The notes: a model not told the origin generated them from the letters alone. A DNA stretch of 36,198 bases from Candidatus Saccharimonadota bacterium (GCA_017432305.1 JAFRJK010000007.1:1-36198), one strand, 5' to 3'; counted from the first letter of the stretch, positions 1-36,198 are shown. Numbers and translations: made by a program.

Positions 1-237
<237 letters not shown>

Positions 238-243
<6 letters not shown>

Positions 244-352
244 CTTGAGAAGGAATTGATGCGCACGAATCCGTAAGGACGCGTGTAGCTAGGTCGGTCG
301 CAATTGTATTTAGCAAGCTTGAGATACAATATTTACCCTTTGGGTTGCGACA
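238..352 (+). other. 16S downstream spacer with processing-type hairpins
   Basis: Bases 250-254 (AAGGA) can pair with 238-242 (TCCTT), which overlaps the anti-Shine-Dalgarno of the 16S tail. Farther on, 297-303 (GTCGCAA) pairs with 345-351 (TTGCGAC), enclosing a second stem of 303-309 (ATTGTAT) with 324-330 (ATACAAT). These stems are seen directly. A role in precursor 16S folding or processing is inferred. Confidence 0.5.
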
Positions 353-402
353 TAAGCTTAAAGTTTGATAGATGAAGATTGCACAACTGAGTTGTTAAAG
401 TT

Positions 403-428
403 AAAATCGCCAATACTGGCGATTTTTT
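403..428 (+). terminator. Intrinsic terminator after 16S rRNA
   Basis: A 10-bp stem, AAAATCGCCA (403-412) with TGGCGATTTT (417-426), has a 4-nt loop and runs into a T tract ending at 428. It ends the 16S transcript without any 23S rRNA and sits directly before the -10 box of the next gene. Confidence 0.85.
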
Positions 429-430
429 CG

Positions 431-439
431 TGGTATAAT
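431..439 (+). promoter_or_regulatory. Extended -10 promoter for the 446 gene
   Basis: TGG-TATAAT with T at 431 and TATAAT at 434-439. Only six bases separate it from ATG at 446, so transcription should begin at or next to the start codon (leaderless mRNA). No -35 box is recognisable, because the position falls in the preceding terminator. Confidence 0.7.
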
Positions 440-445
440 GAGCTT

Positions 446-655
446 ATGGATGTAAACACAATAGTCTTAATTATCACGTTGGTTTTAATCATTGCGGGGA
501 TTGCAATCCGAGGAAACGCAAAGAAAAACACAGCGGTTGGAGTTACCTCGACAATTTTAATTACACTTGGTGTGATTGGGGTAATTTATCTTTTAGCACA
601 ATGGTTACCAGGACTTTTTAAGGGGTGGAGTGATTACGCGGATAAGTATCGATAA
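446..655 (+). CDS. Small two-span membrane protein
   Basis: This is a 69-aa hydrophobic protein. It has one membrane segment at about residues 5-21 (IVLIITLVLIIAGIAI) and another at about 34-53 (STILITLGVIGVIYLLAQWL), separated by a short basic loop, with a charged C-terminus. I do not recognise a family. A longer reading from TTG at 365 would run through the terminator at 403-428, so the ATG at 446, six bases after TATAAT, is preferred. Its stop codon overlaps the next start by one base (TAATG), implying translational coupling with the methyltransferase gene. Function is unknown. Confidence 0.7.
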   Translation: MDVNTIVLIITLVLIIAGIAIRGNAKKNTAVGVTSTILITLGVIGVIYLLAQWLPGLFKGWSDYADKYR

Positions 656-1188
656 TGGAAGATACAAGAAATCTAGTTGATGAGTATAAGGGCCTTTCAA
701 ACGAGGAAGTTTTTTCGAGGCTAGACGAAAAGAGAAACGGGCTCGAGATTGCGATTGAAAATGTTTCGCATGATTTTAATGCAGGAACGATTGTTCGAAA
801 CGCAAATAATTTTAATGTAGCAAAAGTTCATATCGTTGGGCGAAGAAAATATAATCGACGTGGGGCGATGTGTACGGATAAGTATCTAGAAATCTTATAT
901 TGGCCGTCGATTTCGGAATTTGTTGAGGACCAGAGGAAACGGGGCAGGGAAATAGTGGCAATTGAGAATAATGTCCCAGAATGTAAGCCGCTTGGCTCGA
1001 AAGATTTTAAAGCGGAGACGACGCTTTTATTCGGGGGCGAAAGCGATGGGCTTACCCCAGAGATTTTAGCCGAGGTGGACGATACACGATTTATTGAGAG
1101 TTTTGGTTCAACTCGTTCAGTTAATGTTGGGGTGGCAAGTGGAATCGCAATGTATGAGTGGGCAAGACAAAATATAATTAATGTTTAA
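655..1188 (+). CDS. TrmH/SpoU-family RNA 2'-O-methyltransferase
   Basis: This 177-aa protein has the three SPOUT-class motifs. They are NAGTIVRNAN near residue 42 (the N-x-G-x-I-x-R block), FGGESDGL near 126, and SVNVGVASGIAMYEW near 155. These form the trefoil knot that binds S-adenosylmethionine. Family members methylate ribose 2'-OH groups in tRNA or rRNA. The short length, with little beyond the knot domain, resembles tRNA-type members, but the substrate cannot be told from sequence. It is the second gene of a two-gene unit with the small membrane protein and overlaps the convergent gene at 1178-1411 by 11 bp. Confidence 0.9.
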   Translation: MEDTRNLVDEYKGLSNEEVFSRLDEKRNGLEIAIENVSHDFNAGTIVRNANNFNVAKVHIVGRRKYNRRGAMCTDKYLEILYWPSISEFVEDQRKRGREIVAIENNVPECKPLGSKDFKAETTLLFGGESDGLTPEILAEVDDTRFIESFGSTRSVNVGVASGIAMYEWARQNIINV

Positions 1189-1411
1189 AAACGATATTTA
1201 CAAGAGCGGTTAGAATAAGAGTGTGAAGATTCATCATAATGGCAAGGCCGAGGCCGACACCGATTATACCCCAGAATTTCACGCGGTCATAAGAGGAAAT
1301 TCCAGAGAGCATGTGGTCGGAAATTTTTTGATAATTAACAACAGCAGCGCCGCTAACTGCGACGATAATGAGTCCAATAATCATCCAACCGATACTAAAA
1401 GTCCAATCCAT
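1178..1411 (-). CDS. Small membrane protein of unknown function
   Basis: This 77-aa protein has two hydrophobic spans, at about residues 7-25 (IGWMIIGLIIVAVSGAAVV) and 48-72 (WGIIGVGLGLAIMMNLHTLILTALV). They are joined by a polar loop (QKISDHMLSGISSYDRVK). No family is recognised. It is supported as a real gene by an extended -10 box, TGA-TATAAT on the minus strand (TATAAT from 1423 down to 1418), exactly six bases before ATG. That is the spacing used by other genes here. The overlapping plus-strand frame lacks such support. Confidence 0.65.
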   Translation of the reverse strand: MDWTFSIGWMIIGLIIVAVSGAAVVNYQKISDHMLSGISSYDRVKFWGIIGVGLGLAIMMNLHTLILTALVNIVFKH

Positions 1412-1444
1412 AAGGGAATTATATCATAGTCTTAAATTTTATGC

Positions 1445-1473
1445 TTGATTTTTTAACATTTTTGGGGTAAAAT
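1445..1473 (+). promoter_or_regulatory. Promoter of the tRNA-Ile/tRNA-Ala unit
   Basis: TTGATT at 1445-1450, a 17-bp spacer, and TAAAAT at 1468-1473. The first tRNA begins 15 bases after the -10 box. Confidence 0.7.
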
Positions 1474-1487
1474 GGAAAAAGACTGCT

Positions 1488-1564
1488 GGGGATATAGCTC
1501 AGCTGGTTAGAGCGCGTCACTGATAATGACGAGGTCTGTGGTTCAAGTCCACATATCCCCACCA
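1488..1564 (+). tRNA. tRNA-Ile (GAT)
   Basis: A full cloverleaf is visible. The acceptor GGGGATA pairs with TATCCCC, the anticodon stem is CGTCA/TGACG with loop CTGATAA (anticodon GAT), and the T-arm is GTGG TTCAAGT CCAC. The discriminator is A and CCA is encoded. It reads isoleucine AUC/AUU. It is followed 25 bases later by tRNA-Ala. This pair normally lies in the 16S-23S spacer, but here it sits about 1.25 kb beyond the 16S end with its own promoter. Confidence 0.97.
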
Positions 1565-1589
1565 TTTAAAAGCAGAGCGTTAAAAATTT

Positions 1590-1666
1590 GGGGCAATAGC
1601 TCAGTTGATTAGAGCACCGCCTTTGCAAGGCGGGGGTCCAGGGTTTGAGTCCCTGTTGCTCCACCA
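1590..1666 (+). tRNA. tRNA-Ala (TGC)
   Basis: The acceptor GGGGCAA pairs with TTGCTCC, the anticodon stem is CCGCC/GGCGG with loop TTTGCAA (anticodon TGC), the T-arm is CAGGG TTTGAGT CCCTG, and CCA is encoded. It is cotranscribed with tRNA-Ile upstream and ends at the terminator at 1678-1700. Confidence 0.97.
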
Positions 1667-1677
1667 ATTTCGAATTG

Positions 1678-1701
1678 AAAGCCAGTATCTTGGCTTTTTT
1701 T
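1678..1701 (+). terminator. Terminator after tRNA-Ala
   Basis: AAAGCCA (1678-1684), loop GTATCT, TGGCTTT (1691-1697), then further Ts. Confidence 0.75.
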
Positions 1702-1731
1702 CATGCTTGTTCTATCTTGAATAGCGCGCTT

Positions 1732-1770
1732 AAAAATATCCCTAGCCACTCAACAGTTAGGGATATTTTT
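1732..1770. terminator. Bidirectional terminator at the 3' side of the KGG gene
   Basis: A 13-bp perfect stem, AAAAATATCCCTA (1732-1744) with TAGGGATATTTTT (1758-1770), has a 13-nt loop and a T run on both strands. It lies 17 bases beyond the stop of the minus-strand KGG gene. Confidence 0.85.
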
Positions 1771-1786
1771 CAATTAACTCTAGACC

Positions 1787-1990
1787 TTAAGCAGTTTTCT
1801 TTGCGGGACCGCGTTTACTAAGACGGCCACCTTTTGCACCAGCAAGTTTTGCGAGTGTTGGGTTTGCAGCGAAACCACCGGTATGACCGAGACGGCCACC
1901 TTTTTGACCAATACGTGCGTAAAATTCTTTACCGTATTTAGCCTTATTGGTTGCAGCAGCTTTAAGACCACCAGCTTTTGTACCAGCCAT
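1787..1990 (-). CDS. KGG-motif (GsiB-like) small basic protein
   Basis: This 67-aa protein is rich in Lys, Gly and Ala. It carries two KGG repeats, IGQKGGRLGHTGGFAAN and LAGAKGGRLSKRG, and the start MAGTKAGGLKAA resembles a degenerate third. KGG repeats are known from GsiB-type general stress proteins, which are hydrophilic and may bind nucleic acid or protect cells under stress. The role here is inferred only. The start at 1990 (MAGTK) is preferred over an upstream in-frame ATG at 2014 because the purine-rich AGAAAGAAGAA lies just before it. Expression is probably high, given a consensus promoter and a structured leader. Confidence 0.75.
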   Translation of the reverse strand: MAGTKAGGLKAAATNKAKYGKEFYARIGQKGGRLGHTGGFAANPTLAKLAGAKGGRLSKRGPAKKTA

Positions 1991-2019
1991 AATATTCTTC
2001 TTTCTGCCCACCAATTAAT

Positions 2020-2104
2020 AATATCTACCCGCGACAGGTAGATAAAAAGCACCCACCTTAAGGGGTTATGTTTAAATTATAGCATACTGCTTTAGTTTTG
2101 TCAA
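2020..2104 (-). promoter_or_regulatory. Consensus promoter and hairpin leader of the KGG gene
   Basis: Reading the minus strand, TTGACA (2104 down to 2099), a 17-bp spacer ending in TGC, and TATAAT (2081 down to 2076) make a near-perfect sigma-70 promoter. It is followed by an approximately 80-nt leader. The leader holds a hairpin in which ATCTACC and GGTAGAT (plus-strand 2022-2042) pair, upstream of the ribosome-binding site. Confidence 0.8.
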
Positions 2105-2159
2105 TACTCTTATTCTTATCTTTTCCCGAACAAAAGACCGAACAGAGTGGGTAGGAGTT

Positions 2160-2188
2160 TTGAAAAAATATGCGTCTTGTGATATACT
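2160..2188 (+). promoter_or_regulatory. Promoter of the MazG-like gene
   Basis: TTGAAA at 2160-2165, a 17-bp spacer, and TATACT at 2183-2188, followed by GGAGG at 2200-2204 just before ATG at 2208. Confidence 0.7.
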
Positions 2189-2207
2189 TAAGGGGAATTG
2201 GAGGTCT

Positions 2208-2606
2208 ATGAAAAAGTTTAAGAGAGTGGGGAAACTTGACGAATACCAGACGGCAGCCCTGAAATATGACACCTATACTGGCTATCGGGACGGGTTGATG
2301 AAGTATTCTAAGGACGGGATTATGCTCGCAACAGAGAACGGGCTGATTGAGAAGGTTTTAGGGCTTCCGGGCGAAGCTGGAGAAGCGGCGGATAAGTTTA
2401 AAAAAATTATTCGAGATAAAGGGGGAGTAATTTCGCTTTCGGACAGGGAAGAAATCGTTAAGGAACTCGGAGATGTTTTATGGTATGTTACGATGATTGC
2501 GGAATATTTAGAGATTCCACTTTCAGAGGTAGCACAGAAGAACATCGATAAGTTAGAGGATCGATATAAACGCAACAAAATTCACGGTGCAGGCGATAAT
2601 AGATAG
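2208..2606 (+). CDS. MazG-like nucleotide pyrophosphohydrolase
   Basis: This 132-aa all-alpha protein has the metal-binding pattern of the MazG superfamily. GLPGEAGEAADKFKK supplies the ExxE pair and EIVKELGDVLWYV supplies the ExxD pair. Enzymes of this group hydrolyse nucleoside triphosphates to monophosphate and pyrophosphate, often to clear non-canonical nucleotides. The start at 2208 is chosen because GGAGG and a promoter lie immediately upstream. The longer reading from TTG at 2160 would begin inside the promoter. The C-terminal KRNKIHGAGDNR tail is polar. The gene stands alone, convergent with the HExxH gene. Confidence 0.88.
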   Translation: MKKFKRVGKLDEYQTAALKYDTYTGYRDGLMKYSKDGIMLATENGLIEKVLGLPGEAGEAADKFKKIIRDKGGVISLSDREEIVKELGDVLWYVTMIAEYLEIPLSEVAQKNIDKLEDRYKRNKIHGAGDNR

Positions 2607-2614
2607 AGAATATC

Positions 2615-3052
2615 TTAAAGGTCGTCGCAGTTCGGGCAGTGATATTTTTTATCGCTAGTTTGATACATTGTAAGACCACAGGTTTTACATTTTGATTTTT
2701 GGTGGAGCCAATCGCGATAGGAATCAAGTTCATTTTCAGCGAAATCTTCGTCCCAAAAAACGCCGTATTTTTGCCAATTTTCATGTGTTTTAATTAGCGT
2801 TTTAGCGCGTTGCCAGGCTTCAGATTCGATCTTTAGGCGTTTCACGTCTATATTATAGTCTTTGTGGTTAGACAGGGCGTGTCCGAGCTCGTGGAGCGTT
2901 AGAAGGGCAAAATGTTGAAGGGGATAAGCCGTTTTTTCTTCAAAAAAGATGGATTTTGGGGGTTTAAATTTAAACCTCTTTCCAGGAATAAAATTAAATT
3001 GCCCAAATTCTTTTTTTAGTTCCTCTATGAAATCAGCTTTTTGATTTGCCAT
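2615..3052 (-). CDS. Putative zinc metallopeptidase (HExxH) with C-terminal zinc ribbon
   Basis: This is about 145 aa. LLTLHELGHALSNH contains the HExxH zinc motif. The segment KIESEAWQRAKTLI about 16 residues later could supply the third ligand, as in ImmA/IrrE-like gluzincins. The C-terminus, CKTCGLTMYQTSDKKYHCPNC, is a four-cysteine zinc ribbon. No signal peptide is seen, so a cytoplasmic protein is likely. The start is uncertain: ATG at 3052 has GGAG upstream, and ATG at 3067 is also possible. Both overlap the end of the ROK kinase gene, so the two are probably cotranscribed. The substrate is unknown; a protease or an inactive sensor are both open. Confidence 0.7.
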   Translation of the reverse strand: MANQKADFIEELKKEFGQFNFIPGKRFKFKPPKSIFFEEKTAYPLQHFALLTLHELGHALSNHKDYNIDVKRLKIESEAWQRAKTLIKTHENWQKYGVFWDEDFAENELDSYRDWLHQKSKCKTCGLTMYQTSDKKYHCPNCDDL

Positions 3053-3857
3053 AGAGGTAGGCTCCATAAATCACAGATTCTTGTGGCTTTTTCCCAGGGT
3101 AGATTGGGGGGACGGCGAATTCGTCTTTGAAATTTGCGATGAGGATTTTTCTTAAAGTGTATTCAAAACCGTAGAATATCTCGGCAATTGGGCCGGAAAG
3201 GACGATTTGGTCTGGGTTGTAGTCTTTTATGAGTTTTGTTAAGCCTAGAGAGATACGACAGGCGACGTCATTTAAGGCGTCTTCTTTCCAGATTTTTCGA
3301 ACATCGAGGTCATTATTCGCGGCACGGATGGCTTTCGAGGAGGCAATTTGTTCCCAGCGGTCGTATTTTTTGCCTTGATAAGAGAAGGACATGCGGGCAG
3401 GCTCGAAAGTTGCGGACTCTTTTGAGAGTTTTTTATCTTTAACAATCCCACCGCCAATCCCAGTACCAAAAGTTAAATAGAGGGTTTTTCCAGAATATTT
3501 ATAACATTCATAGAGTGCGCCAAGATCGGCGTCGTTTTTATAGAAAATCGGGGTAGAAACGCCATATTTTTCGAACAGTTCTTTTACTTTTTTCTCAATT
3601 TCTTTACCATCCCATTTTGGAAGGTTATGAGCACGGACGGGATGGCCATTTTCAATCACACCAGGGAATGAAAAAGTGACAGCGAGGACTGATTTGCGAT
3701 TTCTTGGAAGGATGCGCGGAAGATTTTTATTAAGTTCAGATAACCATTTCTCAGGCTCGGCCCAGCTTTGCATTTTTAAACGCTTTTTTAAGCGACCGCG
3801 CTTAGAAAAAAGTGCGAGTAAAGTTTTTGTACCTCCAATATCAACCGCAATATACAT
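3033..3857 (-). CDS. ROK-family sugar kinase
   Basis: This 274-aa protein has the N-terminal ATP-phosphate loop DIGGTKT (residues 6-12), a sugar-binding NLPKWDG segment, the NDADLGALYE stretch with the likely catalytic Asp, and a second phosphate motif, FGTGIGGGIV. The ROK zinc motif CxCGxxGC is absent. The WEQIASSKAI segment recalls polyphosphate/ATP glucokinases. It probably phosphorylates glucose or a related hexose. An extended -10 box (TGC-TATAAT, minus strand 3869 down to 3864) lies six bases before ATG, so the mRNA is likely leaderless. It is divergent from rpsA. Confidence 0.88.
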   Translation of the reverse strand: MYIAVDIGGTKTLLALFSKRGRLKKRLKMQSWAEPEKWLSELNKNLPRILPRNRKSVLAVTFSFPGVIENGHPVRAHNLPKWDGKEIEKKVKELFEKYGVSTPIFYKNDADLGALYECYKYSGKTLYLTFGTGIGGGIVKDKKLSKESATFEPARMSFSYQGKKYDRWEQIASSKAIRAANNDLDVRKIWKEDALNDVACRISLGLTKLIKDYNPDQIVLSGPIAEIFYGFEYTLRKILIANFKDEFAVPPIYPGKKPQESVIYGAYLYGKSKS

Positions 3858-3863
3858 AATTTA

Positions 3864-3913
3864 ATTATAGCATAGGGAGTCTACTTTACAACAGGGATAA
3901 AATTTGATATAAT
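3864..3913. promoter_or_regulatory. Overlapping divergent promoters, ROK kinase / rpsA
   Basis: Plus strand: TTTACA (3885-3890), a 17-bp spacer, TATAAT (3908-3913) for rpsA. Minus strand: TTGTAA (3891 down to 3886), a 16-bp spacer, TATAAT (3869 down to 3864) for the kinase. The two -35 boxes occupy the same bases on opposite strands, so polymerase binding at one should exclude the other. Confidence 0.65.
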
Positions 3914-3919
3914 GGGATT

Positions 3920-4052
3920 AATATTCGGGTTCGTTCAAGAGAGGAAAACTTAAACTGCGAGACTCTTGAACGGGTGAGATTTTAGCGGTTTAGCTGGAAT
4001 TTCGAGGGGAGTTTTCTTTTCTTAAACGGACCTGAAGGAAGGAAATTAATTA
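3920..4052 (+). promoter_or_regulatory. Structured 5' leader of rpsA
   Basis: About 130 nt lie between the predicted start of transcription and ATG. It contains a perfect 10-bp inverted repeat, CGTTCAAGAG (3932-3941) with CTCTTGAACG (3963-3972), around a 21-nt loop. It ends in the purine-rich GGAAGGAAA ribosome-binding site. S1 genes of other bacteria are autoregulated through leader structure; that role here is inferred. Confidence 0.55.
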
Positions 4053-5102
4053 ATGTCAAAATTTGATGAACTCCTCGAGAAAGAGGGTGAATCTATTAAA
4101 CAAGCTGTCGCTGGTGATACTGTCGATGGTGTTGTACTTTCGGTTAAGAAACACGAAATCTTAATCGATCTCGGAGCGAAAGGTGTTGGGTTAGTCCCAC
4201 GTCGTGAAGCTTCTTATGCAAGAAATCTTGAAGTTGGCCAAGAGGTTACAGCTTCGGTGATTGATGCGGAAATGGAAGACGGATATGTACTTCTATCGCT
4301 CAGAAAAGCTGTAAAAGATAAGGGCTGGGATGAAATCCAAGCTAAACTCGACGCAGCAGAAATTGTCGAAGTCACGCCTTGTGATGCTAACAGAGGCGGT
4401 TTACTCGTTGAATACGAAGGAATCCGTGGGTTCTTACCAGTTTCACAACTTTCGGCAGAGCACTATCCTAGAGTTGGTTCGGCTGATAAAGATGAAATCT
4501 TACAAAGACTTAACTCGCTTGTTGGGAAGAATATTAAAGTTCGCATTCTTGACGCATCGAAGAAAGATAACAAGCTTATCTTCTCTGAGAAAGAAGCAGT
4601 TAAAGACGGACTCGCAGCAAGATTTGCTGAACTTAACGTTGGCGATACCGTTAAAGGTATGGTGACTGGCGTAGTCGATTTTGGTGTATTCGTTAATGTT
4701 GACGGAATTGAAGGACTTGTTCATATTTCTGAGATTTCTTGGGAACGTGTTAACAACCCAGCTGATTACGTTAAAGTTGGCGACGAAATCGAAGCAAAAA
4801 TCATCGCAATTGATAAAGAACGCCTTAGCCTTTCGATGAAACAACTTACCGAAGACCCATGGCTTTCGGAAGTTGAAAAACTAAAGAAGGGTTCAAAAGT
4901 TGAAGGAACCGTTACTCGTATTACTCCGTTTGGAGCATTCGTCCAGATTTCTCCAGCAGTCGAAGCACTTGTTCACGTTTCGGAGCTTGGCGAAGGAAAT
5001 GATGTTGATCCAGAAAAAGTCTTTACTTTAAATGAAAGAAAAGATTTTAAAGTTCTAGACATCGATAAAGAAGGTCGCAAGATTTCTCTTACAATTGCTT
5101 AA
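4053..5102 (+). CDS. rpsA: 30S ribosomal protein S1 (four S1 domains)
   Basis: This 349-aa protein has four OB-fold S1 repeats. The first starts near residue 20 (VDGVVLSVKKHEILIDLG), the second near 107 (GGLLVEYEGIRGFLPVSQLS), the third near 200 (VKGMVTGVVDFGVFVNV), and the fourth near 282 (VEGTVTRITPFGAFVQIS). S1 helps 30S subunits bind and unfold structured mRNA. E. coli S1 has six domains; a four-domain form is common elsewhere. In this genome many mRNAs seem leaderless, which makes the role of S1 at leadered genes of interest. Codon use is the smooth pattern of a highly expressed gene. A strong terminator follows directly. Confidence 0.93.
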   Translation: MSKFDELLEKEGESIKQAVAGDTVDGVVLSVKKHEILIDLGAKGVGLVPRREASYARNLEVGQEVTASVIDAEMEDGYVLLSLRKAVKDKGWDEIQAKLDAAEIVEVTPCDANRGGLLVEYEGIRGFLPVSQLSAEHYPRVGSADKDEILQRLNSLVGKNIKVRILDASKKDNKLIFSEKEAVKDGLAARFAELNVGDTVKGMVTGVVDFGVFVNVDGIEGLVHISEISWERVNNPADYVKVGDEIEAKIIAIDKERLSLSMKQLTEDPWLSEVEKLKKGSKVEGTVTRITPFGAFVQISPAVEALVHVSELGEGNDVDPEKVFTLNERKDFKVLDIDKEGRKISLTIA

Positions 5103-5112
5103 ATACGCAGAG

Positions 5113-5142
5113 AATAACCCCTTATAGAAGGGGTTATTTTTT
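5113..5142 (+). terminator. rpsA terminator
   Basis: AATAACCCC (5113-5121), an 8-nt loop, GGGGTTATT (5130-5138) and a T tract to 5142. The next gene's -10 box starts three bases later. Confidence 0.9.
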
Positions 5143-5150
5143 GATATAAT
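5142..5150 (+). promoter_or_regulatory. Extended -10 promoter of the AlkD-like gene
   Basis: TGA-TATAAT with the hexamer at 5145-5150, six bases before ATG at 5157. A leaderless transcript is predicted. Confidence 0.65.
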
Positions 5151-5156
5151 GGGGAT

Positions 5157-5852
5157 ATGAAAGTTGCGGAGATTAGAACCAAGTTGGCTAATTTGGCGGA
5201 GCCGGAGTATGGAGATTTTGTGGCTAAAGGCGCGCCGAGTGAGTATCCGGTCTTAGGAGTGAGAACGCCGAGAATCCAAGAACTTGCGAATGAGATTGTT
5301 CGTGAAGGGAGGATTGACGAATTTTTGGCTGAGTTTAAGCCTAGGGCTCGGGAGGAAATGCACTTAAAATCATTCATCCTCGCTTCGAAATTTAAGCGGG
5401 ATGGATTAGATAAAAAAGCGCTATTTTCGCATGTTTCGGCGATGGATTCTTGGGAGATGATAGATTTATTTTGTCCGAGGTTAAAGAATGTGCGGAAAAA
5501 TAGAGAAGAGTGGCTTTCTATTGTTGATGAGATGTTAGAAAAAGGAGAGTTTGAGACACGATTTGGGCTGGTTCTACTTCTTGATTACTTCGTTGAGCCG
5601 GAATGGATAGAGGTCGTTTTTGAACGGATTTTAAGAGTTTTAGATAGGGAAGAATATTATGTAAAAATGGGGGTGGCTTGGCTAATTCAAAAATGCTATG
5701 TTTATTTTCCGGATAGAACACTTTCTTTTATGAAGACGGCGGAGCTTCCAGAATGGACGCTTAGAAAAGCGATTTCAAAAATTCAAGATTCATATCGAGT
5801 TGAAAAAGAATGGAAAGAAAGGGCGAAGAAGCTCTTAAAAAAGCTCCCGTAA
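5157..5852 (+). CDS. AlkD-like DNA alkylation repair protein
   Basis: This 231-aa all-helical protein is typical of the HEAT-like repeat DNA glycosylase family (AlkC/AlkD). It has the early VLGVRTPRIQELANEI segment, the central AMDSWEMIDLFCPRL stretch with the Trp-Asp neighbourhood expected in AlkD, and the C-terminal YYVKMGVAWLIQKCYVYFP block. AlkD removes bulky or positively charged N3/N7 alkylpurines from DNA. The closest functional class cannot be proven from sequence. ATG at 5157 sits six bases after an extended -10 box. The last codons overlap the terminator shared with metG. Confidence 0.88.
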   Translation: MKVAEIRTKLANLAEPEYGDFVAKGAPSEYPVLGVRTPRIQELANEIVREGRIDEFLAEFKPRAREEMHLKSFILASKFKRDGLDKKALFSHVSAMDSWEMIDLFCPRLKNVRKNREEWLSIVDEMLEKGEFETRFGLVLLLDYFVEPEWIEVVFERILRVLDREEYYVKMGVAWLIQKCYVYFPDRTLSFMKTAELPEWTLRKAISKIQDSYRVEKEWKERAKKLLKKLP

Positions 5853-5864
5853 AGAGAGCTTTTT
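5837..5864. terminator. Bidirectional terminator between the AlkD-like gene and metG
   Basis: AAAAAAGCTC (5837-5846) pairs with GAGCTTTTT (5856-5864). The upstream arm includes the last codons of the AlkD-like gene and the stop (5850-5852) is in the loop. A-rich and T-rich flanks serve both directions. Confidence 0.75.
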
Positions 5865-5874
5865 ATGAATTAGG

Positions 5875-7335
5875 TTAGGCTTTTTTGAATTCTTTCGGGA
5901 AGAGAGGAGTTTTCGGAGGTTCGATTTTGTCGCTTGTGAAGATTTCGTCGACTTTTTTAGCGATTGGGAGAAATGGTTTTAACATCTCGTTCGCGTTCAA
6001 CAAATCAGAAACGAGGGAAGCAAGAAGGACTTTTGCTTCATCAGGGTTTTCTTTCGCGACAGTCCAAGGCTTTGTATCTTCGATGCGTTTGTTCACATCT
6101 TGGATTTTATTCCAAGCATAGTCGATGCCTTTGGTGAATTCGAAATTATCCATTAATCGTTTATATTCAGCATCATCAGAGTCCCAAGAATTCTTAAATT
6201 TTCCGTTTTCCAAGACCTTTCGTTCTTCTAGGAATTTTTTACCAATTTCGGATTTTTTACAGAGGTTCGAGAGACGTTGGACGAGGTTTCCGTAGTCGTT
6301 TGCAAGCTCGTTATTATAAGCGTCTTCGAACTTGTCCCAAGTAAAATCACCATCCGTAAAGGTATCGACGTGACGCGAGAAATAATAGCGAAAAGCATCA
6401 AGACCGTGTTTTTCTAAGACCTCAGTTGGATCGACGACATTACCGATTGACTTGGACATTTTTTGACCGTTCGATAAAATGAAACCGTGGCAGAGGAGTG
6501 TTTTTGGAAGTGGTAAGCCGAGACCTAAAAGTATTGCTGGCCAAAGGATGGCGTGGAATCTTAGAATATCTTTCCCAACGACTTGGACGGTAGCAGGCCA
6601 AAAATCGGAAATATCTTTGTCTGGGTAGCCGAGAACGGTGATGTAATTAGAGAGTGCGTCCATCCAAACATACATGACCTGGTCACTGTCGCCAGGGACG
6701 TCAACACCCCATTTTAAGTGAGCTTTTGGTCGAGAAATCGAAACATCCGGCGTATCATCGAGAAGTTTTAAAATTTCATTTTTTCGAAATTCCGGAAGAA
6801 TTAGAAGTTCATTGCTTTCGATTTTTTCTCTAATTTCGTCTTTAAAATCAGAGACGCGGTAATAGTAATTCGATTCAGAAAGATGAGAATAAGGTTTTTG
6901 GTGGTCCGGGCAGACGCCGTCGTTTTCTTTATATTCGTTATCGGTTACGAAGCGTTCACAACCCTCACAATACCAGCCTTCGTAATTAGATTTATAAATG
7001 TGATCTTGTAATTTTTCCCAAATGGCTTTCACGCGTTTTTCGTGATCAGAGTCGGTTGTTCTAATAAAATCAGTATATTCGACGCCGAGTTTAGAAATGA
7101 AATCTTGGAACTTTTTCGAGTTTTCATCAACGTATTTTTTTACATCAACTCCGAGTTCGTCGGCTTTTTTCTCGATTTTATTCCCATGTTCATCGGTGCC
7201 AACTTGGAATTTAACATCATCACCACGCATCCTTTTAAAACGAGCAAAAATATCGGCGAGAAGATAATCTTCAGCATGACCGAGATGTGGTGCGCCGTTA
7301 ACATAAGGAATAGCAGTTGTGATGTATGTTTTCAT
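5875..7335 (-). CDS. metG: Methionyl-tRNA synthetase
   Basis: This 486-aa class I synthetase charges tRNA-Met and initiator tRNA. HIGH appears as HLGH (residues 17-20) and KMSKS at 292-296. The connective peptide holds a single zinc knuckle, C123-x2-C126 and C142-x2-H145, the arrangement seen in Thermus-type MetRS. The protein ends after the anticodon-binding helical domain and lacks the C-terminal Trbp111-like tRNA-binding extension. AGAGGATT before the ATG is a good ribosome-binding site. A TTGAAA-17-TATAAT promoter on the minus strand (7385-7357) is divergent from that of tRNA-Asn. Confidence 0.96.
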   Translation of the reverse strand: MKTYITTAIPYVNGAPHLGHAEDYLLADIFARFKRMRGDDVKFQVGTDEHGNKIEKKADELGVDVKKYVDENSKKFQDFISKLGVEYTDFIRTTDSDHEKRVKAIWEKLQDHIYKSNYEGWYCEGCERFVTDNEYKENDGVCPDHQKPYSHLSESNYYYRVSDFKDEIREKIESNELLILPEFRKNEILKLLDDTPDVSISRPKAHLKWGVDVPGDSDQVMYVWMDALSNYITVLGYPDKDISDFWPATVQVVGKDILRFHAILWPAILLGLGLPLPKTLLCHGFILSNGQKMSKSIGNVVDPTEVLEKHGLDAFRYYFSRHVDTFTDGDFTWDKFEDAYNNELANDYGNLVQRLSNLCKKSEIGKKFLEERKVLENGKFKNSWDSDDAEYKRLMDNFEFTKGIDYAWNKIQDVNKRIEDTKPWTVAKENPDEAKVLLASLVSDLLNANEMLKPFLPIAKKVDEIFTSDKIEPPKTPLFPKEFKKA

Positions 7336-7356
7336 AATCCTCTTTTCTTTTAGAAT

Positions 7357-7420
7357 ATTATAAGATATTTAAGAGGTTTTTTCAATCACTATTGAAAAAG
7401 AGGGGGAATTGCGATATAAT
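7357..7420. promoter_or_regulatory. Divergent metG / tRNA-Asn promoters with palindromic -35 boxes
   Basis: Minus strand: TTGAAA (7385 down to 7380), a 17-bp spacer, TATAAT (7362 down to 7357). Plus strand: TTGAAA (7392-7397), a 17-bp spacer, TATAAT (7415-7420). The two -35 boxes lie in a perfect inverted repeat, TTTCAAT (7380-7386), CACT, ATTGAAA (7391-7397). Confidence 0.8.
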
Positions 7421-7432
7421 GGGGAAAGTTAA

Positions 7433-7507
7433 TCCCGGGTAGCTCAATGGTGGAGCAAGAAGCTGTTAACTTCGAGGTTGCTGGTTCGAGTCCAGTCCCG
7501 GGAGCCA
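7433..7507 (+). tRNA. tRNA-Asn (GTT)
   Basis: The acceptor TCCCGGG pairs with CCCGGGA, the D-arm is GCTC/GAGC, and the anticodon loop is CTGTTAA (anticodon GTT) on a stem whose first pair is an A-G mismatch. The T-arm is GCTGG/CCAGT, the discriminator is G, and CCA is encoded. It is a single-gene unit with its own promoter and terminator. Confidence 0.95.
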
Positions 7508-7516
7508 CAAACTTTT

Positions 7517-7537
7517 ACGCTCGATAGAGCGTTTTTT
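7517..7537 (+). terminator. tRNA-Asn terminator
   Basis: ACGCTC (7517-7522), loop GATA, GAGCGT (7527-7532) and a run of Ts. Confidence 0.85.
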
Positions 7538-7595
7538 GTGTTTTGGTTATCTTGCTTATGCTTTTTTATAGGGGGAGAAAGTGGTAAAATAGGAG

Positions 7596-8456
7596 GTGTT
7601 AGGAGGGTTTTTGGGAGCGAAAAAACTTCTTATTATTTCTGGATTTTCGGTTAACGTCAAAGACGGTTCGGTTTCTCGTGATTTAAAAAGTTCGAGTCCA
7701 GTAGGGGGAGCCAAAAAAGAAATTTTAACTGGGGTGGATTTTGAGATTAGAAAAGGCGAAACCGTAGCGCTTCTTGGACCAAACGGAGCGGGGAAATCGA
7801 CTATTGCTTCAGCAATTATGGGGAATCCGAAGTTTAAAACTAAGGGCTCGATTAAATTTTATGATGAGAAAAAAGGTGTTTTAAAGGAAATATTAAGACT
7901 TTCGCCAGATAAAAGGGCGAGGCTTGGAATTTTTTCAAGTTTTCAAAACCCGGTTGAAATTCCAGGGATTTCAACGACTGAGATGCTTCGAACGACCCTA
8001 GAAGAGAAGACAGGAAAATTTGTTCCGCTAGATGATTTAAGAGAGGAAATCTCGGATGCGGCGAAGAAGTTAGGTCAAAATGTTTGGTTTTCAGAAAGAG
8101 AATTAAACGTTGGATTTTCGGGCGGGGAAAAGAAGAAAAACGAGATTTTGCAGATGCTAATTTTAAAGCCAAAACTAGTTATTTTAGATGAGATTGACTC
8201 AGGACTGGACGTTGACGCGGCGAAAGAAATTTCGAAGGTCTTAGCGAAGTATCAGAGAGAAAGTGGGTGCTCGTATCTCATAATTTCGCATAATATGAGA
8301 GTTTTAAAGAGCCTAAAAGTAGATAAAACAGTTTTGATGAAAGAAGGAAAGATTTTTGCGGTTTCGGATGGGGAGATGGTGAAAAAGATTGAAAAAGAAG
8401 GGTTTAATACCGTTTTTGAGCAATTTTCGGGCGTTTCTAGGGGGCAAAATGAATAG
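7596..8456 (+). CDS. sufC: Fe-S cluster assembly ATPase SufC
   Basis: This 286-aa ABC-type ATPase energises the SUF scaffold. It has Walker A GPNGAGKST (61-69), the Q-loop at SSFQNPVEIPG (114-124), the signature FSGGEKKKNE (174-183), Walker B with the catalytic Glu LVILDEIDSGLD (194-205), and the switch His at 232. The extra glutamine-loop residues PVEIPG are typical of SufC. The start is uncertain: GTG at 7596 lies five bases after TGG-TAAAAT (leaderless), while TTG at 7611 has AGGAGG just upstream. It is first in a four-gene overlapping operon and overlaps sufB by 8 bp. Confidence 0.93.
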   Translation: MLGGFLGAKKLLIISGFSVNVKDGSVSRDLKSSSPVGGAKKEILTGVDFEIRKGETVALLGPNGAGKSTIASAIMGNPKFKTKGSIKFYDEKKGVLKEILRLSPDKRARLGIFSSFQNPVEIPGISTTEMLRTTLEEKTGKFVPLDDLREEISDAAKKLGQNVWFSERELNVGFSGGEKKKNEILQMLILKPKLVILDEIDSGLDVDAAKEISKVLAKYQRESGCSYLIISHNMRVLKSLKVDKTVLMKEGKIFAVSDGEMVKKIEKEGFNTVFEQFSGVSRGQNE

Positions 8457-9837
8457 AGGAGTATCTTATAAAGGTTTAGATAAAACACTTATCCTAGAGC
8501 TGTCTCAGCGTAAAAAAGAGCCAAAATGGATGAGAGACTTAAGGCTTTCGGGGTTAAAATACTGGGAAGAGTTAGAAATGCCGAAATGGGCGCCAAAGGT
8601 GTTTGATAAAGGGGAAGAGTGGCTTGATATCTCGAGAATTGAGATGTATGTGAAGCCTTCGGTAGAGATGGTTTCGTCTTGGGATAAGGTGCCGGTGGAG
8701 ATTCGAAAGACTTTCGATGAACTTGGAATTCCAGAGGCGGAAAAAGAAGGTCTAGCTGGGGTTGGGGCGCAATATGATAGCGAAGTGATTTATCATAATT
8801 TGAAGGAAAAAGTTAAGAAAACAGGGGTGATTTACTTGCCGATGGAGGAGGCGGTAAAGTCGAGCGAAGAGATTAGGTTTAAAGGGAAGAAACAGACGGT
8901 TTCAGAGTTAGTGAGAGAATATTTTATGAAACTTGTCCCAGAGAATGACCATAAATTTGCGGCGTTACATGCAGCAGTTTGGAGTGGGGGATCGTTTGTT
9001 TATATCCCGAAAAATTCAGAGGTGGAGATTCCTTTGCAATCTTATTATCGCTTAAATGCGCCGGGATCAGGGCAGTTCGAACATACTTTAATTATTGTGG
9101 ATGAGGGGGCTTCGTTCCATTTTATTGAAGGTTGTTCAGCGCCAAAATATAACGTGGCAAATTTGCATGCGGGGACGGTCGAGATCTATGTTTCTAAAAA
9201 TGCGAAAATGAAGTTTTCAACGGTTGAGAGTTGGTCAAAGAATATGTACAACTTGAACACAAAAAGAGCTATCGTTGAAGAAGGCGGGGAAATAGAGTGG
9301 ATTTCGGGGAGTTTTGGTTCGAAAGTGACGATGCTCTATCCGATGACAATTCTAAATGGAACAGGGGCGAAATGTAAATATACGGGCGTGACTTTTGCAG
9401 GAGAGAATCAAATTATTGATAATGGTGCAAAAGTTGTTCACGCGGCGCCAGACACGTATTCGATTTTAAATACGAAATCACTTTCAAAAGGAAATGGCAT
9501 TTCGGTTTCAAGAATGCTCGCAAAAATTACACCAAAAGCGAAGGGTGCAAAGACCTTTATGGATTGTAAGAGTTTAATTCTAAACGAGGGGGCGAAAGCC
9601 GAGGCCATTCCAGAGGTAAAAGTGGGGTGTATGGAGGCGGAAGCAGCGCACGAGGCTTCGGTTGGGAAGATTTCGGAAGAGGCGCTATTTTATCTTCAAT
9701 CTCGGGGGCTGTCGGAAGAGGCGGCGAGAGCACTGATTGTAAGAGGATTTACCTCTGGTATTTCAAAAGAATTGCCGGTTGAATATGCAATGGAGATGAA
9801 TAATCTGATCAAGATGGAGATGGAGGGGACGGCATGA
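8449..9837 (+). CDS. sufB: Fe-S cluster scaffold SufB
   Basis: This 462-aa beta-helix scaffold assembles clusters with SufC. The family's functional region is clear: C373 in MDCKSLIL aligns with the sulfur-accepting cysteine of E. coli SufB, and H401-E402 in EAAHEASVGKISEEALFYL aligns with the conserved His-Glu near the SufD interface. ATG at 8449 is chosen because it overlaps the sufC stop by 8 bp; a longer reading from 8389 would overlap sufC extensively. No sufD is present in the operon or elsewhere in the window, so this SufB may form a homodimer with SufC. Confidence 0.93.
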   Translation: MNRGVSYKGLDKTLILELSQRKKEPKWMRDLRLSGLKYWEELEMPKWAPKVFDKGEEWLDISRIEMYVKPSVEMVSSWDKVPVEIRKTFDELGIPEAEKEGLAGVGAQYDSEVIYHNLKEKVKKTGVIYLPMEEAVKSSEEIRFKGKKQTVSELVREYFMKLVPENDHKFAALHAAVWSGGSFVYIPKNSEVEIPLQSYYRLNAPGSGQFEHTLIIVDEGASFHFIEGCSAPKYNVANLHAGTVEIYVSKNAKMKFSTVESWSKNMYNLNTKRAIVEEGGEIEWISGSFGSKVTMLYPMTILNGTGAKCKYTGVTFAGENQIIDNGAKVVHAAPDTYSILNTKSLSKGNGISVSRMLAKITPKAKGAKTFMDCKSLILNEGAKAEAIPEVKVGCMEAEAAHEASVGKISEEALFYLQSRGLSEEAARALIVRGFTSGISKELPVEYAMEMNNLIKMEMEGTA

Positions 9838-11042
9838 GTGAGAAGCAGAGAGGAGAGGTCTATCTTGATAATGCAGCGACAGCGAAAAAACACCCTAATG
9901 CGATTAACGCGGAGGCGCATTTCTATAGAGAGATAAATGCAAACCCATTACGCGGATTGTATAAAAAAAGTGTTCAGGCAAAAACAGGGGTAGATGAGGC
10001 TAGAAAGGCGGTTTTGGAGTTAGTAAAGGCCGATAAATCGTACACTGTCATATTTTCTAGAGGTGCGACAGAGGCGCTGAATATGGTGGCAAACGGGTTA
10101 ATAAAAGATACAGATGGATTTGGGGTAATTACGCGAGGGGCAAAAATCGTAGTCGATATTGAAAGTCACCATTCGAATATTTTGCCTTGGAAACAGAGGT
10201 ACAAAGAGATTATTATTGCGAAAAATATGGACGCAAGAGAGCTTTTTGCGGCAGATGTGGTCTCTCTCACTGGAGTATCAAATGTAACGGGAAAATGCTT
10301 TTTAAAACGTATTGAAACGGTACGTAGGACTTGCCCTAAGGCGATTCTAGGGGTGGATGGGGCGCAAATGGTAGGACATGTACCTTTTAATATAACGCGG
10401 CTTGGCGTGGATTTTATGGCCTTTTCGGGGCATAAATTTGGGGCGCCAATGGGAATTGGGGGGTTAATTATCAAAAAGGAGCTAGCGGAGAAACTTCGAC
10501 CATTGAATTATGGGGGTGGAGCGGTGGATGCCGTGTCAGAAGACGGAGAACCGATTTTTGCGGAAATTCCGGAGAGGCTAGAGGCGGGAACGATGCCAGT
10601 TGGGGCAATTTTTGGGTTAAAATCAGCGGTAAAAGTGGCGAAAGAGAGGATTGAAGATTTAGGCGCCATCGATAGATTTGATGAAACTACAACGGGTAGA
10701 TTTATAAGAGAGGCTGTAGATGATTTAAGAAAAATAAAAGGGGTGAAAGTTTTAGCAGCGAATAATTTAATTATCACTTTTCAAGTTAAAGGCGTACATC
10801 CGCATGATGTGGCGCAGGTTCTCGCAGAAGATAATGTGATGGTTAGGGCGGGATGGCTTTGTGCGGAACCGTTTCTTCGATATAAGGGGTGGGGCCCAGT
10901 GATTAGAGCAAGTTTTATGGAAGATAGTGATAGTTTTTACATAAAGGCACTAGTTGATGCGGTCTCTAAAGTGAGGGCTAAAATGGGCTTAGAAGATAAT
11001 AAAAAGAGGAAAAATGTACGACGAAATTCTAATAGATCATAA
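9834..11042 (+). CDS. sufS: Cysteine desulfurase SufS
   Basis: This 402-aa PLP enzyme releases sulfur from cysteine as an enzyme-bound persulfide. Lys201 in FSGHKFGAP is the Schiff-base lysine, the SHH of ESHHSN (111-113) stacks on PLP, and Cys343 in RAGWLCAEP is the persulfide carrier. The usual group II motif is RAGHHCAQP, so the two His before Cys are replaced by Trp-Leu. It overlaps sufB by ATGA and sufU by 29 bp, consistent with one translationally coupled operon. Confidence 0.94.
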   Translation: MSEKQRGEVYLDNAATAKKHPNAINAEAHFYREINANPLRGLYKKSVQAKTGVDEARKAVLELVKADKSYTVIFSRGATEALNMVANGLIKDTDGFGVITRGAKIVVDIESHHSNILPWKQRYKEIIIAKNMDARELFAADVVSLTGVSNVTGKCFLKRIETVRRTCPKAILGVDGAQMVGHVPFNITRLGVDFMAFSGHKFGAPMGIGGLIIKKELAEKLRPLNYGGGAVDAVSEDGEPIFAEIPERLEAGTMPVGAIFGLKSAVKVAKERIEDLGAIDRFDETTTGRFIREAVDDLRKIKGVKVLAANNLIITFQVKGVHPHDVAQVLAEDNVMVRAGWLCAEPFLRYKGWGPVIRASFMEDSDSFYIKALVDAVSKVRAKMGLEDNKKRKNVRRNSNRS

Positions 11043-11433
11043 TTTACATCCAAGAAATAGAGGAGTGATTAATGGAGTGAGACCAATAAAATTGGTGAAT
11101 TCTGGCTGTGGGGATGAACTATTTGTTTATTTAAAATTTAAAGATAGCAAAGTCATAAATGGGAAATTTAAGGGGAATGGTTGCGCGATTTCAAAGGCCT
11201 CGGCGGATCTTTTTATTTCGTCAGTAAAGGGGAAAGACTTGAGAATGATTGGGGAGATAAAAGAGATTTTTGAAAAGATGATTGTCGGGGAGGCGACAAA
11301 AAAACAGGTTGAGAGAATTGGGGAATTGGCAGCTTTAGAATCGATTTCGAGGATGCCGGCACGAGCAAAATGCGCGAAGTTAGCATGGGAGAGTTTAGAC
11401 AAGATTACGGTCGAAGACTTGAAAAGCGTTTAA
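11014..11433 (+). CDS. sufU: Sulfur-transfer protein SufU (IscU-like)
   Basis: This 139-aa IscU-fold protein has the three cysteines and the aspartate that bind zinc or a cluster: C32 and D34 in SGCGDE, C57 in GNGCAISKAS, and C120 in ARAKCAKLAW. The loop between the second and third cysteine is longer than in IscU, which marks it as SufU, the sulfur acceptor from SufS. AGAGGAAAA before ATG is the ribosome-binding site. It is the last gene of the suf operon. Confidence 0.93.
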   Translation: MYDEILIDHNLHPRNRGVINGVRPIKLVNSGCGDELFVYLKFKDSKVINGKFKGNGCAISKASADLFISSVKGKDLRMIGEIKEIFEKMIVGEATKKQVERIGELAALESISRMPARAKCAKLAWESLDKITVEDLKSV

Positions 11434-11447
11434 GTTTAAACTATAAT
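11419..11447 (+). promoter_or_regulatory. Promoter of the DUF5663-like gene
   Basis: TTGAAA (11419-11424), a 17-bp spacer, TATAAT (11442-11447), within the end of sufU. ATG follows six bases after the -10 box. Confidence 0.7.
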
Positions 11448-11453
11448 TTAGGT

Positions 11454-11873
11454 ATGATAAAAATCGATAATGATTTTCTGAATGAAGTGGGCCTCTCCGA
11501 GATGGCGGAAGAGAGGAAAGCTGATTTTATTGCCCAAACTCAAGCGGAACTTGAGACTCGTGTCGGGGAAAAGATGAGTAGTGGGATGTCGGTTGAACAA
11601 CTACGCGAATTTGATGGTATTATGCATAATGATAGAAATACGATGATTCGAGTTTTGTCGCAAATCGGGGATTACCGTGAGGATGAACTCTACCAAAAAT
11701 TATTAAAACGTCACGAAGTTTCGGAAGGAAATCTTGAGATTTTAGGCGAATATCTATCTGTAAAGTGGGTACAACTCAATCGTCCAGATTATGCAACAGT
11801 AACAAAAAGTGTTGTTGAAGAATTGAAGAACGAAATCATCAACGCACGCGAAGAAATTTTAGCAGCAAATTAA
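11454..11873 (+). CDS. DUF5663-like acidic helical protein
   Basis: This 139-aa protein is predicted helical and acidic. It contains FLNEVGLSEMAEERKADFIAQ followed by ETRVGEKMSSGMSVEQLREFDGIM. I think this matches the DUF5663-type proteins common in Patescibacteria, but that is recall and not a search. Function is unknown. ATG at 11454 is six bases after TATAAT; the reading from 11370 would lie inside sufU. It has a second, more distant relative in style at 28969-29358. Confidence 0.75.
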   Translation: MIKIDNDFLNEVGLSEMAEERKADFIAQTQAELETRVGEKMSSGMSVEQLREFDGIMHNDRNTMIRVLSQIGDYREDELYQKLLKRHEVSEGNLEILGEYLSVKWVQLNRPDYATVTKSVVEELKNEIINAREEILAAN

Positions 11874-11901
11874 AACTCGTCAGGTTTAGGACGAGTTTTT
11901 T
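11872..11901 (+). terminator. Terminator between the DUF5663-like gene and fmt
   Basis: AAAACTCGTC (11872-11881), an 8-nt loop, GACGAGTTTT (11890-11899) and more Ts. The A-rich left arm lets it serve the convergent fmt gene too. Confidence 0.85.
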
Positions 11902-11915
11902 GATGAAATTTAAGG

Positions 11916-12755
11916 TTATTTTTTATAGCCGTTAAGGAAGGATTTTGCGTCCATTGGCTTTCGGCCAGCAGGTTGGATTTTGTCGACGATGAGATATTTT
12001 TCGTCGGCACATTTAAGAGATAACTCTGAGTCTTTAGTTTCACTAATGTGGGCATTAAGAACGATACAATCAAGCCCGAAGAAGTCATGTTTACTTTTTG
12101 GGAAACCGAGAAAAGCGCGGACTTCGTTTAAAAGTTCCTCAGCAGATTTAGTTTTTTCATCAAGTGGAGACATTGATTTTTCGAGTTTTGCGGTATAGGT
12201 CGCTTTTTGCTCATCTTGGTCGGTTGGGGTTGGAAGATTTTTAAGATTTTCAGAAAGCCAAGATGTGCCGGTGGTGGCAAGAGCGCAGTAGATGTCGTCC
12301 TTTTCTGGAATGGCATCCATAACCACATCTGCGATAATTCCGTCGCGATTATGCCGAGCAATTTGAATAATTTCGGTATTTTTTAAAGTTTCTTGGTAAT
12401 AAATTGGGCCGGCATCCATCTTTTTAACGAGTTTCATAATTGAGACGGAAAATTCTTCATCGCCATTTAAAATTGCGGTTTCAATTGGGGAGCTACCTCT
12501 GTATTTTGGGAGTTTACTTGGATGGATATTTAAAATTCCTTCTGGTTCAAAGAGATCTAAGACATCACTTTTAATCATTACACCGAAACTCGCGAGGATA
12601 CCTTTAGCTTCCGGATTTTCGGATTTTAGTTTTTTAACAATTTCAAGATCTTCTTTTGTTCGGGCATGGAAAATAATTTCGAAATTTTCTTCTAAAACTT
12701 TTTTTGAATAGTCGGCGAGAGGGCCATTTCCAAAAAAGATAATTTTAGTCTTCAT
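11916..12755 (-). CDS. fmt: Methionyl-tRNA formyltransferase
   Basis: This 279-aa enzyme formylates initiator Met-tRNA. The catalytic Asn-His pair is in ILNIHPSKLPKYRGSSPIE (compare NVHASLLPRWRGAAPI of E. coli), and the catalytic Asp is in KKMDAGPIYYQ. At 279 residues it is shorter than the usual 310 or so, mainly at the C-terminal tRNA-binding OB domain. It follows def with an 11-bp overlap, forming the classical def-fmt pair that adds and later removes the formyl group. Confidence 0.93.
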   Translation of the reverse strand: MKTKIIFFGNGPLADYSKKVLEENFEIIFHARTKEDLEIVKKLKSENPEAKGILASFGVMIKSDVLDLFEPEGILNIHPSKLPKYRGSSPIETAILNGDEEFSVSIMKLVKKMDAGPIYYQETLKNTEIIQIARHNRDGIIADVVMDAIPEKDDIYCALATTGTSWLSENLKNLPTPTDQDEQKATYTAKLEKSMSPLDEKTKSAEELLNEVRAFLGFPKSKHDFFGLDCIVLNAHISETKDSELSLKCADEKYLIVDKIQPAGRKPMDAKSFLNGYKK

Positions 12756-13320
12756 CAGGAAATAATTCTTTATTATTTTTTACGCACGTGTCGTAGTCAA
12801 TCGGGACGATGTCGCCTTTTTCGTTTAGCTCAAACCAGGCATCTTTTTTATCTTTAATATGATCGATAAAGAGGACCCCCTCGAGATGGTCTATTTCATG
12901 AAGAAGAGTGCGGGCGAGTTGGCCGGTAGCTTTAATACGGACTTCATTTCCATCCAAAAGTTTCGCTTTAATTCGAGCTTTATCAGGGCGGGGGACCATG
13001 CCGTAAATTTTTGGAACAGATAGACAGCCTTCATAATCGAGGTTAGTTTTTCCTTCGGTTTTAATAACCTCAGGATCGATTAAAGCAGTGAAAGAAACAT
13101 TATCTTTATTTTCCATATCGTCGCGGATAATAATGACACGTTTATTAATTCCAAGTTGAGGAGCAGCCATCGCAGCGGAGAGTTCGTAAGGATGTTTTTT
13201 CTCCCAATCGAGGCTCGATTTTACCATCGCATCAACAATCTCGCGCGTTTCATCAGTGATATGGTTCACTTTTTTTGATGGCGTGCGAAGACGTGGATCA
13301 GGAGTGGTAATAATTTTCAT
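12745..13320 (-). CDS. def: Peptide deformylase
   Basis: This 191-aa metalloenzyme removes formyl from nascent proteins. Its three motifs are AMAAPQLG (the usual GxGLAAPQ, with Ala-Met before the core), EGCLSVP with the metal-binding Cys, and LLHEIDHLEG (HExxH). The start is supported by TGT-TATAAT on the minus strand (13333 down to 13328), seven bases before ATG at 13320, so a leaderless mRNA is likely. It overlaps fmt. Confidence 0.95.
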   Translation of the reverse strand: MKIITTPDPRLRTPSKKVNHITDETREIVDAMVKSSLDWEKKHPYELSAAMAAPQLGINKRVIIIRDDMENKDNVSFTALIDPEVIKTEGKTNLDYEGCLSVPKIYGMVPRPDKARIKAKLLDGNEVRIKATGQLARTLLHEIDHLEGVLFIDHIKDKKDAWFELNEKGDIVPIDYDTCVKNNKELFPDED

Positions 13321-13607
13321 ACAGTATATTATAACATTTTTAAAGAGTTTTGGATAGAGGTGAAGATGAAAAAAACTTAAGTTTTTAGGGCGATAGATTA
13401 GATTCTGAGAGCCGGTAGTGCTTAAATGGCAAAAAGATGATGAGGGGGAGAGTTTTAAGATAGAATTAGGTTATGACTTATAAAAAGAGGAGGGAAAACA
13501 TGAGCATCTTAGACGGGTAGCCGGGGGAAGGCATCAAAACTAAATCCTTTTTATTAATCTCAAAATCTTTATCGATTTCTTCGTCATCTAATCAAAATCC
13601 TTTCTTC
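13321..13607. other. Intergenic gap, 287 bp, not explained by a clear gene
   Basis: Apart from the def promoter at its left edge I see no convincing gene. The plus strand holds a short ORF at 13473-13520 (listed separately). The minus strand has an open stretch from about 13586 down to 13476 reading LDDEEIDKDFEINKKDLV, then MPSPGYPSKMLMF, with no recognised start. A self-complementary AAAACTTAAGTTTT lies near 13371-13385. It could hold a small RNA or the remains of a gene. Confidence 0.35.
13473..13520 (+). CDS. Possible 15-codon leaderless ORF
   Basis: ATG at 13473 lies six bases after TAGAAT (13461-13466), the spacing used by leaderless genes here. It reads MTYKKRRENMSILDG then TAG. A second in-frame ATG at 13500 follows GAGGAGGG, a strong ribosome-binding site. 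The frame stays open for many codons after the TAG, so this may be a leader peptide or a decayed gene. Support is weak. Confidence 0.25.
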   Translation: MTYKKRRENMSILDG

Positions 13608-13669
13608 AAAAAACTCCCCCTTCCTCCAGCTATTTGGCTAAGGTTTCTGGGTTAGAGAAGAGAAGGGGG
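13608..13669 (-). terminator. priA terminator with long loop
   Basis: On the minus strand CCCCCTTC (13669 down to 13662) pairs with GAAGGGGG (13623 down to 13616) and is followed by AGTTTTTT. The left arm is made of priA's last sense codons (DPPSLL) and the stop lies in the 38-nt loop, which has its own CCAG/CTGG stem. Confidence 0.7.
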
Positions 13670-15652
13670 ATCGATTACAAGCCGTATATCAGGAAAACTT
13701 TTAAGATTTTTGATTGCTTGGGTCAAATCTTTTCGATGACTCGATTTTATAACGATTTGCCAAACAAAACCAGTAGTAGTACGTTCATGAAAAGCTGGAG
13801 TTGGAGCGGAGAGATAAATATTGTGATTCGATTTTAGGGCGGAATAGATTTGTTTGATTTTGGTAAGCGCGGACTTTTCGGTTTTATAAACGACGGAAAT
13901 TTTTGCGAGGTAGAAGAATGGTGGGAAGTGAGATTTTTGGCGCTTTCGAATTAGGTATTTATAGAATTTTGTGTAATCGGAATCAATCGCGGCGGTGATG
14001 ACTGGGTTTTCGGGATTAAAGGCTTGGATGAAAGCGTTCGCTTCCTTAATATGGCCACGACCAATACGGCCGAGAACTTGAGTTAGAAGATGGTAAGTGC
14101 GCTCTTCAGCGGAATAATCTGGAAGACTCAAGCCAGCATCGGCTTGGACGACACCGACGGTGGCAAGGCGAGGAAGATCAAGGCCTTTTGCGATAGTTTG
14201 GGTGCCGATGATAATATCGATTTCGCCGTTTTTGACGGTTTTATAGAGTTGGTCGAGAGTAGATTCTTTATCGTTGTCGGCGTCAAAACGAGCGATTCGG
14301 GCATCTTTAAAGAGCTTTTTTAATTCGGATTCGAGGAGTTTTGTACCGAAGCCTTTATGAATAATATCGGAGTGTTTGCACTCTGGGCAGGAACTTGGAA
14401 CTTTCTCTTTATGACCACAAGTGTGACAGATTAATTCGAAAGAATCGGAGTGAAGAGTCAAAGGAAGGTAACAATTCGGGCAAAGAGCTTGCCAACCACA
14501 GCTTTCGCAAATGGTGACGGGTGCAGAACCGCGGCGGTTATGATAAATAAGAGTTTGATAACCATTTTTAAGGTTTTTCTTAATTTGTTTTAAGAGAGGA
14601 TCGGAAAAATAACGGTTTTTCGAAAAGAGGGTGCGATCTTTAAAATCAATAACTTTAACTGCGGGGGTAACTGCGGTTTCTTTCGCTTTTTCTTTTAAGG
14701 TTGTAAGACTGCCATGTTCAACGGCGAGATAATAGTCTTGGACGAGAGGAGTGGCAGTGCCGAGGATACAAGGGATGTTTCGGGAATTTGCAATAAAACT
14801 AGCAAGGCGAACAGCGGAATATTTCGGAGTTTGATCTTGGAAATAGGCGGATTCGTGGGCTTCGTCAACGATGATGAGGCCGAGGTTATGGAGCGGAAGA
14901 AGAAGGGCAGAGCGAGGGCCGATAATAACCTTTGGAGAATCGTCAGTTAAAGTTTTTTCCCAGGTTTCGCGGCGGGTTTTATCGGTTTGACGGGAGTGAA
15001 TTAAAATAACATCTTCGCCAAAGGTTTCTTTGAAGATAGAAACAAGTTGGGAAGTGAGGGCGATTTCAGGAACAAGGAGAATAGTTGAGGTATTTGCTCT
15101 ATAGGCGCGCGTAGCAAGTGTTAGATAGATGTTTGTTTTTCCAGAGCCAGTTACACCATGTAAGAGTCTAGTATTGCTCTCAGAGGCGTCTAAATCGCTT
15201 AAGGCGCGTTTTTGAGCGGCATTTAAAGGGATTTTCGGAGTTTTCACGAGTTCGTCGGCAGATTTTCGGGTAATTTCAACAGGAACGGTGGCCTGAAGTG
15301 CCATTTCGAAACTAGAGGCGATTTTATGGGCGCGGTCAAGAGTATTAGGGAGAAAAAGACTGACGACTTGAGGAAGAGGGACGAGATAATAAGACGAGAG
15401 CCAAATAATCGCTTTTAAGAGGTGAGATGGGATTGGGCGTTCAAGCGCAACTCGAGAAATAGTTTTAATTTCGAAGTTGCAAATCGGTTTTTTTACTGCG
15501 CGATAAACGACACCGAGAACAATTTTATTCCCAAGAGGGATAAAAACAACTGTTCCAGGAGCGAGTTTTTCGAAGTAGGCGTAGGTGAGAATTCCGTCGT
15601 CTAAACTCGGAGATTTTATGAAAACCTTTGCTGGAATAACCTCGTAATACAT
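13652..15652 (-). CDS. priA: Primosomal protein N' (PriA replication-restart helicase)
   Basis: This 666-aa superfamily 2 helicase reloads the replisome at stalled forks. The N-terminal 3'-DNA-binding region leads to Walker A GVTGSGKT (166-173) and DEAH (263-266) followed by the aromatic-rich loop ESAYFQDQTPKYSA. A two-zinc cysteine domain follows (CESCGWQALCPNC and CHTCGHKEKVPSSCPEC). Helicase motifs V and VI are IIIGTQTIAKGLDLP and HLLTQVLGRIGR. The start is ATG at 15652, six bases after TGC-TATAAT on the minus strand. An upstream in-frame ATG at 15700 would read through the promoter. Confidence 0.95.
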   Translation of the reverse strand: MYYEVIPAKVFIKSPSLDDGILTYAYFEKLAPGTVVFIPLGNKIVLGVVYRAVKKPICNFEIKTISRVALERPIPSHLLKAIIWLSSYYLVPLPQVVSLFLPNTLDRAHKIASSFEMALQATVPVEITRKSADELVKTPKIPLNAAQKRALSDLDASESNTRLLHGVTGSGKTNIYLTLATRAYRANTSTILLVPEIALTSQLVSIFKETFGEDVILIHSRQTDKTRRETWEKTLTDDSPKVIIGPRSALLLPLHNLGLIIVDEAHESAYFQDQTPKYSAVRLASFIANSRNIPCILGTATPLVQDYYLAVEHGSLTTLKEKAKETAVTPAVKVIDFKDRTLFSKNRYFSDPLLKQIKKNLKNGYQTLIYHNRRGSAPVTICESCGWQALCPNCYLPLTLHSDSFELICHTCGHKEKVPSSCPECKHSDIIHKGFGTKLLESELKKLFKDARIARFDADNDKESTLDQLYKTVKNGEIDIIIGTQTIAKGLDLPRLATVGVVQADAGLSLPDYSAEERTYHLLTQVLGRIGRGHIKEANAFIQAFNPENPVITAAIDSDYTKFYKYLIRKRQKSHFPPFFYLAKISVVYKTEKSALTKIKQIYSALKSNHNIYLSAPTPAFHERTTTGFVWQIVIKSSHRKDLTQAIKNLKSFPDIRLVIDPPSLL

Positions 15653-15658
15653 AAATAT

Positions 15659-15692
15659 ATTATAGCATTGACGGAGAGGAAAGTGATATAAT
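15659..15692. promoter_or_regulatory. Divergent leaderless promoters, priA / FemAB-like gene
   Basis: Minus strand TGC-TATAAT (hexamer 15664 down to 15659) is six bases before the priA ATG. Plus strand TGA-TATAAT (15687-15692) is six bases before ATG at 15699. The two start codons are only 46 bp apart. Confidence 0.7.
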
Positions 15693-15698
15693 AGGGGC

Positions 15699-16832
15699 AT
15701 GAAATTCTGTGAGTTAGAAGAGAGGGAATTTAAGGATTTTTCTAGGGAATGTTCGGCTAGCTCCTTTTTACAATCGATTGAGATGTATTATCGCTATAAA
15801 AATAAAAATAATGAGACTTATCTTTTAGGAGTGAAAGACGGGGAAAAAGTGGTGGCGGCGGCGCTTGTTGTGACGAAATATAAGGTTTTAGGGCGAAAAA
15901 TCTTCATTTCACCAAGGGGATTTTTAGCGAATTTTAAATCGAAAAACTTTCCGGAGGTTTTAGCGGAGTTTACGAAAGGTGCAAAAACCTTTTTGAAGAA
16001 AAAAGGTGGGGCGGTTTTAGAGATTTCGCCGAATTTAACGAGGGTAGCGAAAGTCGATAAAGACGGAGTACCACTCGAAGACTATCGTGGAACGAAAGAA
16101 GAGAAAATGTTTACGGATCTCGGGTATAAAAATCTCGGGGAATACGAATTTGTGAAGTGGGAATATGCGCTTAATACACAAGAAATCAAGGCGGAAAAAT
16201 TACTTTCATACATCCGTTCAGGACATCGTTATGCGACAAGATTAGCTTTAGAGCGATACCAAATGCGGATGCGGGAACTCGAAGAAAAAGAGCTCGTGAT
16301 TTTAAAGAAATTGTCAAACGAAGCAGCGGAAAGACATGGATTTATTACGCCAAGTTTGGATTATTATAAGGAGATGAAAGAAGCGTTTTCAGATAAAGTG
16401 AAGTTTTACGTTGCGGAAGTGGCGGAGAAAGTTGTCAAAGCGGCGGAAGCTGGAAAAGAGCCAAGCGAAATAAAACAAATTGCGAGTGAGGTGACAGAAG
16501 AAGATAAATTTATTCCGGTTGCGGCGGCAATGTTTGTGATTTCTAAAAATGAAATGGTCTATCTTTATTCGGGCTCAAGCTCGAAATATAGTAAATATGG
16601 CGGGCCGCATTTCTTGCAATATGAAATAATTGAAGAGGCAATCCATAAAAAGATTCCAAAATATAATTTTTATGGAACAAATCCGAAAAAGAATGACGGG
16701 GTCTATGAATTTAAACGGGGGTATCACGGGGAATTGCTCGAGTATATCGGGACATTTATGCTGCCACTCAATCTGGTTGGAAAAGCGTTTTTGGCGAAAA
16801 AAAGATATCAAAACGTGCGAGATATCCACTAA
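15699..16832 (+). CDS. FemAB-like peptidoglycan interpeptide-bridge aminoacyltransferase
   Basis: This 377-aa protein has two GNAT-like domains typical of FemA/FemB/MurM. The C-terminal block YSGSSSKYSKYGGPHFLQYEIIE, with YNFYGTNPKKNDGVYEFKRGYHGE after it, is characteristic of the family. A charged, probably coiled-coil segment (about 225-265) takes the place of the helical arm. FemAB enzymes add amino acids from aminoacyl-tRNA to the lipid II side chain and so build the cross-bridge. That suits the LPKTG surface protein found later, since sortases attach proteins to such bridges. It is divergent from priA with a leaderless-type promoter. Confidence 0.88.
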   Translation: MKFCELEEREFKDFSRECSASSFLQSIEMYYRYKNKNNETYLLGVKDGEKVVAAALVVTKYKVLGRKIFISPRGFLANFKSKNFPEVLAEFTKGAKTFLKKKGGAVLEISPNLTRVAKVDKDGVPLEDYRGTKEEKMFTDLGYKNLGEYEFVKWEYALNTQEIKAEKLLSYIRSGHRYATRLALERYQMRMRELEEKELVILKKLSNEAAERHGFITPSLDYYKEMKEAFSDKVKFYVAEVAEKVVKAAEAGKEPSEIKQIASEVTEEDKFIPVAAAMFVISKNEMVYLYSGSSSKYSKYGGPHFLQYEIIEEAIHKKIPKYNFYGTNPKKNDGVYEFKRGYHGELLEYIGTFMLPLNLVGKAFLAKKRYQNVRDIH

Positions 16833-16840
16833 AAATGGCG

Positions 16841-16869
16841 TTGTATTTTTTACAATGATGCGTTATAAT
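16841..16869 (+). promoter_or_regulatory. Promoter of the winged-helix gene and recJ
   Basis: TTGTAT (16841-16846), a 17-bp spacer, TATAAT (16864-16869). The gene behind it has a leader with TTGGAGGAAA before ATG at 16890. Confidence 0.7.
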
Positions 16870-16889
16870 TTTAGTAAGTTGGAGGAAAA

Positions 16890-17189
16890 ATGTTAGATGT
16901 GTTTATTACGTCGAGAGTGCGTAGAAAAATCTTAGTTGTCTTTGCGAAATACCCTGATTTTAAGACACATGTTCGAGCGCTTTCGAAATTGATTAGAGAA
17001 GATCCTGGAAATATCCAAAGGGAATTACATAGACTCGAAAAAGGCGACTTTTTAATTGCAACAAAGAAGGGCAATATGACAATTTACCAGACAAACAAGC
17101 AATTCCCAATCTTAAAAGAGCTCCAATCGATGGTGATTAAGAGCCAACAACTTTCAAATAAATCGAAGCCAAGTAAAACAATTGGATAG
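16890..17189 (+). CDS. Winged-helix DNA-binding protein
   Basis: This 99-aa protein folds as an ArsR/MarR-like winged helix. SRVRRKILVVFAKYP is helix 1, VRALSKLIREDPGNIQRELHRLEKGDFL is the helix-turn-helix, and IATKKGNMTIYQTNKQFP is the wing. It has no ligand cysteines. Relatives often carry a nucleotidyltransferase partner; none is visible here. A basic tail (NKSKPSKTIG) follows. It lies 8 bp upstream of recJ and is probably cotranscribed, so a repair or nucleotide-stress role is possible but unproven. Confidence 0.8.
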   Translation: MLDVFITSRVRRKILVVFAKYPDFKTHVRALSKLIREDPGNIQRELHRLEKGDFLIATKKGNMTIYQTNKQFPILKELQSMVIKSQQLSNKSKPSKTIG

Positions 17190-17197
17190 GACTTTCT

Positions 17198-18958
17198 ATG
17201 ACGAAAGTCTTTCGGGATTTGGTAGTAAAAAGAGGGCTAACTCCAGAATTTTTAGAGCCGAAATATTTTTCAGACGGTGATGTTTTTGAACTTTTGCCAG
17301 ATATAAAGAAGGCGATTTCGGAGATAAAAAAAGCACTAAAGGCGGGAAAGAAAATCATGGTCTATGGGGACTATGATGTTGATGGAGTGACGGCGACGAC
17401 AGTGATGGTGGGTGCGTTAAAAATGGCGGCGGAGAAGATTGCGAAGGCGGATGAGGCTGAAAAGATAGAGACTAAAAAAACAAAAGCCAAGAAAACATCA
17501 GAGATTATTACGATGCTCCCAGACAGATTTATTGATGGGTATGGGATGAGTGAGAGATGTATTGAGCGAGCAAAAAAGGAGAAAGTTGGATTAGTTGTAA
17601 CGGTGGACTGCGGGAGTAATAATTCAAAGGTAATTTCAAAATTAAAAGAGGCAAAAATTAAGACGGTAGTGACGGACCACCACGAAATTATGGGCGAACT
17701 CCCAGAGGCGGAAGCAGTTGTGAACCCGAAAAGAGTCGATATTCCTTTAAAGGAGCAGGAAAAAATTCACGAGGAGGGGCTGATTGATCTTGCTGGGGTG
17801 GGGGTAGCATTTATGGTCGTTCGAGGGCTGGTAAAGGAGGGATTGATTGAAGACGGGCAAGAGAAGTGGCTGCTTGATTTAGTGATGATTGGGACACTTT
17901 GCGACTCGATGAAGCTTTCAAAAATGAATCGAGTTCTGACTTTTTATGGGCTAAAAGTTTTAGAAAAAACGAGAAGGCCGGGACTGAGAGAACTATTAAG
18001 AGTAGCAAAAGTTTCGAGACTTTCGTCGGAGGCGATTGGGTATCAAATTGGGCCGAGGTTGAACGCTGGCGGAAGAATGGAATCGGCGGAAATTTCTTTA
18101 AAACTTCTCGGAGCAAAAAACCGAGCGGAGGCGGCAGTTTTAGCGGAAGAGCTAGACGAGCTGAACAGTAATCGACGAAAGGAACAAAACGAAGCAATCG
18201 CGGAAATTGTGAGAGAAAATGGAGATGCTTTAAGAAAGCCAGTAATTATTGTCGCAGGAAAATGGCATGAGGGGGTGCTTGGGATTATTGCGGGGAGATT
18301 AGTTGAAAGGTATCATAAACCAGCGTTTGTTTTATCGTTGGTTTCGAATAAAGACGAAGATGGTGACGGGATTTCGGATATTTATAAAGGTTCGGGGAGG
18401 AGTTTTGGCGATTTTAATTTAGCGGAGGCGATTAAAGCTTGTTCAGATGTGATTTATAGTGGTGGCGGGCATGCGGAGGCTTGTGGGGTAAAGATTTTAC
18501 CAGCAAGAATTGTTGATTTTATCGATGCTATGAATATGTATTACCAGGGGTTGATGCTTGAAGATCAGAGTAAATATCTAAAAGTTTCTCCAGAGATGTC
18601 GGTCACGAGTTTGGAAGATTTTTCGGTTGAACTTTTAAACGAACTATCAAGTTTAGAACCCTATGGAGAGGGGAATAGTGAGCCGATTTTTAAGTTAATT
18701 GAAATGTTGGTTGTAAAAAATCGGAGAGTTGGAAAAGAGGGGAATCATCTTCGGATGACGGTTGAAGATTCAGATCGAAACCAGATTATCCTAGTGGCTT
18801 TTTCGGCGCCAGAAAAATGGCTAAGAATTCAAGAGGGAACGTCAGTTAATGCAGTGGTGAAGATTTTGAAAAATGAGTGGAACGGACGAGTCACGCCAGA
18901 GGGGCGAGTGATAGATTTAAGCGTTGTTGAAGATGACGAGTTAAGCGAAGACTTTTAA
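17198..18958 (+). CDS. recJ: Single-stranded-DNA exonuclease RecJ
   Basis: This 586-aa DHH-family nuclease degrades ssDNA 5' to 3' in recombination and mismatch repair. Motif I is YGDYDVDG (56-63), motif II has VDCGS (D137), and motif III is D160-H161-H162. The DHHA1 part contains GYQIGPRLNAGGRMESA and SGGGHAEACG. A C-terminal OB-fold region ends in a short acidic tail. A lysine-rich insertion (about 84-100) sits between motifs I and II. ATAGGA precedes ATG at 17198, 8 bp after the upstream gene. Confidence 0.95.
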   Translation: MTKVFRDLVVKRGLTPEFLEPKYFSDGDVFELLPDIKKAISEIKKALKAGKKIMVYGDYDVDGVTATTVMVGALKMAAEKIAKADEAEKIETKKTKAKKTSEIITMLPDRFIDGYGMSERCIERAKKEKVGLVVTVDCGSNNSKVISKLKEAKIKTVVTDHHEIMGELPEAEAVVNPKRVDIPLKEQEKIHEEGLIDLAGVGVAFMVVRGLVKEGLIEDGQEKWLLDLVMIGTLCDSMKLSKMNRVLTFYGLKVLEKTRRPGLRELLRVAKVSRLSSEAIGYQIGPRLNAGGRMESAEISLKLLGAKNRAEAAVLAEELDELNSNRRKEQNEAIAEIVRENGDALRKPVIIVAGKWHEGVLGIIAGRLVERYHKPAFVLSLVSNKDEDGDGISDIYKGSGRSFGDFNLAEAIKACSDVIYSGGGHAEACGVKILPARIVDFIDAMNMYYQGLMLEDQSKYLKVSPEMSVTSLEDFSVELLNELSSLEPYGEGNSEPIFKLIEMLVVKNRRVGKEGNHLRMTVEDSDRNQIILVAFSAPEKWLRIQEGTSVNAVVKILKNEWNGRVTPEGRVIDLSVVEDDELSEDF

Positions 18959-18983
18959 AAGTTTAAGAGAGCGTAAAGAGAGA

Positions 18984-19012
18984 TTGTAATTTTTTTATAG
19001 ATATGGTATAAT
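18984..19012 (+). promoter_or_regulatory. rpsU promoter
   Basis: TTGTAA (18984-18989), a 17-bp spacer ending TGG, and TATAAT (19007-19012), eight bases before the start codon at 19021. Confidence 0.75.
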
Positions 19013-19020
19013 GTTTTTAT

Positions 19021-19239
19021 ATGTCAATAAAAGTTACTAGAAAAGATCAGAACGAGGCGAACGAAAACATTATTCGTCGTTTTAATCGCAAGGTTCTACA
19101 AAGCGGAGTGATGCCGCTTGCTAAGTCTCAACTTCGTTTTTCGAAGCCGATTTCGAAACGTGAACGTCGCCGTAAGGCAATTCTTCGCGAGATTCGCAAA
19201 GCTGAGAAAACTGAGAGAATTAAACTTGGACTTAAATAA
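19021..19239 (+). CDS. rpsU: 30S ribosomal protein S21
   Basis: This 72-aa, very basic helical protein matches bS21: ENIIRRFNRKVLQSG, then the KPISKRERRRKAILREIRKAE tail. bS21 lies next to the 3' end of 16S rRNA and the anti-Shine-Dalgarno. There is no ribosome-binding site; ATG is eight bases after an extended -10, so the message of this SD-proximal ribosomal protein appears leaderless itself. A strong terminator follows two bases after the stop. Confidence 0.92.
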   Translation: MSIKVTRKDQNEANENIIRRFNRKVLQSGVMPLAKSQLRFSKPISKRERRRKAILREIRKAEKTERIKLGLK

Positions 19240-19240
19240 G

Positions 19241-19267
19241 AAAAAACCGGCCGAGAGCCGGTTTTTT
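19241..19267 (+). terminator. rpsU terminator
   Basis: AAAAAACCGGC (19241-19251), loop CGAGA, GCCGGTTTTTT (19257-19267). Confidence 0.92.
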
Positions 19268-19287
19268 CTATGTTATAATGGTTAAGT

Positions 19288-19815
19288 ATGAGAATTATAT
19301 TTTTAGGTGGACCAGGCTCGGGAAAATCGACCGTCGGAAATAGACTAGCGGAAGATTTTAATTGGCCTTGGATTTCTTCGGGGGAGATTTTAAGAGAGAG
19401 TAAAGAACCTTGGGTAGTCGAAAGGCTAAAAACAGCAGCGCTTTTTGACGATGAGATGGTTGCGGGACTAGTTTTTTCAAGATTACACGGAGTTAAGGAC
19501 GCGATTTTAGACGGCTTTCCAAGAACTTTAAAACAGGCTGAAATTATGATTGAACGGGGGGAAGAAATTAATGTTGTAGTCGAGTTAGTTGTGCCACTTG
19601 AAGAGATTCAAAAAAGGTTGTTCCTCCGGGGGCGAGAGCAAGATACAAAAGAGATTGCTGAGGAAAGGTATAACGATTATGAACGAACAAAGACCGAATT
19701 AATTGCGTACTTGGTTGGAAATGGTTCGAAGATTTTGACGATTGATGGAGTTGGGACGCAGGATGAAGTTTATAATCGAGTTATAGAAGGGATTCGCGAG
19801 GTAATTAAAAAATGA
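19288..19815 (+). CDS. adk: Adenylate kinase-like nucleoside monophosphate kinase
   Basis: This 175-aa P-loop kinase has GGPGSGKST (7-15), the NMP-binding SSGEILR, DGFPRT (75-80) with the conserved arginine, and LRGREQD in the lid. The lid is short, as in the small adenylate kinases. It most likely interconverts AMP and ADP. ATG at 19288 is eight bases after TGT-TATAAT, with no ribosome-binding site. It overlaps the next gene by 4 bp (ATGA), and the two proteins are clear paralogues in tandem. Confidence 0.85.
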   Translation: MRIIFLGGPGSGKSTVGNRLAEDFNWPWISSGEILRESKEPWVVERLKTAALFDDEMVAGLVFSRLHGVKDAILDGFPRTLKQAEIMIERGEEINVVVELVVPLEEIQKRLFLRGREQDTKEIAEERYNDYERTKTELIAYLVGNGSKILTIDGVGTQDEVYNRVIEGIREVIKK

Positions 19816-20333
19816 TTATGATTTATGGGCCAGCAGGCTCGGGGAAATCAACACAGGGGGAATTGCTCGCTTCAAAAATTAATGGAAAGGCGCTTTCGGT
19901 AGGGCAGATTTGTCGAGAGAAGTTTTTTGAATATACAAAAACGGCAGCGATGGTACCGGAAGACGAATTGGCGTTAGCGGTGTTAGACGAGGTCTCTAGA
20001 GCGGAAAAGGTAGGATTTTCGGTGGTTTTGGACGGACAGCCTTGGTCTAGTGAGAGTAAAGGATCGGAGATTTTATCAAATGCGACAAATGGTGTGATAA
20101 TAATTGACGTGCCAAGGGAAGAAAGTATTAAGCGGCTTTCTTTGCGTGGGCGAGATGACGACCAACTAGAAAATTGGAATAAGAAACTCGATATGTATGC
20201 GGAGCGAATGCCGGAATATGAGGCAATGCTAAACGTAAAAAAGGTGCCGGTTTATCATGTTGACGGAGTCGGGAGTATCGAGGAAGTCCATGATAGAATC
20301 TCGGAGTTGTATAAAAAATTTGTTCAAAAATAA
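19812..20333 (+). CDS. Second, diverged NMP-kinase-like protein
   Basis: This 173-aa P-loop protein is similar in layout to its upstream neighbour: GPAGSGKSTQ (6-15), LSVGQICR, and LRGRDDDQ in the lid. However, the DGFPRT motif reads DGQPWS (74-79), so the phosphate-binding arginine is lost. The substrate is probably not AMP, or activity is reduced; it could be a kinase for another nucleotide or a partner subunit. It may start at 19812 or at the in-frame ATG at 19818. It is translationally coupled to the first gene. Confidence 0.8.
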   Translation: MIMIYGPAGSGKSTQGELLASKINGKALSVGQICREKFFEYTKTAAMVPEDELALAVLDEVSRAEKVGFSVVLDGQPWSSESKGSEILSNATNGVIIIDVPREESIKRLSLRGRDDDQLENWNKKLDMYAERMPEYEAMLNVKKVPVYHVDGVGSIEEVHDRISELYKKFVQK

Positions 20334-20345
20334 CAGGGGTAAAAT

Positions 20346-21104
20346 CTATTTTCTAGGGCAATTTGGGAGGGTTAAGACTTCATGGCCATCTTCCGTAACG
20401 AGGATGGTATGTTCACAATGACAGCCGACCGAACCGTCGGTTAGAATGACGCTCCAGCCATCTTCGTGGTTGACATGGTTGTAAGGTTTTCCGAGCGAGC
20501 TCATTGGCTCGATACAAATACAATCACCAGGTTTCAGGATGTAGCCACGGCCACGTTTCCCATAATTCGGGACTTCTGGGCTGTCATGCATTTTTTCGCC
20601 AATACCATGACCGATATAGTTTTCGATTACACCGAGTTTACCTTTTCTCAAAACTTTCTCGACAGCAAAACCAATATCACCGATATGAACACCAGGCGCG
20701 ACTTGGTCGATGCCAGCCCAAAGGGCTTCTTCGGTTGTTCTTATCATCTGTTTTACGGCTGGATTTGCACGCCCGACGACTTTCGTGAAAGCAGCGTCAG
20801 TATGATAACCTTTGTATTTAATTACAAGATCAAAGCTGACTTTATCGCCATCTTCAAGAGCGTAATCGCTATCTGGGGCGCCATGAACAAGTTCGTCATT
20901 GACGGAAATACAGATACAGCCAGGGAATTTTTCTTCAAGTTCATCATACGAACAAGTTGCACCGCGGCTCTCGATTTTCTTACGAGTCCAGCGATCTAAC
21001 TCGCGTTTTGTCATACCAACATCGGCATATTCGCGGAGTTCAGAAAGAATTTCACCTAAAATTTTGCCGCCTTCGCGCATGGCCGAAACTTTTTCTTGAT
21101 TCAT
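20346..21104 (-). CDS. map: Methionine aminopeptidase
   Basis: This 252-aa type I enzyme removes initiator Met after deformylation. The five metal ligands are seen: Asp in KVSFDLVI, Asp in HTDAAFTK, His in IGHGIGEKMH, Glu in CIEPM, and Glu in CHCEHTIL. The start at 21104 is used because TGG-TATAAT (minus strand 21117 down to 21112) lies seven bases upstream; an upstream in-frame start at 21131 would precede the promoter. It is convergent with the NMP-kinase pair and divergent from ftsA. Confidence 0.94.
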   Translation of the reverse strand: MNQEKVSAMREGGKILGEILSELREYADVGMTKRELDRWTRKKIESRGATCSYDELEEKFPGCICISVNDELVHGAPDSDYALEDGDKVSFDLVIKYKGYHTDAAFTKVVGRANPAVKQMIRTTEEALWAGIDQVAPGVHIGDIGFAVEKVLRKGKLGVIENYIGHGIGEKMHDSPEVPNYGKRGRGYILKPGDCICIEPMSSLGKPYNHVNHEDGWSVILTDGSVGCHCEHTILVTEDGHEVLTLPNCPRK

Positions 21105-21125
21105 AAATATTATTATACCATATTG

Positions 21126-21154
21126 TTGCACCTTGATAACGCTTGTGGTATATT
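21126..21154 (+). promoter_or_regulatory. ftsA promoter
   Basis: TTGCAC (21126-21131), a 17-bp spacer ending TGG, and TATATT (21149-21154), six bases before ATG at 21161. Confidence 0.75.
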
Positions 21155-21160
21155 AAAGGT

Positions 21161-22381
21161 ATGGAAGAACAATCTAAATATGCATTTGGAATTGATGTTG
21201 GTACAGAGACGGTGCGTGCCGTTGCCCTTGAAATAAAGGGCGAAGATTCAATTTCGGTGATTGGATACGGCGAAGCAGCAAACGAAAGAGGAATGCATAA
21301 GGGGATTGTGACAAATCTTGTCGGACCGGCAGAGGCGGTAGATAGGGCACTAAAAAATGTCGAAAGTATGAGCGGAGTTAATGTTGATTCGGCTTACGTT
21401 TCGATTAATGGTTCGCATATCACCTCTGAAAAAGTGAGCGGAATGATTGCAGTTTCTCCGACAGATGGAATTACAAATGAAGATTTAGACAGGTTGGAAG
21501 ATACGGCACTTTCGGGTAGAATGATGAACAATAGAGAAGTGCTTGATGTGATACCGCTTAGCTATATCCTTGATGGACAGAGTGGTATTCGTTCGCCACT
21601 CGGGATGATGGCGAATAAAATCGAGATTGTAGCGAATGTAGTTTCGGGGCTTCGTCCGAGTGTTGATGCACTTGGTAGGGCGATGGCTTCGGCAAACTTA
21701 AGGGTTCTTCGATTTATCCCAACAGCAGCGGCAGCAGCACGAGCAGTTTTGACTGAGAAGCAGATGGAAAATGGTGTCGCGGTGATTGATCTTGGAGCTT
21801 CGACGACTTCGGTTGCAGTCTACGATGAAGGAGATCTCCAATATATTGGTGTGATTGGGGCAGGTTCGAATAATATTACAAAAGATTTAGCGATTTCACT
21901 TGAACTTAATACTGAGGTGGCGGAAGAAATTAAATTAAAATATGTGACCGCGGACTTTGTTGAAGCAAAGAGAGATGTGACGATGAAGAGAGAGGGGGAG
22001 AACATTACTTTCTCGAAGAATGACGTGAACGAAATTGTAAAAGATAGGTTAGTAGATATTTTTGAACACGTAGCGGAGCATCTAGAAAGAGCTGGATATG
22101 CTAGGAAGTTACCAGAGGGGGCGGTGATTGTTGGTTCCGGTGCAAACATGAAGGGGATTGCAGGTTTTGCGAAGAACGTCTTAAGGATGGCAACAAAGAT
22201 TGGTGTGCCAGGAACGGGGCTTTCAGGCGTAGTAGAAGATGTTGAGAAACCAGAATACTCTGTTGCGATTGGACTTGCACTCTCAATGGCAGATGACGGA
22301 AAGTTCTCCGGCGTTGATAACGAGTCGGAAAAGAAAGCCTTTTCACTATTTAGAATATTTAAGAAGAAAAAGCGCGACTAG
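21161..22381 (+). CDS. ftsA: Cell division protein FtsA
   Basis: This 406-aa actin-like ATPase tethers FtsZ to the membrane. It has the phosphate-1 loop GIDVGTETVRAVA (10-22), the phosphate-2 region VIDLGASTTSVAVYD near 213, the adenosine motif AVIVGSGANMKGI, and the 1C domain (SVIGYGEAANERGMHKGIV). The C-terminal KAFSLFRIFKKKKRD is a basic amphipathic membrane-targeting helix. ATG at 21161 is preferred over TTG at 21143, which precedes the -10 box. ftsZ follows after 95 bp. Confidence 0.94.
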   Translation: MEEQSKYAFGIDVGTETVRAVALEIKGEDSISVIGYGEAANERGMHKGIVTNLVGPAEAVDRALKNVESMSGVNVDSAYVSINGSHITSEKVSGMIAVSPTDGITNEDLDRLEDTALSGRMMNNREVLDVIPLSYILDGQSGIRSPLGMMANKIEIVANVVSGLRPSVDALGRAMASANLRVLRFIPTAAAAARAVLTEKQMENGVAVIDLGASTTSVAVYDEGDLQYIGVIGAGSNNITKDLAISLELNTEVAEEIKLKYVTADFVEAKRDVTMKREGENITFSKNDVNEIVKDRLVDIFEHVAEHLERAGYARKLPEGAVIVGSGANMKGIAGFAKNVLRMATKIGVPGTGLSGVVEDVEKPEYSVAIGLALSMADDGKFSGVDNESEKKAFSLFRIFKKKKRD

Positions 22382-22435
22382 AGAAGGATTTTGAATAAAA
22401 ATTTTATTTTTCCTCTTTATTTCTGATGGGAAGTA

Positions 22436-22444
22436 TGTTAAACT
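22436..22444 (+). promoter_or_regulatory. Possible ftsZ promoter (extended -10)
   Basis: TGT-TAAACT with the hexamer at 22439-22444, 33 bases before ATG. The -35 box is weak (TTTATT, 22416-22421). The ribosome-binding site GTGAGGAAA follows, so ftsZ is a leadered gene. Confidence 0.5.
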
Positions 22445-22476
22445 AGAGATAGTTTATAAAAAGTGAGGAAAAAAGA

Positions 22477-23673
22477 ATGCCTGAAATTAAACCTACAGAG
22501 GTGGAAAGTACAGCAAGCATTAAAGTTGTGGGCGTTGGTGGAGCCGGTGGCTCTGCAATTAACCGGATGAAGGAAGTCGGTCTTACTGGCGTTGAGTTCG
22601 TCGCGATTAACACCGATGCACAAGCTTTGCATCATTCTGATGCAGATACAAAAGTTCATATCGGCCAAGGTCTTGGTGCTGGTGGCGATCCTGAGAAAGG
22701 TCGCGAGGCAGCAGAAGAAAGCCGTGAGAATATCGGTAAAGCACTTGATGGAGCTGATATGGTCTTCATTACACTCGGTGCTGGTGGTGGTACTGGTTCT
22801 GGTGCTGGTCCGATTGTTGCGAAAGAGGCAAGAGATCGCGATATCTTAACTGTTGGTGTCGTGACAAAACCATTTACTTTCGAAGGTGCACAAAGAAAAT
22901 ACAATGCTGATGTCGCCGTAAATGAGCTTTCGGGTGAAGTTGATGCTTTAATTACTATTCCGAATGATCGCTTACTCCAAACGATTGATCCGAGAACTCC
23001 GCTTCTTGAAACTTTCAAGATTGCAGATGATGTTCTCCGTCAAGGTGTCCAGGGTATCTCGGAACTTATTACTGAGCACGCTTTAATTAACCTCGACTTT
23101 GCCGATGTTAAGGCAATTATGAAGAATGCTGGTTCGGCACTTATGGGTATTGGTAGAGCAAGTGGTGAGAACCGTGCAAAAGAAGCGGCAAGACAAGCTA
23201 TTGAATCCCCACTTATTGAAGTTAAAATCGACGGTGCTAGAGGAGTCCTCTTTTCGGTTGCTGGTGGCTACGATATGTCGATGAGCGAAATCCAAGAAGC
23301 GGCGGAAGAAATTACTGGTGCAGTTTCGCCAGATGCAAATATCATCTTTGGTGCTTCGGTTAGACCTGAACTTAACGATGAAATTGTTATTACAGTTGTT
23401 GCAACTGGGTTTGATTCTGATTATTATCGCCAAAAACGCGCTGAAGAAGCAATTGCAGCAGAACGTGAAGCTGTGGCGGCTGAGACGAGCGCAACTTTTG
23501 GTGGAACAATCGTAAATAACGAGCCAAAAGAATCGAGTGAATCTAACGAAAAAGAAGTTGCTCCGGCTAAAGATAACAAATGGGGAAATGTTGATAAACC
23601 AGTAGAAGAAGACGAGGAAGGCGATCTCGACATCCCGCCATCACTACGCGCCCGATTACGTGGCAAAAAATAA
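22477..23673 (+). CDS. ftsZ: Cell division protein FtsZ
   Basis: This 398-aa tubulin-like GTPase forms the division ring. The nucleotide-binding GVGGAGGSAINRM (19-31) and tubulin signature GAGGGTGSGAGP (101-112) are intact, as is the T7 synergy region NLDFADVKAIM. A disordered acidic linker leads to the C-terminal peptide DIPPSLRARLRGKK, a variant of DIPxFLRxQ that binds FtsA; Phe is replaced by Ser, with Arg-rich residues at the end. Ribosome-binding site GTGAGGAAAAAAG. The downstream NrdR-like gene begins 27 bp after the stop. Confidence 0.96.
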   Translation: MPEIKPTEVESTASIKVVGVGGAGGSAINRMKEVGLTGVEFVAINTDAQALHHSDADTKVHIGQGLGAGGDPEKGREAAEESRENIGKALDGADMVFITLGAGGGTGSGAGPIVAKEARDRDILTVGVVTKPFTFEGAQRKYNADVAVNELSGEVDALITIPNDRLLQTIDPRTPLLETFKIADDVLRQGVQGISELITEHALINLDFADVKAIMKNAGSALMGIGRASGENRAKEAARQAIESPLIEVKIDGARGVLFSVAGGYDMSMSEIQEAAEEITGAVSPDANIIFGASVRPELNDEIVITVVATGFDSDYYRQKRAEEAIAAEREAVAAETSATFGGTIVNNEPKESSESNEKEVAPAKDNKWGNVDKPVEEDEEGDLDIPPSLRARLRGKK

Positions 23674-23700
23674 ATTCTTGAACTAAATTAGGGAGAAAAC

Positions 23701-24159
23701 ATGGCTAACAATATAAATATCGGAGACAGTAAAGTCTTAGAAAGCCGTGAGACTCCTGACGGAACGATGATTCGTCGCCGAAGGGTGATGTCAGATGGAC
23801 GCAGATTTACCACCTACGAACGTATCGAGATGCCAGCGCTAGTCGTGAATAAACGAAGTGGCAATAAAGAACCTTTTGACCGTGATAAACTCCTCACTGC
23901 GGTTAGAAGGAGCGTTGGGAAATTCTTCAACTCCGATATGGAAGTAGAAGATGTGGTAAATAAAGTAGTTGAGCGAGTTTATGACCTCGGGCGAGATGAA
24001 ATTGAATCGAAAGAAATTGGCCAAGCAATCTTAGATGTTTTAGCAGAAGTGAATGAGGTGGCTTATGTTAGGTTTGCCTCGGTGTTCCTCGAATTTAAGA
24101 CTTTGGCGGATTTTGAAAATATTATTCGTCGTCAACGTAAAACAACAGGGAAAAAATAA
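23701..24159 (+). CDS. nrdR: NrdR-like repressor lacking zinc-ribbon cysteines
   Basis: This 152-aa protein has the whole NrdR layout: SKVLESRETPDGTMIRRRR, RRFTTYERIE, then an ATP-cone (VVNKRSGNKEPFDRDKLLTAVRRS to VAYVRFASVFLEFKTLADFE). NrdR represses ribonucleotide reductase genes using a four-cysteine zinc ribbon and dATP/ATP binding. Here all four cysteines are gone: the N-terminus reads MANNINIGDSK in place of CPxC, and the second pair is replaced by VMSDG. DNA binding must be metal-independent or lost. It lies in the ftsZ transcription unit. No reductase gene is in the window. Confidence 0.88.
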   Translation: MANNINIGDSKVLESRETPDGTMIRRRRVMSDGRRFTTYERIEMPALVVNKRSGNKEPFDRDKLLTAVRRSVGKFFNSDMEVEDVVNKVVERVYDLGRDEIESKEIGQAILDVLAEVNEVAYVRFASVFLEFKTLADFENIIRRQRKTTGKK

Positions 24160-24171
24160 GAAAGGACAAAT

Positions 24172-24435
24172 ATGAGGGTGGTAATGGTTGTTAGAGACAA
24201 CATGGAATATACAAGAGAGGCGATGGACTGGGTAGCCGAGTTTAAGAAAGAAACTGGTTACGATGTCGACATCGAAGATCCGGAAACGATCCATGGCGAG
24301 ATTTTTGCGACACATCACGACATTGTGCAATACCCGACACTTTGTGTGGTGAGTGATGAGAGTAAAATCCTCGAGAAATGGGTAGGGCACTTACCGCAAT
24401 TCGAAGAAGTGTCCTATGTTATGCGAGATGCATAA
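24172..24435 (+). CDS. Thioredoxin-fold protein without CxxC
   Basis: This 87-aa protein resembles a minimal thioredoxin/glutaredoxin fold: beta strand RVVMVVRD, helix EAMDWVAEFKKETGY, a second beta-alpha unit, and the cis-proline segment IVQYPTLCVV, ending KWVGHLPQFEEVSYVM. The place where CxxC would stand (DNMEYTRE) has no cysteine, so it cannot do dithiol chemistry. It is 12 bp behind the NrdR-like gene with AAAGGA as ribosome-binding site, so probably cotranscribed from ftsZ. A binding or scaffolding role is possible. Confidence 0.7.
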   Translation: MRVVMVVRDNMEYTREAMDWVAEFKKETGYDVDIEDPETIHGEIFATHHDIVQYPTLCVVSDESKILEKWVGHLPQFEEVSYVMRDA

Positions 24436-24554
24436 TTCCTGCTAAAATCGTCTATCTCAGCGTTTTTTGGCTTTTGTTTTATCTTAAATAGTGCGTTAAG
24501 CCGAGGAAATACTAATCTAGACAATTTTATCTAAGAATTATATAATAATAAATA

Positions 24555-25223
24555 ATGAATTATCGAGAGAAAGCAGACGAGCTGTTTTCTTGGGCGCTCG
24601 AACAACCTCGTGCCTCGGTTGACTTTGAAAAACACTCGAGAGATGTGGCGAGAGTTTGTGAAGAGATAGCAAAGAGAGCAGGGATGGATTCTAGCCTCGC
24701 ATACGCGAAGGGGCTTTTGCATGATTTTTATAAAGCAATCGAAAGAGATAGTAGTGTTGTTGTTGATGGAGAAGAAGTTCCAGGGATGACGCATCCATTT
24801 ACGGGTTATCGACTTTTGATGGAAAAAGGTTTTCCGGAGGGGGCGAGGGCGGCTTTGACGCATACTTTCTATAATAAGGAAGAAGTTTTAGATGGGGGAT
24901 TTGACGGAAGAATAGATAAAAAAGATGCGGAATTTTTGAAGAAGTGGCTTTTTGAAAATGAGTTTGATGACTATGATAAATTAGTTCAGCTTGCGGATAA
25001 TATGACGAGCTGGAAAGGAGTAATGACGATTGACGATAGATTTTGTGATATCTTACTTCGTCATCCAGTTTCAAAACCACAGTCGGGGCTTTCTAAACTT
25101 TATGAATTAAAAGATTATTTCGATGAAAAAATAGGGGGAAATATTTACGAAATATTTAAGGACGAGATAATAAAAACGGCAATTATGGAGCCTACTAGAA
25201 AACTCGGATTTAAGGAAGAGTAA
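24555..25223 (+). CDS. HD-domain phosphohydrolase
   Basis: This 222-aa protein has the HD metal-site pattern: H27 in EKHSRD, H56-D57 in GLLHDFYKA, H80 in MTHPFTG, H103 in ALTHTFYN, and D148 in QLADNM. Five ligands in this order with H at 80 and 103 resemble the YqeK-type di-metal HD hydrolases that cleave diadenosine tetraphosphate, but the substrate is not certain. TAGACA (24518-24523), a 17-bp spacer and TATAAT (24541-24546) form its promoter, with ATG eight bases on. Confidence 0.8.
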   Translation: MNYREKADELFSWALEQPRASVDFEKHSRDVARVCEEIAKRAGMDSSLAYAKGLLHDFYKAIERDSSVVVDGEEVPGMTHPFTGYRLLMEKGFPEGARAALTHTFYNKEEVLDGGFDGRIDKKDAEFLKKWLFENEFDDYDKLVQLADNMTSWKGVMTIDDRFCDILLRHPVSKPQSGLSKLYELKDYFDEKIGGNIYEIFKDEIIKTAIMEPTRKLGFKEE

Positions 25224-25267
25224 AAAGTAGGCCAGAACCCCAGATAAACGTTAAAAAAAGGAAAGAT

Positions 25268-28177
25268 ATGAAATATAAAGCAGGTGAGAGAAGAAGGGCG
25301 TTAGAATACGAAAAAGCCGTTTTAGAGTTTTGGAAAAAAGATAAGACTTTTGAGAAATCGGTCGAAAATAGAGATGTTGATAAGAGTTATGTGTTTTATG
25401 ACGGGCCTCCGTTTATTACGGGGAATCCACACCATGGGACGCTACTTTCTTCAATTGTGAAAGACGCGGTGCCAAGATTTTGGACGATGAAAGGGTATCG
25501 AGTTGAGAGGCGTTGGGGTTGGGATTGCCATGGTTTACCGGCAGAGAATTTTGTCGAGAAACAACTCGGGATTACTGATAGAAGGCAAATCGGAGCGGAT
25601 CCAAACGAGATGGAAAACGCAATTTCGCTCGAGAGTTATATCACGAAGGCTAGAGAGTCGATGGTTGCAAATTCAGAAACTTGGGAAGGAACGATTGCAA
25701 GAGTTGGGCGTTGGGTAGATTTTAAAGGCGCTTATCGTACGATGGATAAAGACTTTATGGAAAGCGTTTGGTGGGCGTTTAAAACTTTGTACGAAAAGGG
25801 AAAAATCTACGAAGGCCGTAAGGTTTTAATGTATGATACGAAGTTTTGTACGCCAGTTTCTAAGGTGGAAGTGACAATGGATAATGATGCCTACCAGGAG
25901 GTCACAGACCCGAGTGCATTCGTCCTATTTCGAGCTTCTTCTTCTCCATTATTCTTATTGGCGTGGACGACAACGCCTTGGACGCTTCCAGCGAACTTAG
26001 CTCTTGCGGTAAATCCGAAACTTGAATACGGAATTTATGATGTTGAGGGGAAGAAAGTAATACTCGCGAATAAATTGGCGGGGAAAGTGCTCGGCGAGGA
26101 TATAAAACCTGAACAAAAGATTAAAGGCTCTGAACTAGTTGGGATGGAATATGAACCGATTATAGAGACAGTTCCAGCAAAAGAGAGAAAAGAGGGAACT
26201 TATAAAGTCCACGGAGCAGAGTTTGTTTCTAGCGAAGATGGTACAGGAATTGTTCATATTGCACCGGCTTATGGCGAAGATGATTACGCACTCGGAACGG
26301 CGGAAGATGTAGATTTTGTTGATTGTCTAGATGAAAACGGTTATTATCTTCCGGAAGTAGCAGAGAAGTTACATGAACTTGGCGTACACGATACAGATGA
26401 AAACGGAATCGAGATTTGGGCGGGAAATAAATTTATCGCAAAAATCCTAGAAGAAAAAGGAATTGTCTATAAAATCGAATATATTAAACACGAATATCCG
26501 TTTAACCCACGCTCAAAACAAAGGATTATGTATCGAGCATTTCCAAGCTGGTTCTTTGATGTTCAAGGTTCAAAACCGTTAATGTTAGAAGAAAACGAGA
26601 ACATAAATTGGTTCCCAGAATATCTGAAACATGGACGTTTTGAGAAAAATATCGAAGCGGCGCCAGATTGGAATTTGTCACGTGATAGGTTCTGGGCAAC
26701 AGCAATGCCAGTTTGGAAAGGTGATAAAGGGACGGTTAAAGTTGTTGGGAGCTACGATGAATTGTTTGAGCTTTCGGGGGTAAGGCTCGATGATTACCAT
26801 AGACCTTGGGTGGACGAGATTGAATTCGACATCGACGGCGAACACTTTAAGAGAATTGAGAAAGTTTTAGACTGTTGGTTCGAATCGGGTTCAATGCCGT
26901 TTGCACAGCTTCATTATCCGTTTGAAAACAAGGAAAAATTTGAGAAGAATTATCCAGCAGATTTTATTGTCGAATATGTTGGGCAGGTTAGAGCATGGTT
27001 TTATTATGTCCACGTTGTTAACACGGCGCTCTTTGGGCATAATGCATATAAAAATGTGATTACAACTGGAACGCTCGCTGGAAATGATGGTAGAAAGATG
27101 AGTAAATCGCTTGGGAATTATACTGACCCGAATGAGCTTATGGATAAGTTCTCGGCGGATTCTTTAAGATTCTTATTACTTTCGAGCCCAGTACTTGCGG
27201 GCGAGGATTTTGCACTACTCGATAAAGATGTGAGCGATGTCGCAAGAAAACTTTCGATGATTTGGAATACATACGATTTCTTCACGATGTATGCGGAAGT
27301 TGATCGTTTTGACTCTTCGGATGCGATTTCTCCATCGAAATTTGAAAACCCACTTGATAAGTGGATTGTATCGCGGGTGTACCAAGTCCGAAATGAGATT
27401 ACGGAGGGGATGGAAGAGTATAATATTCCGAAGGCGGTCGAGGGAATTTTACCGTTTGTCGATGATCTTTCGAACTGGTTTGTTAGAAGAAGTCGTCGTC
27501 GTTTTTGGAAAGCACAGGATGATAGCGATAAACTCGAAGCGTATTCGACACTCTACTTCGTTTTAGTTTATCTTTCGCAAATTCTAGCACCATTTACACC
27601 ATTTCTCGCGGAAGAATTATATCAGAAGATGACGGGTTCGACCGAGTCAGTACATCTTTTAGATTGGCCAGAAGCGGACAAAATTGATGAGAAAGTCCTA
27701 GCTGAGATGGAACGATGTCGCGAAGTGATTACGGAAGGATTAGCTTTACGTATGCAAAAGTCTGATCAAGAAGATCAAATTAAGGTGCGTCAGCCGCTCT
27801 CAGAGCTCGTATATGACGGCGAAAAGCTTTCAGAGTACTACGAGCAGATTATTATGGATGAAGTTAACGTTAAGCGTGTTACAAACGGCAAAGCGATGAA
27901 ACTTGATAAGGAATTAACTGAAGAGTTGAAAGCTGAAGGATTCGCAAGAGAGCTAATTCGCTTTATCCAGGCTGGAAGAAAGAAAGCTGGACTTAATGTT
28001 GATGATAGAATTAGGCTTTCGGTTTCGTGCTTTGTTCCAGATGATTTGAAAGAGATGATTAAAAACGAAGTCTTAGCAGTCGAGTTCACGACGGATGTCA
28101 CGGCGGGGAACTTCGAATATGATGAGATTGTAAAGATTGAAGACGAGAACGTAACAATCTCGCTTGAAAAAGCCTAA
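25268..28177 (+). CDS. ileS: Isoleucyl-tRNA synthetase, type 2 (no C-terminal zinc finger)
   Basis: This 969-aa class I synthetase has HIGH as HHGT (55-58), WGWDCHGLPAENFVEK after it, the editing domain with TTPWTLPANLALAV and GTGIVHIAPAYGEDD, and KMSKS (610-614). DCWFESGSMPFAQLHYP is the form seen in eukaryotic and archaeal-like IleRS2. The C-terminal cysteine zinc finger of E. coli-type IleRS is absent. IleRS2 enzymes are generally insensitive to mupirocin. Ribosome-binding site AAAAGGAAAG. The terminator at 28196-28223 follows. Confidence 0.95.
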   Translation: MKYKAGERRRALEYEKAVLEFWKKDKTFEKSVENRDVDKSYVFYDGPPFITGNPHHGTLLSSIVKDAVPRFWTMKGYRVERRWGWDCHGLPAENFVEKQLGITDRRQIGADPNEMENAISLESYITKARESMVANSETWEGTIARVGRWVDFKGAYRTMDKDFMESVWWAFKTLYEKGKIYEGRKVLMYDTKFCTPVSKVEVTMDNDAYQEVTDPSAFVLFRASSSPLFLLAWTTTPWTLPANLALAVNPKLEYGIYDVEGKKVILANKLAGKVLGEDIKPEQKIKGSELVGMEYEPIIETVPAKERKEGTYKVHGAEFVSSEDGTGIVHIAPAYGEDDYALGTAEDVDFVDCLDENGYYLPEVAEKLHELGVHDTDENGIEIWAGNKFIAKILEEKGIVYKIEYIKHEYPFNPRSKQRIMYRAFPSWFFDVQGSKPLMLEENENINWFPEYLKHGRFEKNIEAAPDWNLSRDRFWATAMPVWKGDKGTVKVVGSYDELFELSGVRLDDYHRPWVDEIEFDIDGEHFKRIEKVLDCWFESGSMPFAQLHYPFENKEKFEKNYPADFIVEYVGQVRAWFYYVHVVNTALFGHNAYKNVITTGTLAGNDGRKMSKSLGNYTDPNELMDKFSADSLRFLLLSSPVLAGEDFALLDKDVSDVARKLSMIWNTYDFFTMYAEVDRFDSSDAISPSKFENPLDKWIVSRVYQVRNEITEGMEEYNIPKAVEGILPFVDDLSNWFVRRSRRRFWKAQDDSDKLEAYSTLYFVLVYLSQILAPFTPFLAEELYQKMTGSTESVHLLDWPEADKIDEKVLAEMERCREVITEGLALRMQKSDQEDQIKVRQPLSELVYDGEKLSEYYEQIIMDEVNVKRVTNGKAMKLDKELTEELKAEGFARELIRFIQAGRKKAGLNVDDRIRLSVSCFVPDDLKEMIKNEVLAVEFTTDVTAGNFEYDEIVKIEDENVTISLEKA

Positions 28178-28195
28178 AAGCAAAGACTTGATAAC

Positions 28196-28223
28196 AAAAA
28201 ACGGCCCTGTGGGGCTGTTTTTT
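28196..28223 (+). terminator. ileS terminator
   Basis: ACGGCCC (28201-28207), loop TGTG, GGGCTGT (28212-28218), then Ts, with flanking A5 pairing. Confidence 0.88.
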
Positions 28224-28266
28224 GTGGGTTCTCTATTGATTTTACTTTTTTGAAAAATGTGGTGTA

Positions 28267-28302
28267 AAAGGTGTTGACAAAAAAGCATAAGTGTGATACA
28301 AT
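28267..28302 (+). promoter_or_regulatory. Promoter module copy 1
   Basis: AAAGGTGTTGACAAA (28267-28281) includes TTGACA at 28274-28279. A 17-bp spacer contains AGCATAAG (28284-28291), and TACAAT is at 28297-28302. The same 15 bases and AGCATAAG recur in copy 2 at 28874-28909. Confidence 0.82.
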
Positions 28303-28691
28303 CAAAACAAGTTAGAAAAGAAAATAAAAAATAAATCAAATCTAACCGAGACAAAATAAACCCCAAAGCATAGCCGCTTAGGCATTAAAAATAAAATAAA
28401 TACATAGAACGGGAAACAAAGTCTAAAACAAAGATTAAAATAAAAAGAAAGGAAGAAGTATAAGAAAGACATTACCTATCAAAAATTAAGTAAAGGAGAA
28501 GTACATATAAAAAATAGGTAAAATAAAAACTTAATACGGAAAGGAAAAACCAATGTAACGATTAAACGCGGCCGAAAGGCCATAAAAGAGTGTTGTATAA
28601 AAAATTTGTTCAACAAAATATGAACGCTGAACGGATAGAAAAACGTAAAATGTGTTCAGGCGAGCAACAAAAATAAACAGGAGAAAATAAA
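28303..28691 (+). ncRNA. Long A-rich leader or small RNA region
   Basis: This is about 390 nt with almost no coding character, starting from a strong promoter. Complementary segments include GTTAGA (28311-28316) with TCTAAC (28341-28346) and a GGCC-GAAA-GGCC tetraloop hairpin (28570-28581). TTACCTAT (28472-28479) pairs with ATAGGTAA (28514-28521), interleaved with ATTAAGT (28485-28491) and ACTTAAT (28529-28535). A start-stop ATGTAA (28553-28558) follows AAAGGAAA. A possible 18-codon ORF is at 28620-28676. It could be a regulatory 5' UTR of the 38-aa ORF or an RNA in its own right. Confidence 0.45.
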
Positions 28692-28808
28692 ATGCCTTTT
28701 GAATTTTTCAAAAATGAGGCAGACTATTCGTCAAAACAAGAGATTTCTCCCGAGGCTGAGTTAAAAATTAAAGAACGCTTAGGGCATCTTGTGACGATAA
28801 TCAGCTAA
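28692..28808 (+). CDS. Small 38-aa protein
   Basis: This ORF of 38 codons begins MPFEFFKNEADYSSKQE and ends KERLGHLVTIIS, with a balanced charged composition and a short hydrophobic end. AGGAG lies eight bases before ATG, and a 17-bp terminator hairpin begins 12 bases after the stop. Position, ribosome-binding site and terminator support expression as the only ORF of the first promoter-module unit. No family is recognised. It could be a peptide product or a regulatory ORF. Confidence 0.55.
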   Translation: MPFEFFKNEADYSSKQEISPEAELKIKERLGHLVTIIS

Positions 28809-28820
28809 AAAATGACCTTT

Positions 28821-28859
28821 AGTTAAAAGGAACCGAACGCGATTCGGTTCTTTTTAACT
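28821..28859 (+). terminator. Long terminator after the 38-aa ORF
   Basis: AGTTAAAAGGAACCGAA (28821-28837) with TTCGGTTCTTTTTAACT (28843-28859): 17 pairs with one G-U, loop CGCGA. It separates the first unit from the second promoter copy. Confidence 0.88.
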
Positions 28860-28873
28860 GGCGGAAAGATTGT

Positions 28874-28909
28874 AAAGGTGTTGACAAAGTTAAGCATAAG
28901 CTGTAAACT
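28874..28909 (+). promoter_or_regulatory. Promoter module copy 2
   Basis: AAAGGTGTTGACAAA (28874-28888) includes TTGACA (28881-28886). A 17-bp spacer holds AGCATAAG (28892-28899), and TAAACT is at 28904-28909. It drives the 28969-34077 gene set. Confidence 0.85.
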
Positions 28910-28968
28910 AAGGGGAGAAAAGGTCATATTTTAATATAAAAACACTAAAAAGAAAGGCTCTCCACACT

Positions 28969-29358
28969 ATGACAGACGATAAAAGTAAACTTAATGAACT
29001 CCTCGAGAAGGTGAAAAATCTTCCTGAGGGTGAGGAACTTCCAGAGGATATTCTCGCAGATTTATCCCAGGAAGAAATTCTAGCGATTTACATCGAGAAA
29101 ATGATTCTCGATAAAGGTGTTGAGCCAACAGATGAACTTCGAAGCCAGCTTCTTGAAGAAATCGAAGATGACATCACAAAGGCACTCGTTTCGGCGATGC
29201 CTAGTGAACTCGTTGATAAGTTAAATAACGATATCGACAATGGCGCTTCGGACGATGCGCTCGAAGCGGCAATTAATGAATCGGGAATCGATGTGGAGAA
29301 GATTACCGATGATACTATGAATGCCTTTCGTGATAAATATCTTGGGGAGGAAAAATAA
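28969..29358 (+). CDS. Acidic helical protein, possibly DUF5663-related
   Basis: This 129-aa, strongly acidic, all-helical protein reads LSQEEILAIYIEKMILDKGV, then TDELRSQLLEEIEDDITKAL, then ASDDALEAAINESGIDVEK. The size and heptad-like leucines recall the DUF5663-like protein at 11454-11873, but the match is loose. No signal peptide or membrane span. AGAAAGG precedes ATG. Its stop overlaps the start of the 1120-aa gene by one base (TAATG), so the two are coupled and may act together; a chaperone-like or regulatory partner role is a guess. Confidence 0.72.
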   Translation: MTDDKSKLNELLEKVKNLPEGEELPEDILADLSQEEILAIYIEKMILDKGVEPTDELRSQLLEEIEDDITKALVSAMPSELVDKLNNDIDNGASDDALEAAINESGIDVEKITDDTMNAFRDKYLGEEK

Positions 29359-32300
29359 TGGATAAGGGAAATTTTGAGGCAGGACAGCCAATCGACATCA
29401 ACGAAAATGACGATAAAAAACAAGAACTAATCGAGCGAACTCAAAAAAATATCGATGACGCTCAAGAATTTATTAAGGAACATCCAGAAATCGAACCGGA
29501 TCTTGCGGCGATGGTAAAGAAACTTACCGAGCTCGAAGATTCAATTGAAAACGGGAACTTCGACGAAGCGGAGATGAAGAAAAACGAAAACTTCCTCGAA
29601 AAACTCGAGATGTTTAATAAGGAAGTTAAACGTTCGGTAGCGTTTAACGAGGCACAAGAGCGAAACGAAAGAGCTCGCGGAGAGTGGAACCGCCTAGAGA
29701 ATGATGCGAAGAGCGGTAAGAAGGTTTTGGATGAAGACTTTGAAAAGGCGGAGGCAGAAATTCACGAGAGTGAAGATGCTATGCGCGCTAATGACGAGAG
29801 AGTTAAGAGTGAGATAGGAAAAACTGAGGATGTGGCTACGGCTGAAATAGATAAAGCTGCAACTGAAGGCAAGCTTGGAGAACTCAGAGCAAAAAATGCC
29901 GAAGCGATTGCTGAATATAATAAAATAGAAGCATTAGTTAATGCTGGTCAAGCAAAAGAAGAAGATCTTGTTGCGGCTGAAGAAAGAATTCGCGAAACTG
30001 AGAGAGAAATCGCGAAAGCACAATTCGAACTTAACGATTTAGCGGCAAAAGCTGAAGACAAACCAGAAGGTGAAAATACTGAAGGCGAGCTAGAGGTTGA
30101 GAACGCGGAGAGCATAGAAGAATCCGGGGAAAAGAAAGAAAGATTCAGCTTCTTTGATGGATACGAAGATAAAGATGCTAAAGATGCGGAAAAAGACGAC
30201 AAGCAAAAGACAGTTATTAAGAAAATTACGAAAGTTGTCGTTCCGACCGAAGGCCGAACACAAGAAGAAATTCAAGCAACCATCAACGCTTATAAAGCAC
30301 GTAGGGCTGGTAAAAAAGTCGAAGGCGGAGATAGCGAAAGTGATGGCGAAATGCTCGACGAGGAAAGCGCGTTTAATGGATATTTTGAAGAATCTTGGGA
30401 AGATAGAGATCTTCGCCGTTCGTTTGGTATACCTAATCTTGATGCGATGAAAGAGCAGATGGAAAAGGGTGAAATTTCCGAAGAAGAATATAATAAGGCA
30501 TACGAAGACGGGCGTGAGAAAATGCGTGATCTTCTTCGTAAAACTTGGGATAGAAACAAGGAAATCAACGCCGAAAGAAGAGATAAAGACGAAGAGTTCG
30601 AAACATATTTCGAAGAACAATGGAAAAACCAAGAAGCTCGCGATCAATATCGTGTCGATAAGCACCTAGAAGAATTAAAGGCAAAACTAGAAAGAGGCGA
30701 AATTAGCCGTGGCGAGTATGAAAAAGCAATCGTGGAAGAGAAAGAGAATTTCCGTAAGTATATTCGCGATCGTTGGGAAGGCCAAAAAGCGCTTGAAGAA
30801 AGAGACACAAAGAAGACTGAACCGATAAAGAAGGAAGAAAGATTTAGTTTCTTTGATGGATATGAGAAAGAAGAAACTGAAAAGAGAATGTCGCTTTCGG
30901 AAAAGATTAAAGGATTCTTCGGACGATATAATCGTGTTAGAAAAGGTGCGGAAAAAGGAATTAGTGGATGGAGAAGGGCAGTGCTCACGGGCGTTGCGGG
31001 CTCGATTCTCGGAGTATTCCTCGCTGGTGCAGCTACGACGAGTGGCGTCTTCGCAAACACGAATAATAAACAGGATTTCAACATACCGAATCAGCCGACA
31101 GTAGAAACAACCGCGACTGGAGATGTTGCGGAAGATTTAGTTGCAAGTGCGGATAGTGAAATTAGACTTGGTGTCGACTTAAACGAAACTTATGGCGTTC
31201 AAGTTGAAACTGAAGCTGAGGACGAAAATGAAATCCCAGACGTCGTCAAAGGTAAAACTTACGGCGAAGAAGTCGAGTTTAATATTGGTGCTAAAGAATG
31301 GTCTGGCGAAAGTGATTACTTCTCGGAGGCAAAGCACGGTAAACACGATTTAACTGCTCCGGTTTATGATATTGATAACCGTGGGAATTATGAAAAATCG
31401 GAACTCGCAAGACAAGGTGTCGAAGGACTTTCAGAAAGATTAGACGATCCAATTCTTCAAGCACAATTTGCGTCGCTTGGTGGAACAGATATTCAAATCG
31501 ACGGTGGTGGGGCTTATGGAATCTCAAACCTTGGCCAAATGAATTATCTCGAGCTTATGGCGCAATGTGATGATAACTATCGTGAGTCACTTGCAAAATA
31601 CTCGAAGAGCTTAATGTATGAACTTGTCGATAAATATGATGTACAAGTTGATACAGTAAAGAGAGGCGAAGTTCACCACTCACTTTATGCGATGAATATT
31701 GCAGATGATGGCGAAATGCCAAGGCTTAAATACTTTGTTGACGATGAAGTCACTTCGAAAGAAGACTACGAGGTGCTTAAATTCATGGACGGCGATGAAA
31801 GTGTGCTCGACCAAAACGAAATTGGTGGTTATAAATATAACTTCCTTAAAGCGGTTGGGCGAATTCCAGAAAATGCGACGGATGACGAAGCAATCACTAT
31901 CATGAAGAAAGTGAAAATTCTCGGTATCTCGCTTAAATGTGGCCAGATTATTTGGGAAGAAGGCGGAACAACTCACGTGGTTGTTAAACAGAAACAAAAT
32001 ACTTCGGGTGTTGAAGGAACTGGTACAGAGAATGAAGATTCTGGTACGGAAAATGAAGGTACTGGTCAAGAAGACACTGGTACTGAAAACGAAGGAACCG
32101 GAACTGAAGACACTGGTTCGGAAATCGGAACTGGTACAGAAAACGAAGGTACTGGTACGGAGAATGAGGGTACGGGTACTGAGAATGAAGGTACTGGTAC
32201 GGAGAATGAGGGTACGGGTACTGAAAACGAAGGAACCGGAACTGAGGATGAAGGCACTGGCGTAGAAGGAACTGGTGAAGAAACTACTGGTACCGAAAAC

Positions 32301-32720
32301 GAAAATACTGGTTCGGAAAATGAAACTGGTGATGAATACGATGGCAAGACTCCTGTTCTTCCAGGTAATCCTGACGATGGATGGAATGTAAATCCGAACG
32401 ATACCCCAGAAGAAGAAGGTCCAAAGAGTGAAGCGGGCGGTGAAAACGGAAATGTTGGTGATAACACACCTGGGTCGAGTAGTGAAAATATCTCAATCCC
32501 GGTAACTCCAGCAAATCCAGAAAATCCACCTGCACCAACCGACGACCACTATGATGATGACAATTCCGGCTGGAAAGGTTCAGGTCAAAGTGAAGAATCT
32601 GGTACTCAGGACGTTCCAGAAACGCCACCTGAGAACAAGGCTAACCCAGGCTCGGCGGGTGAAAATACTGACGAGGAGCAGATTAAAAAAGACCACGAAG
32701 ATATAATGAATAGATTCTAA
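29358..32720 (+). CDS. Large single-span surface protein with repeat-rich ectodomain
   Basis: This 1120-aa protein has no N-terminal signal. Residues 1-537 are highly charged and predicted coiled coil. They carry two copies of RFSFFDGYE (262-270 and 495-503) and two tandem 75-residue repeats (339-413, 414-488) with shared YFEExW and KGEIS/RGEIS-xxEY blocks. One hydrophobic segment (541-566) after basic GWRR suggests N-inside topology. The ectodomain starts with a folded region (about 640-885, including GGTDIQIDGGGAYGISN). Then come Thr/Gly/Glu/Asn 7-residue repeats (about 889-990) and a Pro/Asn/Ser-rich tail. No family recognised; a role in the envelope or host contact is inferred. Confidence 0.8.
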   Translation: MDKGNFEAGQPIDINENDDKKQELIERTQKNIDDAQEFIKEHPEIEPDLAAMVKKLTELEDSIENGNFDEAEMKKNENFLEKLEMFNKEVKRSVAFNEAQERNERARGEWNRLENDAKSGKKVLDEDFEKAEAEIHESEDAMRANDERVKSEIGKTEDVATAEIDKAATEGKLGELRAKNAEAIAEYNKIEALVNAGQAKEEDLVAAEERIRETEREIAKAQFELNDLAAKAEDKPEGENTEGELEVENAESIEESGEKKERFSFFDGYEDKDAKDAEKDDKQKTVIKKITKVVVPTEGRTQEEIQATINAYKARRAGKKVEGGDSESDGEMLDEESAFNGYFEESWEDRDLRRSFGIPNLDAMKEQMEKGEISEEEYNKAYEDGREKMRDLLRKTWDRNKEINAERRDKDEEFETYFEEQWKNQEARDQYRVDKHLEELKAKLERGEISRGEYEKAIVEEKENFRKYIRDRWEGQKALEERDTKKTEPIKKEERFSFFDGYEKEETEKRMSLSEKIKGFFGRYNRVRKGAEKGISGWRRAVLTGVAGSILGVFLAGAATTSGVFANTNNKQDFNIPNQPTVETTATGDVAEDLVASADSEIRLGVDLNETYGVQVETEAEDENEIPDVVKGKTYGEEVEFNIGAKEWSGESDYFSEAKHGKHDLTAPVYDIDNRGNYEKSELARQGVEGLSERLDDPILQAQFASLGGTDIQIDGGGAYGISNLGQMNYLELMAQCDDNYRESLAKYSKSLMYELVDKYDVQVDTVKRGEVHHSLYAMNIADDGEMPRLKYFVDDEVTSKEDYEVLKFMDGDESVLDQNEIGGYKYNFLKAVGRIPENATDDEAITIMKKVKILGISLKCGQIIWEEGGTTHVVVKQKQNTSGVEGTGTENEDSGTENEGTGQEDTGTENEGTGTEDTGSEIGTGTENEGTGTENEGTGTENEGTGTENEGTGTENEGTGTEDEGTGVEGTGEETTGTENENTGSENETGDEYDGKTPVLPGNPDDGWNVNPNDTPEEEGPKSEAGGENGNVGDNTPGSSSENISIPVTPANPENPPAPTDDHYDDDNSGWKGSGQSEESGTQDVPETPPENKANPGSAGENTDEEQIKKDHEDIMNRF
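32025..32340 (+). repeat. Minisatellite encoding GTGTENE repeats
   Basis: Tandem 21-bp units encode TGTENEG. The best copies form a 42-bp super-unit at 32148-32189 repeated at 32190-32231 with two differences. Near-identity at the DNA level suggests recent expansion, and length changes in multiples of 21 would keep the frame. Confidence 0.85.
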
Positions 32721-32787
32721 ACAAACACAAAAACGCGCAGGGGGAAATAAACACGATCATTTAAAAGGGAAGAAAGGAGCCCTAAAA

Positions 32788-34077
32788 ATGAGAACAAAAA
32801 CAAAAACCAAAACTTGGGAAGGAATACGTCGCTCGGCACGACATTTCATCCCAATGGCGGTACTCTCACTTGGCGCAGTAGCTGGAGTTGCTGCTTCTGC
32901 CAATGTAAGTGCCACCTCAACGGCGTGGGGTCCGGAACGTCCAGAATTTACCTGGGCTGAACCGGCAGAATACGTCACGTTCAACTCCATTATCGATAAC
33001 CCAAAAATCGGTAATGAGAGAAACTTCGTTCGTATCAGAAAAGCTGGTACGACCGATACATTAGTAGATAAAGTCGAGCTAGAAGTGGGCCAAGAGTACG
33101 AAGTTGCGATTTGGTTCCACAATAACGCAAAATCAAAACTAAACAAGTCCGAATATGGCGGAGTCGGGATTGCCGATAACGTGCGTCTTCGTATCGAACA
33201 GCCTGAGAAGGTAAACGCTGGTACGAGCGCAGTTATTAAAGGTATCATCTCCTCGACTAACGCAAATCCGAACGAAGTTTGGGATACAGCTTATGCTTAT
33301 TCCAAAACTACAGTTCTAACTCGCTACGTGCCAAACTCTGCGACTATTCATAGCCTTGGTAATATCGATGGCGAAATCCTAGATTCGAGCGCTTTGTTTG
33401 GTAAAGATGGTGCTAAACTTGGATATTGGAACGACATGTGGGGTTACGTCCCTGGTTGTAACGAATATTCTGGTTATGTTACTTATCGCTTCAAAGTCGA
33501 TCAACCAAACTTTAAGATTTCGAAAACTGTTTCGAAAGAAAAAGAACAAAACTATGTCGAAAAAATCACTGTTAAACCAGGCGATGTTCTCGACTTTAAG
33601 ATTGACTATGAAAACACTGGTACGATGAACCAACTTTCAATTATCGCTTATGATAATATGCCAAATGGTCTTTCATATGTTAATGGTACTTCGTTCTTTA
33701 AAGCAAACTTTAACACCGAAGGTAACTTCGTTTCAGATAAACTCTTTGACGGTGGTATCAACCTCGGCGACTTTAAACCTGGCGACAACATGTCTCTAAC
33801 TTATAAAGTCGAAGTTTCTGAAGACAAAGAGATTTTCCCATGTGGCGACACGAAAGTTTATAACAACGCATCAATCGCAACTGCGAACGGTACGGGTTAT
33901 GACAAAGTTGAGATTACAGTTCATCGCGATTGTGAACCAGACCAACCGAAAGAACTTCCAAAAACTGGTCCAACCGAACTTGTAGTTTCACTCATCGTTG
34001 TAGCTGGCATCGGAATTGGTGTTTCATACTACATCAAATCGAGAAAACAACTTAAAAATCTCACAAGCTCTAAATAA
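32788..34077 (+). CDS. Secreted LPKTG-anchored surface protein with DUF11-like domain
   Basis: This 429-aa protein has a signal peptide (basic RRSARH, hydrophobic MAVLSLGAVAGVAASA at about 23-38). A first extracellular region (about 50-225) contains the Asn/Thr-rich TTVLTRYVPNSATI. A DUF11-like beta domain (about 240-375) follows: ISKTVSKEK, VKPGDVLDFKIDYENTGT and LTYKVEV. The C-terminus is a textbook sorting signal: LPKTG (390-394), hydrophobic ELVVSLIVVAGIGIGVSYYI, basic KSRKQLK. A sortase would link it to peptidoglycan; none is in the window. AAAGGAGCC is the ribosome-binding site. Probably cotranscribed with the 1120-aa gene. Confidence 0.88.
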   Translation: MRTKTKTKTWEGIRRSARHFIPMAVLSLGAVAGVAASANVSATSTAWGPERPEFTWAEPAEYVTFNSIIDNPKIGNERNFVRIRKAGTTDTLVDKVELEVGQEYEVAIWFHNNAKSKLNKSEYGGVGIADNVRLRIEQPEKVNAGTSAVIKGIISSTNANPNEVWDTAYAYSKTTVLTRYVPNSATIHSLGNIDGEILDSSALFGKDGAKLGYWNDMWGYVPGCNEYSGYVTYRFKVDQPNFKISKTVSKEKEQNYVEKITVKPGDVLDFKIDYENTGTMNQLSIIAYDNMPNGLSYVNGTSFFKANFNTEGNFVSDKLFDGGINLGDFKPGDNMSLTYKVEVSEDKEIFPCGDTKVYNNASIATANGTGYDKVEITVHRDCEPDQPKELPKTGPTELVVSLIVVAGIGIGVSYYIKSRKQLKNLTSSK

Positions 34078-34096
34078 TTTAAATTAGAACTTTACT

Positions 34097-34155
34097 CCTT
34101 TCGAACGAAAGGTACTCGCTAGGGGTGAGAGAGCCTGGCGAGACCTTTTGTTTTT
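34097..34155 (+). terminator. Terminator of the surface-protein operon with competing hairpin
   Basis: AAAGGT (34108-34113) plus CTCGCTAGG (34115-34123) pair with CCTGGCGAG (34134-34142) plus ACCTTT (34143-34148), followed by Ts. A smaller hairpin, CCTTTCG/CGAAAGG (34097-34112), shares bases 34108-34112, so the two cannot form at once. Confidence 0.75.
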
Positions 34156-34213
34156 AATTTTTTATGGATTTTTCGTAGAAAATGGTTAAGGTTAGTGGTA
34201 TAATGAGGGGTAT

Positions 34214-35509
34214 ATGATGATGGGTGGCAGAACTAGTAGAAGACTGACGATTGTTGAGGGGAGAGAACTGAACCAGAATATGGCGAGGGAGCTTGTTGAG
34301 GCGTCGGAAAGAGCTGGATTTAAGACTGAACTAATTAAAGTTTTGGATGAAACAAAGATTGTTGACGGGAGATTAGAGGACTTATTTCCAGATATGATTT
34401 TATGGAGAAGTCCGATAAATTATTCGAGCGGAACGGCGGTTGAGAGAGCTTTATATTGGATAAATAAGAATCGAAAAATTACGATAAATACGAAAGTTGC
34501 GGGCGGAAGATCGTTTAATTCAAATAAATATTTCCAACATGAGATGTTTATGGACGATCCAGTAGTTAGAAAACATACCTTACCTTGTTTCCCAGCGTTT
34601 AATAAGGAATTTATTAAAAAAAGGTTGATTGGGGAGGGGCGAATTTCTTATCCGTTTGTCTTAAAACCAGATATGGGAACGCGTGGAATTGGAATAAAAT
34701 TGATTAGAAATGAACAGGAGCTAGACGATTTTAACGAGAATTTAGCAGCGTTTTCGGTCGAGAAATTTGTGAAGTCGACGTATGATTGGAGAGTGTTCAC
34801 ACTCGGAGGAATTGCGCTTGGTAATATGAAGAAGCTTGGTAACGAGGATGACCCGGCGGATTTTATCGCAAAAAGCGCAGGGAAGAAACGTTGGACCGAG
34901 GATGACGAAGGGTTAATTGAGGAGATGTACGAGATTGCGGTACATGCGGCGGCAGCTTGTGGGCTTGAATACGCGGGAGTGGATTTAATTCGGGATGACG
35001 AAACAGGAGAGTTTTATGTACTTGAGACGAACGTGGCCGGGGGGTGGCAGAACGGATTTTTTGAATCGACAGGAGTGAACGTTCCAGATAAAATTATGGA
35101 GTGGTTTTCTGATCGGGCGGAATTTTTTTCGGAGAGGAGAGTTAACGTTTCGGTTGAGAATTATGTTTTAAAAAGATTACCGATGCTTTCGAGAAAAATA
35201 AGAAGGGCATTTTCGGATATTACTGAATTTAAGTGGGCAGTAAATCGTTCGAGAGACCTTTGTAATGCGGATTTAGTAATTAGAGAGATGCCACTTATAA
35301 GAAAATTAGAGAGTGCATATCTTCTCGTCCAAGATGAGAACCTAAAGGGAACAGATTTAGCGAGAATTGAGGCGTTAATCGATTCAATAGAGAAATATGA
35401 TATTTCGGGATATGGGAACTTTGTCGGGAGAGATTCAGGTTCGCTCGAGGACTCAGCAATAGAAACGGCGTTTTATCTAGCGATTTGTAAGAAGTTAAAC
35501 CGAAGTTGA
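34214..35509 (+). CDS. RimK-like ATP-grasp ligase
   Basis: This 431-aa protein has an ATP-grasp core: YPFVLKPDMGTRGIGIKLI (ATP-binding lysine and glycine loop), EKFVKSTYDWRVFTLGG, and CGLEYAGVDLIRDDETGEFYVLETNVAGGWQ, with the metal-binding acidic and Asn residues in VLETN. A pre-ATP-grasp N-terminal domain precedes it, and a helical C-terminal extension of about 120 residues follows. RimK relatives add amino acids, often glutamate, to proteins or small molecules. The substrate is unknown. It starts with three ATGs, the first nine bases after TGG-TATAAT (34199-34204), with no ribosome-binding site. Confidence 0.82.
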   Translation: MMMGGRTSRRLTIVEGRELNQNMARELVEASERAGFKTELIKVLDETKIVDGRLEDLFPDMILWRSPINYSSGTAVERALYWINKNRKITINTKVAGGRSFNSNKYFQHEMFMDDPVVRKHTLPCFPAFNKEFIKKRLIGEGRISYPFVLKPDMGTRGIGIKLIRNEQELDDFNENLAAFSVEKFVKSTYDWRVFTLGGIALGNMKKLGNEDDPADFIAKSAGKKRWTEDDEGLIEEMYEIAVHAAAACGLEYAGVDLIRDDETGEFYVLETNVAGGWQNGFFESTGVNVPDKIMEWFSDRAEFFSERRVNVSVENYVLKRLPMLSRKIRRAFSDITEFKWAVNRSRDLCNADLVIREMPLIRKLESAYLLVQDENLKGTDLARIEALIDSIEKYDISGYGNFVGRDSGSLEDSAIETAFYLAICKKLNRS

Positions 35510-35571
35510 GGGTTGATTTTTTAGGGTAGTTGTGGTAAAATAAGGGATAGTTTATTAATTAAAGGAATTAT

Positions 35572-35880
35572 ATGAAGAAAGCAGTTGTGCTCATCGGCGG
35601 GAAACAATATGTCGCCTGTGAGAAAGAGACCCTCCGTGTGGACCTCCTCCCGGCAGGAACAAAGAAGCTCGAAACTGGTGCTTTGCTCGTGATTGATGGT
35701 GAGAAAATCTCCGTCGGAAATCCTGAAGTAAAAGGCGTGAAAGTTTCGGCTGAAGTCGTCGAAGAAAAGGTTGCTGGCGACAAAGTCCGCGTAATTCGAT
35801 ACCATTCGAAAAAGCGCGTCCATAAAGAAACTGGACATCGCCAGAAATATAGTGTAATAAAAATTACCTCAATTGCATAA
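35572..35880 (+). CDS. rplU: 50S ribosomal protein L21
   Basis: This 102-aa protein matches bL21: the start AVVLIGGKQYVACEKETLRVD, then KVRVIRYHSKKRVHKETGHRQKYSVIKI with the conserved GHRQ near the end, which contacts 23S rRNA. TGG-TAAAAT (35536-35541) is the -10, and AAAGGA (35561-35566) five bases before ATG is the ribosome-binding site, so this gene is leadered. rpmA, which usually follows rplU, is not next to it. Confidence 0.93.
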   Translation: MKKAVVLIGGKQYVACEKETLRVDLLPAGTKKLETGALLVIDGEKISVGNPEVKGVKVSAEVVEEKVAGDKVRVIRYHSKKRVHKETGHRQKYSVIKITSIA

Positions 35881-35892
35881 AAATGCATAGTA

Positions 35893-35925
35893 GCGGCCCC
35901 CAAAACAGGGGCCGCATTTGGTTAT
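35893..35925 (+). terminator. rplU terminator
   Basis: GCGGCCCC (35893-35900), a 7-nt loop, GGGGCCGC (35908-35915), followed by a short interrupted T tract. The weak T run makes it less certain than the others. Confidence 0.65.
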
Positions 35926-36015
35926 TTAGTGAGGTTTTTGTGGGTAAAAATTTTATTCTTATGTTCATTTTTTCGGGCTCAAAAACCATTATAAGCATAA
36001 CAACTATGAGAGTGA

Positions 36016-36198
36016 TGGGGAAGGAGCACTATTAGAACAATTTTTTTAAAATTCCACTCTTACACCCCAGGCGCTAACAACACACCGCTTTATAACTGGC
36101 TTAATGGTGCTCCGTTGGATTTTTGGAGGGGTGGGCTCTACAGTCGGTCGAACGGCGGTATCTGGAGTCGCACGGTCAACGCCTACTGGTGGGAGTCA
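36016..36198 (+). pseudogene. Fragment of a W/G-rich surface-protein domain, truncated by window edge
   Basis: The frame from 36016 to the edge reads TPGANNTPLYNWLNGAPLDF, then WRGGLYSRSNGGIWSRTVNAY and WWES. It resembles the repeated FISUMP/DUF1566-like surface modules often seen in Saccharibacteria (LNGAPxxF and WS-x-T-x-x-YW patterns), from recall. No ATG, GTG or TTG exists in frame; TGA at 36013 closes it upstream. Base composition is more GC-rich than the neighbouring sequence. It may be a remnant, a frameshifted gene, or a gene whose start I cannot see. A T7 tract (36041-36047) lies inside. Confidence 0.5.

Follow-up and report, generated by a model that had tools for sequence, protein, structure and literature searches.

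The stretch of DNA analysed here (hereafter the window) is a 36,198-nt contig, one of the 8 contigs that make up the 0.75-Mb genome of a Candidatus Saccharimonadota bacterium. Saccharibacteria are tiny bacteria, and those in culture live on other bacteria. Three genes follow one another on the plus strand of the window. The first (28969-29358), hereafter the helper gene, encodes an acidic, all-helical protein of 129 residues of the H-type branch of the DUF5663 family; the second (29358-32720) encodes a protein of 1120 residues, the giant, whose start codon overlaps the helper stop codon in the sequence TAATG, with GGGGAGG just upstream of the overlap; and the third (32788-34077) encodes a wall protein of 429 residues with a signal-like N-terminus, a WGP...TFNS domain, a DUF11 domain and an LPKTGP sorting signal. 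The three ORFs and the TAATG coupling of helper to giant are as the initial annotation of this DNA had placed them, and to this annotation our analysis added the family of the helper, a 38-residue ORF upstream (28692-28808) and a gene for a RimK-like ATP-grasp ligase downstream (34214-35509, plus strand). The ligase is an accessory found in some genomes (strong homologues in 9/80 same-genus genomes, the window's included); it adjoins the surface genes and could modify one of their products. A rplU-like gene (35572-35880, plus strand; 102 aa) forms the conserved downstream flank; it lies outside the system and was used to fetch loci.

The 38-residue ORF, MPFEFFKNEADYSSKQEISPEAELKIKERLGHLVTIIS (plus strand, preceded by AGGAG), is a fourth gene, located between ileS and the helper gene and conserved in four relatives. 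Its predicted promoter, P1 (28274-28302, plus strand), reads TTGACA-17-TACAAT with a TG before the -10 element, matches the consensus at 11 of 12 positions and falls in an aligned block conserved in the four relatives. An A-rich leader of ~390 nt separates P1 from the ORF, and searches of Rfam around this leader returned nothing above gathering scores. Past the ORF, a hairpin followed by a T-run (28830-28850, plus strand) is predicted to act as its terminator; the inverted repeat was also flagged in a second analysis, listed there on the minus strand, and alignment of the four relatives indicates that the stem differs between them, with pairing still possible and the T-run kept. A second promoter-like element, P2 (28881-28909, plus strand; TTGACA-17-TAAACT, 10 of 12 consensus positions), aligns in the four relatives with TTGACA and with TAAACT, TAAAAT or TAGAAT. 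Since P2 lies just 5' of the helper gene and is aligned in four relatives, it supports the earlier proposal of a single promoter for the three larger genes. Longer variants of the small ORF (40-100 aa) occur 5' of helpers at many loci. Matches to a small-ORF profile, copies outside the seed among them, lie mostly upstream of helper genes, an enrichment that is partly built in because the profile was seeded from upstream ORFs.

Eighty loci were retrieved through relatives of the window's rplU, independently of the helper. All come from uncultured Candidatus Saccharibacteria, and the sources that are given are mostly ruminant guts. Usually ileS comes first and is followed, in this order, by the small ORF, the helper, the giant and the wall protein, in some cases by the RimK-like ligase, and then by rplU and ParA/ParB-like genes. 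In rplU-anchored Saccharibacteria loci, the next gene encodes 400 aa or more and adjoins or overlaps the helper gene in 44 of 45 cases, versus 38 of 264 for control genes of similar size; these surveys relied on longest-ORF calling, which may have misjudged start positions and a few short genes. The helper was present in 33 of the 39 loci with ileS in view (31 by ORF calling plus 2 from a second search), and an LPKTG-type wall-protein homologue in 34, so the grouping of the three genes put forward in the initial annotation is reproduced well beyond the window. Six of the 39 loci kept the large gene and the wall-protein homologue with no detectable helper; the helper is thus not always needed. 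Across 80 same-genus genomes, a set that overlaps the rplU locus set, helper homologues were found in 50 (two copies in several) and wall-protein homologues in 76, including 51/51 of good quality. The window giant used as a query matched in only 4 of 60 genomes, its own included; taken alone, this result would have pointed to a lack of conservation, and it took the helper and flanking genes to show otherwise. Identity between the window and four relatives falls from 86-88% for ileS to 77-82% for the wall protein and 55-60% for the helper; within the giant, the C-terminal tail is at 40-55%, the ectodomain core at 31-45% and residues 16-505 at only 15-22%. The wall protein is the best conserved protein of the cluster and the giant the fastest-changing, its cytoplasmic half being the least conserved.

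Asp and Glu account for 29% of the helper's 129 residues, and its AlphaFold2 model is all-helical (mean pLDDT 86), in agreement with the helical character first assigned to it. Structure and profile searches yielded no distinctive relative among solved folds, the best hit (Z 5.7) being tied with unrelated ones. The window helper itself has no match to the PF18908 (DUF5663) model at E<=0.01; 20 of 38 aligned helper-family members do match at that threshold (best 4.1e-7), and profile-profile comparison aligned the helper family collinearly with infB-adjacent DUF5663 proteins over 90 columns at 94.3% probability. Judged from this profile homology, the helper belongs to a divergent branch related to DUF5663 rather than being a plain member, and it differs from that family both in lacking a direct model match and in that its branch adjoins giant proteins. 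The view that only DUF11 and LPKTG could be recognised at this locus has therefore to be given up for the helper, the family to which it is related being itself without known function. Of 240 genomes sampled across the phylum, 63 have a match to the DUF5663 model, whereas 14 control genomes have none. A second DUF5663 protein is encoded in the window (11370-11873, plus strand; 167 aa, with residues 37-93 matching above the Pfam cut-off), of a type found elsewhere beside infB-like and convergent fmt-like genes. At two loci (L049 7854-8918 and L045 4443-5567) the gene directly 5' of the giant encodes a fusion of the helper domain with a longer Ala/Pro-rich protein. The genus also has a second helper locus (L051-L053, L056, L061, L063, L064), in which a ~355-aa gene precedes, in this order, a helper of ~100 aa, a partner of 500-1300 aa and a protein of ~573 aa; the ~355-aa gene begins like the S1-domain protein at 4053-5102 of the window, where the S1 gene is followed by a DNA_alkylation gene in place of the helper set.

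Beyond the genus, further genera and families of the order also have H-type helpers with coupled partners of 700-1700 aa, in many cases next to infB-like and fmt-like genes. The sister DUF5663 protein lies beside infB-like genes in many Saccharibacteria families, and the helper might on this account be a general translation-linked protein whose place beside giants is incidental; given the coupling frequency relative to controls and the recurrence of the helper-giant pair at different genomic sites, we regard this as very unlikely. In other CPR classes, DUF5663 genes often neighbour large proteins, on either side, and across the CPR the C-termini of these large partners are variable. Glycosyltransferase domains, GT2-like and GT9-like, were found close to the C-termini of two of the giant partners in these classes (L165 2340-6071, L184 1997-6946), so the role of the helper is not specific to surface proteins. 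Small acidic helical proteins whose genes immediately precede that of a large partner and are coupled to it are known from the chaperone-partner pairs of secretion systems, and the small, acidic, coupled, upstream helper gene, together with the variable C-termini and glycosyltransferase domains of some CPR partners, could be accommodated if the helper were a secretion chaperone, the giant an exported effector-like protein and the surface genes mere neighbours. This is an unlikely account of a giant that has a membrane span, a stalk and a tail and no enzymatic domain, of a helper without a chaperone fold match and of a wall protein that is constantly adjacent.

Residues 1-505 of the giant (29358-30872, plus strand) are charged and predicted to be cytoplasmic; they are hypervariable except for the first ~15, undergo large length changes between relatives and contain two copies of ERFSFFDGYE. 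Residues 506-559 (30873-31034, plus strand) comprise a basic juxtamembrane segment and the only hydrophobic span (~541-559), residues 600-890 (31155-32027, plus strand) form the ectodomain core with two Cys (737 and 861), an acidic stalk of EGTGTENEGTG type is encoded by 21-nt tandem repeats (32012-32325, plus strand), and residues 1005-1120 (32370-32717, plus strand) constitute the conserved C-terminal tail. Hydropathy and charge, with the basic flank on the N side of the span, support the N-in/C-out, single-crossing topology that had been anticipated. The 540-residue cytoplasmic coiled coil of the initial annotation fared less well. Heptad periodicity in the N-terminal half is patchy, with shuffle p<0.05 in 4 of 18 overlapping 56-residue windows, and interrupted by Gly-, Pro- and acid-rich breaks, and a continuous coiled coil over residues 1-540 was rejected by this simple periodicity test. 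The accompanying idea that the giant relays a signal or force from wall to cytoplasm draws on the large domains that probably lie on both sides of the membrane; it is left unsupported because no part of the giant is less conserved than its cytoplasmic half, at 15-22% identity between close relatives, and neither a continuous heptad pattern nor, in a domain-model search, any signalling domain match was obtained. We consider such a relay highly improbable. A role at a cell pole, as a scaffold or tether between the wall and the machinery of cell division or chromosome segregation, would suit the charged and helix-rich nature of the cytoplasmic part beside the membrane, the FtsA match upstream, the FtsZ-like start at 22477 and the ParA/ParB-like genes that follow rplU in many loci. 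Housekeeping neighbours, however, are weak evidence in such small genomes, the helper-giant pair occupies a different site in other families, beside infB-like and fmt-like genes, and the cytoplasmic part is hardly conserved, which makes this explanation quite unlikely.

Besides the window's own giant, only four distinct relatives could be recognised by sequence across the ectodomain. Profile comparison related this ectodomain distantly to those that larger giants have at this locus elsewhere (probability 93 in one direction and 80 in the other); a solved-fold search with a model of mean pLDDT only 66 gave no match, and profile searches gave nothing of use. In two genomes with tandem giants, the C-terminal ~150 residues are common to these giants, which hints at a shared partner or assembly signal. 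Two candidate motifs were considered. An N-terminal W[DE]xL motif, considered as a helper-binding signal, was not enriched (6/43 giants vs 38/416 other proteins), and a Trp within the first 60 residues was found in 11/43 giants vs 245/416 other proteins. LxxC lipobox-like motifs at the end of the internal span were enriched, in 8/55 giants vs 25/886 controls (p 4e-4; L078, L089, L091, L099, L104, L108, L138); the span of the window giant has no lipobox. Lsp (Peptidase_A8) had no match in the window's genome and none over the cut-off in the 80 same-genus genomes, and canonical lipoprotein processing of the giants was rejected on this ground.

The wall protein matches DUF11 (PF01345) at residues 257-365 (E 1e-6; 29.5 bits vs a Pfam cut-off of 24.6), as do 18/18 aligned wall proteins at E<=0.01. 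N-terminal of DUF11, the 18 have in common a WGP...TFNS...RNFVR domain that has no Pfam match. The C-terminus consists of an LPxTG-like motif (LPKTG), a hydrophobic span and a basic tail, upholding the first description of this protein as DUF11-like and LPKTG-bearing, and the TGPxE sorting signal ahead of the span is kept in all 18. The NCBIfam anchor model scored 12.2 bits, below its cut-off of 15.9. Three sortase genes were found in the source genome; with both signal and sortases present, we infer that a sortase joins the protein to the wall. Comparison with the PDB returned pilin matches (E 0.01-0.05), too weak for pilin likeness to be accepted as evidence. A wall-protein paralogue of 32% identity is encoded elsewhere in the genome (G000:C7:129591-130667), and second wall-protein copies are common in the genus.

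Taken together, this conserved gene cluster probably encodes a cell-surface apparatus. We propose that it is an operon for surface display in Saccharibacteria. The DUF5663-type helper would act in the cytosol as chaperone or adaptor and bind the cytoplasmic part of the giant during synthesis; the giant, predicted from hydropathy and charge to cross the membrane once with its N-terminus inside, would project ectodomain, acidic repeat stalk and conserved tail through the envelope; and the WGP-DUF11 protein, putatively sortase-joined, would stand next to it as the conserved component of the wall. Being likeliest to touch other cells would fall to the giant, which changes fast, for instance the host bacterium, and host contact by the locus is plausible. 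In favour of surface display are the coupling statistics, the TAATG overlap and the same order in many genomes; the span with its basic N flank, the invariant TGPxE signal, the three sortases and the wall protein in all good-quality genomes; and the divergence contrast between the proteins along with the tail common to tandem giants. Counting against it, the fastest-changing part is cytoplasmic, which host-driven surface change alone does not predict, some loci have no detectable helper, some partners of DUF5663 genes carry glycosyltransferase domains, and the ectodomain has no recognisable fold. On balance the reading as a whole, with its chaperone or adaptor helper, bitopic fast-evolving giant and sortase-anchored wall protein, is our tentative preference, and we put it slightly short of an even chance. 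A broader version, in which H-type DUF5663 proteins throughout the CPR are dedicated partners that assist giant envelope proteins or effector-like proteins during translation, and in which the ileS-rplU locus is a host-contact apparatus made of the bitopic giant, the sortase-anchored wall protein and the small upstream-encoded protein, is doubtful at present.

The locus is a defined gene set across a Saccharibacteria genus, its wall protein occurring in all sampled genomes of good quality, and it gives a DUF that is widespread in the CPR a recurring genetic setting. Little is known of how ultrasmall episymbionts recognise and bind their hosts (PMC12206443, a study of their type IV pili). Saccharibacteria are genetically manipulable (PMC10633639), which would open each gene to deletion, provided that cultured strains have the locus. 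In the open-licence papers searched, we found no mention of DUF5663 and no description of this set of genes, of the pairing of helper with giant or of the small ORF. Each part belongs to a known kind (a DUF, DUF11, sortase signals); their combination, the pairing and the small ORF appear new. The helper-giant layout is like that of secretion-system chaperone pairs, from which the helper differs in having no distinctive fold match and no secretion system identified beside the locus. The Giant1-5 proteins of Apilactobacillus kunkeei, very large bacterial surface proteins (PMC12863079), are comparable by description only, as large surface-type proteins in the small genome of a symbiont; the window giant differs in its size of ~1100 aa, its predicted N-in cytoplasmic half and its coupled DUF5663-type helper. 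The wall protein resembles the sortase-anchored DUF11 surface proteins of Gram-positive bacteria in its DUF11 domain, signal-like N-terminus and LPxTG-like signal with C-terminal span, and is set apart from them by the conserved WGP...TFNS domain and by its constant pairing with a giant.
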